Assembly: GCA_015146655.1 (NCBI GenBank)
Contig: VKHL01000032.1
Location: 62,001 to 126,000, forward strand
DNA length: 64,000 nucleotides
Direction of reading: 5' to 3'
Source: Ochromonas danica
Taxonomy: Eukaryota > Sar > Chrysophyceae > Chromulinales > Chromulinaceae
The position numbers and the translations under genes are program-made. Shown here piece by piece: positions 1-64,000 of this stretch. A model generated the notes under the pieces. It was not told the origin of the DNA. It searched no databases and was given only the letters and a program-made list of their open reading frames with translations. Numbering within the stretch: position 1 is the stretch's first letter; each line of letters starts with the position of its first letter.

Positions 1-3000
1 CTCATTCCATCTCGTTTCTCTTCTTGACTTGGTGCTGCTAATGTTGAAGATGTCATATTAGAAGAAGTAGCAGAAGAAGCTTTATTGGGATTGTTAGCTT
101 CTGCTAATAATGTTAACAACCGCTTGACTTCATTGTTAGCTTCTTTCAGTTTGTTTTCCACATCTTGTAATGCTCGATTATCATGTTTCAATAGAACAGT
201 CTCTTTTTCCAATGCCTTCACACGATTTTTATAAACTTGTAACATCTTATCTTGTTCAGAGAGTGCTTTAATGGAAGCACGAGCGGATCCACGCAATCTA
301 GCAATTTCTGCTAATAAACCTGGGATCTTCTCTACTTTGTTTTTACAATCTTGGAACTCAGTCACCACTTCCTGGTATCGTTTATGTAGGTAAGGGACTT
401 CCTTGAGTTGTGTTTCCAAGCCATGGACATGCAAAGACATGTCGCGCATTTCTTTACTCTTTGCTTTAAGTTGTTCACGCAAACTTTCCAATTGAGATTG
501 AGCGATTTGACCTAATTGACAATCATCACCATAGAGCACACACACACACACACACACACACAGCACACAGTCAAGTTAGTTGACAGTCAAGCACTGTGTG
601 ATTATCCAAATCACTACTCACCTTTCTCCAACTCAATGTTGTATTCTGAGATTTTGTGTTCTAGACCTTCAATAGTCCTCTCTGCATTGATGAGATCGTT
701 ATGATATTTATCAGCAAGAAGTTGATTATTCGAAGCTTCATTAAGTTCATTCTTGTATTTGCTAATCTCAATTTGGAAATTCACCAGATTTTTATCATAC
801 TCTTCTTTATAATATTTAAAGACTTTATGTTCTTCTAAATCTCTCGTTAACTTTGTGATTGTTGCCTTATGTAATGTAATTTCATCTTCTAGAGCATAAA
901 TCTGATTATGTAAAGTCATTTGATCATTAATCGCATTCTTAATTCGTTTCTCAAGATATTGAATATTAGTAGTCAATTTATTATTCTCCTTGGAGAGGTT
1001 ATTATATTGCATATGTAAAGAAGTGATATATTCCGATAACTTCCTCACTTTGTCATTGTCTGCAATGTTAGCGTTATGAATGAATGCATTGACATTAGAA
1101 GCATCAACTAGTAAAGTTGTCACATCAATCGTAGATTGAGAAGATCCACCACCAGGCGCTGAAGAAGAAGAAGGCAAGTTGTTGTTGTTGTTATTGTTAT
1201 TGCCATTGCTCGCACTGCCCACAGACAAGGAATGGATTTGCTCTTCTAACTCTTTCACTCGCTTTGTTAATTCAATATTTCGTGTTTCAATAGCCTTATG
1301 TAAATTCTCATCTTTACTATATTTATTCATTTTTTCACGTAATATTTGATATTCTAAATGAACTGTCATAAGGTCACTCTTCTCAAAAGATGAAGATTCT
1401 TGTTGATGTACTAACTCTTTAATAACTTCATCTTTATGATGAATATCAACAATCATCTTTTCCATCTGATAATGGAAACTTTGAAATTGTTTGAGATTAT
1501 TTAATACCTCATAAGACATTTGATCAATTTGGTATAATGTAGAGAAAATAGCTTTAGAAGGATGCAGATGTGCATCAGGATTCTCCAATAACAATCCCAA
1601 TGGAAAGGATGGATGTGTTCGTTCTGATAACTCTGTTCCAAGATCAGATAATTCACGTAGAATTTCTTCAAAAGAAGGAGCTGGAGAGTCTCTTCCTTCT
1701 CTTTGCTGGGAATCCAGCAGCAAGTCACCTAGACCACCACCACCATTATTATTACCATCACGTCGATGATTACCACTGCTATGACCATAGGCTGTGGCTG
1801 ACCTCTTCTCTCGCTTGTATCCATGATTTGATGAGGAAGTAACAGAACCATTACGTAATGACTGGATGTGGTGAAGATGGTCAGCTTGGATAGTCTCCAA
1901 GATATGGATCTTCTTCTGCAGCTGACTGAGGGTCGTTTGTGAGTTGAACAGATCCTCAGCCAGTAGATACTGCAAGCCATCTGATGGTACATTAACTAAA
2001 GACTGTCGATCATTATTCAAGACAGTGTCAGGAGGATCTGCTGTGTTTGCAATTGTCATATTTGTTGGAGGACTGTCAGTCGTGGCAGACGTAGAAGAAG
2101 CACCAAGAAGAGATTGGTATTCTTTCAACTTCACTTTCATATCCTCTATTAACAGATCGCTTTGGGTTGGTGGTCCTTGCATATTATCATCTTCTAATTC
2201 CATAACTCGTCCAGACATTTGTGAGAAGCGATTGTTACTATTATTATTGATTGCTCCTCCTAACGCATTCGCTCCTCCCGATGTGATAGACTGGTATAGA
2301 CTGAAGAAGTTGTTCAGTGAAGCAAATGCTTGTTGTAAGAGAAAGATCTTATTCTTGTCCATTCCATTGAATAACTGCTTGTAAGCAGCACCACCTTGGG
2401 CTTCATCAAAGGGTGACATCATCGTGAATGACGACTGGTGGTGTTGCTTCATTTTGCCTTCGTCCATGGTCGATAAGAACTATTGAGACAAACATGGATA
2501 TCCTTTCATAGTGAGAAAAGAGGTTAAACCGTTGCATAAAGAGAGTCTCACCTGTGAGATCATGTCTTCCGGACTAGCTGCCAATGTCTGCAGAATGATA
2601 CTATTCCCTCGACTACGTCTATGTACAGGTACAACACTTCCCACTTCTTCACTTCCTTTATTAGAGGTTGGTAAATGATGAGATGATGAAGCTAAACTAG
2701 CACGACTTGTAAGATTCCAGACTGTTGCTAAGGGTAGAATTGGACCTACAGAGCTATCAGGTGCTGGCAAATTAACCAATAATGTATTGACACGACCACC
2801 AGATAAATGAAAATAACTTTCAATATCTTGCATTGCTTGTCTAATAGCACGTTGAAAGATAGCAACAAGTAAGTTAACTGTTAAGACAGTAATTCCTTGT
2901 CTACTTTTCAATAATCGTATATCTTGTCGTATAATTGAAGATAAGGCACCAAGATTATTGCCATATTTCATAAACTTGATATTTTTATGATCTCCTTTTT

Positions 3001-3470
3001 CTAATAATGTACTTAATTCAATCACACGACTTTCTACTGTTAATAGATTATCGGCAATAGTATCAAGTAATTGTTGATTGGTTAAGAGAGAACAAAGATG
3101 TTCTAGGATACCCAAAAGAAAGTCTTCTAATCCTACTTGTCCTGTACCAGAACGATCAAATAGACGGAAAATATCCATCGCACTAAAATTAGAATCTTTT
3201 TCTGCATCAATACTTAGATAAGTGAATGTGAAGGCAGCTTTTTGAATTAAATCCTATTTTACTCATGAGAAAGAATCAGAATGATGAGAGAATAATAAGG
3301 ATAGTTAAGCTTAAGCTTACTTTTAATGAAAAGGTTAATTTCTGTTCACAAAGGTAATGAAAGCATGCATTAAGACGATGTGGATAATGGTCATCAAAGA
3401 CACCTGTTTCCATCATCGCCAACCAAATGCTATTCTTGTTATTATTACTCGAACTTTCATGATCACTCAT
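1..3470 (-). CDS. EF-hand-like, long coiled-coil protein (3' end outside window)
   Basis: I do not recognise the family. Four exons join in frame: 3470-3321, 3253-2552, 2479-622 and 511 to the window edge. All introns are GT-AG, and more than 1070 residues are visible. Near residue 80 there is one EF-hand-like loop (DRSGTGQVGLED), followed by a mostly helical region. From about residue 310 the chain is low in complexity (Ser, Asn and Gly runs). It then becomes long heptad-rich coiled coil up to the window edge, where it is Leu/Glu/Lys rich. No membrane segment or signal peptide is visible. The ATG at 3470 is the first in frame. A centrosomal or ciliary scaffold is possible given CFAP263 and the CCDC148-like gene in this window, but that is inference from architecture only. 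Confidence 0.7.
537..562. repeat. (CA)n microsatellite inside an intron
   Basis: A run of CA dinucleotides lies within the 110-bp last visible intron (512-621) of the coiled-coil gene. Similar intronic CA/TG runs recur in the TPR and kinesin genes. Confidence 0.85.
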
Positions 3471-3729
3471 ATTTCTTATTTTCTTTCTAGAAGTCTATTT
3501 AATGATAGATTGTAGTGAACAAGATCAATAATGAGAGGTGAATCTGCTCTGTCGAAGATTGTTTTCCACATGGATCATGAACAAAACAACAACAACAACA
3601 GCAACGACTTTCTCCGCCGTTTTCTGCTGGATTATACCGCAAAATACACTCGAAAAACCGAATTTATTGCGTGGGAAAGTAATAATAATGCTCTGGGATG
3701 TCCTCTTATCGTCAAAATGAATTCCAATT

Positions 3730-4329
3730 ATGACGGATGCAATAGTGGATAACAAGAAAGTCGCCATATTAATGGACATCTATGAAGATATCCATAATAC
3801 TCTAGATGAATTAAATGACGATCTTGAGTCTATTCGATCATTCAAGAGAGTCTCCATAGAACATGTGCTGAATTTGGCTGAACGTTTGGCTTACACCGCA
3901 CATGCTCCTGCAGGATGGAAAGAAGGCTTTCCACTATTTAATAAGTTTCCTCCTGCTCCTCAACCTGATCAAATGCGTATTGGTAAACTAGCAGAGTGTA
4001 ATCAGAATAGCAGTAAATCTCATGTCTTGGTAAGTGAAGGTGAGGAAGCTGAAGCTGGTCAACCTGCTGGCCCACTGTCAGGTGGTTTTGGGACAATCAC
4101 AACATCTTTCGATGAGAAGTCAACTGCGATGTCAAGCTTTCTATTAGATCTCAAATCTCGCTTGGCTAATCAACAAGAGTCAGAAGCGATGGAAGAGGAA
4201 GAAGTGGAAGAAGAGGCAGTTGCTGAAGAAGTGGAAGAAGCAGCTGTCGTACCTTTGCCCAGGAAGACTCGCACCAAAGTCAGCCTTCACTTTAGTGCTG
4301 ACGACTCAGATGATGATTCTGATGGTTAG
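3730..4329 (+). CDS. MED4: Mediator complex subunit 4 (MED4)-like
   Basis: A 199-residue protein in one exon. MED4 is a middle-module subunit of Mediator, which bridges activators and RNA polymerase II in the nucleus. Residues about 10-45 form a helical region. They are followed by the family hallmark: a run ending in AERLAYTAHAPAGW, then a Pro-rich turn and PPAPQPDQMRIGKL, matching the YAHR..YTT.APP and PPAPQ..MR signature of MED4. The C-terminal third is a Glu-rich acidic tail, which is variable in the family. The ATG at 3730 is used because the same frame upstream is closed at 3718-3720. The gene is divergent from the coiled-coil gene that starts at 3470. Confidence 0.75.
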   Translation: MTDAIVDNKKVAILMDIYEDIHNTLDELNDDLESIRSFKRVSIEHVLNLAERLAYTAHAPAGWKEGFPLFNKFPPAPQPDQMRIGKLAECNQNSSKSHVLVSEGEEAEAGQPAGPLSGGFGTITTSFDEKSTAMSSFLLDLKSRLANQQESEAMEEEEVEEEAVAEEVEEAAVVPLPRKTRTKVSLHFSADDSDDDSDG

Positions 4330-4579
4330 ACTAGTGAGTGTTAGTGTATTGTAAATAAGTAGTCTCATGAAACAGAAGGCATGAATGAGTAAAGTCAGAA
4401 GTATAGTTGTACAGAGGTCGTCTGTTAAGTCAGTATTCATAGCGAAAAGAAAGAAATCGCTCAGATAACTTTTGAAACTGAGTCTAGAGAATATAATAGC
4501 ATGTCTGTTGAGTGCTAATCTGAACCACAAATACCGTTTTCAAGCAAGACTCTTTAAAACAGCAATATCAAATAGAAGC

Positions 4580-5946
4580 TCAAACGAAGAGTTTCTCATC
4601 AATCTGAGCCATGAATGAACCACGAATCTCTTCCGGTGTTAACCCTTCTTCGCGCAATTTACGCAAACTTTTGGCAAAGTTTCGTTTAGCTAGTCGCACT
4701 CCATTTTCATCACATACTAGAGGAGAATGGAAGTAACGAGGAATCAGATACTGCGACAAAGCGGTCGGATTGAAGAGAGTGCCGATATCTTCATCCACTA
4801 CGTTGCTATTCACCGAGGGATGTGACCCTTGCTCTTCAAGGGTGCTGAGGGCATTTCGAAGTGCTATAGGTGTGGTAGAAGTATTAGATTCTTCTTTACT
4901 ATCTTCTCCTACCTCAGTGGTTCCCTCCACAATGCCAGGCAATGAAGGCAAATCATGCCAAAGTCTGTCATCCTTGTAATCCAGGCCAAAAATAGCCTTC
5001 ATCAAGAGAAGTTGTCGAGCCGTGCTAAGAAGCAAATCTTCTCCTCGTACTACCTCAGTGATACCCATAAGAACATCATCCACAACCACTGCTAGTTCGT
5101 AGCTAGGATATCCATCCAATCTCCAAACCAAAAAGTCTCCAAAATCTTTCCCTGCTTCGAAGGATTGACTACCTTTACAAGTATCTACAAAGCCTATTTT
5201 GGCTTCTAAAGAATCTGCATCTGGTACTCTAAATCGCCAATTTACACGAACCTCCGAAGGACTGGAAAGATCCTGCCAAGTGGGAGGTAGATGTTCGTTA
5301 GAACCAACTTCATAGGGAATACTATGCATAAAGTCAGGTCGAAGAGAAGGTGGAAAGACAATCTCATTGTTGTTATTATTGGTGTCATTATTGGATATGG
5401 TTGATGGATGGTGTACTTGAGTGTTATTATCATGTGGAGCTGATAATGCAGTTTCAACATCTTTACGAGATAGTTTACAAGGATAGAGATATCCTTTTTC
5501 ATAGAGAATTTTCCATGCATATTCATAGATTGGAAATCTCTGACTTTGTAAGTATTTCGTTGTATTTGTCATAGTTGAGGATGATGACGTGGTTAGAGAA
5601 GAAGAAGATGATGACGATACTCCATAGCCTTGATTCCAGTGAACACCAAACCATGTCAAATCCTCCATCATCTCACTTGTATAAATAGATTTACAACGAG
5701 CGATATCAATATCTTCAACTCGCATGACAAGGTCACCATGTCGTAGACGTGCTCTTTCTTGAGCAATCCAGAATGTCTGTGCATGTCCAACTAACATAAC
5801 ATATGACATACATGTAGTATCAGATTCTTATGCTGGCCTCTCAAACAGTTGGAAGAAGATATAAGCAAAGGCTTACCATGCAAGTGTCCAGATGGAGAAG
5901 GGGCCAATCGACCACGATACTTGGGTAGCTTCTTAGTTTTCATCAT
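4580..5946 (-). CDS. Glutamyl-Q tRNA(Asp) synthetase-like enzyme
   Basis: Two exons, 5946-5877 and 5790-4580, give about 426 residues. The family (YadB/GluQ-RS) is a truncated class I glutamyl-tRNA synthetase that attaches glutamate to queuosine in tRNA-Asp. The catalytic-domain motifs are visible: GRLAPSPSGHLHVGHA (HIGH box, here HVGH), RVEDIDIARC, and a KMSKS-like GVRLAKRNFAKSL near the C terminus. The anticodon-binding domain of full GluRS is absent, as expected for GluQ-RS. Ser and Asn runs are inserted relative to bacterial enzymes. The intron splits the Val codon of the HIGH box. The open frame extends upstream to a GTG at 5991, but the first ATG is at 5946. A divergent organellar GluRS is the alternative, but the short length argues against it. 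Confidence 0.8.
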
Positions 5947-6346
5947 CACTAGACTAGTTCCTATTCCTTTCTCATCATTATTGACTTGCACAACCTTCCT
6001 CCATGAGCGGTAAAAACTCGATAAGTGGTGACTTTTGGAAGCGTTTTTTCTAATTGTGTGTTTAATTGAAATTCATCAAATTCGAATTAAATGGAATTGG
6101 CAGATTTAAAGGAGAGTAGTGGTAGATATGGAAGCCAATAGCGACCTCAATTGATCTGCTTCAAGGATCCATGTCAAGAACTATTTTGACCTTGAACATA
6201 CGGTTATCGTGGCTATCAGTTACAAGCAAAAGACATCATCGACCAACCGCTAACCACAACAATAGCTATTGCACTATCTACTATTCACAAGAGTAAATCA
6301 GTTGTTAATTGGTTTATAATATATGATGTACTAAATTTATCCAAAT
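5947..6346. other. Intergenic region
   Basis: About 400 bp between the GluQ-RS start and the 3' end of the next minus-strand gene. It presumably holds the GluQ-RS promoter. I see no RNA gene or repeat in it. Confidence 0.5.
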
Positions 6347-9169
6347 TTAAATACAATATGAATCGGGTGAAATGTTATCTGAATCCAATCGTAGTTTTCT
6401 TCCATAAACTTCCCATGAAATTCGTAGACCATTTCGAACAGTATCAAGAAAGCACGACATAATTTCACTATCCATCATATCCATCAAGCATGGAGTAATA
6501 AGTGGTCGATAAAAGTCGAAATCGATCGTCAAGCCTTTCTCCGATTGACTATCATAGCGGGTTCTAAAACTATTAATATCCCGAGGAGTTTCCGTGGGAG
6601 GATCAGGACCATAGGGATAAGCCAGGGAAAGAATTGTGCTAAAGACAGATCGAGGCAGATTGTTTTCACTCACACTAAATGCAGCATTCATAGCTTGATA
6701 TAAAGAGAGATATTGATATACCGGTGCAATCATACCATGCTCGTCTTCATCGGTGACTACTGGATTGACAACAATTAACAGACCCGTGGAAGTTGGAAGA
6801 GAAAGTCCTTGTACTCTTCTTAACGCTGGTGAAGGAATCAAAGAAGATCGACTTTTCTGACCAGATTGCTGTTGTAACGCCTTCACTCTCTCATCACTAG
6901 AATTGGTACCTCGTAACTCATTATAGCTTGAGGTTGTTTCCGATGCTAATGCTGCATTGGCTGCACTATCAACACGAATTTTCTCAAGCTCTTCATAGTC
7001 TTCGTTACCTGGAAGGAAATATCCAACGTCGAAAATAGTAATATCTACCGAATGTAGAAAAGGACAACCAAACAGTTTTTGACGACGAGGTGCATCCATA
7101 CAATCAATGCGAACGGGGAAATGGAATTTGCTACACGGTTTTAGCTTCAAATTCATGAGAATAAGATTAGCTGCATTAACAACTTCTACTTCTCTCTCAC
7201 CTTCTAAGTCATCACCAAATAAACCACCATCAAGCATATCCGCAGATCTGGATTTTGAACGACTTCTTGGAATCAATTCTCCTGTTTCAGGATCTTCTTC
7301 AAAATGCATATCAAGAATAAGACTTTTGCGACGATACAGGTTATCCTCCATAGATACTGGAGTAAGTACAGGATCTTCATCCATTCCTAATTCTGATACT
7401 GTGGAAGTTGTACGAGCGATTGCACTGGGAAGTGGTATCTTCTTCTTGAGTGGTAATATCATCTTATCCTCGAAGCTGTTGGCTGGATCTTCGCTCCCAA
7501 GAGTGGAAACAGTAGGCACTCCAGAAGAATCACGTCTCATCATACTTGCACGGCGCTCCACTACAGAAATGGGAACATTGGAAGCAGCTTTGGGATTGGT
7601 AGCTGCAGTAGCCAACGGGCGTGGTTGATCATTAACAGCAGCCGTCACAGCTTCAGCTATGGCTTGCTTGAGGGAAGGTGATGAAGCGCTTTTAGATGAG
7701 TTTTGTTGTACTGTTTCTTCGGTTACTGCATCGATAAAGGAGACATTCTTCCGCAGGTTATTCAACTTTTGCATAGCTGGAGAAAGGAGCTGATCGTCAG
7801 AAATACTGCCTCTCAGCGGAGAATGGCTTGGTGTAGCACTTTGCACACTAGGAGATATCCTGTGATTATCCAATTGAATGGGATGAGGAATAACTGGAGA
7901 TAGGTCTTTTCCATCAGCTCTCGCTTCCTTGGAATTGACAATTTGATTAGACACATATGAAGGTGCAGATTTAGGTCTGCACTTTCTGTCGATATTCACA
8001 TCAAGCAAATCAACACGCTGCTTCATAGGGGATATATTTCCTTTTCCTTGATAAGCAGAAGATGGACGAGCTTCATTGCCAATGAGAGTAGCTACTGTTT
8101 TAATATCCAATGTTCGATCACTAAGGTAATCTGCAGCCCCTTGAAAATTCTTTTTCTTGCTTCCATAGATGGATGTTGCTAATAGTGGTTGCTGTGGTCG
8201 ATTAGAATCTTTATGAAGAAGTTGCTCGAAGGTAGATGCATTCCAATCCTTCTTATGACTGTGACGAAAAGATCTGTCAAGATCTCTAAGCTCATAGAAG
8301 TCATGGATATCATGAATATTCCTCGATTCTTGTAAGACAGCACGATCATAGGACGTCAGAAAACTACCTTTATCTGATGAACTATGATAATCCTTCCGTG
8401 GTGTAGAAGCACTAATTGCAGAATAATGCATAGAAGCTAATCGATTTCGACGTTCTATATGATCTTTGGCAGCTTTCACTAGGCCAAGATGAAGAGCATA
8501 ATGTTGAGTTTTGGAATTGAACAAGTTATAACTATAGTCATCATATCATATCAAAGTCAATAAGAATGATGATGGTCAAGCAAAGGGGGGGGGTAATGAG
8601 ATAATAACTTACGCTTGTCGATTGCGTTGATATTTCTCAGCAAGTTCTTCTCTTCGATAACTAGATCTAGCTGATTCCAAGAATTTTGCTATTAGAATAT
8701 TTTCTTTTGCAAGTTTACGTTGTTGGAAATGTCGACTAATCTGATTATTCTTGGTCATAATATTAAGTGCTTTTTTATGAGTTGGACTTGGATAACAATC
8801 AATATAGACACCATCTATAGACAGCAGTTAGAATGATGAACATGATTTGAATAACAAGGACAAGGGGTTAGAATTACCTTTCCCAACTTGTAATCCTGGT
8901 GCATAGGAAACACCTTTTCCACGATCTTCTTCTTGTATCTTAACTAATCGATCATTAATTAATACGTTTTCTTCATTTAACTTCCTTTCTTGTATGATTA
9001 ATCCTTCTTCATTCTTACGAAAGAAATAAGCTTTTCCTTTTCTCCAATCAGTTGTTTCTGAAGTAGCATTAGTATTATGGATGATATCTAAATGTCTTTC
9101 AATGTTTCTTGCTGCTTCATATTTTTGATTGGCAATATTTCCTTCTAAAGTACGTCTCTTAGACTTCAT
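6347..9169 (-). CDS. Uncharacterised 892-residue protein with basic helical N terminus
   Basis: Exons 9169-8878, 8815/8814-8613 and 8531-6347 join with GT-AG introns and intact phase, giving 892 residues. I do not recognise the family. The first 230 residues are charged and helical, with many Arg/Lys/Glu pairs and a conserved-looking stretch around PSPTHKKALNIMTKNNQ. Residues about 230-520 are Ser/Pro/Lys rich and probably disordered. The last 300 residues look folded, with a hydrophobic segment near VDITIFDVGYFLPG and a helical C terminus ending near ISWEVYGRKLRLDS. There is no transmembrane segment. The N-terminal composition resembles microtubule- or cilium-associated proteins, but this is only an impression. 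Confidence 0.7.
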
Positions 9170-9304
9170 TCAAATCTTCATTAGTCTTTCAAGTTAGACA
9201 GGGTGAAGGTAATTGTTGCAACAGTATAAGCTATTGACGAGATCTAGACTACAGCATTGTTTTCTGGTTTTGTCGGTTGTTGTTTGGGGGAAACGCTCCC
9301 ATAC

Positions 9305-9341
9305 TTGAGCTGAGCTGAGCGGAGCTGAGCTGAGCTGAGCT
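9305..9341. repeat. GAGCT pentanucleotide repeat
   Basis: Seven or so tandem copies of a 5-bp unit (GAGCT with one GAGCG variant) lie about 140 bp upstream of the ATG of the preceding minus-strand gene. The rest of 9170-9519 holds no gene that I can see. Confidence 0.8.
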
Positions 9342-9519
9342 CTCCAACACACAGGCCGCCCCTACTCGATGCTGTAATCTTAACCCATTTGAGTTGTTAT
9401 ATAAAGGAGATTAGCAGAGATAGTTTGATTTCCACCGCATAGCCTAGGTCAACCTTTGAAAAAATGAATGCATATGGTTGGTATTATACTGTGAGAGTCT
9501 TTACATACAGTAACTTGCT

Positions 9520-12500
9520 CTATTGAGCAAGGGATTCAAGATGGCAAACATGAGCATCACAGAGGTGTAAGGCCGAGTGAAGACTCTGCGTACAATATCT
9601 GCAGAGAAAAGCATCAACATGACTCAAACAGTCTCTCAAAACAACTTTACAGAGACCGGGCGAAGCTTGATTCAAAGCAGAGACCAAGTTGTTGCACAAG
9701 ATTGTCAACTTCCTACTCAGATCAATCTGTGCGACTTGATCACATGTTTGTTCTTCTCTCAGCACAGGAATGACATCCAACTGCCTCCAACTGTGCATCC
9801 ACGTGGTATACAATATTTGCAGCAACCGGTTGTCTATAATAGCCATAAGACCAGGCTTACTGATCACATGGTGAAGTTGAAAGCTCTGAATAGCACTTTT
9901 TCCGTTTCCTATGTGATGATTGACATCGGAAAATTCTGTTTTCAAGGAAGCATCATCTTCATCGCTATCCAGAGTTTCCATGCGATTTAATTTTCGTTTC
10001 TTTCCTGATCTTTGAGGTCTTTCATCAGCAAGACTATCAATATCACTTGTACTGGTTGCAACACCATTATTAACACCTAGAGAATCTCTTTCTTCGTTGA
10101 GCTTTGCTTGAGCCAGGTCAAGGTTAATACCCAATAATGCCGTCAGAAATTGCTCTTGACCAACATGAAGTAAGTCGAGCAGCAGTTGAACAATCTGACA
10201 TCGAAAATCCATCAGATATGGGAACTAATTCTTCACATTTGACTTACCTCTAGACGATACATAATAGCATGCATGCCTCCAGTATACCGTAGCTCAGTGC
10301 TTAGTGTGCACTCACTTACCAAGAAGCACAGCACATTAGAAGAAGGTCTGTCCATATCAGACGACAAAAGATTGGGCCTTTCTTTCTCCAATAAAGACGA
10401 TCTATGATGAAGGCGGTACTTCTGGAAGCACCTGAAGCCACTGATAAATCAATATGTTAGTGCTAAAAGACAATATTGGGAGAGATAAACCAATATCTTG
10501 CTTACTTGTCTGTCTGAGTGACTATAACACCTACAAATGAAACCAACCGAGACTTCACTTGAGGTGAGAGGCATGGATGCATTAAGGCCTCAAATAACAA
10601 CCCATAGTCATCATTCACGCTCTCGTTAGATCCACCTAAGAGTAAAACTGCTGCTTGAAGGATTATTGATCGATATCCCACAGGTCGAATAGAGTAAAGT
10701 AATGTAAATAACACCTCTCCTAACTCAGTAAACAATTCATCGACTTTTCTCTTTGACTCTTCAATGGAAATAGAAAATAAACCTGGACATTGAAGAAGAA
10801 CTCGCGAAAAGTGGAGAACATGCCTCCAATGTGCTAAACTCTCCATGAGTTCGCGAACTAGGCGAGTAAACTCGCTCTTGTCTAACGCCGTTGTCTTCTT
10901 CAGCGAAGACAAAACAAAAGAAGGAAGAGTCGAACTGGCTGGGGAAGATACAGGTATCTTTAGTGCCTTTCTTATCAATTGACGTTTCTCCTCATAAGTC
11001 ATTGATTTGTCATGACCAGAGGAAGGAACTGCTTTAACTTCTTCCTGTCCATGAATAGCATCAAACTTCTCTGTCAAATTGATGTCCACAGCACTGACAT
11101 TATCCAATGAATAGCACAAGTCATCCCGCAATTCTAACTCTCTTAACCATAGCCTGCTTATCACCAATCTCAGCAGACGAAGAGTGAGTAGAGAGAATCT
11201 ACCAAATGCTGCATCCTCCCAACGAAATTGTTGGGCTTCAAACAGTCGTGAACCAGAAAATAACGAATTACACAACTGAATGGATGCCGAGAGTAAATCT
11301 TGAGTGTTCCATATTCCACCTGTTGAACTCTATTGAAATGATAAGATCAAGAAAGACTAAGAACACGACAGCAGTGGAAGAAACTCACCGCCAAGGTAGT
11401 GGAAGACAGATGAGAAGCAATATCCGATAGCAATGTAGAAATTGCATCATTGGGTAACACTTTTAATCGCTCAGAAGCTGATTGTAATCCTTCTACGAAA
11501 GTCCCTGTGTTGTTGTTCACTCTTCTTGAAGGAGTGGTAGATATCCTTGAAAGTGAGCCTAACCGTACTTTGTTCATCTTAGACAATGTAGTAGGTGTTG
11601 TGGGAGGTAAAGAGACTCCATCGACAAGCTGTCCTTTTCCATCCACCGTAACAATAGTCTAGCGTATACAGTAAACATACAATAATAAGAGAGAGTGAGA
11701 AGAAGAATCAAAAGAATAGTCAAACTTACCTGAATGGTGTGATGTTGGAAAAGTAGCTCATGGAACACAACAGTAATTTCTCTCAGTGATAGTGAAAGTT
11801 GTACACTCCTTTGATGACAAAGATGGTCTTGTAACAATTGTAGAGTGGGGAGTCGTTTAGACAGGTCATCAGACTGCATTGACTCCTTTTGGATCATCGA
11901 GGAGGAGGAAGAGGAAGATGGTGGGGTCTTCGATGGTTTACGAGGTAGATCAGCACGGCCCAAGTCATTCACAACATCCATGTTGTTGTCAGATTTCACA
12001 TTACTTGGTTCTGAATACATGATATAACAATCCAATAAGAGAGGTCCATAGCACACTACAGAGGAAGGATATCGTTAAACCAGATAGTCGTTACCTGGTA
12101 GACTTTGTTGTTGCTGTTGTCTCCATTGCCCCACTTCTTTCAAGAGCTTACGATATTCATTATTAATGTCCACTAACTCTTTATCCTATACCAGAGACAG
12201 CAGATAAAGATGATGTCGTGTCAATCATTAGTATTGTCATTAACAGTGTCATGTTATGATATGATATTATGATGTAGTGTCATGTCACCATTAACAAGTT
12301 AGACATGTTGACAGATGACAGTGACATGTTGTCATTACATGTCGTCATTATCATTATCATCATCAATGTCATAGTATAATATGATATGATATACCATAGT
12401 GTCATTATGATTAACAGGTTAGACACAGTGTCATCATGTCATACTAGTCTAGTGTATAACCAATATAGGGAATAGTATACTAGTACACCACCAACTAGTC

Positions 12501-12887
12501 TAGTTAACACCATTATACCATACTACACTATAGTAGTAATGGCAATAGCAATAGTAAGTTACATACTGTACCTACTGTACATACCTTGAATCCGATTTGA
12601 GACTTCAATTGTTGAATTTCTTGTTCTGCAGCATATCTAGCTTCTGTCTCAATAGCTATCATAGAAGCTTGTAAGTTAAAGTTCTCTTCATTAGTAGCAA
12701 AGAGTTTGTGTCGTAATTGAACATTTTCTTCATCTAATTGATGAATACGAAATAATGCCTGCCAAAGACAAAAAGGAGAGCAGTGAGTAGTAGTGTGAGT
12801 GATCAATAACTAGCCAGCTGGTGATGAAGAGTGAGGAGAGATAATAGATACCTGTTGTAACTCATCTTGACCATAGCGTTGTTGCAT
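9520..12887 (-). CDS. Uncharacterised eight-exon protein, coiled coil then alpha-helical domain
   Basis: Exons: 12887-12852, 12758-12585, 12185-12095, 12055-11730, 11658-11389, 11329-10506, 10440-10248 and 10194-9520. Together they give 862 residues with consistent phases. The first exon codes only MQQRYGQDELQQ. Exons 1-3 encode a Glu/Gln/Leu coiled coil. Exon 4 carries a poly-Ser stretch. Exons 5-8 look like a folded, mostly helical, Leu-rich region (HEAT/ARM-like in feel, no family assigned). An acidic linker near SDEDDASLKTEFSD lies in exon 8, and the C terminus is Cys/His rich (LCRYCTQSLHSALHLCDAHV). Intron 7 is only 53 nt if the acceptor at 10195-10196 is used, or 23 nt with an upstream AG. 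Without removing it, a stop falls in frame. Confidence 0.65.
12200..12530. repeat. Degenerate tandem repetition inside an intron
   Basis: The 399-bp second intron of the 862-residue gene (12186-12584) is built largely of imperfectly repeated modules around GTCATGTTATGATATGAT and ATTAACAAGTTAGACATG. The block recurs around 12410 as ATTAACAGGTTAGACACA. It is much longer than the other introns of this gene. Confidence 0.4.
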
Positions 12888-13095
12888 GGAGGTGATGAAA
12901 GTAACACAAGCCAATCAATCCAATTAATTGGAATTCGATGATTTCCTTGTGAAGGCATGAAAAACAGGTTGGAAAAACAGTCTGCTGTAAAGAGAGGCTG
13001 GTTGTAAAAACAGTTTCTTGTCTGTGTTGGGAAATGAAGCCCATTTTGTTGTATTGTATTGGGTGACTAATTTATCATTCTAAGTCTGGGAAGGA

Positions 13096-14046
13096 ATGGC
13101 TGATTTACCAGAAAGTCATTCAGAAAATGAAGATCATCTTGATGATGATGATGATCTTGCTCTAATTAATGGAGAATCTAGACCTCCAAAGGATCTTTCC
13201 TATTATACACGCTTTGACGATGGAAATAGCAGTGAGGAAGAAGAAGAAGACCAGGAAGCAGCAGTAGCAGCAGTAGCAGCAGGAGGAGGAGGAGGAAATG
13301 TCAAAGAATGCTTGGGTGTGGAGGAGGCCAAAGTGACATCTTCTTCTACAGTGGAGGAGAGTCACTATGCTGCTGCACAGTGTGTGGAGGGTACTGTGTC
13401 AGCAGGTGGTAGTGGAGGAGGTGGAGGTAGCAGTGCTAGTGATGATGATGACGAGGAGGAGAGTGAGGGTGATCATGCTGCTGACACTGCTGATATTACT
13501 TACTATCTCCCTCTGGAAGAAGATGACGACTTTGGCGATTTCCAAGGTTTTGATAACTTGGAATCCTCCTCCATCAACCTCTCTGCTACTACCGCTACTA
13601 CTACTACTGGTAGTCTACAGGTGTCACTAAATGACATCAAAATTGAAGAAAATGAGACTAAAAGTGGTCAAGACGAGAAGAAGGTCAATCCTTCTGAAAC
13701 TACAAAGTCCATCACTCCAGAGGAGCAAAGAAGAACAATCCCTCCTCTAACGAAAGGTCTGAGATCTGTTACACTATTACTGTCTTGATACAGCCTTCTC
13801 ATCATGTGCTAATTTTGCTTATGATGTCTATATCTCTCTCAGATAAAATTGATTTGATTAAAGATACAATGGCCAAGTTCACTTTAAAGCCACCTAGCTC
13901 TTCGTCAGGTTCGTGTGGATTCTCTATTGTCATCATCACCACCATTCTTCTTATCTTGTTGTGCTTGTTTGTGGTTGTTTGCAGTTGCTTTGGCGGATGG
14001 TATTGTAAAGGCAAAGTATCGCATGGGCGATGAGATTCAAGGATAA
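13096..14046 (+). CDS. Acidic protein with DDFGDF trafficking-type motif
   Basis: Exons 13096-13756, 13843-13908 and 13985-14046 give 262 residues. The two small 3' exons are recovered from splice signals and join in phase, ending in a helix (DKIDLIKDTMAKFTLKPP) and RMGDEIQG. The N-terminal 220 residues are strongly acidic, with poly-Asp, poly-Glu, Ala and Gly runs. They contain EEDDDFGDFQGF, similar to the DFGDF peptides that bind adaptor ears in clathrin accessory proteins such as aftiphilin. An endocytic or adaptor role is inference from that motif only. The family is unknown to me. The ATG at 13096 is the first in frame, about 210 bp from the divergent gene's ATG at 12887. Confidence 0.7.
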
Positions 14047-15136
14047 TCGTAACACAATAAGTCTTGATGGAGTTTCCCTTTCAAACAAATCTGTAACATA
14101 GCTACTCTAGCTAACCAAGTGTCTGTGTCGCACCAGCACAGTGGTAGTGATGGCATGGCGGTGGTCTGGAAGAACAGGGTTTGTTACAGTAGATGGTGAT
14201 TTCATTAACTGTTGTGAAAAACACTTCATAACACATACTCAAAGCAAACCTACTGATTCAAAGCACCAGAACACCAACCACTAACACTGTGATGACAGCA
14301 AAACAACAACACTAACACTACATTACTATCATTGCTTCCGCACACTATCTACATGCTAGGCTCTAGACTATTAACTTAAGAAAACTCTGCTACTGAACAC
14401 ATCTACAACAGAATCTAAGCATCTAAGGTAGTTCAAGTGGTCCACTGATCTACTGATGTGCTTCTACTTCTCTTGGTCTCTACATTCTGGATTGGTACAG
14501 CAGGCGGCAACAGGCTGCAGGCAGCGAGGGAATTGCTAAGGCAGGCGAGGGAAATGCTAAGACAAAGAAGGTTGTCAAACCCAAAAGACTCTCAAAAAGA
14601 ATCTGTTCTCTACAAACCAGCTCTCTTGTCCTGTGTTATGATATACTTGTAGTCCTAAATGTCCTAATAGTCATGATTGGGGCGAATGAACTGGCTGTTG
14701 CGAGTACATCATGATAGATATATGAAGACTTATTTCTGCTAAGATCGTGAGGAAAGAAATGATTGGTTAATATGAAGCAGTGACATGGTTCGCGATTTGA
14801 TTGTGACAGCAGATTGATCTGAGATCATCCCATTTTCCATTCAGTTTCATCTCTTTGCAGGAGAAAACTACACTTTATAGGGTTGTAAATCATATAATAC
14901 GACTTTCTCTTGATCTGTCTCCTCAGCACAACCGAATTCGCACCTCATCAGCCACTTGGTGAACTTTGGTCAAGTTAACTACAAAAATAGAAAATAAAGA
15001 GAAAAAAGTCTTTCTTTCCAGACTGCCAAATTTCTGGCTCTTTGGAAAGGCTGACTGACCGTTTCACACCAGCCAAACCAAGAGAAGAAGACAAGGTCAG
15101 TCAGTTGGTCAGTCAAGAAGAAGAAGACAAGCAAAG
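14047..15136. other. Intergenic region, no gene seen
   Basis: About 1.1 kb. The best open frame (14458-14652, 64 codons) starts with a Leu run and overlaps an imperfect duplication, GCAGGCGGCAACAGGCTGCA followed by GCAGCGAGG and GCAGGCGAGG. I do not regard it as coding. The right end presumably holds the CFAP263 promoter. Confidence 0.5.
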
Positions 15137-16288
15137 ATGAGTATTTCTCGTGCTTCTCTTGAGGCTCAGGTATAGTTTATCTCTTATTTTATTTTATTTT
15201 TAAATGATTATTAGTCTATAATGAACAAATGAATCTATTGTCTATCACTCTGTCTAATGTCTATCTGTCTAATGTCTGTCTGTGTGCTATTGTTTCTTCT
15301 TCACTGTCTTTATCAGGTCGAACATCTCAAAAAAGATATTGAACAACTTCGTTTAGAGAACTCTGTGTTATTAAGTTACAATGAGAAGAAGACAGCTGAA
15401 CTAGGAGCAGACGAAGAAGAAAAAAAAAAGAAAAAATCAAAAAAAAATGCAATTGCACAATTAACAGCAGAACAAAAATATGAAATAGCAAATATTGTTC
15501 ATGAAGATCTTATTAGTGAAATTGAAAATCATCGTAAAAATTCAGAGAAAATGATTGATACCTTACGTGCTGTATTAGAAGAAACAGAAATTCGTATTGG
15601 AGAATTAAAAAGAGATGCTTATGAATTTAAACGTGATGTGATTGTTGGTGCAGAGAATACAAGAACAGGAAAGATTATGGCAGAACGTGTAACACGTTAT
15701 TTTGATGATAAATTCAAACAAACGGATGCTATTATTGAGAAATTAAGATTAAAAAATGCAACCTTGAAAAGTCAAATTAGTAAATTAGAAGCTACATTAG
15801 CACAAAAAGAAGAAGTTGGTGATGCTTTACATTATATTGATTTTCATCAATTACAAATTGAAAATAAGCAATATGTTGCTAAAATTGAAGAACGAAATGA
15901 TGAATTATTATCTGTGAAACATGCTTCAAGTAAGACAACACAAGCTTTAAATGAATATAAACAACGTCTTGCTGTACAATTAGAAGATGCTACCTGGTTG
16001 ACTAATGAATTACAAACAAAGGAAAATCTTTTAATTAAATTAGAAAATGAAGAAAAGAAAGTTAGTAAAGAGATTGCAATTGAAAAACATCTCAAAAATA
16101 AGTTACGATCAAATGTAGAAGAATCTTCAGAAATGCCTAATATTGAAGATTATATCAATCAGAAGAGACAGTTACAGTCGTTACAGTCTGTAAAGAAGAA
16201 TTGGGAGAAGAAAGTTGAAATTATGGAAATGGCAGCTAAACGATCTCGTTCACTTGCCTCGAAGAAAACACCTCTTATGAGGAAGTGA
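15137..16288 (+). CDS. CFAP263: Cilia- and flagella-associated protein 263 (CCDC113)
   Basis: Exon 1 (15137-15169, MSISRASLEAQ) and exon 2 (15317-16288) give 334 residues, close to the usual size of the family (about 375). The whole protein is coiled coil. Family landmarks visible are FKRDVIVGAENTRTGKI, IIEKLRLKNATLK, IDFHQLQIENKQY and a C-terminal WEKKVEIMEMAAK, matching the WERKVEIAEM region of animal CCDC113. In studied organisms the protein forms a complex with CCDC96 at the base of axonemal radial spokes and contributes to ciliary beating. A poly-Lys segment at about residues 45-55 is an insertion. CCDC96, which shares the coiled-coil domain, is the alternative but is normally longer with an acidic N terminus. 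Confidence 0.88.
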
Positions 16289-16501
16289 AGTGAACAGCAG
16301 GTCCTTCCTCCTTTCTATTCTGTTAGTCAGGTGATAGTGTTTATGATGATAGAGGGTACATGGAAGAAGAACATGCTGACTGACTGACTAGTTGGCTTAA
16401 TTGGTTGATTAATTAATAGGACAAATGTTACTATTACAATATAATACACCTCTACTTCCTTCTCTTTCCCTCTTCTCCTTCTCCTTCTCCTTCTTCTCTT
16501 C

Positions 16502-17200
16502 TCATAGGTCTTTCCAAGCATCTTTCCATTGTCCTGCAGCAATAATATTGAAGAAGACCTTATAGAGACAATAAACCAATTGCTTGGTCTGCTCTGCGAA
16601 AATCTCCACCACCACCCAATAGGGAGACACCTCTTGAGGTGGGGCCGGAAAATAAGGACGAAGCATGTCGATAATCTCTTGATTCCCCTTGGCTTCAGCA
16701 ATAGACAAGGCATTCCCATTGTGGATATTAACAGCAGTGATAGCTAGAGGGACACCACTTTTCAATAACAAAGAGACTAACGCCGCCTTACCACTAAGAA
16801 CAGCTGTCATCAAGACGGTCATGCCATCTTTATCAGGGATAGTGAGATTAGCACCTTGTTCAAGAAGATAGTGTACGATGGTATCATGTCCCCAATGAGT
16901 GGCCCAGTGGACAGCTGTCTTGCCATTATTAGATCGTTCATTAATATTCACACCATGGTCTAGTAAGATCTTGACACATTCTAAATGACCATTATTAGCA
17001 GCAAAAATTAAAGCTGAAACACCATAATTGTTCCTAGCTGAGAGATTGGGATGTTCTACTTGAATAACTCGAAGAAGATCTTCTGCATTACCTTTCTCAG
17101 CTGCTTGTAAGAGATGATAGTCAGGATAATGTGAGGAAATTAAAGATAGGAATAAGAAGAGACAGGTCCACCACAAGATCAATCTGACTGAGATTACCAT
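16502..17200 (-). CDS. Secretory-pathway ankyrin-repeat protein
   Basis: A single-exon protein of 232 residues. Residues 1-22 (MVISVRLILWWTCLFLFLSL and a little beyond) form a hydrophobic signal peptide or signal anchor. Four to five ankyrin repeats follow from about residue 27 to 175, with typical GADLL/TALHWA-type turns such as NGKTAVHWATHWGHDTIV and DGMTVLMTAVLSGK. The last 55 residues are outside the repeats and contain an aromatic amphipathic helix near VVVEIFAEQTKQLVYCLYKV. A signal sequence on an ankyrin protein is uncommon, since most ankyrin proteins are cytosolic. Partners are unknown. The ATG at 17200 is 77 bp from the divergent dehydrogenase. Confidence 0.75.
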   Translation of the reverse strand: MVISVRLILWWTCLFLFLSLISSHYPDYHLLQAAEKGNAEDLLRVIQVEHPNLSARNNYGVSALIFAANNGHLECVKILLDHGVNINERSNNGKTAVHWATHWGHDTIVHYLLEQGANLTIPDKDGMTVLMTAVLSGKAALVSLLLKSGVPLAITAVNIHNGNALSIAEAKGNQEIIDMLRPYFPAPPQEVSPYWVVVEIFAEQTKQLVYCLYKVFFNIIAAGQWKDAWKDL

Positions 17201-17277
17201 AGTCTACAGTACTGTACTCAATCAAACAAACAAAAAATGCTAAACACTGGATTAACTCATTGTTAAACCCATAAAAA

Positions 17278-18387
17278 ATGTTTTATAACTATATATTCCT
17301 TGTAATAAAAGTCGCTTCTGTCGTTATTTGGCAAAGTGTATGTGAAGTTTTTCAAGAAATGAATGACGAATGTTGCCGAGATTGTTTGAAAAGGTTGTCA
17401 AGCAAGCTGTTGCTAGTATTTTCTCTGCTATTGCTACTTCTCTCTTGTGAGGAGGCTAAGAGTGTGAAAAAGGTATTCATAGTAACAGGTAGCACAGGAG
17501 CATTGGGTTCAGCGTTACTGCACACACTTCTAGAAGAAGCAGCAACAACAACAACAGCAACAGCAGCAACAATAGGAGGAGGAGGAGGAGGAGGAGAGAC
17601 CATCGTCTATGGAACATATCGACAATTACACAAGGTGGACTCTTTCCATCGTGACCTCAAGAGGAAGAAGATCAGCAGCAACACGTTACTACCACAATGG
17701 ATTCACTTGGACTTCCAACGCCATCACAGACTAGACAGTAGACTAGGAGAAGGTGGAGATTGTTATGGAAGCAGGATGAACCCTAACCCTGTGCTGTTGA
17801 ATCTCTCCCCAGTTAGAGAGGCAGAGCGAGTGGTCTTGATCAACAATGCTGGGCTTTGTCTGCCACACTCTTCCAAACATACCTTACAACAATCATTAGC
17901 AGTCAATACCCTAGGTCCATGGCAACTCATATCCGAACTACTTGAACTAGCAAGAGAGGATGATCAGAAGGTAATAGATGTTATTAACGTTTCATCAGGA
18001 GAAGGAGAACTTTGTTTTCTTCATTCCTCTCTAGCACAAGCTATAGGAAACATCAACAACTTGACAGATTTTAACTCTTTCATCAAGTCATTGTTGACTT
18101 CATTTGATGATGAGATAGAGTATGCGATGGGGAATACTCCCATGTATTCCTTGTCTAAAGCTCTGTTAAATCATTTGACAAGATTACTTCATGAGCAGGC
18201 ACCTGGTAATTGTCGTATTATTGCTTGTTGCCCTGGCAATTTCGAGTCAGTGATGACAACTGAAGAAGAGAGACTAACAGCACAACCTGTAGAAGAAGCA
18301 GCTGCTAACCTGTTGAGGCTCATGAGAGATCGTCATCGTTACCCTGGAGGACTGTGGTATAGATATGGAGAGAAGATAGACTGGTAG
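17278..18387 (+). CDS. Short-chain dehydrogenase/reductase (SDR)
   Basis: A 369-residue protein in one exon. An N-terminal hydrophobic stretch (about residues 41-58, LLLVFSLLLLLLS) suggests membrane anchoring or secretion. The Rossmann fold begins with VFIVTGSTGALGSALL (cofactor motif TGxxxGxG, about residues 64-78). Other SDR landmarks are VLINNAG, the catalytic Ser in NVSSGEG, and the catalytic pair in MYSLSKALLNHL (YxxxK), followed by CCPGNF. All key residues are present, so it is probably active with NAD(P)H. The substrate is unknown. Low-complexity Thr/Ala and poly-Gly codons interrupt the region after the first helix. A decayed SDR lies at about 24.5 kb. A later start at 17359 is possible. 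Confidence 0.85.
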   Translation: MFYNYIFLVIKVASVVIWQSVCEVFQEMNDECCRDCLKRLSSKLLLVFSLLLLLLSCEEAKSVKKVFIVTGSTGALGSALLHTLLEEAATTTTATAATIGGGGGGGETIVYGTYRQLHKVDSFHRDLKRKKISSNTLLPQWIHLDFQRHHRLDSRLGEGGDCYGSRMNPNPVLLNLSPVREAERVVLINNAGLCLPHSSKHTLQQSLAVNTLGPWQLISELLELAREDDQKVIDVINVSSGEGELCFLHSSLAQAIGNINNLTDFNSFIKSLLTSFDDEIEYAMGNTPMYSLSKALLNHLTRLLHEQAPGNCRIIACCPGNFESVMTTEEERLTAQPVEEAAANLLRLMRDRHRYPGGLWYRYGEKIDW

Positions 18388-18684
18388 ACTAGTTGTTAGA
18401 GAGCAGCAACAGAATGATGATGAAAGTAAAGGATAGGAAATCAAAGGTGGATAAGAGAGAGTATGGGTAGTGTGAGGTGTGATATAGTCTAGAACCACTT
18501 TGGTGAGAGTAGTTTGTTATGGTAGTATGCAGATACAGCAGTTGTAATTGTAATTGTGGTAATTGTTCGTTTCTTATCATACAGGGAGGGTTTGACTTAA
18601 TATACATCTTAATATGAACATTACAACATTAACTATTATACATGGAAATACGCTGATACAGTAATTAGAATAGAACAGTCTTCT

Positions 18685-20505
18685 TCACAATTCTTCTTGA
18701 TCACCACCATCATCATCATCTTCTCCTCCCATCTCTCTCATTTCCAAGTGATTTGAGTCATTCTTCTCTGATTGATGACCTATTGAATCACTTTCTTTGA
18801 TATGATCATCTCCAAAGATAGCAGCGGCTGCTGCAGCGGCTGCTGTTACAACTTCTTCATCACTAATACCAACAACCTCTTCCTCTTCATGAACATGATC
18901 ATCATCTTCTACTACTGACTCTGGATGTTCCTCTTCTACTGGATACAGCAGAGTCATTTGAGAATGATCAGATTGATTAGGAACCTCTTTCTCTTTCTTC
19001 ATACTTCGACTACTTTTCCCACTTTGCATTCCTATGATAGTAGATGATTGACTACCACGTCTAGCTTGAGTACCATTAGATTTCCTACTCATAGATAAGC
19101 TTTCATACGGTTTAGACTGAAGTTGAACTGAAAACTTCAAACTTTCTTCCACTTTTTTCAGTGTTTTTTCAGCTTCTTCTTGCCACTTGTGAGCAAGATC
19201 ATGCACATCTTCAAGAGATTGTTCTAGAGCTTCAGGATAGCGTATTTCAAGAGGAATAGCATCTTTCTCTTCTCTTTCATCTTCATCCTCTCTATCATCA
19301 TCACCATCATCTAGTAGATATCCACCATGACTATGATTTTTATGATATCCAAATAGTTTATCATAGACCATCGAGACCAAGACAGTTCCTACTGCTGTGG
19401 TTGTTGTCTTCAATGGACCTTTAGTCAGAGTACTTTGACTTGTCACCATCATAGTGTTATTGGTAGTGGTGGTAGCAGTAGCAGCTGTGTTGGATCGCAT
19501 AGGAAGTGCTCGTAATACTGAAGCAAAGAAAGTCGTCATCTTCCAATTCTTCTTTGTTTCTTCTTTTTCAGCTGTTGCTAATTGATGATAATCTAATAAA
19601 GCTCGTAATAATCTTCTAATATCTTTTCTTGCTTGTTTTCTCTGTCCTTGTAAGATTCCTATTAGACGATATTGTAATTCTCTACTATTACTATTACTAC
19701 CATTACTAGTCATCACATTATTATTATGAAGATGATTAGTATGACTAAAAGGAATCGTATTAAATCGATCATAACTATCTTCTAATTGAAAGAAGACAGT
19801 ATGAAATACTTCATTTAAAGTTTTCCAAGTTTTCTTGCCTAGTATAGATTGAATTAATTGATTTTTAACTTTTAATACAGCTTTAGCATAATATCCTCCT
19901 ACACGAATATCAAAGATTTGTAATCGATATGCTGTGATACCATCCATATCAACAACTTTACAAGCATCTTCAATACGTTGTCTTGCTAGTTGGAAAGGTT
20001 TACATTCTGCTTGTAATTGATCAATATACAAAGCATCATACAAGGCAATGAGATCAGTTTGACTAACTGCTTTCTTTTGACCTGCAAAGGCCATCCAGTA
20101 TAACATTTCTACGATACGATTATCTGCTATAGTAAGGAAATGTAATAGAAAACAGAGTAAGTCAAAATAAGAGCAGTTGTCAATAATCTGATGAAATTGT
20201 GCGACAACTTCTTCTTCATTGTAATGAGGATGATGTTGTCCCATAGCCATAGTATTACTTTCATCTGAACAAGCAGTAAAGGCTAGAGCATATTGGTAAT
20301 AGATTGCAATCATACTACTAACAGAGTCTTTACAGTATTGATTAGCAAAGTCACGTATACTAACTATTTGAGTGAAGTCAGGATCAACCACTTCAAGGCA
20401 GTGAATCAACTGCCAAGCCACTTCACCATCAATCTGGAAGAAAGTAAATAATGCTGAAATAGAAGTCTTATAAGTTCGAACAGGTCGAACAACTTTCGAA
20501 AACAT
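18685..20505 (-). CDS. Uncharacterised acidic-tailed protein with degenerate EF-hand
   Basis: A 606-residue single-exon frame. I do not recognise it. The N-terminal 300 residues are helical and look folded, with a degenerate EF-hand-like loop (DPDFTQIVSIRD, about residues 38-49) and conserved-looking segments such as LLCFLLHFLTIADNRIVEML. The middle holds Ser/Thr- and Asn-rich linkers. The last 200 residues are highly charged with poly-Glu, poly-Ala and Asp runs, ending in GGDQEEL. No membrane segment or signal peptide is present. The arrangement (EF-hand-like N terminus and low-complexity tail) recalls the partial gene at 1-3470, but I do not claim homology. The start lies 113 bp from a tRNA-Pro gene on the opposite strand. 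Confidence 0.7.
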   Translation of the reverse strand: MFSKVVRPVRTYKTSISALFTFFQIDGEVAWQLIHCLEVVDPDFTQIVSIRDFANQYCKDSVSSMIAIYYQYALAFTACSDESNTMAMGQHHPHYNEEEVVAQFHQIIDNCSYFDLLCFLLHFLTIADNRIVEMLYWMAFAGQKKAVSQTDLIALYDALYIDQLQAECKPFQLARQRIEDACKVVDMDGITAYRLQIFDIRVGGYYAKAVLKVKNQLIQSILGKKTWKTLNEVFHTVFFQLEDSYDRFNTIPFSHTNHLHNNNVMTSNGSNSNSRELQYRLIGILQGQRKQARKDIRRLLRALLDYHQLATAEKEETKKNWKMTTFFASVLRALPMRSNTAATATTTTNNTMMVTSQSTLTKGPLKTTTTAVGTVLVSMVYDKLFGYHKNHSHGGYLLDDGDDDREDEDEREEKDAIPLEIRYPEALEQSLEDVHDLAHKWQEEAEKTLKKVEESLKFSVQLQSKPYESLSMSRKSNGTQARRGSQSSTIIGMQSGKSSRSMKKEKEVPNQSDHSQMTLLYPVEEEHPESVVEDDDHVHEEEEVVGISDEEVVTAAAAAAAAIFGDDHIKESDSIGHQSEKNDSNHLEMREMGGEDDDDGGDQEEL

Positions 20506-20617
20506 CCTAGTTATCTACCATTCTAACTGTGTGGAGTATCAACTCTGATAACCGCCGCCGATATAGCATTTTATCATTTCTATTAGACTTTTCCAAGATG
20601 CAAACATGAAACTGCGC

Positions 20618-20716
20618 GGGGAATTGGTCTAGGGGTATGATTCTCGCTTCGGGTGCGAGAGGTCCCGGGTTCGATTCTAAACCTGCTCTCTGTGTGCGAA
20701 ATTCCCGGATTCCCCC
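20618..20716 (+). tRNA. tRNA-Pro (CGG) with a 27-nt insert in the T-loop
   Basis: The acceptor arms GGGGAAT (20618-20624) and ATTCCCC (20709-20715) pair perfectly, with discriminator C at 20716. The anticodon arm is CTCGC-TTCGGGT-GCGAG with anticodon CGG at 20650-20652. The body matches eukaryotic tRNA-Pro closely. The T-stem strands CCGGG (20665-20669) and CCCGG (20704-20708) are intact, but 34 bases lie between them instead of 7. TTCG (20670-20673) can pair with CGAA (20697-20700), leaving three-base bulges ATT on both strands. Cutting after the second base of each bulge removes 20676-20702 and leaves the standard loop TTCGATT. The B box (GGTTCGATTC) is complete before the insert. A T6 terminator follows. 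Confidence 0.88.
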
Positions 20717-20730
20717 ATCGGGCAGTGAAC

Positions 20731-20736
20731 TTTTTT
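20731..20736 (+). terminator. RNA polymerase III terminator (T6)
   Basis: Six T residues start 15 bases after the end of the tRNA-Pro (CGG) gene. Confidence 0.75.
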
Positions 20737-21401
20737 GTTTTTCTGATTTCAATTATATTACAAGTAGTAAAAAACTACAGTATTGGTGATATAACAATGG
20801 CTTGCTACCAGGAAGCATATTATATCGCCAATGTGTAAATCGAATGTTCTTTAAAAAATAATATAAATCACATCACCAGAACATACCACATAAATCAAAC
20901 AACATAAACAACTGTAAAGTCAAAGCTGAAAACGGTTCAATGGACAGAGTGATAGTTAATGATCATCAAAACTTGGATATTGGTGTCACAGTTTCGATAG
21001 GCATGATTCAATCTTGAGCTTTATCACCAACAGGACTTTTCACTTTCCCCTACCCGCTTCCTGATTGGGTTAGAATGCAGTGGAAAGAAAAGGACCCTCT
21101 TGTTACAATCAATGATCCACAGCGACTGATAATTTCTGCTGCTATTGGACCACAAGCACAGAAGTGATATAATTGCTGTACTTGCCACCAAAAGAGCAGT
21201 TGGAAGAAGATGAAGCTCATCGAGATTGGCAGATTAAACTTTATCTTTTGCCAAAGATGACCTCCGTGTAAGAGAAAAAGAAGCCAAGGTCACATCACGA
21301 CATACTCTTTCACAACCATAGATCACTCTTCCATCCTTTCTTTATCTTCTTCCACGCACCCACCCACAACGTGTGTGAGTTGGTCGTGTTAGTTGGAATT
21401 G
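20737..21401. other. Intergenic region, no gene seen
   Basis: About 660 bp between the tRNA terminator and the first fold-back hairpin. I see no convincing open frame or RNA gene. Confidence 0.45.
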
Positions 21402-21479
21402 TGACCCAAAGACTCGAAGTAGTTAAGGTCTTATTAGTGCAACTAACAGGACCTTAACCACTTCATGTCTTTGGGTCAG
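21402..21479. repeat. Fold-back hairpin, copy 1
   Basis: Left arm 21402-21438, beginning TGACCCAAAGACTCGAAG, is an imperfect reverse complement of right arm 21442-21479, ending CTTCATGTCTTTGGGTCA. The loop is only a few bases, so the element can form a roughly 37-bp hairpin. A related hairpin lies 245 bp downstream. Confidence 0.8.
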
Positions 21480-21644
21480 AATTTTATTGCTATGCGGTAG
21501 CTGAGTCATCGTTAGGTCTGGACCACTGAGAGAAACTAAACAGAGATGCTGTAGATGACTTATCGACTCCATGCTTGGATCACGGAAGGTTGATCCGGAG
21601 ATGTTAGGGTATGAGCCCTAATTCCAATTGGCTGCAGGAAACAC

Positions 21645-21731
21645 AATTCTGACCTTTAGACATGAAGTGGTGAAGGCCTTGTTAGTAGCACCAACAAGAC
21701 CTTTACCACTTCATCTCTTTGGGTAAGAATT
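21645..21731. repeat. Fold-back hairpin, copy 2
   Basis: Arms 21645-21685 and 21692-21731 are reverse complements (ACATGAAGTGGTGAAGG against CCTTTACCACTTCAT and flanks). The arm sequence is the same as in copy 1. Both copies are followed by AGAATTTTATTG-like sequence, so a longer segment was duplicated. No coding capacity is present. A MITE or small structured RNA are possible explanations. Confidence 0.78.
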
Positions 21732-21906
21732 TTATTGGCATGACTGGGTCATCATTGCGCTGATGAATGAAGAACTATCTATGACACCTTTGCTCACAAC
21801 CACGACAAAACCTGCTTAACTTAACCCAAACACATCCAGTCCTGTAGCAAGACTATTCCATATTCACCACTAGGAATCATTATTGTTTGTCTTGATTATT
21901 ATTGTT

Positions 21907-23556
21907 ATGAATGTTATATGGCAGTTACCAGGAGATATTCTTCACAGTGTTTATAGCGAGTGGTTGGGATGGAAGGATGTGTCAAGATTGGATGTAGCCT
22001 GTGTGGGCAAGAGTGATCGAGAAGTGTGGTTGACTTCTTTGAGTAGCCTTAGAATGACCACAAGACTGACAAATAAGAAAACATTATCAGCAGATAATAT
22101 ATTAAGGATATTTTATCGGTGGTTATGGAATCGCAAGATATTCTTTGTTGAAGGGTCTATTATTAGTCTGAATATCCTACGAGATCTTGTGAGAGTGTTG
22201 GACTTGGAGTCCTATTGTCCTGCTCTTAGGTCTGTTGAGATAAAGATGCCGACATGCGATGCGGTACTTTATGGTATTAAAATCAACATTAGTGCTCATC
22301 AGCTGGAGGATTATCTCTCTGCCTTCTTGAGTCATTGTCACAGTCTACAGGGAGTGACAATAACGATGTTGAATTATAACCGTGAAAGCTATCATGATGT
22401 TGTGTTTGAAGTGTTGGTAAAGAAGTTGAGAGATAATTCTCTCTTCAAGATATCTCTGACGCATGTCTCAGAATGGTATGAAGATCAAGTGATGTTAGCA
22501 ACTCTTCTGGCAAAGCATGCCTCCAGCTTACGAGATTTCACTCTTAATGCAAAGAGAGTGGATTTGCTCTTTTCCACCCTCATTGAGAATCATATTTGTC
22601 TGAGGGTGTTGGATGTCTATTTTCCTGATTTTTATGGGTCGATAGATTCTTTGATATCCTATCTCCCGTCTGCTGGAGACTTGTTAGAGAGCCTGACGGT
22701 TGGGGCGAAGAATTGGTACTGCAGCATCGATGATCTTATAGTTTCAGTGGCGATATCGTGTCCAAAGTTGACTCGCTTGGAATGTAATAGTAAAAATATA
22801 ATATGCAGCATGGAGAAAGTGCGTCTCCTCTATGAACAATGCCCTCATCTCCGGGATGTGTCTATTGATAAAACTATTCACGCAAATAACGATATCAAGA
22901 ACTTTTCTATATCGGTGAAAGGTTCCAATGAAGATTGGGCCGTTTGTCTATTTCATGCATTGAGAAGAAGACAGTACAAGCAAGTGACATTAAGACTAAG
23001 AGAAGACCATTATCATCCGGTGGAGAATCTAAAGTCTTTGCTGGAACTATGTGAGATTCGTTTAGATGCTTACGCATCTAATGAGTCTTTGATCTCCCTA
23101 CTACAAGATCTTCCCCGCTTGAATAGTTTATACTTGAGCCATTTCGTTGACCATCACTTCACTGATGCTACATTGTCAGCCGTCACACAGCACGCGAAGA
23201 GTCTAACAGAGTTGTTTATGGAGGTTTTTTATGCGAACATGTGTGATGATGGCCTCGGGTTTTCAGAGGAACTTATGAGTGACTTGATCAAGACATGTCA
23301 GTTGCTTGAGAGGTTAAGAATACCTTCTTATGGATTGGAGAGTCTTGTGGCAGTATCGAAACACACTAGTCTGAAATATTTTAACCTTATTATGTTTGAA
23401 TCAGTTCCTGAAGAAATGTTGGATGGACTACTATTGGATGATAAAGTGATTTGGCCTTCCACTCTAGAAGAAGCAACTGTCGACTACAGCTGCAATTATG
23501 AGTTCAATAAGAAATCTCGTCACTGGAGCAAACAGGTTGTAAATTTAATGACTTAA
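21907..23556 (+). CDS. F-box-like / leucine-rich-repeat protein
   Basis: A single exon of 549 residues. The N terminus (LPGDILHSVYSEWLGWKDVS, about residues 6-25, followed by RLDVACVGKSDREVW) has the pattern of an F-box-like or LRR-cap module. The rest is an irregular leucine-rich repeat array running to about residue 520, with units such as LARLLDVYFPD-type strands, CPKLTRLECNSKNI and CPHLRDVSIDKT. F-box/LRR proteins usually select substrates for SCF ubiquitin ligases, and large lineage-specific families of this type are common in protists. Whether Skp1 is bound cannot be told. The open frame starts at a TTG at 21883. The first ATG, 21907, is used. Confidence 0.72.
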   Translation: MNVIWQLPGDILHSVYSEWLGWKDVSRLDVACVGKSDREVWLTSLSSLRMTTRLTNKKTLSADNILRIFYRWLWNRKIFFVEGSIISLNILRDLVRVLDLESYCPALRSVEIKMPTCDAVLYGIKINISAHQLEDYLSAFLSHCHSLQGVTITMLNYNRESYHDVVFEVLVKKLRDNSLFKISLTHVSEWYEDQVMLATLLAKHASSLRDFTLNAKRVDLLFSTLIENHICLRVLDVYFPDFYGSIDSLISYLPSAGDLLESLTVGAKNWYCSIDDLIVSVAISCPKLTRLECNSKNIICSMEKVRLLYEQCPHLRDVSIDKTIHANNDIKNFSISVKGSNEDWAVCLFHALRRRQYKQVTLRLREDHYHPVENLKSLLELCEIRLDAYASNESLISLLQDLPRLNSLYLSHFVDHHFTDATLSAVTQHAKSLTELFMEVFYANMCDDGLGFSEELMSDLIKTCQLLERLRIPSYGLESLVAVSKHTSLKYFNLIMFESVPEEMLDGLLLDDKVIWPSTLEEATVDYSCNYEFNKKSRHWSKQVVNLMT

Positions 23557-24479
23557 GACCACTACCTTCGTATATTTAGATGTTGCGTTTGCAATAATAA
23601 TAATAATCTGCATGAAGATAAGAGGAAGTTACTCCCTTGTCATCTCTATGATGTTGGTGTACAATGAGGGAATGATAAATGTGAGTGAGAAAGACAGAAT
23701 AGAGTCTACTTCTGCATTGTTAGCCTCATAACTATTAGACGCAGCATAGCATAGACTTCAAAATTCGAAATCTGGAATTATTTATTAGCATAACTCTGAA
23801 CTCAAACCAAATGCTTGTTGTCAATGGTTCGCTTATCCATGGATAACAGTCAAGTGATAAGTACATGCTGTTCGTTTTGTTGAGATGAGTGATAGGAATC
23901 TACTCTATGAGTTAGTTGCCAGCAGTTAGGTTTATCAACACGTTTAGCACTGTGGGGTATATTGTCACTTCCAATACACCCCTTTAAACAGAGTTATGAA
24001 CTAGCAGGGTTAGACTAGCAACTAATTTGTACTCTCATTAATAAGTTATTTAGAGAAGACCAAAACAATAAATCAACATCATTCTCTGGTATTGTTTGTA
24101 AGTTGTTCGACCTTCACTACCACGCTGTCTATTTTACTGTCTGCCCAGCTTAGGATAGAGTTCACCATAGAGCCCCTTAAAAAATGAATGCAAACGATTC
24201 AATGCAAGCGATTTGCTGGTTACCAAATGAGCTATCATCACTGTACCATGATAAACCCCCGCTTCTAATGTACTGATGTGCTACAGCGTCATCCACCTTC
24301 AGCTACAGGAGATCTGAGATCGCAGAAAAGGAACACTACGAAACGACACAGAAAAGGAAAGGCACTAGCGGGTCTCCATTTCCGTGGCCCGTCTCGTTCA
24401 AACCATACGATACTCCCACGCTAGAGTGTACAGCTCAGAGGATCTCCTTCAGCTTCTTCTGATAGTCTCCCTGTCCCTC
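23557..24479. other. Intergenic region, no gene seen
   Basis: About 920 bp downstream of the LRR gene with no convincing open frame, RNA gene or repeat. It is bounded on the right by the remains of a dehydrogenase. Confidence 0.45.
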
Positions 24480-24800
24480 CACATCGGAAATAACCTGAAC
24501 CTTGCTAGCTTAGTCCAACACTTGATCAATGCCCGTCACACTCTCCGATACAGTCATTGGAGCTCGAGCACCTCTCCCATGTCAGTCTGTATCCATCCAG
24601 GATGAAGAACGAATACCTTGCCACCCCCTCCTTTTTAGTTGACATCCTCTGCAAAGGCTGCTGTTAGTATGTTCAAGGCAGTCTTCGAAGCGCTAAGCAG
24701 AGGCAATGGCAAACCTGTTCGGTTAGGGAAGAAAGTTGAGAGAGGCCATGATGAAAGACACCACCACCCACATAATTGCCAATCAAACACGGACTGATGT
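24480..24800 (-). pseudogene. Decayed short-chain dehydrogenase fragment
   Basis: SDR-like pieces occur in order on the minus strand but in different frames. Around 24704-24650 there is PLLSASKTALNILTAAFAED (YxxxK region, with the catalytic Tyr replaced by Leu). Around 24624-24575 there is KVFVLHPGWIQTDMG. Around 24565-24508 there is ARAPMTVSESVTGIDQVLD. A stop follows the first piece, and at least one frame change separates the second from the third. These segments match the C-terminal half of C-factor/sniffer-like SDRs. No N-terminal Rossmann part is recognisable upstream. It differs in type from the intact SDR at 17.3 kb, so it is not simply a copy of that gene. Confidence 0.7.
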
Positions 24801-24942
24801 CTGCAGAGTGTATAATATGTCAACAATAAATAGCATTACACTTTCTTTTGAAATCGATCATATTTCAAGTAACCCACCTACGAGACTCAATCTTTGTAAT
24901 CTACTGGCATTATATTTATCAAGGACACCATTGTTAGCACGC

Positions 24943-25037
24943 GGGGAATTGGTCTAGGGGTATGATTCTCGCTTAGGGTGCGAGAGGTCCCGGGTTCGAA
25001 CCCAGCCTTCGTTGCTAAGAAATTCCCGGATTCCCCC
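24943..25037 (+). tRNA. tRNA-Pro (AGG) with a 23-nt insert in the T-loop
   Basis: The acceptor GGGGAAT (24943-24949) pairs with ATTCCCC (25030-25036), with discriminator C at 25037. The anticodon arm is CTCGC-TTAGGGT-GCGAG with anticodon AGG at 24975-24977. From TTGGTCTAGG to the T-stem the body is close to animal tRNA-Pro. T-stem strands are CCGGG (24990-24994) and CCCGG (25025-25029), with 30 bases between them. TTC (24995-24997) pairs with GAA (25019-25021), with an ATT bulge at 25022-25024. Removing 25001-25023 leaves the standard loop TTCGAAT. The insert differs in sequence and length from that of the CGG gene but sits at the same site. A T4 run follows at 25046-25049. Confidence 0.88.
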
Positions 25038-25045
25038 GCCGAATC

Positions 25046-25049
25046 TTTT
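25046..25049 (+). terminator. RNA polymerase III terminator (T4)
   Basis: Four T residues start nine bases after the end of the tRNA-Pro (AGG) gene. Confidence 0.65.
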
Positions 25050-25250
25050 GCTTCGCTGCGATATCATTTTAGTATATTGCCATGATAACTTCTCTATATT
25101 CATAACTTCTCTATGTTGTGAATTAGATCTAGAATAGTTATTAGTTCTTCCGTTAAATGCCAAATGACAATCGCACACAAATCCACTGTGATATTTACAC
25201 TGATACTGTACATTATTTAAAACATACGCTGACCAACCAATCTCTACTGC

Positions 25251-27204
25251 TTAATCAGTAATATGAGCTCGACTAATTACACTTTGCAATCCAGGAACAG
25301 GAAGAAGTGAAGGAAATGGTTCAACTAAATCGGGATCACTATGAACGATCATAAACTCGCATTTCGAGATCTTCTTATAATCCAAAGCAAAGTTTGGATC
25401 ATTTGGTTGTAAATTCTTAGCATTTTCAAAGTCCTCCCCAGCTGCTGCATAGTTCCCCAATGCCTAAGATATAACACAACAACAATGATTACCTAGGAGC
25501 AGCTCTCTAAGGATAAGACAAACCATCAGCTATTACCTTATGACTCCATCCACGTCGAAACAGACAATGTGCACTTTGAGGATTCAATGTTAAACAATAG
25601 TTAAACTTCTCTAAAGCTTCTTGATGTTGACTAAGATTTTGTAAGACTTTTGCTTCAGCAAAATGAACTAAGAAGTTATGTCGATCATTATCACTATAAT
25701 GTGTTGTTCCACATAATTGGAAAAGTTGTAATGCTTTTTCAAATTGTTGTAAATATTGATAACATTGTCCTAGAAAGAAGTAAACACTTCCTTGAGCTAA
25801 GTCATCAGGAACAAAAGCATGTAGTTCTTCACTTAGACATTCTTCTAATACAGTTGTACATTCTTCATATCTTTGTAACATATAATAACATAATGCAAGA
25901 TGATACCGTAGAATCCAATGCATTCGTTGTAAATAGAGAAGATCTTCTTTTAACTCTGCTTTCATTCGCTTCTCTTCTTCTTCATTGTCTTCACTATCTT
26001 TGTTGTTGTTGTTATTGTTCTCTCTTTTCTGATTGAATTGAAGGAGTTTTTCGTTTAAGATTTGATCGCTTAGTCGAGATGCATGAGATAATACTTGTAA
26101 TGCTTCTTCGAAATGTTCAAGATCAATCTCACAGAAGGAACGAAATGATAAGATTCGAGCGCGACTCAACTACAGTAGGAGAAGATGTGACAAATTAGAC
26201 AAGACCGTAGAAACAGATAGAGAAACAGACAGAGAGACAGACAATATTAGAGTGTGACAGTGAGAGACAGGCAGAGAAACAGACAGAGAGACAGAGAGAT
26301 AAACAATGTTAGAGTGTGACAGAGGGTGAAACACAGACAGAGCGAGTGACGGAGAGAGAGTGTGTGTATGACAGAGAAGGAGACAGTTTGTTTGAGACAA
26401 GGATAGTGAGTAACATAGACATAAACATGACAAAGACGCGAGATAGACATACATATAACATCAAGCAAGTACATAAGAAATAGTTGACCTACCACATCTT
26501 TTTCTGGAATTAGATCGTAAACAGTAGCAAAATCACTTGCTGCTCCTTTAATATCTCGAAGTAATCTCTTCACTGATCCTCTTGATAACAATAAAGCACA
26601 CATATCTTCAAACCCTTTACTTTCTGCATAGTTATAGTCATTAAGTGCCTAAACAACAGAACAGTGAACAGAGAACATGATTATTGACTATCAGCTGTGT
26701 GATATGGTAATAGATACAATGAGGTGGTGATCTATCTGTTGTTGTTATTGTTGTTGTACCTGTTCATAGTTCCCCAGCTTACTATGACAATCTCCTCGCA
26801 GGAAGTAATTTCCAGGATTAGAAGGATTAATTGCAATAGCTTTACCCAAGTCCATGAGCGCTAACTTATGTGCTATTATGACATATAGTATACCATATAA
26901 CATAATAACAGTATAACACACATAGGATACTTCGAGAGAAGCTTACCATTGATTTCATAAAAGAGAGTTCCTCTCATTTCAAAAACACGATGTATAGGAA
27001 TAGCAGCTAAACTAGTATTTTCATGTTTATTTCGTTGTTGTTGTTGTTTAGGACTCATTCCTTCTTCATCATAGATTCCATGGTCTTTCATGCTGATAAT
27101 CTAATATCATATATATTATATCCAATAAACAGTTACAACAACAAGTGTGAGAACAGTGTACGTGTGTATATATACTATCGCATATATATATATATGTGTG
27201 TACA

Positions 27205-27279
<75 letters not shown>

Positions 27280-28379
27280 AGGGGTGCATACCTTGGTAAG
27301 ACCTTCGATCGCCTCTCTTTGTGAACCAATAGCTCGACGACAAAATGCTAGACTATATAATGCTTTATGATTTCGTGGACTTCTTGCTAAGACTTTCTCT
27401 AAAATATTAGTAGCAGATTGATAATCATTCAAACGAATATAACATGTAGCTGTCACCAATTGATAATCATCATCTTCGTCAATTAGACTAGCCGCCTAAC
27501 AATGAAAGAGAAAACATGAGATAACAGTAAGTATTCCCAACAGTATTGGGTGGAGATAGAGAGAGAGATTACCCGACTAGCATCTTCTAATGCTGAGCTA
27601 ATATTAGCAGGATTTGAATCAAGAATTAACTTTGCTTGAGCTCTCTTATATAAGGTATCAGCTAGTTGTTCTTCAATATCACGAAAATATAATGCTGTAG
27701 TGGAAACTAGATGATCATCTCGATCTCGATTGACATAGTTAAATGGTCGAAAAGCTTGTGCTTGCTGTTGTCTACTAAAAGCAGATCTCCCACCAGCACT
27801 ACTTGACTGACTGCCACTATGAACATCACGAGATTGACTATCATTTGGTGAACCAACTCGATTAGTGGTTAGGTCGATAGTACTTGGTTGACTCGAATTG
27901 CCCCAGGTTACCCCTAGGACAGGACTACTACTATTACCACTGTTAGCAATATTGTTGTTGTTGAGGTTGAGATTGACTTTTGATAGCTTGCTAGTGATGA
28001 CAATGGGATTATCAGGAATACGTGTTGCAAGTTTTGCATCTAATAATGCCACGGCTTTATCAAAGTCTGTTAAAACAAGTATAAAAAGATGCATTTGTTA
28101 AGTATGTTTGAAACTCATTACTAATACTACTACTATCATTATTATGGTAACAATGTTATGTTGTGTTATGTTATGTTATGTTATGTTATGTTATGTTATG
28201 TTATGTTATGTTATGTTATGTTATGTTATGTTATGTTATGGGATAGATAGATAGATAGATAGCTTACCATAGATAGCTTCAATGACTTTGTTCTTCTGTT
28301 CTGTTCGAAATCGAATATCTCCTCTCTCTGATAAACAACATCACACAACATTATATCACATCACATCACACACACAGAC

Positions 28380-28416
<37 letters not shown>

Positions 28417-28419
28417 GAG

Positions 28420-28461
<42 letters not shown>

Positions 28462-29440
28462 ACACATATACACACACACACATACGTCAACAAAATAAGA
28501 AAATGCATGTAATAATTAATAATTAATAATTAATAGATAATAGAGAGTAGAAGTATATCTCTATATGCTAACCTGTATATAAAGCAGGTTGATGTTCATC
28601 TAATAAGATTGCATCAGAAAGTTGTTGTTCTGCTTTCTGATGTTGATTTAATATCTTCATAGCACGACCCATTAGAGCTCTAGCATTCACACTAGCAGCA
28701 TCTAATCGAAGAATTTCTTGACTATCTGAAATAACTTCTTCATATCTTTTCAATTCAAATGCTGATAAAGCACGTCGATAACGACATTTTATCAGAAATT
28801 CTTGATTAATATTATTATTAATATTAATAATATTATTACTATTATTACTATTATTGTTATTATTAGTTGATCCTTCCTCCTTTGTCAATGCCATAGTAAA
28901 ATCAGAAAGTGCTTGTTCATGACGACCAAATTCTGCACAGACAGTTCCTCTAGAATAATAGTGATTAGCATTGGGATCATATCGTATGGCCAGGTCCATG
29001 TCTTCCAAGGCTAACGCTGCTTTACGAAGACGTGCTAGACATAATCCACGATTACAATAATGTCCACCTACTTCAGGTTCTAATCGAATATTAAAACTAT
29101 AATCAAAATAAGCTTCTTTATATAAATCCATTTGTTTATGACAATTAGCACGTAGATTAAACAAGGCTATACTAGGATGATAAGAGATGCCTTGGTTAAA
29201 GCAGTCTAAGGCACCTTTGATATCTCCACTATCAAGATAGATCTTTCCTTCACGAACGAGGACTAATGCCTTTTGAGAATCTGTCATGAATTCTTTGACA
29301 TGGGACATAGCTTGAGTTAAGGCAAGAGACTGTAAACGACTTTTACGTCGACCACTGAAATGACCTCCTCCTCCTCCACCACCACCACTACCATGAGTAG
29401 TACTATAGGAAGAAGATGGTCTTCGTGCTTCTGGTGTCAT
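25251..29440 (-). CDS. Large tetratricopeptide-repeat (TPR) protein
   Basis: Nine exons: 29440-28573, 28327-28268, 28066-27573, 27495-27292, 27100-26947, 26872-26760, 26648-26493, 26169-25537 and 25463-25251. Phases fit throughout and give 964 residues. After a Gly-rich basic N terminus, TPR units start at about residue 55 (VREGKIYLDSGDIKGALDCF). They recur through exon 1, with typical W/L-G-Y-A-P spacing as in YCNRGLCLARLRKAALALED and YYSRGTVCAEFGRHEQALSD. They return in exons 4, 6 and 8. The protein is a superhelical scaffold, and partners are unknown. Large multi-TPR proteins are frequent in cilia, but that is weak inference. Asn runs in exons 1 and 8 are insertions between helices. Several introns are filled with microsatellites. 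Confidence 0.82.
27209..27277. repeat. (TG)n microsatellite in intron
   Basis: About 34 TG dinucleotides lie within the fourth intron of the TPR gene, beside the splice donor at 27291. On the coding strand this is a CA run just after the donor. Confidence 0.9.
28165..28260. repeat. (TTATG)n and (GATA)n tandem repeats in intron
   Basis: About fifteen copies of a TTATG pentamer run to 28240 and are followed directly by five GATA units, all within the second intron of the TPR gene. Confidence 0.9.
28362..28480. repeat. (CA)n compound microsatellite in intron
   Basis: CA runs broken by GAGACACATA units occur twice in the first intron of the TPR gene. The repeated interruption suggests an internal duplication of the array. 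Confidence 0.85.
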
Positions 29441-29885
29441 TGTTATTCAATGTAGACTACTATAGTATTGGAATAGTCAATTGATATATGAGAAGTAGAG
29501 AAATAATGTCTTCACTAGAGATTACAATTCTCTTCAATATAGGAAATAGTTAATAGGCTGAACTGGATAACAGAAGAGCAGAAGCGGATAACGTTAGCAT
29601 AGGATAGGATAGGGAAGGTAATCGTTGATCAACAATGAAGTATGATTATTGCGCGGGAAGTTGGTGAAACGGTCGTGTGTTGTACATCATAAGTTAACAT
29701 TAACTTAAGAACAGTTGGCAGTGAACCGTTTCACCCTGTCCTTCCAACAGTCACAACAACAACAACAACGACAACAACAACGACAACAACAATTATTACT
29801 GGTCAGTTAGAACAGCCATTATATCTTATTCTGCTACTTCTTTATTGTTATTGTCTACAACTATCAATCAATTTCTTTCATTACC
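29441..29885. promoter_or_regulatory. Divergent promoter region with an 11-bp inverted repeat
   Basis: 445 bp separate the ATGs of the TPR gene (minus) and the kinesin (plus), so both promoters must lie here. GGTGAAACGGT (29663-29673) and its exact reverse complement ACCGTTTCACC (29725-29735) are 51 bp apart. Between them is a smaller dyad, AAGTTA-ACAT-TAACTT. A CAA/CGA triplet run at 29754-29790 is probably 5' UTR of the kinesin. Confidence 0.55.
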
Positions 29886-30330
29886 ATGGCAATGCATAAA
29901 GTTGTCACAGAATATACTGCAGTAGAAGGATCAGCATCGAATATTCGTGTATTTATTCGTGCTCGACCAGTAGAAGATGAAAGTGATCCATCTGAATTTA
30001 TTCATATTGATGAAGATCGTAAGTTAATGATCAAAGATCCTGACCCTGGGTCAAACAAAAGATACGGTGAAGTGTCTTTTCAGTTTGATCGTATCTTTTG
30101 GACAAATGTGAAACAAGATGAGATTTTTGAGAAAACTTGTATTGATCAAATTGATCATGTGTTAAATGGATATAATAGTTGTTGCTTTGCTTGTAAGTGA
30201 TCTCCTTCTTCTCTATCATACCTATTAACACTTGTCATTGATGTCATTGCCATTGTTTGCTTGTCTTGGTCTTTGTGTGTGTGTGTGTGTGTGTTGCTGT
30301 TTGTGTGTGTGTGTGTGTGTGTCTCTCTCT

Positions 30331-30388
<58 letters not shown>

Positions 30389-33300
30389 TAACAGATGGTC
30401 AGACAGGTTCAGGTAAAACCTATACCATGTTTGGTAATGAAGGAGAAATCCGTGGTATAATTCCTAGATCTATCGAATATCTCTTCCAAGCATTAGCCAA
30501 ACGATCAGTAACTTCTGAAGTGGCTATGGTTTGTTCTTTTCTTGAGATTTATAATGATCAAATACGTGATCTTGGGAAAGCTTATCTTGTTGCTATGGGT
30601 GTAGAGTCAAGTACTTCATTAGCACTCTACGAGAAAACATCTGAAATATTTGAAAATCTTGCTGGTAAAAGAGGAAATCCATATTTTGCACCAGCTTTTC
30701 ATCGTCCAGGTTCAGCCTTAGCTAATAGTGTAGAGACACGACCAGGATTAAAAGAAGTACAAGATGAATTTAATACTATGAATTATGAAATTCGTGAAGA
30801 TAATGATGGAAATGTCTTTGTGAAAGATCTCTCTCTCGTCCCCGTGACAACCATGGAAGAGGTTATCTCGATGATTAATATGGGATTACGTGTTCGTGCA
30901 ACGCATGAGACGAAAATGAATGCTGTCTCCTCACGATCACATACAGTCTTTACAATTAATGTCTTACAAAGAGATAAGATAACAGGACAAGCTATGACAG
31001 GAATGTTAAATTTAGTTGATTTAGCAGGTTCAGAAAGAATTAAGAAAAGTGAAAGTCAAGGAATACGATTAAAAGAAGCATTACATATTAATACTAGTCT
31101 AACAGCATTAGGAAAAGTGATTATGGCATTAGATAGTAGTAATACAGAAAATAATGTTCATGTACCTTATCGTGATTCCAAGTTAACACGTATTTTACAG
31201 AATAGTTTAGGTGGAAATTCCTTTACAAGTGTAATTGCTGCAATTCATCCATGTCAGAAATATTATGAAGAATGTTTATCAACATTACAATTTGCTAATC
31301 GTTGTAGAAATGTTCGTAATAATCCTCGTGTGAACTATATTGAAGATGGTACAGAAGATAAAGAACGACGTATTCGTAAGTTAATTGAAGAAGTGAATGT
31401 TCTAAGAAATAAAGTAGCTCAGATGACAGCTGGTGGTGGTGGAGGAGGTGCAGGTGGAATGGGAGGTAAAGGGTCAGGAGGAAGTGATATCACCTTACCT
31501 AAACTAGTTGCTATCCTGAAGTCTATCGGAATGCAAGCAAGTCTAACTTCTGATGGTTGTCTTCTAGTCAATGGTAAGAAATACTCTCAGGAGGCACTGG
31601 GTCTTGGTGGGGAAGGTTCTTATGCTGATAGCAATCCTTCCTTTACTAACACAGCAGGTGAAGGAGGAAGAAGTAATAAAGATGGAAATCTTAATTCGAA
31701 TAACATTGAGAAATTACAAAAAACAATTAAAGAATTGAAAGAAAATAATGAAGCTATTTCAATTCGTTCAAAAGAAAGAAAAGCACAAGTTGATGAACAA
31801 ACAAAAGAATTACAACGATTAACTAATGAATTAACAAAATGTAAAACTACTATAAAACATAAAGAATTTGAATATAATACTCTTTTAGAAGATAAAGAAA
31901 GATCATTAAATGAATTAAGAACAACAATGGAAGCTAAACATCATGATGAATTAGATGCTATGTTAAAAGCAAATAAAGAAATTCTACATTTACAACAAAT
32001 GGAACAGGATCGTATTCCTAAAGCACTAAAAGAATATACTGATTTAATACAAAGATTTGATAAACAACGTACTTCTATTGAAGGTCCTTTAAGAAAAGAA
32101 TTTGATACTCATTTATTTCAAATTGATCAAAGTCGTCAACAAGAAATTGAAAATATTAAAAAACAATATGAATATTTCTTAATGGAAAAGGATAAAGCAT
32201 TAAGTGGTTTTGTTGAAGCATTTAATGTCTATCGTAGTAAAAAGACAGAAATGCTTCGTATGGCAGAAAGAGAAATTGTTCGTTTATATGATTACACGGA
32301 AAGAATTGAAGAAATTCTGGATAATGTTGAGAAAGGAAAGTATCAAGTACGTCAAAAGCAAGGACAACGTGGTGGTAAAAGTACAACTGGTATGATGATA
32401 GCAGCTGGTGGATCATTTAATGGACCTCCTAATTTAGATAATACTGGAGGTGGAGGTGGTGATGTTGGTTCATTTGGTGCTGTTGTTCTTCCCAAAGGAT
32501 TGCGTCCAATGAATCCTCTGAGGATCGGTTCTGTTCCAGGTGGTGGAGGATTAGAGCTCACAAAGAGAATTGTTCATCGCCACAAGGAAAGAGTTGCTCG
32601 ATTAGATAAAATGAAAGAAGAAGCCTTTCAGAAATCATTGCATTATGCTGCTCAAACTGGTGCCACTGCAACAGGCAATCTTGACAATCACTTGCGACAA
32701 CAAGTTCAAGAGCTTCTTGTTGAAAAGCCCAATGCTCTGCATAAGAAGTTATCCATGTCACCTACTAATCGCAAAGGAAGACCTGCAAGACGAGCACCCA
32801 TGGCACAGGAAGCCTCCTCAGATTACGAAGATGCTGGACAGCAAAAGCCTCTCAATGCTATACAAAGAGCTAACTTTGCTCGACCTAGTACAACGGATCT
32901 TTCTCGTCCATCTGCCTTTTCTACCACTACATCTCCTAATGCCGGGTATAACTCTGCTAATGCTACAGCTCCAGGACATTTGGAAAATAGAATGAGACCT
33001 GGTACAACGTCTGCCTTGTCTCAAACCAGTGTCTCCAGCGCTTCTGCTCCTGCCATAGACACTGAAGCAGCAATGCTGAATGCAGAATTAATGCAAGAAC
33101 TCGGGCAATTACGTTTACAATCCAAACTCGAAGAAGTAAGATCATCTTGATCCATTACAGTATATGGTTATCTCATATTTCTAAGCCAAAACGTAATGTA
33201 TGTATCATTAGATTACTACTCAAAAGGTTCTCAATGATCTGTCCACGAACGAGACGTTCAAGTATATTCAGAAGCTGGAGAAAGACATTGGCAAGCTTCG

Positions 33301-33506
33301 TGATCAACTGAAAGATGTGACTGCTCAACTACAAGCAGCCAAGGTCAGTGTCTCCACTCTCCACCCTTAACTGGTTCTATGCTCATTACTTACATATACA
33401 TAATATGACGTTTCTACAGGTTGCTAATGCCTCCTTGACTCGCATAATGGAGAAGAAGACTATGAAAGTGGATATATCTGCGACCACAAGGAGCATGGAT
33501 GTTTGA
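29886..33506 (+). CDS. Kinesin with N-terminal motor and coiled-coil tail
   Basis: Exons 29886-30192, 30395-33135, 33212-33343 and 33420-33506 give 1088 residues. The motor occupies about residues 15-415. It has the P-loop YGQTGSGKTYTMFG (103-116), switch I NAVSSRSHTVF, switch II NLVDLAGSERIKKSESQG, and the YRDSKLTRILQNSLGG helix, followed by LQFANRCRNVRNNPRV. An insertion of about 60 residues interrupts the motor after EIYNDQIRDL. After a Gly-rich linker there is a long coiled coil (about 515-730), a Gly/Pro-rich segment and a short C-terminal coil. The motor is complete, so microtubule-stimulated ATPase activity is expected. I cannot place it in a subfamily. The first intron, filled with TG repeats, splits the Tyr codon of the P-loop. 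Confidence 0.9.
30276..30387. repeat. (TG)n microsatellite in kinesin intron 1
   Basis: TG runs interrupted by TTGCTGTT and by CTCTCTCTCT fill most of the 202-bp first intron and end a few bases before the acceptor at 30393-30394. Confidence 0.9.
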
Positions 33507-33782
33507 GAAGATCCACAACTCTTATTCGTGAACGAAAGCTCTCCTACCATAATAAAAGAGATGCCATTCTTTCTTTCGGATGAGATCTGTGTCGTTTTCA
33601 AAGCTCTAACTAGACCGTACAGACTACATAGCTTAGCTCCTCTTTAGGTTCAAGTACAGACAGTATATGCTAAATATAAGAAATCGCAGACCGTTTGTTA
33701 ACGAGGTTGGGTAGACTAGAAGATGGTGGAGGTGCAGTAGTTTTAAAACCAACCTCAAAAGAGAGTGAGAGTAGACATATTG

Positions 33783-34454
33783 TTATGCAGTGGTTCCAAG
33801 CGATCGCTTCCTGCCAATGAGCGAAGAAGGACGCAAGAGATGTCTCTGTTGTCTCCATCGAGTCATTTCCTCAGAAGACCTCACCCCTATATGATCAAAC
33901 ACACTCTTTCTGTTAGTAACCACACCACCATAGAGAGATAGAAGATCTGTCTCTCCTTCCATCCACCAACCCCTTTTGCTCCACTCACCTGCAGCATAGA
34001 GATCACCTTCCTTCGAAGTGAGAATATTGAGCAATTCTCCTGTATCCTGTTCTGTACTTGTCAAGGCATGAACCATGACTTCACGATAACGATCACCAGT
34101 AAAAGCTATTCGAAGTGTATCTTTCAAATCCATATCTTTCATTGTATTAGCAATTTGCATACCAACTTCATAATAATAATTCGAATATTCTTTTAAATTC
34201 AAACTTAATGCCCCTGCTGCAATATTATCTCTCATTTTCCGATCAAAATGCTTTGGTAATTCCATAGTAACCATTCTCTTCTCTGTGAGAGTTCTTGCCA
34301 TCCATAATGGTAATTCCACACGTGCTCCAGCAGGTAAAGTGGAAGAATCATTATTAGGATCGAGGAAACCTAAACCTGGTACTTCTAAACGAAAGACACA
34401 AGGAATTCTTTCTTCTTCACATAATAAAGTATCAATATCTAAATATCCTGCCAT
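33783..34454 (-). CDS. PSF3: GINS complex subunit PSF3
   Basis: PSF3 is one of four GINS subunits. GINS is part of the CMG replicative helicase in the nucleus. The N terminus YLDIDTLLCEEERIPC, then VPGLGFLD, ARVELPLWMA and MELPKHF, matches the family in order. Helical residues up to about 155 (DTGELLNILTSKEGDLYAAG) complete the core. The unspliced frame gives 223 residues, near the usual 190-220. A good donor and acceptor pair (33988 and 33910) could instead remove 79 nt and end the protein after about 162 residues with ERVCLII. Both forms keep the conserved core, so I cannot decide the C terminus. The gene is divergent from the receptor gene at 34790. Confidence 0.85.
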   Translation of the reverse strand: MAGYLDIDTLLCEEERIPCVFRLEVPGLGFLDPNNDSSTLPAGARVELPLWMARTLTEKRMVTMELPKHFDRKMRDNIAAGALSLNLKEYSNYYYEVGMQIANTMKDMDLKDTLRIAFTGDRYREVMVHALTSTEQDTGELLNILTSKEGDLYAAGEWSKRGWWMEGETDLLSLYGGVVTNRKSVFDHIGVRSSEEMTRWRQQRHLLRPSSLIGRKRSLGTTA

Positions 34455-34789
34455 GATTTCTCCTCTCTCTATTTAAGGTTAAGGTGGCCTATAGTTCAGA
34501 TTGGATTTGATTTGATTTGATTTGAATTTGCCCAAACTATGTGTTCCAGCATCCCAGATGGCTAGAATTTGGACTTCCTAGAAGGTTGCGCGGGGATGGT
34601 AATAATATTGTTCTGCCACACCCTGCCAGCAGCAGTCTTGGAGGAATGAATCTTGTAGATTCATCAATTTTTGACGATCCACTAATTATAAGAGGTAAGA
34701 TCAAGTCTAACTTGAAGGATGAATCATAATTAAATCCAGTCTTTCTTTCCTTCTCCTAAACCTCCTCTAATAATCCTATCAAACAAAGA
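34455..34789. promoter_or_regulatory. Divergent intergenic region, PSF3 / receptor
   Basis: 335 bp between two divergent ATGs. A short TTTGA repeat (four to five units, about 34500-34525) is present. A possible untranslated exon ends in GAG|GTAAG near 34695. No other element is seen. Confidence 0.4.
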
Positions 34790-37700
34790 ATGAGTTCTAT
34801 CAACTTGTACCAGACAAAAGATGGCCAAGAAGATGACGAAGAAGTCGTTGATCCTGTTCCTTCTACTTCTTGTCTTCATCTACTTGCTAATCGTCATTAT
34901 TCCTTAAAACATCAACTCCTTATTTTTTTCGGAATCATGACTCTAGTAGCAGGTGGAATTACCTTAGCCATCTGTCTCGGTGTTCTGTATTCCTTAGGGG
35001 ATAAGACCACGTCAGATTCGAAGTCGATTATCTTAGATCAAACACGTACTAACGCTGCTAATTTAGCGAAGGAAATTGCCAATGCTATTAATCAACAACT
35101 TGAAGTCATTGGAGAGTCAGTCTGTATGGTGAGTGCGACATATAGCACTTCCTTGTTAAATGGTACAGACCCTACTCATCCTACTACTACTCCTTTACCT
35201 TATACTATTATGAAAAAACAAAATGCTTATCGTGAATACAATTTTGTTCATGGATGTCAATATCCTGCTTGTCCAAGTGATTTTGGATTTCTTTCAAATC
35301 GTTCAAGAATTCCTGAATTACCAGATTTTGAAGATGGATCAGTACAAGATGCATCATCTTTTCTTTATTCTTCTCTAACTCAAAGTGCTTTACGTAATGA
35401 TAGTGATTGGAATTTTGCATTTTCTGACTTTAATCAGAGTTTAACGGCTGTACAAAATTCGTTTGCCATTCAGAATCCTGATTTGCAAACAATGTACACG
35501 TCAGGTCCCAATAACACTGTCATGTTCTATCTCTCTGCTAAAATCGAAGGTGTTTCAAGCTATGGTTCGCATTATTACGCTTATCATAACACCTTCCCTG
35601 GTATCCGTAAAAATGATACTAATTATAACCCTGCAACTAGACCTTGGTTCGCTTTGTCGACCAGTCATGGTCTTCATCTCTATGGTCCTTATCAAGAATC
35701 CTTTACAAAGCAATTGGTATTAACATTATCTTATAAAAGCGTCTTCCCCTTTTCATCGTATAAAGTCTCGATTGTTGGAGCCGCCGTGATGCTGTTGTCA
35801 GATTTACAGAAGATTGTCAATGCGATTGTCTATACCGATGAAGGCTTTGGTGCTGTTGTTAACACTGCGACAGGACAAGTCCTTGCTTGGGGTGATCGCA
35901 CTGATATTTTTAACACTACGACAAATACTTTTAAAACGCTGAGCGATTTTGATGCTGCCCTTGCTGGTGACGGGTGCTTGGGCCGACAGGCGACTTTTGA
36001 TCATACTGACGATCAAGGAAGACGTTGGATTGTATCTTGCTTACCTTTTCTTTCTTCTACTTCCCCCAAAGGGAACTCTTTTACGACGAGTCAAGCTTTG
36101 ACTATGATTGTGTTTGCTGATCATGGGTCAGCAGTTGCTCCGCTCACTTCCTTGAATAACAATGTGGACGATACCACTTCATCTGTGACAATTTCTACGG
36201 TTATTATCATATGTGCTACTATCGGCGGTGTGATGCTTCTTACGTTTTTAACAGTTTTGTATATTACCTGGCCATTGGAAGTGATTCGTCACATTTCCAA
36301 AGATCTGGTTCATATTATGGCAGAAGATGCTGAACAACGTGACTTTACACCATTACTGCAACGAGCTTACTTTAATCTCAGTCGTACAGATGAAGTTGGT
36401 TTATTAGCAAGTGATTTTTATCATGTCCTTTGCTTGCTTCATAATCAAAGCATGGAAAAGAAAGCTACCCCAAAATATCCTGCCAATCCTTTCTTTTGGA
36501 ATCAGCCCATTACAAGAGAGCTGACATGGACAGATTTGTATGTCGCAACAGAAGATCCTGACTCTCAGATTGCTGCTTCCTCTCCACAGATGAAAGGAGA
36601 ATCCAAGGTTACTTCACAAGAGACAACACGCTCACTCGATGTTTTAGCTTCTTTAGCTGCTGTGGCTGATGCAGGAGACATCGAGGCTCCCGCTGAGACA
36701 AACTCATCATCTCCTTGTTCTCCTCCTCCATCAGCAGCTCCTGTATCGCTTGACGAAGTGAATGTATCAGCTCCTTCTGGTTATATTTCTATTTCGAATG
36801 CCAAGCCAGTTGGATGGTGTTTTTCGGTGAAATCACAGCTGTCAGGTCTATCATTGCTTCTATTAGCAGGACTTGTCGCTACCATGGTGGTCACTGTTGT
36901 GATAGTGAATAACGAAGGCCAAGATTGGAGTTCTGATACTGGAGATCAAGTGACAGACAAGCAAGTGCAGAATCTTCAAGCTGTTGCACAAACCAAAGCC
37001 ACCTATGTTGAGGTACTGAACCAAATAATTTGCTATGACATTTTACTTTTGTCTCATGAAGTGATCTTTATATTGATTGTTGTTATTTTTGTTGTGTCTG
37101 CTCAGACGTATTTTGCTCAAATGACATTGGATCTCTTAGCTGGTGCGAACTACTTCACCTTATTAATGGATGGCAATATTACGCTGCCCAATTGGAACAC
37201 TAATGGAAAGTATCTTCCAAGCTATGCGATTGACCCTCGTAATCCTTATTCGTCTTCCACTTATGGAAACTTCTCTGCTTACTATTCTCCTGTAAGGCTG
37301 ATAGCTTTAAGCATAACCTTCCTGCACCCCAATCTTCAAATCTATTGGTTATTGCTCATTTTCATTGTTTGCTGTTGTTTAGGCTGATCTCAATTGCTTT
37401 GACACATCAGATGATTGTGCAACTGTACAGAACGCAAATGAAACAAGACTGACCTCATTGCTGGATGCTAAATTCACCTCTTATTTTTATCCTAATGCCT
37501 ATGTGTCTTTCATGCAGATGGGCATGGCTGATGATGGATTCACCCGCTATTGGCCTTATCGCAGGACGACTACCAACAACGATCCCACCAGTTGCTTGAT
37601 TACCTCTACCAATAGTACATTCTGCTACAATCTGTATTATTCTTCTGCTTGTGGTGATTCAACAAGTTCTTATTATCCACCATATGAGACCAAATGTAGA

Positions 37701-39899
37701 GATTGGTATGCTGTGGGTGACAATCATCATACGGCTCAAAAGGTTTATTTTATGACACCTCGTCTCGCTAGTGATGGGACGATGGTATTGACTGGTGTCG
37801 TTAACATCTATGCCAATAATGATCCATCGCGAACTAAGTATGCGGTCTTGATCTCCAACTTCTTAGCTTCCGAGCTCTCGAATAGTATTAATAAGATGAA
37901 GATTCTTGACTCAGGCTATTACTATTTGGTCGAGCGCAGTGATCCCAACGAAGTGGTAATTCATCCTGACGCCACAGCCACTTGTACTACAGTGACTTGC
38001 ACGGAGGGAATGTCTTCCTCGGAATTCACAACATTTGAAAAGGAAATCCTTCTTCCTGCAGCAGCTGGACTTCCCTTGAATACAAGTGTATACAAGAAGG
38101 GAGGAGATAAATGGCGTGTGAATGTACAGCCTGTGACTTATGGCACTGTGAGCTATCTGCTGGTTGCTACTGTGCCTGAGAGCGAAGTCTTGGAAGCATC
38201 AAGAAAGACAACAGATTCGATCAATACTTCTGTTACAGGTATGATTGTTGGCTTTGCGGTTACTATAGCTGTCTATTGTATAGTTTTGGGGTGGAGTACG
38301 AGATTATTGATTCGCAGCATTGTGCATCCTATTGATGATCTGCGAGTTATTCTCCAACAAGCTCAAGAAGAAGACTTCTCCAGTGACGTTCCAACCAAGG
38401 CAACTTCACTTGATTTAGCAATCTTAATGGAAGCCCTCTCTCAACTTTTGGTGGCATTGCGCTTTGGAAGCGATTCTTATGCTCGTGGAGATATTGGACG
38501 AGCTCGTCAAGTCTTCACCGACGCCTTGAATCTCTTCACTGTAACTGAGAATCAGAAAGGCATTGGAGCCAGTTTGAACAATCTGGCAGCAGTCTATCTC
38601 TCATTGGGTGATCATGCCAAGGCAGAGAAGCTCTACAAAGAAGCCATTGAGAAAGGCAAAGAGCTCATGGCTGCCTATGAAGAAAGAGCGTCAAAGGGAG
38701 AAGATCTTGCCAATGAGATCAAGAAGCTACAGCGCCTAATTAGCGATCGTGAAGGTAACCTTGCTGTGGTCTATTTGCAACAGAATGACTTCTCTTCAGC
38801 ATTTGCTATCTTGGAACGATTGTTGGAAGAAGACAAGCAGCAGAGGTATATCAAAGGCTGTGTGGTCAAGCAGGGCACCTTGGGACAATTCTATCTCCAA
38901 CAAGGTGAAATTCAATCAGCTGAAAGAGTTTTCCACAGTGCATTGGATTTCTTACGCAGTCGTATGAGTTTGACGAAGTTGTGGGCAGAGGATTGGAGAG
39001 AAGAAGAATGGGATGCAGCGGAACAGATTGCTTTGTATAACATGGCCTTATTACAAGCTAAATCCTATGAGGCATTAGAAAAAGACAGAAAAGAAAATCT
39101 ACCTGCAGATATCAAAGCCCATGCTTTCCTTCTGGCTCTGATGTCTGTGAAACATATTGATGTGAGCACAACTAAGAAGATTCTACAGACATTAGCTCAG
39201 TTATATAAAGACATTGCACCTGCTCAACAACTGATCACAAAACGTGCTAATGAGCAAAAGATCTACCTTAATGACCGTTCATCCACTAGCAAAGGTAATA
39301 AAGAATTCAATGGTAGTGACTCTGGCGGTACAACCAAGCGCATTATATTTGCGATTGATTATTCGGGTAGCATGTCTGGTACGAAGATACGCAGTGCTGT
39401 GGAGAATCTTCGCACGTTAGTCCAGAAACATCTCCATTTAGATGACATTGTCAGCTTGCTCAGCTTTGATGGTGATGTACACACTTTGGTTCCTCTTGGC
39501 CCAAGAAGAGGACGCGATGATATTATCGAGCAAGGCATTAATTCTCTAACCTCTCCCTGTGGTGGTACAGCCTTCTATGATGCTCTCATAGCTGGAATAG
39601 ACCTATTCCGTCAAAAAGGAACTCGCAATGACTGGATTGTCGCCTTGACTGATGGAGAAGATAATTCTTCAAGAAATAAGTTGCATACTTTAGTGGAGGC
39701 ACTGGGTTCCACAATGACTCGTCTTATGATTATTGGTGTAGGCTCGGATGTTCGAATTGATGTTCTCACCACCATCGCTAAGTCGACACTTCGAGAGAGT
39801 TACTTTATCTCAGCCACTGCTGACAAGAAAGGAATTGATGATGCTTTTGGCCAAGTGGCTGTCATCATTCAGAATCAAGTGATTTTGGAAGATTATTAA
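34790..39899 (+). CDS. Double-Cache receptor with HAMP, TPR and von Willebrand A domains
   Basis: Exons 34790-37012, 37106-37291 and 37383-39899 give 1641 residues. Membrane segments at about 43-67, 465-490, 684-706 and 1089-1108 bracket two large extracytoplasmic regions. Each has features of a Cache ligand-sensing domain, with FP.IR...YNPATRPWFALST in the first and YETKCRDWYAVGDN in the second. A HAMP-like stretch follows the second and fourth segments (RSIVHPIDDLRVILQQAQEE). About 1165-1340 is TPR-like (LNNLAAVYLSLGDHAKAEKL). From about 1455 there is a VWA domain with an intact MIDAS: DYSGSMSG, GGTAFYD and LTDGED. It probably senses an external small molecule and signals through metal-dependent VWA binding. 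No kinase or cyclase domain is present. Confidence 0.85.
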
Positions 39900-40740
39900 G
39901 AATAAAACCCTAGTAATTTGATTTATGTCTTAGTGGAATTTGGTTTTGGTTTTGTTATTGGGGATGTTCAAAGAAAGCTGTTCTCTCATCTCCAAATGAT
40001 TTTGTGTTGTTTTGTTGGTATTCTTGTGGTGGATTTGTTGGCTATTGACACTCGGCGAGTGTAAGTGTGTTCTTGCTTTTGTTCACGTAGTTTTAAATAA
40101 CATGAGAGAGTCTAACACTCTGAAGTTAGCAGAGGCTGCGCTTGTGCTGCTGGTGTTTGTGCTTGTGGTAGTATTGTAGATAAGAAGAAAGCAAATGCCA
40201 CAGTTTTGACTTTTATTTGTTGGCGGCGTATATAGATCAGAGGCACATGATAATGACAATGATGACTCTATATTATGTATGTAATCAAATGATAGAAAAG
40301 TAAAAAATAACTGTAGAAGAGTTGAGTATGACAATAATGTTGTGCCTCATGTCTATTGTCGTTATTATGTAATACTTGTATAAGCAAGCTTAACTGCTGT
40401 TAATTATGATGAGATTCCACTGGAAAGACATTGGCTTTGGCTTTGCACTGTATGAATCAACACGATTAGGTTGTTATTGCCCGAGTGATCCTACATGGTC
40501 TTGACTGAGGAGGACATCCATTTACATCTTGTTGAAATAGATCAAGAATGAGATGGAAAGACTATCATTACTTTAGAGGCAAGACAACCCATTGGGTTAT
40601 TCCGAATTGCTATATATTAAAATTACATCAAGGAGTTGCCCTTTTCTTTACTCTGAAAGGCCAACAAAAATATGAACGCTAATGTCATACAATCAGATTA
40701 GTATCTGAACAGAAGAACAACATTCGCGTTGACACACAGA
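39900..40740. other. Intergenic region, no gene seen
   Basis: About 840 bp downstream of the receptor. It is low in coding potential and I see no RNA gene. The tandem array homology begins near 40741. Confidence 0.45.
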
Positions 40741-40966
40741 AAGCAAGCATACACAACACAGACATGGAACATCATGCATTGCTACACTACTTCAAAACTA
40801 AACCGTGAAAACTCATTCACTCATTCTCTAACACACAATAACGTCCAGAATTGTAGACGCATACATAATGCACATATTTAGCTCATTCTCAAATTAGCTA
40901 ACATACATTAACATCAAGAACTGGTGACAATGTATGGTGAGGATGAAAGGTTACCACCCTTCCTTC

Positions 40967-42361
40967 TCACCAATTCCTACCACTGATCTTCATTAAGAAG
41001 ATATCCGTCCCACCACTCTTTCTTCTTTCATCAGACAGAAAACGGCCCGTCGTTGACCCCGTAACATACAAATTATCCTCATCGTCAATCGTCAAACCTC
41101 GACCACGATCTTCTCCCCCACTACCATAAGAAGTGGAATACAGCAATTTACCCATCTCATCATACGTTTGCAACACGATATCACTACGACCAACTGTGTT
41201 GTATTCAACAAAGCTTCTATGCACATAACCCAGAAGATAAAGGCAGTGTTGACTATCCATTACCATCGTCATGGCGTAGCTCACGTCGCGCGGGTCCAGA
41301 TATTTATCCCACACTTCCGTGCCATTCCTGTCATACTTTATCAAGAATGCCTGCTGAGAATCCAGGGTTCCATCCACTGATCCAGAGATGTAGATATCAC
41401 CATAAGAAGGGTCAATTAAGATATCCTTGCCACCGTCAAAACCCACTGTTCCATACAGCTTCGTGAAAAGGGTCTTGCCATCATCACTTCTCACCTTCAA
41501 TAAGAACAAGTCACTATTGCCTTCATTCTGCTCTCCATGAAGATCACCATAGCTATACCCTGTCATGAAGATGTCCTGACTCAAAGGATCCACCGCCACA
41601 CTCTTACCCACATCATCCTCGGCAGTGCCATATTGCTTCGTCCAGATCTTCCTACCCATCCAGTCATATTTCAGGAGGAAGATGTCTTGGTTACCATAAG
41701 CCACCTGCTCATCCAAACTGCCGGTCGTCACACCCGTCACATACACATAACCCAGAGAGTCCATGGCCAGAGACTCGCCTTGGTCAAACCTCGTGGTGCC
41801 ACTCTGCTGGAAGAACAATCTTGACCCATCGTCGCTGTACTTCACAAAAAGAATGTCGGACTCTCCAAGAGGTTTCTGTGAAGAGGAGTCGGCGAAGACA
41901 GACCCTGTCAAGTACGTCGACCCATCTGACTGGTTCACCATCATGTCCAAGATGACCACTTTAGGAGGAGCAGGCCAGTCCATCCCCGTCGCCCCTGTGA
42001 ACATTCTCACACTAGTATTAGAGACCTCGGGAACGTTAGGAGACTGGAGGAGGAGGCGATGAAGGATCTCATCGTCGGATATCGGGAGGGAAGGGTCTGC
42101 TTCTTCTGTTTTGTTTTTGTCGTCTTTCTTCTCGAAGTGAAGAGGACCACTCAGTTCACCCGCCAATGTCACCACCACTGACGACGAAGACTTTCTCACA
42201 GCTATGGCATGAGCGGTATCATCGCCTTTACTACCAAACTGCACTGTGTACAAGACTTTCTGTGCCTTCACGAAGATCACGTTAGGCAGGAGGAGAAGAG
42301 AAAGAAGAAAGAGAGGGAGGATGAGCGAGAACTTCATCATTTTCATCATCATCATCATCAT
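40967..42361 (-). CDS. Secreted SBBP-type beta-propeller protein, copy 1
   Basis: 464 residues in one exon. A signal peptide (MMKFSLILPLFLLSLLLLPN, cleavage near VKAQ) leads into beta-propeller repeats of the SBBP type. Repeats recur about every 50-60 residues with GNQDIFLLKYDWMGRKIWTK, then a GT.EDD.G turn and a VDP...I.MTGYS strand. Six or seven blades are likely. Such proteins are usually extracellular or surface bound, and the ligand is unknown. One linker contains the only variable region (about residues 75-125, LHRLLLQSPN). The annotated frame opens at a GTG. ATG 42361 lies in a run of Met codons, so the exact start is uncertain by a few residues. No introns. Confidence 0.82.
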   Translation of the reverse strand: MMMMMMKMMKFSLILPLFLLSLLLLPNVIFVKAQKVLYTVQFGSKGDDTAHAIAVRKSSSSVVVTLAGELSGPLHFEKKDDKNKTEEADPSLPISDDEILHRLLLQSPNVPEVSNTSVRMFTGATGMDWPAPPKVVILDMMVNQSDGSTYLTGSVFADSSSQKPLGESDILFVKYSDDGSRLFFQQSGTTRFDQGESLAMDSLGYVYVTGVTTGSLDEQVAYGNQDIFLLKYDWMGRKIWTKQYGTAEDDVGKSVAVDPLSQDIFMTGYSYGDLHGEQNEGNSDLFLLKVRSDDGKTLFTKLYGTVGFDGGKDILIDPSYGDIYISGSVDGTLDSQQAFLIKYDRNGTEVWDKYLDPRDVSYAMTMVMDSQHCLYLLGYVHRSFVEYNTVGRSDIVLQTYDEMGKLLYSTSYGSGGEDRGRGLTIDDEDNLYVTGSTTGRFLSDERRKSGGTDIFLMKISGRNW

Positions 42362-42385
42362 TGTCACAGGATTAGGAGGAATTGA

Positions 42386-43244
42386 TTATTATTGAATTTG
42401 ATGAGAGGCTGCGCATTTCCCGAAATTCTCCCTCTTTTCACTCCTTGCCATCAACTGCCAGCGGTTCGGTTTTCGCCTGTTTTGACAAAGTGTGACTTTG
42501 CTGACAGGCAAGGATTACTTCAAAATGCTTTTTCTTTGCTTCGAAAGTTCTGTGTTTTTCGCTTCTATGACTTTTGATGTAACCAATGATTTCAATTGTG
42601 TTTGACGCAGTATCTAGCTTTATGGTCAAACTTTAAGCGATTTTAATGAAGTAGCTATTGAGAATTCTTCGAAAGCGACGCAACATCATTTTCCCCGGGT
42701 GTTTCAAGGTTTTTAGGGAGGAGGCTTTTATTAGTCGAAAACATGATGTAATCTGTCTGTATTCGTTAGTGTGACAACGATAAGCTGCATAAGCAGTTTA
42801 GTAAAGACCCAGTCTTTAAAGACAAAGAGATGGCCAACAAAGGGAGTTAGTTCCCGAGTTCTTCTTCATTCTGCAGCTCCATCTGCAGTGAACCCAGATG
42901 TTGAAATTGAAATTCGTCGCAATGCTTCTTCTAATTGTAGAAAGTTGACTAGTCTAGACAATAGTATACATGTCCTATTATAGGAGGAGGCAATGACTTG
43001 TTGTTTTTCTTCCCTTCATTGAGCTTTTCCATGAGCATTCCGAACTTCGACCATACAGCTTTTTTGTTCACGCAATCTTTGAATGAGTGAGTAACTGTAA
43101 TCACATAATACATAAATACCAATCTATGACATTTCTTAAAATCCCGCACGGAAAGCACTTTTGCGCCGAAATGACTTTTGTCGATAACTTTTGATGAAAT
43201 TAAGTATCGTACAACAATCTAAATTGTGTTTGATAACAAACAAT
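42386..43244. other. Spacer between array units 1 and 2
   Basis: About 860 bp not shared with the spacer between units 2 and 3. I see no gene. It should contain the promoter of copy 1, which therefore differs from the promoters of copies 2 and 3. Confidence 0.5.
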
Positions 43245-43708
43245 TTAAATTACACAATTCACTTCTGCAATGATGCTTCACCACAATAAAGAATTGGTCT
43301 TATCTCTGAATTAAAACACCAACAGAAGCACAGCAGCATCTGTGCAGAAGATCAACGACACATTACCTCATTATCTTGCTCCCTCATCAACACCACAGAC
43401 ACAAACTATAATTCTCAGCTACATAACGATATTAATGAACTGTGTAAGCCCATTTCTCTAACAAACATTAACGTCAAGAATTGCAGACGCATACACAACA
43501 CAGACATGGAACATCATGCATTGCTACACTACTTCAAAACTAAACCGTGAAAAATCATTCACTCATTCTCTAACACACAATAACGTCCAGAATTGTAGAC
43601 GCATACATAATGCACATATTTAGCTCATTCTCAAATTAGCTAACATACATTAACATCAAGAACTGGTGACAATGTATGGTGAGGATGAAAGGTTACCACC
43701 CTTCCTTC

Positions 43709-45100
43709 TCACCAATTCCTACCACTGATCTTCATTAAGAAGATATCCGTCCCACCACTCTTTCTTCTTTCATCAGACAGAAAACGGCCCGTCGTTGACC
43801 CCGTAACATACAAATTATCCTCATCGTCAATCGTCAAACCTCGACCACGATCTTCTCCCCCACTACCATAAGAAGTGGAATACAGCAATTTACCCATCTC
43901 ATCATACGTTTGCAACACGATATCACTACGACCAACTGTGTTGTATTCAACAAAGCTTCTATGCACATAACCCAGAAGATAAAGGCAGTGTTGACTATCC
44001 ATTACCATCGTCATGGCGTAGCTCACGTCGCGCGGGTCCAGATATTTATCCCACACTTCCGTGCCATTCCTGTCATACTTTATCAAGAATGCCTGCTGAG
44101 AATCCAGGGTTCCATCCACTGATCCAGAGATGTAGATATCACCATAAGAAGGGTCAATTAAGATATCCTTGCCACCGTCAAAACCCACTGTTCCATACAG
44201 CTTCGTGAAAAGGGTCTTGCCATCATCACTTCTCACCTTCAATAAGAACAAGTCACTATTGCCTTCATTCTGCTCTCCATGAAGATCACCATAGCTATAC
44301 CCTGTCATGAAGATGTCCTGACTCAAAGGATCCACCGCCACACTCTTACCCACATCATCCTCGGCAGTGCCATATTGCTTCGTCCAGATCTTCCTACCCA
44401 TCCAGTCATATTTCAGGAGGAAGATGTCTTGGTTACCATAAGCCACCTGCTCATCCAAACTGCCGGTCGTCACACCCGTCACATACACATAACCCAGAGA
44501 GTCCATGGCCAGAGACTCGCCTTGGTCAAACCTCGTGGTGCCACTCTGCTGGAAGAACAATCTTGACCCATCGTCGCTGTACTTCACAAAAAGAATGTCG
44601 GACTCTCCAAGAGGTTTCTGTGAAGAGGAGTCGGCGAAGACAGACCCTGTCAAGTACGTCGACCCATCTGACTGGTTCACCATCATGTCCAAGATGACCA
44701 CTTTAGGAGGAGCGGGCCAGTCCATCCCCATCGCCCCTGCGAACATTCTCACACTAGTATTAGAGACCTCGGGAACGTTAGGAGACTGGAGGAGGAGGCG
44801 ATGAAGTATCTCATCGTCGGATATCGGGAGAGCTGCTTTTAGGGAAGGGTCTGCTTCTTCTGTTTTGTTTTTGACGTCTTTCTTCTCGAATTGAAGAGGA
44901 CCACTCAGTTCACCCGCCAATGTCACCACCACTGACGACGAAGACTTTCTCACAGCTATGGCATGAGCGGTATCATCGCCTTTACTACCAAACTGCACTG
45001 TGTACAAGACTTTCTGTGCCTTCACGAAGATCACGTTAGGCAGGAGGAGAAGAGAAAGAAGAAGGAGAGGGAGGATGAGCGAGAACTTCATCATTTTCAT
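43709..45100 (-). CDS. Secreted SBBP-type beta-propeller protein, copy 2
   Basis: 463 residues, the same architecture as copy 1. From about residue 130 to the end the protein is identical to copies 1 and 3. Differences are confined to the N-terminal third: QFEKKDVKNK instead of HFEKKDDKNK, a four-residue insertion that gives DPSLKAALPISDD, and AGAMGMDWP for TGATGMDWP. The insertion is a 12-bp in-frame event. The signal peptide is intact. The upstream 80 bp resemble copy 3 (CCCGATCCTCCCAATC shared) but not copy 1. Confidence 0.82.
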   Translation of the reverse strand: MKMMKFSLILPLLLLSLLLLPNVIFVKAQKVLYTVQFGSKGDDTAHAIAVRKSSSSVVVTLAGELSGPLQFEKKDVKNKTEEADPSLKAALPISDDEILHRLLLQSPNVPEVSNTSVRMFAGAMGMDWPAPPKVVILDMMVNQSDGSTYLTGSVFADSSSQKPLGESDILFVKYSDDGSRLFFQQSGTTRFDQGESLAMDSLGYVYVTGVTTGSLDEQVAYGNQDIFLLKYDWMGRKIWTKQYGTAEDDVGKSVAVDPLSQDIFMTGYSYGDLHGEQNEGNSDLFLLKVRSDDGKTLFTKLYGTVGFDGGKDILIDPSYGDIYISGSVDGTLDSQQAFLIKYDRNGTEVWDKYLDPRDVSYAMTMVMDSQHCLYLLGYVHRSFVEYNTVGRSDIVLQTYDEMGKLLYSTSYGSGGEDRGRGLTIDDEDNLYVTGSTTGRFLSDERRKSGGTDIFLMKISGRNW

Positions 45101-45539
45101 CACTGTTACAGGATTAGGAGGAATTGATTAATGACTGAGAGGCTCTAAGCCCGATCCTCCCAATCAGTCTTCTTTGTTGAACTCTGGCTGTCAACTTCTT
45201 TTTTCTCTCCATCAAAGGCACACAATTTCCCGCTGTTGCCTGCCTTTAACTTGACAAAGTTGAACAGTTTCCAGTTGATGTTTGCACCTCAGAGACACAC
45301 ACCTCAAAGACATGTGATTGTTTTGTTTGCGCATGCATTTGTGGTATATATGTTCGACTATATTCTAGGGAGACTGTAAGGGGTTCCTAGCTTCTCCGTA
45401 TGTGTCCATATATGTACAGATTATGTGGTGTTGAACAACAGTTCCTGCCCCTCATAATCACGATTTTTAGATTTACTTCTCCGGTTCTGAAGTTATTATA
45501 GAATCAATCACATCGAGAATTGAACTTCCCGCACTCATC

Positions 45540-45755
45540 TTAACAGATTAAATGAGGATTATATCAAGCCCAAGCGACCACCGACAACTAAGCCCTCTGT
45601 TAGTCGAAGCTAATCTTCCTTCCGGCGCATTGGCAGAAGAAAAAATCAAATATTTGAAGTAGACTGCTCGTAAATAGAATGATGCCCACTCTATCCCAGA
45701 TGAAGATGTCTGATGATGACAGTCTGGTCATGGTAACTCCATGTGATGCTGAGAG
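45540..45755 (+). pseudogene. Truncated copy of the TIPIN 5' region
   Basis: ATG at 45682 opens MPTLSQMKMSDDDSLVM, matching the first codons of the TIPIN gene at 48249 (MPTLSEMEMSDDDSLVI). The preceding 140 bp match the TIPIN upstream region in patches, for example AAAAATCAAATATTTGAA. Homology stops after about 20 codons, so this is a non-functional leftover of the duplication that made the array. Confidence 0.82.
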
Positions 45756-46249
45756 AGCAGGACACGCCAAGTCGATACAAAAACTTAAATTACACAATTC
45801 ACTTCTACAATGATGCTTCAACACAATAAAGAATTGGTCTTATCTCAAAACAAAAAATACCAACAGAAGCACAGTAGCATCTGTACAGAAGAGCAAAGAC
45901 ACATCACCTAATTATCTTGATCCCTCATCAACACCACAGACACGAACAATCATTCTTTGCAATACAACATCATTAATAAATTGTGTAAGCTCATTTCTCT
46001 AACACACAATAACATCAAGAATTGCAGACGCATACACAACACAGACATTGAACATCATGCATTGCTACACTTCTTTAAAACTAAACCGTGAAAAATCATT
46101 CACTCATTCTCTAACACACAATAACGTCCAGAATTGTAGACGCATACAAAATACAGATATTTAGCTCATTCTCAAATTAGCTAACATACATTAACATCAA
46201 GAACTGGTGACAATGTATGGTGAGGATGAAAGGTTACCACCCTTCCTTC

Positions 46250-47635
46250 TCACCAATTCCTACCACTGATCTTCATTAAGAAGATATCCGTCCCACCACT
46301 CTTTCTTCTTTCATCAGACAGAAAACGGCCCGTCGTTGACCCCGTAACATACAAATTATCCTCATCGTCAATCGTCAAACCTCGACCACGATCTTCTCCC
46401 CCACTACCATAAGAAGTGGAATACAGCAATTTACCCATCTCATCATACGTTTGCAACACGATATCACTACGACCAACTGTGTTGTATTCAACAAAGCTTC
46501 TATGCACATAACCCAGAAGATAAAGGCAGTGTTGACTATCCATTACCATCGTCATGGCGTAGCTCACGTCGCGCGGGTCCAGATATTTATCCCACACTTC
46601 CGTGCCATTCCTGTCATACTTTATCAAGAATGCCTGCTGAGAATCCAGGGTTCCATCCACTGATCCAGAGATGTAGATATCACCATAAGAAGGGTCAATT
46701 AAGATATCCTTGCCACCGTCAAAACCCACTGTTCCATACAGCTTCGTGAAAAGGGTCTTGCCATCATCACTTCTCACCTTCAATAAGAACAAGTCACTAT
46801 TGCCTTCATTCTGCTCTCCATGAAGATCACCATAGCTATACCCTGTCATGAAGATGTCCTGACTCAAAGGATCCACCGCCACACTCTTACCCACATCATC
46901 CTCGGCAGTGCCATATTGCTTCGTCCAGATCTTCCTACCCATCCAGTCATATTTCAGGAGGAAGATGTCTTGGTTACCATAAGCCACCTGCTCATCCAAA
47001 CTGCCGGTCGTCACACCCGTCACATACACATAACCCAGAGAGTCCATGGCCAGAGACTCGCCTTGGTCAAACCTCGTGGTGCCACTCTGCTGGAAGAACA
47101 ATCTTGACCCATCGTCGCTGTACTTCACAAAAAGAATGTCGGACTCTCCAAGAGGTTTCTGTGAAGAGGAGTCGGCGAAGACAGACCCTGTCAAGTACGT
47201 CGACCCATCTGACTGGTTCACCATCATGTCCAAGATGACCACTTTAGGAGGAGCGAGCCAGTCTATCCCCGTCGCCCCTGTGAACATTCTCACACTAGTA
47301 TTAGAGACCTCGGGAACGTTAGGAGACTGGAGGAGGAGGCGATGAAGGATCTCATCGTCGGATATCGGGAGGGAAGGGTCTGCTTCTTCTGTTTTGTTTT
47401 TGTCGTCTTTCTTCTCGAAGTGAAGAGGACCACTCAGTTCACCCGCCAATGTCACCACCACTGACGACGAAGACTTTCTCACAGCTATGGCATGAGCGGT
47501 ATCATCGCCTTTACTACCAAACTGCACTGTGTACAAGACTTTCTGTGCCTTCACGAAGATCACGTTAGGCAGGAGGAGAAGAGAAAGAAGAAGGAGAGGG
47601 AGGATGAGCGAGAACTTCATCATTTTCATCATCAT
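46250..47635 (-). CDS. Secreted SBBP-type beta-propeller protein, copy 3
   Basis: 461 residues, identical in layout to copies 1 and 2. It differs from copy 1 only in the length of the starting Met run, one signal-peptide residue (PLLLLSLL for PLFLLSLL) and GIDWLAPP for GMDWPAPP. This copy sits next to the intact TIPIN gene and shares a divergent intergenic region with it, so it probably represents the original position. ATG 47635 is the first of several adjacent Met codons. Confidence 0.82.
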   Translation of the reverse strand: MMMKMMKFSLILPLLLLSLLLLPNVIFVKAQKVLYTVQFGSKGDDTAHAIAVRKSSSSVVVTLAGELSGPLHFEKKDDKNKTEEADPSLPISDDEILHRLLLQSPNVPEVSNTSVRMFTGATGIDWLAPPKVVILDMMVNQSDGSTYLTGSVFADSSSQKPLGESDILFVKYSDDGSRLFFQQSGTTRFDQGESLAMDSLGYVYVTGVTTGSLDEQVAYGNQDIFLLKYDWMGRKIWTKQYGTAEDDVGKSVAVDPLSQDIFMTGYSYGDLHGEQNEGNSDLFLLKVRSDDGKTLFTKLYGTVGFDGGKDILIDPSYGDIYISGSVDGTLDSQQAFLIKYDRNGTEVWDKYLDPRDVSYAMTMVMDSQHCLYLLGYVHRSFVEYNTVGRSDIVLQTYDEMGKLLYSTSYGSGGEDRGRGLTIDDEDNLYVTGSTTGRFLSDERRKSGGTDIFLMKISGRNW

Positions 47636-48248
47636 TGTCACAGGACTAGGAGGAAATGATTAATGACGGAGAGACTCCAAGCCCGATCCTCCCAATCCAT
47701 CTTGTTGAACTCTGGCTGTCAACTTCTTTTTTCTCTCCGTCAACCCGCGCTTTGCTGACTCTGGCTGCTGTTGCACCTCACAGGCGCACACCTCAAAGAG
47801 ATGTGTTCGTTTTTTTTGCAGGTATATTTGCAGTTAAGTGTATATTTCCAAGTGTACATGTAGGGGCTCCTAGCTACTCTGTATGCGTCTTTATGTACAG
47901 AAGACAGACCTATACCAGTGAGCTGGAGTAGCAACAGAGAGTGCTGGAAAAAGTTCCCATCCCTCAAAATCAGAATTCAGAATTATCTTCACTTCAGAAT
48001 TATCATAGGCTCAGGATCACATCAAGAATTGAATTTCCCGCACTCAGCGTAAAAAGTTAAATGGAGATTGTATCATGTCCAAGCGACACCGTTATACTTT
48101 GCTGGAGCCGCAAGCCTTTGCCTTCTTTGCTTCTCCATCCGACCAGTCATCCTTCCAGCGCAAGACAACTATAGTTGGTTCAAACAAAAATCAAATATTT
48201 GAACTAGTCTAGACTAACGTTAGACTACAAGTACTTGTGAAGAGAAAG
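47636..48248. promoter_or_regulatory. Divergent intergenic region, beta-propeller copy 3 / TIPIN
   Basis: 613 bp between two divergent starts. Parts of it recur at 45101-45681, upstream of copy 2, showing that it was included in the duplicated unit. No RNA gene is seen. Confidence 0.55.
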
Positions 48249-49205
48249 ATGCCCACTCTATCCGAGATGGAGATGTCTGATGATGACAGTCTAGTCATTG
48301 AAGAAGAAAGTCAAGGTAATTCCTTATCTCATGATAAACGACCTCGTAGTGGAGAAGAGAAGGAGAAGGATGAAGGTGGTCCCTCGGCCACTACCAAAGA
48401 AGGTGAAGCAGAGGTGGAGCTCTTGAAGACAAAGCGTGCTCGTCGATTGAAACCTTTTACTGAAGCTTTACTTACTGGACCTTATGGCTTATCACGTATA
48501 TATGACGAGTTCCCTCTGAAGTTAAGGTATAATGGAAGTAACAAAGTGAGTGGAGGAAAGGAGGAGAAGTACCTGGGACATCTCTTTGCCTTGTATAAGG
48601 AGTGGGCTTTCCAGTTACACCCAGGTCTGTCCTTTCAAGACGTCTTGTTGAAGTGCGATACGCTGGGTTCCAAGGGTGTAGTGAGAGCGTGTGTGCAGAA
48701 TCTGCGTGATCGAGAGCGAGAACGATACACGGTAAGTGAGAAGTGGCTGTTGCGATGAGATACTGTACACTTCCATCACTAAATCACTGTATCTTTTGGC
48801 CTTCTTTGTGCTTGTGCGGTGTTGTCTTAATAGAATGAAGTGCTGTTGCCTATTCATATCGATCGAGTTGCTCAAGAAGCGCTTGCTAGGGCTGCTGCTC
48901 CTCCAACAAGGTCCACCAGGTCACGACACAGCAGACAAGACAGTGATCAGAATGCTACTCAAGAGGAGAAGAGAGAACACGACTATGGCAAAGAGGAAGA
49001 GGAGAAGGAGGAGAGACAAGATCCTCTATCTGGTGAACATTTGGTCACTCGTCTAGAGTACGAGAGCGCCGAAGAGGAAGAAGAGCTCCCTTCAAATAAT
49101 ATTATGGAAGATTCCAATCAAAATCAGCAGCAGCCCGAGGAGGAGCAACACGTGGAGGAAGAAGTTAGTAAGGAAGAAGAAGAAGAAAGTGCACTATTGT
49201 CATAG
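48249..49205 (+). CDS. TIPIN: TIPIN / Swi3 / Csm3 replication-fork protection protein
   Basis: Exons 48249-48731 and 48834-49205 give 284 residues. TIPIN pairs with Timeless to stabilise stalled replication forks and support checkpoint signalling in the nucleus. The Swi3 domain lies at about residues 65-160. RRLKPFTEALLTGPYGLSRI, YDEFPLKLRYNG, LGHLFALYKEWAFQLHPGLS and FQDVLLKCDTLGSKGVVRAC follow the family in order. The C-terminal half is Glu-rich, with a basic patch at about 175-190. An upstream GTG at 48237 is in frame, but the ATG at 48249 is preferred and is also the start preserved in the truncated copy at 45682. Confidence 0.88.
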
Positions 49206-49286
49206 TTGCTGTTGCTGGGTAGTAGTAGCGGTGATGGTATACAGACAGTTCAATACTAGCAGAGCATACTAACATTACCCTTCAAA

Positions 49287-49566
49287 ATGACGACGACCCC
49301 CTACCGTATTTCATTCTATTCCATCACCTCCTCTTCACTGGATTGGAGTATCCTTAACTCTGTGGAATAAAGGCCAGAGAAGAGTGGGCAGCTGATGAAA
49401 TATCACTTTCCAGGCACTACTATACATACACGATTACACTGCACCACGCTATGAACAACCTCTAACCAATGTCACGACTTTACGTAAACTGATGGGTGAC
49501 CGACCGTTGACTGTTGGTGATAAGTCCCAGCTTCTCCTAGTCCTTGCGAGTCAATTCTACCAAAGT
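49287..49566 (+). CDS. Possible small two-exon gene, convergent with the phosphopantetheinyl transferase
   Basis: ATG 49287 opens MTTTPYRISFYSITSSSLDW. If a 52-nt intron (49362-49413, GTGGAA...TTTCCAG) is removed, the frame continues as ALLYIHDYTAPRYEQPLTNV and on to LLLVLASQFYQ. It reaches the 3' end of the transferase gene on the other strand. The frame stays open to 49887 antisense to that gene, and a GTGAGT donor at 49565 could end the exon earlier. The composition looks protein-like before the overlap, but I recognise no family and the true end is unknown. Confidence 0.3.
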
Positions 49567-50628
49567 GAGTACATAAGACTCGAATGTCACCCACCTCGCC
49601 TTGCATCCGAAAACTCCTTTGCTCACTGCTGGCTCTTCCAGACCTTTCAACCGCAGCTTCACCTCAGCACTTCCATCGGGTCGAGGGAAGACCTCCGCCT
49701 CCTTGAACTCGATATACCGCAAGAGCCAAGGGTGCAGTGCCTTATAGATCGCCTCTTTGAAAGAGAACCGCAGCATGACGTCGAGTTCAGAGGGCAAGTC
49801 AGCGTACTGACCCACAGTCTCCTGCTCTGCGACAGTCAGGAGACGGTTTTGAAGATTGGCATGAGCTTTATTGGTCTTGCGCTCTAAGTCAATGCCGAGG
49901 CTATGGTAATGACGATTTCCTCGTGCACAAGCTGCAGCTGCGAAGAGGTCTTTATGAGAGATGGAGGCAAGGTATCCCCAAGGCAAGAGAGGTGCTCCAT
50001 AGATCGACCTCTCAATGAGACCCTGCTCCTCCTCCACAACAGAACGATTCAGATGAACAGGAGAAGAGAGTTGGAAGCGTTTCCAAGCTCGATGCAAGGC
50101 AATCCTCCCTCCCACATGAACGACGAAGCGCTTCGATGGCTTCGGGGAGAACATGGAGGAGTCTAGCTCCTGGGCGTAAACCTCCACCTCCTCCTCCTTA
50201 CCATTACCATCTCCTTCTGCTGCTGCTATAGTTGCTGCTTCATAGAATTGGTTGTCGAATTGGTCGGGGGAGGGACATGAGACAATGAGGCAGCGGGTCT
50301 TTCCATCCAAGAAGAGGACCTCCTGGACTGTGTGGAAGCCTTCACTGCGTATGTAGGACCGAGGAGAGTCAGGGTAATGACCAGAGCAGGGTGAGGAGAT
50401 GGATGAGGTAGTGGTAGTTGTCATTGAAGCTCTGCTTCTCCTCCACAGTCCACCTCCTCTTCCTCCACTTCTTCTTACCACTCCTGAGGAATATAGAGAG
50501 GCAGAAAAGAACCTCAATGAAGTCTTAAGAGAAGGAAACATGGAAATTAAAAGAAGGAATATGATAATATTCAAGATCATATCATCTCCGATTGAAGCAT
50601 GTCTGACCCCTACCCATGGCATACCCAT
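49537..50628 (-). CDS. 4'-phosphopantetheinyl transferase, EntD/Sfp-type
   Basis: 363 residues, single exon. The enzyme moves phosphopantetheine from CoA to acyl-carrier-protein domains. Motifs of the EntD branch are visible in order: YLASISHKDLFAAAAC, HSLGIDLERKT (the GIDLE metal-binding motif) and FSFKEAIYKALHPW (the FxxKE motif, with the KE pair present). EFKEAEVFPRP and a C-terminal beta strand (TFESYVLTLVEL) follow. The N-terminal 80 residues are not part of the domain and include a hydrophobic stretch (ILNIIIFLLLISMF) followed by Ser/Arg-rich sequence. A membrane anchor or a targeting sequence for mitochondrion or plastid is possible. A start at 50580 would put that stretch at the N terminus. 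The frame opens at a GTG at 50661. ATG 50628 is the first. Confidence 0.85.
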   Translation of the reverse strand: MGMPWVGVRHASIGDDMILNIIIFLLLISMFPSLKTSLRFFSASLYSSGVVRRSGGRGGGLWRRSRASMTTTTTSSISSPCSGHYPDSPRSYIRSEGFHTVQEVLFLDGKTRCLIVSCPSPDQFDNQFYEAATIAAAEGDGNGKEEEVEVYAQELDSSMFSPKPSKRFVVHVGGRIALHRAWKRFQLSSPVHLNRSVVEEEQGLIERSIYGAPLLPWGYLASISHKDLFAAAACARGNRHYHSLGIDLERKTNKAHANLQNRLLTVAEQETVGQYADLPSELDVMLRFSFKEAIYKALHPWLLRYIEFKEAEVFPRPDGSAEVKLRLKGLEEPAVSKGVFGCKARWVTFESYVLTLVELTRKD

Positions 50629-50760
50629 GGCATCGTAACAATAGTTCACACAGCCCAGCACAACACAGCAGAGCAGACAACCTAACGTTAATCGTCAAGT
50701 CAAGAACGAAGAGCGGCTTGTCCTTTCCTCCTTAGAGAACAGAATTTGACCTAAAGTGCA

Positions 50761-51240
50761 ATGGGGAATGTGTTACCAACAGAGAATTTTCTGACCAAAG
50801 AATATGAGCATATCAGCGGCAAACGTCTTCTGCGAGCTATTCGAGGCAATGTGGCTAGCAATGTCCAAGACGCCATTGCTGCAGCTAGGAAAGAACTTCT
50901 AAGCAGTGATCAGAGTCGTTCTCATGATGAAGATTATGAGAATATGATCAAGAAGATGACGATCTATCTCACTCAGAAATATGACATCGGAGAGGGTATT
51001 TTGTTTGGAAAGACTCCATTGGAAGTTGCTGAGGCACTTTGTGCTGATCAGGCTATTGAAGTGATCCAGAATGAATTGGCTATTTTAAGTAAGAACCCAA
51101 CTGTTTCCATGATGTTAGAGAAGAATACAAATCTTGTTCGTGAGTCCCCTACAGTGGGTCGTGTAGACAAAGATCGTGCAATCAAAGCACGAGAACGATT
51201 GAAAGAGTTTCAACGAGAATATAACGAGAAGAAAAAGTGA
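50761..51240 (+). CDS. Small helical protein with potential N-myristoylation site
   Basis: 159 residues, one exon. I do not recognise the family. It starts MGNVLPTENF, where Gly-2 and the following residues fit an N-myristoylation signal only loosely. The remainder is almost entirely charged helix, with a possible hydrophobic core around YDIGEGILFGKTPLEVAEAL and a basic C terminus ending EFQREYNEKKK. Peripheral membrane attachment is therefore plausible but unproven. The ATG at 50761 lies 132 bp from the divergent transferase ATG, so the two genes may share a promoter. Confidence 0.6.
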   Translation: MGNVLPTENFLTKEYEHISGKRLLRAIRGNVASNVQDAIAAARKELLSSDQSRSHDEDYENMIKKMTIYLTQKYDIGEGILFGKTPLEVAEALCADQAIEVIQNELAILSKNPTVSMMLEKNTNLVRESPTVGRVDKDRAIKARERLKEFQREYNEKKK

Positions 51241-51367
51241 TTTATCATCACTGTTGTTTCTCTTACCATAATTTTGTGTGTGCATGTGTAAATATTATTA
51301 TCATCGATCATGTTGAATTGCATGTTATCAAATGTAGTTCTTGTTGGTTAACATGTAAACTGGCGCA

Positions 51368-51766
51368 TTATTGACATCGACCTGACGAATAATATTGCAC
51401 ACAGCCATAGTATCTGGCCTCACAAGAATTTCCGTAAGTCACGTTATCACATCCGCAGACTGGGTCGTAGTTGAGTGGACAGACAATATTGTTGGGATTA
51501 CATTCGTCGGTGGGAATTGTGCAACAGTTAGTTCCATTCCCTGGCATCCATCCTCCTGTGAACTTGTTAATCACATCTTCCGACTTACGGAAGAATGAGC
51601 TGACCCATGTGTAGATCGAATCCTGCCACCACGCAATCTTCAGGTCAGAGCCATATCGTGGTCCTCGAAGAGCAGTGGTCTTCTTGATAGATTCAATCCG
51701 TGCTGCGGCCACTGCATGATGGACAAAGAGGGATAATGCAATCACGATGAATTCCATGAGCAGCAT
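51368..51766 (-). CDS. Secreted single Kazal-domain protease inhibitor
   Basis: 132 residues if started at ATG 51766, which puts a signal peptide at the N terminus (MLLMEFIVIALSLFVHHAVA). The C-terminal 37 residues are a Kazal domain: CPLNYDPVCGCDNVTYGNSC, then CVQYYSSGRC, with the six cysteines in Kazal spacing. An Asn-rich, Cys-containing linker (NCCTIPTDEC) precedes it. The domain normally inhibits serine proteases outside the cell. The P1 residue would be near NYDPVC but I cannot assign specificity. The frame also stays open upstream to an ATG at 52009 (213 residues), which would bury the signal peptide. The shorter form is preferred for that reason. Confidence 0.72.
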   Translation of the reverse strand: MLLMEFIVIALSLFVHHAVAAARIESIKKTTALRGPRYGSDLKIAWWQDSIYTWVSSFFRKSEDVINKFTGGWMPGNGTNCCTIPTDECNPNNIVCPLNYDPVCGCDNVTYGNSCEARYYGCVQYYSSGRCQ

Positions 51767-52100
51767 GATTCCCCGAATGCTTGGGCAATGTCTGCTGTCT
51801 AATGCAATCCGCTGACTGAGGGACCAACAGACACAGCATTTTTCTGGAATCCGCAGGTATTCCATGGAACAGTCACCAACGTCAGTGTCATTCCAACCTG
51901 AGGCCGCTGTAGCCAACACACCATGGAATCTCTTCCGTGGCACCATCTCCACCTCTCCGAGCATCCGGCTTTGATGTTGTGAGTCTTGGGCACGGTCCAC
52001 ACCTTCCATGCATATCCTAGCTTATCCAGTATTGATTCATTTGAGTTGACTCGTGAGAAAAAAGACGAGCGTTATGCTGTTTGCTCAATAACACACAAAA

Positions 52101-53200
52101 ATGTTGCCTCCCAATCTTGTTCAGTTAATGAGAGTGGAACAATTATTTCAAAATATCCATATGGGACGCCTTTCTGAAACCCGACGTTTATTTAAGGATA
52201 TTGATCACCATGATGCTGTGGTATTGTTAGAATCAAGAAATGCGGACCTGGTAAAGTCATCACCGTGGAATTCAATTCTTTGTCGTCATCTCCAGTTGTT
52301 GTTTTGCACAGAGAATGCAAACCCCTCTCTTGGCTTGCATTCAGCGTGGTCACGTAAATATTATGCGCTTCCTATTAAGTGAAGGGGCTGATCCTAATGT
52401 GGTCGATGGAGTAAGTTAATTCGTCGGCCACCATTACGATACGTTTCTGCTAACAATTCGGCTTTGCACACAGTTAGGTGTCACTACCTTACAAGCAGCT
52501 TTTGGTCATGAAGATTGTATAGATGATCTTATCAAATATAATGCCCTTGACATCAATGTGGTTAGCACCGAGGTAAGCGTCGTCGTTCGGAAGGCCTTCA
52601 TTTATTGACTTTTGGGAATATTTCCAGTTTGGCTACTCAGCCCTTATGTATGGATGTTTGGTCGGATCGACCAAATTGGTGAAAAAGCTTTTGAAATGCC
52701 CCGGAGTGATGGTTAATACAGAAAATGAGGTTGGTTATTTCTCTCCACACAATATATTGAATATTTTCCATAATCGTCCTTGTGGTTGTTAAGTAGAAGC
52801 ATTATACAGCGTTGCATTTGAGTTGCGGCGTTGGAGCTGTGGAAATAGTTGGTGCATTGCTAGCCCATCCTGGTGTGAGCATAAATGCTCAAGATGAGGT
52901 TGGTAGCACGCTTTGTTCATCTGAATTTACTAGGGTTAAAGTTGATATCTCTGTGTCGAATAGGAGGGCCGAACAGCCTTGATGATTGCCGTGGACCAAG
53001 GACATTTGGCAGTGGTTCATGTTTTACTTCAACATAGAGAAATAGATGGCAATCTCCATTCTTTGGATGGTAGAACAGCCCTTAGAAGAGCCTATGATAA
53101 TAACGATATGGGTATGGCCCAAATTCTCTTGAACAGTGGAAAAGTAGATGACGAAAACGGTATGTTTATTGATTCAAAAGGCGAAGAGGTTTCTCGTTAG
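52101..53200 (+). CDS. Ankyrin-repeat protein, one repeat per exon
   Basis: Six exons: 52101-52250, 52312-52410, 52474-52572, 52628-52729, 52797-52898 and 52964-53200. All introns are phase 0 and 55-67 nt long. The protein is 262 residues. Exons 2-5 are 33, 33, 34 and 34 codons and each encodes one ankyrin unit, for example TPLLACIQRGHVNIMRFLLS and YTALHLSCGVGAVEIVGALL. The last exon carries two more repeats and the tail. Most pieces are too short to stand out as open frames, and the junctions were set by keeping the ankyrin register. A cytosolic protein-interaction role is expected, and partners are unknown. Exons 3 and 4 have less typical repeats. Confidence 0.8.
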
Positions 53201-53789
53201 CCATTTTACCCCTCGTTTACTATCTATTTGGAACAAATAGGTTGTACGTGCTTTGATGTGTTGCATATACAGTGTTTGGTCCTGCTACCATATGTTTCAG
53301 TTCTTAGTCTTTAGTTGTAGCAGGTCTATTCTTAGTGGAAATCAAGAAAAAAAGAAATGCTATAGTGTGGCGATTTAAGTTATGTATATATTTCTACCTC
53401 ACAATTCCTTTGCTAACCCTTACCTTACTGTCAGTTCCATTTCTTCCTGATGATGATAATGATGATAATGATGTATGCCATGAATATAGATGATCATGTA
53501 AAGCTCATTTTAAATACCATTAAATTAGTTTTGTTGTAGTTTTTGGGTGTCGCATGTTATTGTTGCACGCGGGAAAACACCACAGCATGCCACGCAGACA
53601 GACATCTCCCAGCCAAAGTGAGAGTGCGGTGTGTGGGTCTTGAGGTGCTGCTGTGGTTGTGTGGGCAACAGCAGACTGCCCGCCCCACTTCATCTGGAAA
53701 AGTTTATCTTGAAGAAGAACAATTCTCCTATTGTGGACCACTTTTAAACCAATTTATTCACTCTCCTTGATCACTTAGTAAGTTTTGCA
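53201..53789. other. Intergenic region, no gene seen
   Basis: 589 bp between the ankyrin gene and PDCD4, with a GATGATAAT repeat near 53450-53475. It presumably holds the PDCD4 promoter. Confidence 0.5.
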
Positions 53790-55020
53790 ATGGCGTCTTT
53801 AGTCAATCATGCTGATGCTGCGAAGAAGAACAAGGTTCCAGAGACTGTGACTGGTGATGTGGGCTCAGCTAAAAGAAATATTATTCGTAGAGGTGGTGCT
53901 GGAAAATCTCGTAAAGAGGGTGCTTCTGGTGGTTCTATTGATGATGGATCTTTGTATGAGGATCCTTATGCTTTGGATGAGGAGGATCCAAACTTCGACA
54001 GTGAGGAAGAAAACGGAAAGGAGAAGATCCCTCATCGTGTTCACTTATCACGGGCTCAGATTGGCCTGTCAAAGTTGACATTGACTGCTTACAAGAAGGC
54101 TGTCTTACCCATCATTGATGAGTTCTTCTCCAATGGTGACTTTGCGGATTGCGCGACTAGCCTAGAGGTAAACTTGAAGTTGCTGAAATCTACCTCTTTT
54201 GGTATTTGAAAATGTCAATTTCACTGTGATCTTCTTTCAATAGGAAATTGGTGCTCCTGAATACTCATATGAGTTTGTGAAGCGCTTAGTTAATAGTGCC
54301 ATTGACAAGACAGACACAGAGCGGGAATTAGCTTCGCGCTTATTGTCTGAATTCTATCCAAACATCCTCTCGATGAATATGATTGGAAAAGGCTTTGAAA
54401 GGCTGTTTGAGATTATCGACGAGATTGAGTTGGATGTGCCCCAGGCTTCTACTTTGTTGGCGGCCTTTGTTGCTCGCGCTGTGGTTGATGAGGTCCTGCC
54501 TCCCTCTTTCCTCACTGATGCTGTTGTAAGCAATTTAGGTGGAGAGATTATTGAGCACGCCAAGATCTTATTATCGAGAGATCACAGTGGTGCCAAGTTG
54601 GAGCGTATTTGGGGACCTGGTGATGGTCGTCCTGTGGAAGAGATGAAGGTTGCCGTGGATCAGGCTCTCATGGAGTATCTCTTGTCGTCTGATTTGGAAG
54701 AGGCGGAGCGTTGCTTCAAAGAGCTTAACTCTCCTTATTTCTTCCACGAGGTTGTTAAACGTGCAGTTGTTTTGGCGATGGACAAGGGAACGACTGAACA
54801 ACAGCAAATCTCGAATTTGCTGAAGCATTTGTCGGAGACTGAAGTTCTGACCTTGACTCAAGCAGAGAAAGGCTTCGGTCGTCTCTATGACTCTCTCCCA
54901 GATATTGTTCTGGATACCCCTGATGCCGAAACAATTCTGAATGCGTTCGTAGCTCGCGCTATTGCCGACAAAGTTGTTTCTGCTTCTTACAAAAGGCCTG
55001 CTGCTAAATCTAGTAACTAA
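53790..55020 (+). CDS. PDCD4: PDCD4-like protein with two MA3 domains
   Basis: Exons 53790-54167 and 54244-55020 give 384 residues. PDCD4 proteins bind the helicase eIF4A through tandem MA3 domains and restrain translation initiation. The N-terminal 95 residues are basic then acidic and probably disordered. The first MA3 domain starts at about residue 103 (YKKAVLPIIDEFFSNGDFAD) and includes YSYEFVKRLVNSAIDKTDTE and MIGKGFERLFEIIDEIELDV. The second repeats the pattern from about residue 280 (YLLSSDLEEAERCFKELNSP, FFHEVVKRAVVLAMDKG, AEKGFGRLYDSLPDIVLDTP). Animals have about 470 residues and plants have four MA3 domains, so this two-domain form is of the animal layout. Confidence 0.88.
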
Positions 55021-55262
55021 GATGTTCGATTATTCTTTGCAACTCAGTTCTCTCCGCACGTTCTTTCATGACAGTCTGTTATCAATGCTAGATTTTATCG
55101 ATATGTTGGGGGTGTGGAAGCCGCTTTACAGTCCACTTCCAAGTAGTCAATGTAGCAAGTAATGCTCTGAGAGATGATTATGGAAGAGGGCTGCTGGGTA
55201 GAGCGTGAGCGTAGAATGGATGCTAGTAAACTATGTAATATGTAAGATACTACTTATGTGTG

Positions 55263-56888
55263 TCACTGTAGCATGCTTCTATTCAAATGCATATAGGCAA
55301 CCTGTCTGGAGCCAGAGCTAGCATTACACCAATTGAAAACAATCATTTGGAAATCAAAGGACCACGCAGGATGTACATCACATCTCCAAGATCGATCCTC
55401 TTTGCCTCCCACGATGAAGTTGTCACGATTCTTCTTCTTGGGACTTCTCATCTAAGATTATACAAAATATGTTAGGATTGACTGATTGAAACAAGTAATA
55501 CAATTGTAATACAATTGAAGACTACAGTACCTGTGCTACAGCAGTCACTTGCTTAGTCCAAGTATCTACAAGGATAATTGGTATGTGGCTAGAAGGAACG
55601 GAAGAACATATTCGACCACGCTCTACCTCTTTCTCATATGCATCTGTTAGAAAGTGGCGTCCATTGGAATGGAAAGAAGGGTGTCCAAAGCCGAATTCCC
55701 AGGCAACATAAAGCACAAGACTGTCATTCTTTCTCTTGGTGAGGGGTTGCCGACTAATATCCGAATATGGAACAACTTGAAATTGTTTATGAAATAGAGG
55801 TAATGAAGAAGACAAACTGTCAACATCAATAACGACTGTAGACCATGGAGATAAACTTCTTTTGTTTGGCCAGCTATTTGAACGAACTACTACATCCGCT
55901 GCGATGTTGAGAGAGATGTGGTGACTCTCAGGAATCCAGTTAGGATGGTTGGCATCAACTAAGTTGACAATTTTCCCATCCACTGTTCTAAATGGTCTAG
56001 AAGCCCAAGAGAAGAGATAACGAATACTATCACCTTTAGCAGAGAGCACTAGAAGGTGTTGTACTCTTACTCTTCCTCCACCAGTCACACTGAAGAAATG
56101 TCGTTGTGGATCTTCTAATGTACGTAATACAAACAGAATGTACTCTCTATCAGATGACCATTTTGTATGGAAACCATAAATACGTTTTTGTCTTGCAGAA
56201 ATACCAATTGCATCGGCCATCTGTTGTAGTCGATAGAGTAGATGACACTGACCTGTTATGACATTATTAACATAAATACCATCCTGTTCTAAATCAAGTT
56301 GTTGCATAGAAGGATTGGGATAGTCTAATCCATATCCTTGTTGGGTGTATTGTATCTTGTAGAGATTAGGAGAGACTGTGAAGAGTCCATCCTGTGAGAC
56401 ATGATAGACAGGACAGGCCAACTGCTTGGATATGCCCGACTTCATCTCAACGGCCACACCATAGGCTCTTCTGTGAGTTGTCTTAGTGAGAGCTTCTTGG
56501 TTGTAGAAGAGCACGTCAGAAGAGTTTAGACGTCCCCATTGCACTTGACAACCCACTTGAGCACCCCAAGCAGTGGAAGTAGCAATCTCTTGTAGAACAG
56601 AATGATTGCCATGAGAGAGAGAAGAAACATACACGATAGCTGAGCCCTTCCTGTCTAGAGGGAGTCGAGTGAAGGCGAGATAGTTGCCTGATGGACTGAT
56701 AGCGGAGGAGTCAAAGAAGCGATGGATGGTATGACTGTCCTCACCACTACTACCATCACCACTACTACCACTACTACTATTGTTACTATAGTAGTAGTTG
56801 TTATTGTTGTTGAGAATGATTGTGTTAATGGAATGATTCCAAGCTGTCTCACATATTATTTCTCCAACAAAACAACATGGCAAATTGC
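55263..56888 (-). CDS. TolB-like beta-propeller protein (5' exon not found)
   Basis: Two exons are clear: 56888-55531 and 55451-55263, about 515 residues. WD/TolB-type strands recur, with SPSGNYLAFTRLP, WSSDREYILFVLRT and FHSNGRHFLTDA. The last exon supplies the closing blade CDVHPAWSFDFQMIVFN and GSRQVAYMHL. This resembles the propeller of oligogalacturonate-lyase or DPP-N-terminal-type proteins rather than canonical WD40. The frame opens at a TTG, with a splice acceptor (TTTTAG at 56889-56894) just upstream. I could not find an upstream exon of the right phase before the divergent gene at 57123, so the N terminus is missing. An Asn/Tyr/Ser-rich stretch follows the first 25 visible residues. 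Confidence 0.7.
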
Positions 56889-57122
56889 CTAAAATAAAGA
56901 CTAATATAAGCCAAATCCACTCAATCTTTTCAAATCTTATTAGCTATACGCTGCTATACACAATCTACTCAATTCTCATCCTTGGGCATCCACAATCTGG
57001 CCATCTGTATTTCTGGCTATCTGATTATCTGGCTACTTGGAATTCTGGCTGTCTGGGTTCAGAGGGGAAACGGTTAGTCAAGCATAGCGATGACTTGTTA
57101 TTGTTATTCCTTATGAAGCACT

Positions 57123-59129
57123 ATGAAACGAGGACTTCATTTAAAGATTCTTCATCGTCATCATGGTCAATGCGATGAAAGTCTACAAGAAGATCTTCAA
57201 GCAGGCAATCAAGCCTATGAAGAACGAATTGCTGCATTGAAAATGTTTCGTAAAACAACAAAACAAAAACAAAAATCATCAACTTATCTAACAGAATGGA
57301 AAGCAGAACATGCACGATTAGAAGGTCTAGCCTTTGGTTATCAACGGTCTATGGAGGATCTGTGGAGTCATCTCATCACCACAGGACCTGATGAAGCCTC
57401 TCCTATCTATCAGATCTTATCCATCCAAGAAGAAGATAAAGCTAATCGAGGTAGATTAGCAATAGGATTAAAACAACAATTAGATGATTTGAAAGATCTT
57501 ATAGCTCAAGTTTCTCGTGAGAGAAGAAGAAGTAACAACAACAACAGCAGCAAGAAACAACAACTACCCCATAACAATAACAATAACAATAACAATAATA
57601 CTATTAATAGTAGTAGTAACAGTAAGAATAGCAGCGATGGCGGTGATGGTGATGGTAATGGTAATGGTGATGATGTGAGTGACAACAGTCTACTGCCTTC
57701 CTCTCTCTTAGCGGATCTCTTCTTACAATTCCGACAAAGTCATGCCCAACAATGGGAAGAACTCAAAAGAGAAGAAGTTCAACTTCGCCAGTCCCTTGCC
57801 TTCTGTTCCCATGCGATTGAAGAGAAGATTCGATTGGATGGGATGAGAGAAGAAGAGGCAGCTTTCCATGCTGACCTATTAGACATCCTTCGACAAGAAG
57901 CACGTGGTAGCAGTGGTCACAACCATTCACTTGATCAGAATGAGAATGAGAATGAGAGTGGTTTAGATGAGATGGATGTTGGAGCAGCAGAAGTCATTCA
58001 AAGCTATTTAGAACGATTAACAGTATTAGATAAAGCCTATGAAGAAGAAGCACAGAAGAAAGAAAAGGAAAAGTCTGACTTCTGCACTTCCATTGGAATA
58101 GATCTCTCTTCTTCATCATCTTCATCATCTTGTTCGGCAAGTAAAGGCTGGGAAGTGAGCCATCATGATGTCTTTGTTAAAATCTATCGTAAGGCACAAT
58201 TAACAGGAATGAAGCGTCAACTCATGCTTAGTCTTCTTCAATCTGAATTACCTTCTCATAGTCTGGATGAGATCTTACTTCATGAGGAATGGTATCGCAA
58301 GATGAAGTTCATTCAAGCCAAGTATAAAGACAGTGAGAAAGACTATCGAGTGAAGAGACAAGACCTTCTAGATGAAGCACGACGAGCTGTTCGCAGTTAT
58401 TTTGATAATAAACGACAAGAAGAGGAAAATGACAAACTATTAGAAGAACAAGAAATGAGAAGATATGAGTTACATAAAAGACTTGCTGCCCTTCGTGAAG
58501 AGAAAGAAAAGGAATTGCAAGATCGTTTGGCAGCTCTTCAAAGTGAACAAGCGACAATGACAGCCATGCAAGAGGAAGAAATGCGTCTAATGGAAGCAGA
58601 ACGACAAAAGAAGAAAGAAGTATTGGCTCAATATCATCAGTTAAAACAAGCGCAACTTGAAGAGCAAGAGAGGAAAAAAGCTGAGCAAGAAGCAGCAGCA
58701 GCCGAGGCCTTGAAAACATTAATTGAGAAGAATCGTTCGAAGGTTGAACTTCGTGCACAGAAATTCCAAGAGAAGCAACAAGAGAAGAAGTTAAAACAAG
58801 AAGAAGCGCAACGCCAAGAGGAAGAAAGAATAGAACTATTGAATAGGTTGGCTCAACAAGCGTCTTATTGGAATGCTATCCAAGACATTAAGTCACGACT
58901 AGATCAAGCAACGATCAGTAGTAAAGCTCAAGAATATACTCCTATGGAAGCACCGACCCGTGGACATTTCCCGTTGCAAGGATTTGTGGATGCAAAGATT
59001 GTCAAAGATGCACGATTTCGTTTAGTGGAGGCTTTGAGAATAGCCAACATTCATAACTCCTCGGCTGCTCGTGATGCTGTCTTACAATTTTGTCCTCGTC
59101 CACATCTTGCCATCCACGGCCTCATCTAA
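57123..59129 (+). CDS. CCDC148-like coiled-coil protein
   Basis: 668 residues in one exon. The chain is coiled coil throughout, apart from an Asn/Gly/Asp-rich low-complexity segment at about 140-190 and a short Ser run. A long uninterrupted charged helix runs at about 440-600. The C terminus (GFVDAKIVKDARFRLVEALR, then an NIHNSSAARD helix) resembles the C-terminal D.RFR..EAL..AGL pattern I associate with CCDC148, a coiled-coil protein found in ciliated organisms. Function is not established. The assignment rests on that C-terminal motif and general architecture, so it is tentative. The start is the first ATG, 235 bp from the divergent propeller gene. Confidence 0.55.
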   Translation: MKRGLHLKILHRHHGQCDESLQEDLQAGNQAYEERIAALKMFRKTTKQKQKSSTYLTEWKAEHARLEGLAFGYQRSMEDLWSHLITTGPDEASPIYQILSIQEEDKANRGRLAIGLKQQLDDLKDLIAQVSRERRRSNNNNSSKKQQLPHNNNNNNNNNTINSSSNSKNSSDGGDGDGNGNGDDVSDNSLLPSSLLADLFLQFRQSHAQQWEELKREEVQLRQSLAFCSHAIEEKIRLDGMREEEAAFHADLLDILRQEARGSSGHNHSLDQNENENESGLDEMDVGAAEVIQSYLERLTVLDKAYEEEAQKKEKEKSDFCTSIGIDLSSSSSSSSCSASKGWEVSHHDVFVKIYRKAQLTGMKRQLMLSLLQSELPSHSLDEILLHEEWYRKMKFIQAKYKDSEKDYRVKRQDLLDEARRAVRSYFDNKRQEEENDKLLEEQEMRRYELHKRLAALREEKEKELQDRLAALQSEQATMTAMQEEEMRLMEAERQKKKEVLAQYHQLKQAQLEEQERKKAEQEAAAAEALKTLIEKNRSKVELRAQKFQEKQQEKKLKQEEAQRQEEERIELLNRLAQQASYWNAIQDIKSRLDQATISSKAQEYTPMEAPTRGHFPLQGFVDAKIVKDARFRLVEALRIANIHNSSAARDAVLQFCPRPHLAIHGLI

Positions 59130-59283
59130 ATGAACTTTTCTATTTGGTATAGACTCTTTATTCATGTATTCTATTGTAAGTAAGTAAGCAAGCAAGCAAA
59201 TAACCATATCTCTCTCTTATCTCCCCATGAAAGGAAACAGCGTTAAGATGGTTAATTCATAAATACTATGCAAGACCAAGTCA

Positions 59284-62200
59284 CTACTTCTTCTTGGCGA
59301 GCTCAAGCAATGTTTTCAATCCCTTGATCCAATCCTTATGATCATTCCACGAAGTAGTCACCAAATCCTAATAGATAATAATGAAAACAAGGCATATATG
59401 TTATCTCAATCGTTCACACTCAGCTAAAGGATGCATTTCACTCACCGCCTGTATAGAGGTAGCAGCAGGATAATTCTTGTTCACCACATTGTCCATGAAA
59501 AGCGCAAGCTTCTGAAGAATGGATTCATCCAGTTGATTGGCTTTCAGCTTGTCACATAACGCAGTGTACGAAGTTCTAATCGCAGCAACCTGCTTCTTCT
59601 CGGTAGGATTGAGCGAACTTGCTGTACAAAAACAGAAAGAAATCAGAGAAAGAACACATTGACAGAGCACTACGACTCACCTGCGATGGCCTCAATCATC
59701 TGACCGAGAGCAATAATCGAATCCACCTCAACGGGAGCAGTAGAAACAGCAGACGGTTCAGAAGTACTGGCCGAGGAAGAACTCACCACCGGACGACTCG
59801 TTTCGGCTAATGGCAGCTGGGAAATTGTTGGGACGACTTCAGGGGCTGCCGGGGCTGCCTTGGCTGCAGGGGAAACAGAATCGTAGGAACTAACAGGATT
59901 AGGCACGAATCCAGGATACTGAGGAACAGCAGAAGGAGTTGGAGCGGGCGCAGGGACAGATGGTAAGCTAGGTGGATCCCACTGAGACTGTCCAGTTGCC
60001 TGATTAACATAGTAGGGCCTATTCGAGCTAGGGTCAAAGAGCTGGAGCCAACCTGCTGGAAGAGCAGGTGCTGCGGGGGTTGGAGCAGCAGGAGCAGCAG
60101 CAGCAGCGGCAGTCAAAGGATTGACTGGTGCTACCGAGGCATTGGCGGGAGTAATACTGAGAGCAGCTGTAGCTTGTTGGATAGCACTTGACGCATCCGC
60201 AACACCGGGCTTTTGGCGCACAGCATTTGCAGTCGGTTTGGTAGTTGCTACATTAGGGAGCGCTTGGGCAGCAGCAGTAGATGCAGCAGCCGCAGCGGTC
60301 TTCGATTGTTCAACAACAACTTTAGTGAAAGGAAAAGGAGGGGGCCTGGATCCAGCAGGTTTGTTACCAGCATGATAAATACGATCCATAAGAACGCTCT
60401 CCGCGATACTGCTGCCTTTCAAATAAGACGAGGCAGCACTCAAACGACCTTGATTCACTAATATTTCACCATATTTAGCAAAGAATGTTCCACACTCAAC
60501 TCCTAAATTGTCAGTTGGATTGGCATGGGTAAATACCATAATTTTCTCAACGTAATCCTGCAGAGCATTCACATCAAGCTGTCCGAGACGATTGCTGGCA
60601 GCTTGTAATTCTTCTGTCCAAAACGCGATGGTGCGAGACACATTAGCAGCACACATGAAGCATAACGCGGCTGAGTGCTTATCTCCCAGTTCGTTCTCCA
60701 ACCGAGTTGCAAGAGCCTCGCACAGTTGAGAAAACTCTTCACTTTTGCCATAAGTGCTCAATAAAGCAAGAGTCTCCCGCCAATTTTGCAAATCTGATGA
60801 TAGAACAAAGCTCATCAACTGATTCTTGATAACGGCATGAAGGACATTGAGGAAGGGATGTTTATTGCGCTGTCGCTCAAAGAATGCTGCTTGTGTTCTG
60901 GCTCTTAATTCATGATCTCCACATTGAGCCAAAAGTAAAGCCTCTGCCAACATACCTGCAGCTAAGCAGCAATCAACAGCCAGGCCAAAATTTCCCACAA
61001 CAACTGCTCTGCGGATGGTAGGCTCGGCTTCCTCCCAGCTCATCACTAAATCTACCATCTCATCAACTTTTCCTTTGAGGTTAGGATCACTGGCGATGTC
61101 GATCGACGACCTAATCTTCGTGGGAAAAGAAGGAGATGTGTTGCCAAACAATTCCTCGGCTGATTCAGTTGTCTTGATTTCAGTAACTTCACCATTGCGA
61201 GATATGAGGTATTTACTGGCTGCCTCAACAATAGTCTTACTGTCAAACCCCAAATAAGTGAGGAGCTCTTCTCGTGCATTGGCTCCAAAGCAAATTACAT
61301 TCATCAGACTCCAAACTTTGCGGGCCTCTGGATCACTTGACTGTTGGCTTTTGTATTCGCAAAATTCTTTATACTGGCCTTTAGAGATGAAGTCGTGAAA
61401 GTTATCACTTGCAGCTACTACCTCAGGGTTTTCTTCGACTTGGAAGATCTGCAACTTTGAACCTGTTGTTGTCTTCTTGGTGGCACTGGCCGTGGCTGCT
61501 GGAGCGGGGTTGTTAACAATATTCACCAATTTCCCACCAAAACCGAAAGTCGCTCCAACAGGTCTTCTTAGCCATTTGGGAGCCCTGCCAGAGCGAGATG
61601 GGGCACCAGACATGGAAAAGAATTGAACCTTTCGATCAAATGAAGCAGCTGAAACGACAGCAGGCAGACAAGGTGACCAGGAAACATGGTATCTGCGGTG
61701 GCTGGCGGAAGACGCCAAGGATCCAAACACATTCTGTTCTGACTGATAAGTGCTGTGTTCTACATCGCGCACAGGCAACTCATAAGCAGGTTGCAAATGA
61801 AACAGATCCCAGAGGATGGTACGATTATCCTTTCCACAAGAAAGTAAGAGAGAGGAGTCATTGGGACACCAGGAGACAGAGAGAACACCCTCGGTATGAC
61901 CCTGCAAGGTAGCTAATGGCAAGGAAGTACTTGAACGAAGATCCCATAACTTGATGACAGGATTACGGTCATCCCCACTAGCAGTGACAATATGCAAACC
62001 TTGATCAGGATTCCAGGCGATATCAGAGACAATACCACCAGAAGGGTCGCGAAGCTCACACCTAATCACCATGAAAATCACATTAGACAAGGAAGATTAC
62101 ATCAAGCCCACTCGCTTACCAAGCTCTCTTTTGACGTAAATCCCACACAAAGCAAGAACCATTTTGAGCAGAGGATGCCAAGATATGCACCACTTGAGAA

Positions 62201-62938
62201 TTCCATGCAACTTGTGTTACATCAGCAGTATGTTTGGCATTACTTGGTGGAGGAGCAGGGATGAAAACACTTGGTGATTCAGGAGTTTCTAAAGAAGTGA
62301 CATAGATCTCTCCATCACTGCCACCTGATGCCAAGAGATGAGATGATTCCTTATGAGGATTGAAATGTAAGCCACGAATAGCTCCTTGATGTTGTTCCAT
62401 GGAGACTAATAAGGCATCTTCATCTCCAACCGAGAGCTTAGATGGATTCCAGACATTAATCGTGCCGTCTGTCATACCACCTGCAATCAGACCAAGTGAA
62501 AAACTATCACGATAATTGGCCATCTGAGACCAACCAATAGAAGCAAATCGTGCACTATATCCACAAGTAAAACAAATCAAGAAAGGTTAAGATAATCCAT
62601 AACAACAGACAAATGGACTTGATTACCTAGCTCGTGCTTTTCCCACAATCGAAGTGGAATAGTCACCCGCAGTGGAAAAATCCAAAGCATGAACTTCTAA
62701 TTCACCACCATGGTCATCAAAACCAATACCAGAAGAATCCTTTTAATAGAGAGAGATAGAGGGAGAGAGGGAGAACGAGAGAGGAGGGAAAATTGAATTA
62801 ATTCTCTTATTAATAATGTTATGATATTATTTTATGTCTTATTACCTTTGTACCTAAAGCAACCAAATTGGGCTTGTCAGCAATTGGACTCCAAGACACA
62901 ACAGCTCCTTTATCTTCAATGACTTTCAATAATGACAT
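59284..62938 (-). CDS. SEC31: COPII coat subunit Sec31 with an internal WW domain
   Basis: Six exons: 62938-62846, 62739-62627, 62554-62120, 62061-59681, 59621-59446 and 59367-59284. The total is 1093 residues. Sec31 forms the outer cage of COPII vesicles at ER exit sites with Sec13. WD40 repeats occupy residues 1 to about 350 (SWSPIADKPNLVALGTK, GGMTDGTINVWNP, WDLRSSTSLPLATLQGHTEG). A helical ACE1-type region follows (about 500-700, RRAVVVGNFGLAVDCCLAAG and LSTYGKSEEFSQLCEALATR). An Ala/Pro-rich linker contains a WW domain at about 880-912 (LPAGWLQLFDPSSNRPYYVN, then GQSQWDPP). The C terminus is a helical Sec31-type domain of about 120 residues. The WW domain is not a usual part of Sec31. 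Confidence 0.9.
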
Positions 62939-63334
62939 CTTGTAGATCCTTCCAGAGGAGACGATGAAATCGAAGATAATCTAATCCCAACACAGACTCT
63001 TGACACAGTCCCACTCCTGGTCTACCAGCAGGTCTAAACCTCCAGAAAGCCAAAAAACCTCCCCCTCACCATCCCTTATGGAAGATTAGACGGACATAGA
63101 TGATAAGAGAGAATGTATGTCTTGATCAAGAATGCATTACAAGGATAAAGAAGAGAAGAGATAGTGGATACCATCCATTGTTTTCGTAATACTGCATGCA
63201 CTCTTTTCTCTGAATACATCCCAGACTTTATACTGTATCACAATTGGAATTCCACACCATTTCCATGGAATGCCCTCCCAGAAATCAGAGCAAAGGGAGA
63301 TTTGCATTGATTATCATCTGTTTTGTGAACTTCC
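62939..63334. promoter_or_regulatory. Divergent intergenic region, SEC31 / membrane protein
   Basis: 396 bp between divergent ATGs at 62938 and 63335. No RNA gene or repeat is seen. It should contain both promoters. Confidence 0.45.
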
Positions 63335-64000
63335 ATGTCACAAGCACCAGTCGCTGAACATGCTGAAGAGATCTATTTCTATCTTTTCCATGTCTCTCAA
63401 AAAGCTCAACGGATTATCTCCGTGAAGACAATAATGAATCTTTGCTTTCTGATCTTCTTAGCCGAAAAGTTGAAGAATGATGACACACTCACTTGGGCTG
63501 GAGTATTCATGCCTTTATTTGCTGTCAACTTTCTTGTACTTTGTACTGAAGTAGATGAGGCAGTCTTTCTATGGAATGCTTCAGATGCGCCATTGCGATT
63601 GTTAAAACCTTTAGCTTCCCTCTCTGACATCACTTCGTCCATCTATGCTAAAGGATTGATCTGCTATTGGTTAACTTCAAGAAAAATCCCCTATGGTGGT
63701 ATAACTGTTCTTCTATTACCAAGCTGGTTACTAATTATCGCATCCACAGTCATGCGCTGTTGGATTGCTCGACGACGTCTTCCACCAGAATTAACAAATC
63801 GACATCGCACTGCCAGCTATATCAGTGCAGCTATCTATTTCTTGGTTCGAGGTCTTCAACCTAGTCTAATTACATTGAAAATAGACGATTTGATTCTAGG
63901 AAGTTGGTTTGCAACATTTTCACCATCTTTTGCCTTGACTTTCATGAGCATTGGCGCTTCTATTCTCTTACTATCCGCCATTCCTTGGGTACATCTTAAT
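63335..64000 (+). CDS. Multi-pass membrane protein, 5' part (TMEM185-like)
   Basis: ATG 63335 opens a frame without a stop for 222 codons to the window edge. Hydrophobic segments occur around residues 35-45, 58-72 (WAGVFMPLFAVNFLVL), 110-120, 128-145 (ITVLLLPSWLLIIASTVMRC), 175-185 and 205-222. The second segment and its setting (LKNDDTLTWAGVFMPLFAVN) recall the L.LD..I.W...F.PLW pattern of the TMEM185/TMEM60 family. This is a weak match. Function is unknown. The 3' end lies outside the window, so introns further on cannot be excluded. Confidence 0.6.
   Translation, partial: MSQAPVAEHAEEIYFYLFHVSQKAQRIISVKTIMNLCFLIFLAEKLKNDDTLTWAGVFMPLFAVNFLVLCTEVDEAVFLWNASDAPLRLLKPLASLSDITSSIYAKGLICYWLTSRKIPYGGITVLLLPSWLLIIASTVMRCWIARRRLPPELTNRHRTASYISAAIYFLVRGLQPSLITLKIDDLILGSWFATFSPSFALTFMSIGASILLLSAIPWVHLN

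Follow-up and report, generated by a model that had tools for sequence, protein, structure and literature searches.

Probable T-loop introns in all nuclear tRNA-Pro genes found in the chrysophyte alga Ochromonas danica

The window analyzed here is a stretch of 64,000 nucleotides of Ochromonas danica DNA and belongs to a contig of 228 kb, whose genes are of the ordinary eukaryotic kind. A base-by-base check revealed a complete eukaryotic tRNA-Pro(CGG) gene at positions 20618-20716 with a T-loop of 34 bases. The acceptor stem is formed by GGGGAAT (20618-20624) and ATTCCCC (20709-20715). The T-stem, CCGGG (20665-20669) and CCCGG (20704-20708), encloses the 34 bases. Intact stems around a T-loop of this size had been described in the original prediction, together with TTCG (20670-20673) pairing with CGAA (20697-20700) and an ATT following each strand (20674-20676 and 20701-20703); all of these coordinates and pairings are correct. 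The anticodon loop has 7 bases and is therefore not interrupted at the canonical site 37/38. The insert thus lies elsewhere in an otherwise intact tRNA, as is typical of an ectopic tRNA intron. A second gene of this kind, tRNA-Pro(AGG), is located further downstream in the window.

20618..20675, plus strand: 5' exon of tRNA-Pro(CGG), covering positions 1-59 for a cut at 59/60, with the anticodon CGG at 20650-20652 (match to model R1)
20676..20702, plus strand: predicted T-loop intron of tRNA-Pro(CGG), 27 nt (cut at 59/60, behind the second bulge base)
20703..20716, plus strand: 3' exon of tRNA-Pro(CGG), position 60 to discriminator C73 (match to model R1)
24943..25000, plus strand: 5' exon of tRNA-Pro(AGG), anticodon AGG at 24975-24977 (match to model R1)
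25001..25023, plus strand: predicted T-loop intron of tRNA-Pro(AGG), 23 nt (59/60 rule; 56/57 to 58/59 also possible)
25024..25037, plus strand: 3' exon of tRNA-Pro(AGG) (match to model R1)

ARAGORN lists no gene at 20618-20716, and Rfam at its gathering score finds nothing anywhere in the 64,000-nt window. For recognition of the interrupted genes, 11 nuclear tRNAs of this genome, none of them for Pro, were given random 24-nt inserts in the T-loop and used to train a covariance model (R1); leaving Pro tRNAs out of the training set avoids circularity. R1 matches the CGG gene end to end with 45.3 bits (E 3.4e-11, a rough value) and the AGG gene at 24943-25037 with 46.6 bits. All nine Pro genes supplied were matched end to end (the copy on contig C200 was left out of the input). 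Ordinary tRNAs are also matched by R1, via deletion of the insert, so that a match indicates an intact tRNA frame around the insert and not a preference for it. At the AGG locus, ARAGORN draws a different, shorter gene (24941-25013), and Rfam draws a similar one at 22.2 bits, under the cut-off of 29. This alternative was rejected because in the R1 match at 24943-25037 both the acceptor stem and the T-stem are completely paired.

Several other features were observed in the window. SEC31 is encoded at 59670-62090 on the minus strand; this one protein shows 100% identity, over 99% of the query, to a EukProt entry labelled Ochromonas danica, which the taxonomy assigns to the Chrysophyceae (Stramenopiles). 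Three open frames in tandem (40967-47641, minus strand), 463-466 aa long and nearly identical to each other, represent a recent gene triplication. A 409-aa frame at 4580-5806 on the minus strand carries the catalytic domain of a Glu/Gln-type class I tRNA synthetase (PF00749) and may be a glutamyl-Q-type or organellar enzyme. A hairpin-forming inverted repeat at 21417-21463 shows a weak match to a microRNA family on both strands (25.3 bits, cut-off 74), which is probably due to chance.

The assembly comprises 31.2 Mb in 337 contigs. Searching it at the DNA level revealed 10 nuclear tRNA-Pro genes, of which one has the anticodon CGG, five AGG and four TGG. The same 10 places were found, with 0 mismatches in each, by a pattern of 34 fixed bases covering the D-arm and the anticodon arm and allowing up to 3 mismatches. 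A T-loop insert is present in all 10 genes, with a length of 27 nt in the CGG gene and 23 nt in the AGG and TGG genes, and no uninterrupted nuclear tRNA-Pro gene was found in the 31.2-Mb assembly with this pattern. Only one uninterrupted tRNA-Pro was seen in the assembly; it lies on contig C214, has the anticodon TGG, is of organelle type and is outside the reach of the pattern. These findings support the earlier claim of an ectopic intron in a nuclear genome. A D- or T-arm insert in one of many synonymous eukaryotic genes has been supposed to mark a pseudogene, according to a review (PMC4090602). Such a dead copy beside intact tRNA-Pro genes had been named with the original prediction as the outcome that would speak against it. 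The CGG gene is no lone odd copy beside intact synonymous genes, and the tRNA-Pro genes show neither decayed stems or boxes nor, within the reach of these searches, intact nuclear paralogues. A single-copy pseudogene was therefore rejected, as the insert in all 10 genes excludes an isolated dead copy within the content of the assembly.

The anticodon aside, the CGG, AGG and TGG genes do not differ from each other in bases 1-58 or in the 3' part. The 23-nt insert is likewise identical in all nine AGG and TGG genes. The insert of the CGG gene differs from it in length and sequence, with a common 3' ending GAAATT before the T-stem. This divergence next to an identical tRNA body was counted in favor of an intron. 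Flanking sequences were compared without the bases immediately adjoining each gene, and more than 50% ungapped identity in an outer flank was detected in only 3 of 45 gene pairs (1 upstream, 2 downstream). The family is therefore not the result of one recent duplication. A recent tandem array was rejected as well, since the flanks are mostly unrelated.

The other tRNAs of the genome were surveyed by 5'-half patterns, which are blind to the T-loop, and by an Rfam tRNA search that scored only 63 of 1363 candidates, so that the survey is incomplete. Besides Pro, 15 nuclear isotypes were sampled (Arg, Asn, Asp, Cys, Gln, Glu, Ile, Leu, Lys, Met, Phe, Ser, Thr, Tyr and Val). All resolved non-Pro nuclear tRNAs have a 7-base T-loop, in a survey without Ala, Gly, His, Trp and initiator Met and with ties in the parsing assigned to the shorter loop. 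The 40 short stretches chosen for parsing, picked from longer lists (20 of 30, 12 of 52 and 8 of 77), were all resolved, one of them (C336) being of organelle type. The pattern for Asp, Gln, Glu and Val gave 52 matches against 45 for its control, and 12 places were picked by eye from the recurring matches. A loose tRNA-Gly/Glu pattern was unusable (204 matches against 167 for the control). With ARAGORN, about 87 distinct non-Pro contexts were counted on contigs sorted as nuclear (94 in all, 7 of them Pro); as 7 Pro contexts stand against nine AGG and TGG genes, near-identical flanks are merged in this count.

Genes of this genome for Tyr, Asn (27 nt), Asp (26 nt) and, on contig C189, Gln (31 nt) contain introns at 37/38. 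They were counted in favor of the intron reading for tRNA-Pro. The Gln gene on C189 is read by ARAGORN as having a stop anticodon. Our reading is Gln(TTG), given the similarity of its exons to the intronless Gln(TTG) gene on contig C11. tRNA-Gln(TTG) thus seems to be present both with the 37/38 intron (C189: L130, L131) and without it (C11: L015). The nuclear tRNA-Asn(GTT) with its intron of about 27 nt (L062:1494-1593; contigs C2, C42, C43 and C226) has the T-loop ATCGAGA. An A at position 54 is unusual in elongator tRNAs. Several different sets of plastid- or organelle-like tRNAs are located on the small contigs C193, C202, C303 (L055, L057, L045) and C214 (L044), with three different Asp(GTC) and three different Ser(GCT) genes on C193, C202 and C303. 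These differing sets suggest that the assembly contains organelle DNA from more than one source.

The fold of the insert was analyzed with the tRNA stems enforced, which gave the following elements in the CGG precursor.

20670..20673, plus strand: 5' strand of the central helix, TTCG, paired with CGAA at 20697-20700 (enforced-stem fold)
20697..20700, plus strand: 3' strand of the central helix, CGAA, at the 3' end of the predicted intron (enforced-stem fold)
20701..20703, plus strand: 3-nt 3' bulge ATT between helix and T-stem, predicted 3' splice site (enforced-stem fold)

Both precursor types pair from T54 with the 3' end of the intron and leave ATT as a 3-nt bulge beside the T-stem. The helix is TTCG/CGAA (4 bp) in the CGG gene and TTC/GAA (3 bp) in the AGG and TGG genes. 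When bulges of 0-6 nt were compared, the longest helix from T54 was obtained in the register with the 3-nt bulge for both insert types. An equal run was reached by 0.5% of the dinucleotide shuffles of the CGG insert (4 bp) and by 2.4% of those of the AGG/TGG insert (3 bp), two figures that are not independent, since the inserts may share ancestry. The insert had been described before as a bulge-helix-bulge. Of this description, the central helix and the 3-nt 3' bulge hold, but the strict hBHBh' motif (a 4-bp central helix, two 3-nt bulges and both outer helices) is not formed. In the CGG precursor the inner helix beyond the 5' ATT is absent, and in the AGG/TGG precursor the 3-bp helix and the 3' bulge are followed by an internal loop and then a hairpin. 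A relaxed motif with a 3-nt 3' bulge, a short helix and the 5' site in a loop was found in both insert types under the enforced stems. In these folds, the term bulge-helix-loop fits the insert better.

This fold is not the unconstrained minimum. It lies 2.2 kcal/mol above it in the AGG precursor (-31.0 vs. -33.2 kcal/mol) and 3.4 kcal/mol above it in the CGG precursor (-29.2 vs. -32.6 kcal/mol). With the T-stem enforced, the stability of the T-arm is not unusual and was reached by 21% (AGG) and 55% (CGG) of the insert shuffles. The minimum-energy fold of the joined 72-nt tRNA-Pro forms is likewise not a cloverleaf, so that the energy test is weak both ways and decides little. The AGG/TGG precursor can also pair an alternative T-arm, GGGT TCGA ACCC, drawing on intron bases.

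The archaeal tRNA endonuclease cuts after the second base of the bulge. The 59/60 site of the original prediction follows from this rule; however, cuts at 56/57, 57/58 and 58/59 also leave a 7-base T-loop. In the CGG gene, the T-loop after removal reads TTCGATT for 57/58, 58/59 or 59/60 and TTCAATT for 56/57. In the AGG and TGG genes it reads TTCAATT (56/57), TTCGATT (57/58 and 58/59) or TTCGAAT (59/60). Cuts at 56/57 to 58/59 give identical bodies for both gene types, whereas under the 59/60 rule base 59 differs, being T in the CGG gene and A in the others. Judged from the sequences, the identical bodies would count in favor of a cut earlier than 59/60. Removal of the insert in silico leaves a normal tRNA, and all five joined 72-nt variants were called tRNA-Pro (agg, tgg or cgg) with the right anticodon by ARAGORN.

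Putative signals for transcription by RNA polymerase III were identified at both genes of the window. The consensus of the B-box is GGTTCGANNCC.

20668..20678, plus strand: B-box GGTTCGATTCT of the CGG gene, spanning the exon-intron junction and matching GGTTCGANNCC at 8 of its 9 fixed bases (from the sequence)
20731..20736, plus strand: TTTTTT, probable terminator for Pol III downstream of the CGG gene (from the sequence)
24993..25003, plus strand: B-box GGTTCGAACCC in the AGG gene, matching all 9 fixed bases, with the last CC contributed by the intron (from the sequence)
25046..25049, plus strand: TTTT, probable terminator for Pol III downstream of the AGG gene (from the sequence)

In the AGG and TGG genes the B-box is complete because the intron supplies its last CC. 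This suggests, without proving it, that the 5' end of the intron may be under promoter constraint. T runs occur within about 20 bases downstream of all 10 tRNA-Pro genes.

Candidates for the splicing machinery were also found in the assembly. Two tRNA_int_endo domains (PF01974) lie above the cut-off, which we take to be Sen34-like and Sen2-like by their motifs and not by a tree. The Sen34-like candidate is a 283-aa open frame with a weak match to archaeal endonucleases (best E 0.0013); its match to a Sen34 chain among solved structures was not significant (E 0.65). In the Sen2-like candidate the PF01974 domain is split over two frames and barely exceeds the cut-off (27.4 vs. 27). A weak N-terminal domain lies upstream of it (19.7 bits, below the cut-off of 21). 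When the Sen2 exon was compared with solved structures, the top matches covered a histidine run and were dismissed as chance. The Sen54 N-terminal domain is present above its cut-off. RtcB was detected with 389.5 bits in the longest piece and in two further pieces. The matched stretch contains three TGA and one TAG, and we take these in-frame stops and the pieces for spliceosomal introns. For Sen15 (PF09631), a search run without a eukaryotic control gave no match in the assembly, so that this negative result is weak support for a relaxed enzyme.

Taken from the gene structures, the tRNA-Pro genes probably work, and the T-loop intron of 23-27 nt near 59/60 would be cut out of the precursor by the Sen endonuclease from a relaxed bulge-helix-loop. 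RNA polymerase III would transcribe the genes from a B-box that spans the exon-intron junction. The Sen endonuclease, with Sen2 and Sen34 as catalytic subunits together with Sen54, would cut at the 3-nt ATT bulge beside the T-stem. The second cut would fall in the loop past the short helix between T54-T55-C56(-G57) and the intron 3' end GAA or CGAA. The exons would then be joined, probably by an RtcB-type ligase, to a normal 72-nt tRNA-Pro with a 7-base T-loop. Splicing is strongly implied because no intact nuclear gene was found, and removal of the intron would be obligatory for proline decoding, as every nuclear tRNA-Pro gene found carries it.

Removal of the insert by a route other than the Sen endonuclease and a bulge-helix-loop is unlikely. 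The helix with its 3-nt 3' bulge is common to both insert types, Sen candidates are present in the assembly, and 23-27 nt are too short for any known self-splicing intron; for such a route speak the fold above the energy minimum and the lack of a full bulge-helix-bulge. It would also find a parallel in nucleomorphs, where the splicing mechanism of the introns, above all of the extremely short ones, is given as unknown in a review (PMC4090602). Still less probable is a retained insert, giving a mature tRNA-Pro with a T-loop of 30-34 bases. An insert identical in nine genes is what a working part of the mature molecule might show, but the other resolved nuclear tRNAs keep 7-base T-loops and the CGG insert changed in length and sequence while the body did not. 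So large a loop would also break the contact between T-loop and D-loop. The least probable reading, that all copies are dead and the working genes are missing from an assembly of 337 contigs, which may be incomplete, or too divergent for a pattern tolerating 3 mismatches and for the few candidates scored by Rfam, hardly agrees with a D-arm to anticodon arm free of mismatches in 10 genes of three anticodon types, where dead copies would decay, nor with the T runs kept after the genes and the lack of any intact nuclear copy.

The predicted T-loop introns can be compared with known systems. In Cyanidioschyzon merolae, tRNA-Ile(UAU) contains introns at 12/13, 37/38 and, in the T-arm, 53/54 (PMC9602550). 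Sen2, Sen34 and Sen54 were identified there, and no apparent Sen15 is reported (PMC9602550; PMC3978253). O. danica resembles C. merolae in its eukaryotic nuclear genome, the T-arm intron, Sen2, Sen34 and Sen54 (as candidates in O. danica) and a Sen15 that was not found. C. merolae has hBHBh' motifs in tRNA-Ile(UAU), numerous tRNA genes with interruptions, genes with more than one intron, and permuted genes. In contrast, O. danica is a stramenopile with one affected isotype as far as sampled, 10 of 10 genes interrupted, a site near 59/60 and a relaxed motif.

Non-canonical intron sites of archaea include 59/60, and the relaxed motifs hBH and HBh' occur (PMC4090602). The O. danica introns share site and relaxed motif with these archaeal introns, known mainly from Crenarchaeota and Nanoarchaeota, but their genes are nuclear and eukaryotic and the Sen candidates are of eukaryotic type. 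Nucleomorph introns of Guillardia theta have 3-24 nt and sites including the D and T arms, and some nucleomorph tRNA introns were shown by RT-PCR to be excised, many being without a defined BHB (PMC4090602; PMC3978253). Short introns, T-arm sites and an often undefined motif are shared with nucleomorphs (G. theta and chlorarachniophytes). Unlike the introns of these reduced endosymbiont genomes, those of O. danica are located in the main nucleus in a multi-copy family. Canonical 37/38 introns co-occur in O. danica, but the site in tRNA-Pro is the T-loop and not the anticodon loop.

According to a 2014 review, non-canonical tRNA introns are rare in eukaryotes and known from nucleomorphs and C. 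merolae, with permuted genes in prasinophytes (PMC4090602). No report of T-loop introns in the nucleus of a chrysophyte or another stramenopile was found in the open literature, subscription papers being mostly outside the scope of this search. Relatives were also sought in other sequence collections. Two eukaryotic tRNA-Pro patterns gave 0 stretches in viral contigs. In genome contigs the first pattern gave 0 stretches and the second 3, two from a single contig that is recorded as a Maritimibacter MAG and a third recorded as Haloplasmataceae. In all three, the tRNA-Pro at the match has a normal T-loop of 7 bases, and the stretches look like eukaryotic DNA. On the contig recorded as Maritimibacter (NZVC01000054.1; L148, L150), dozens of tRNA genes of eukaryotic type follow each other at intervals of one to two hundred bases, and L150 has only 4 open frames of at least 120 aa; this contig does not look bacterial.

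In O. danica, all found genes of an essential tRNA family are interrupted, in an alga distant from the red algae. ARAGORN and Rfam miss or misdraw these genes, which points to a gap in annotation. The non-canonical intron search of tRNAscan-SE 2.0 is described for candidates of the archaeal model (PMC8450103). Ectopic introns may therefore be overlooked in protists, because the standard tRNA finder seeks them in archaeal mode. The yeast-type Sen enzyme is described as measuring the distance to its site (PMC3978253), and cutting in the T-loop would thus need a relaxed enzyme. Two questions become testable: whether eukaryotic Sen endonucleases can recognize a bulge-helix element locally instead of relying solely on a ruler to 37/38, and whether T-loop introns go together with a missing Sen15. 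We lean slightly towards the view that a stramenopile nucleus has fixed a T-loop intron in its whole proline isoacceptor family. The decoding of every proline codon would then require a Sen activity that is relaxed and archaeal-like, may lack Sen15 and acts beside ordinary splicing at 37/38. Such introns may be widespread in protists but overlooked.
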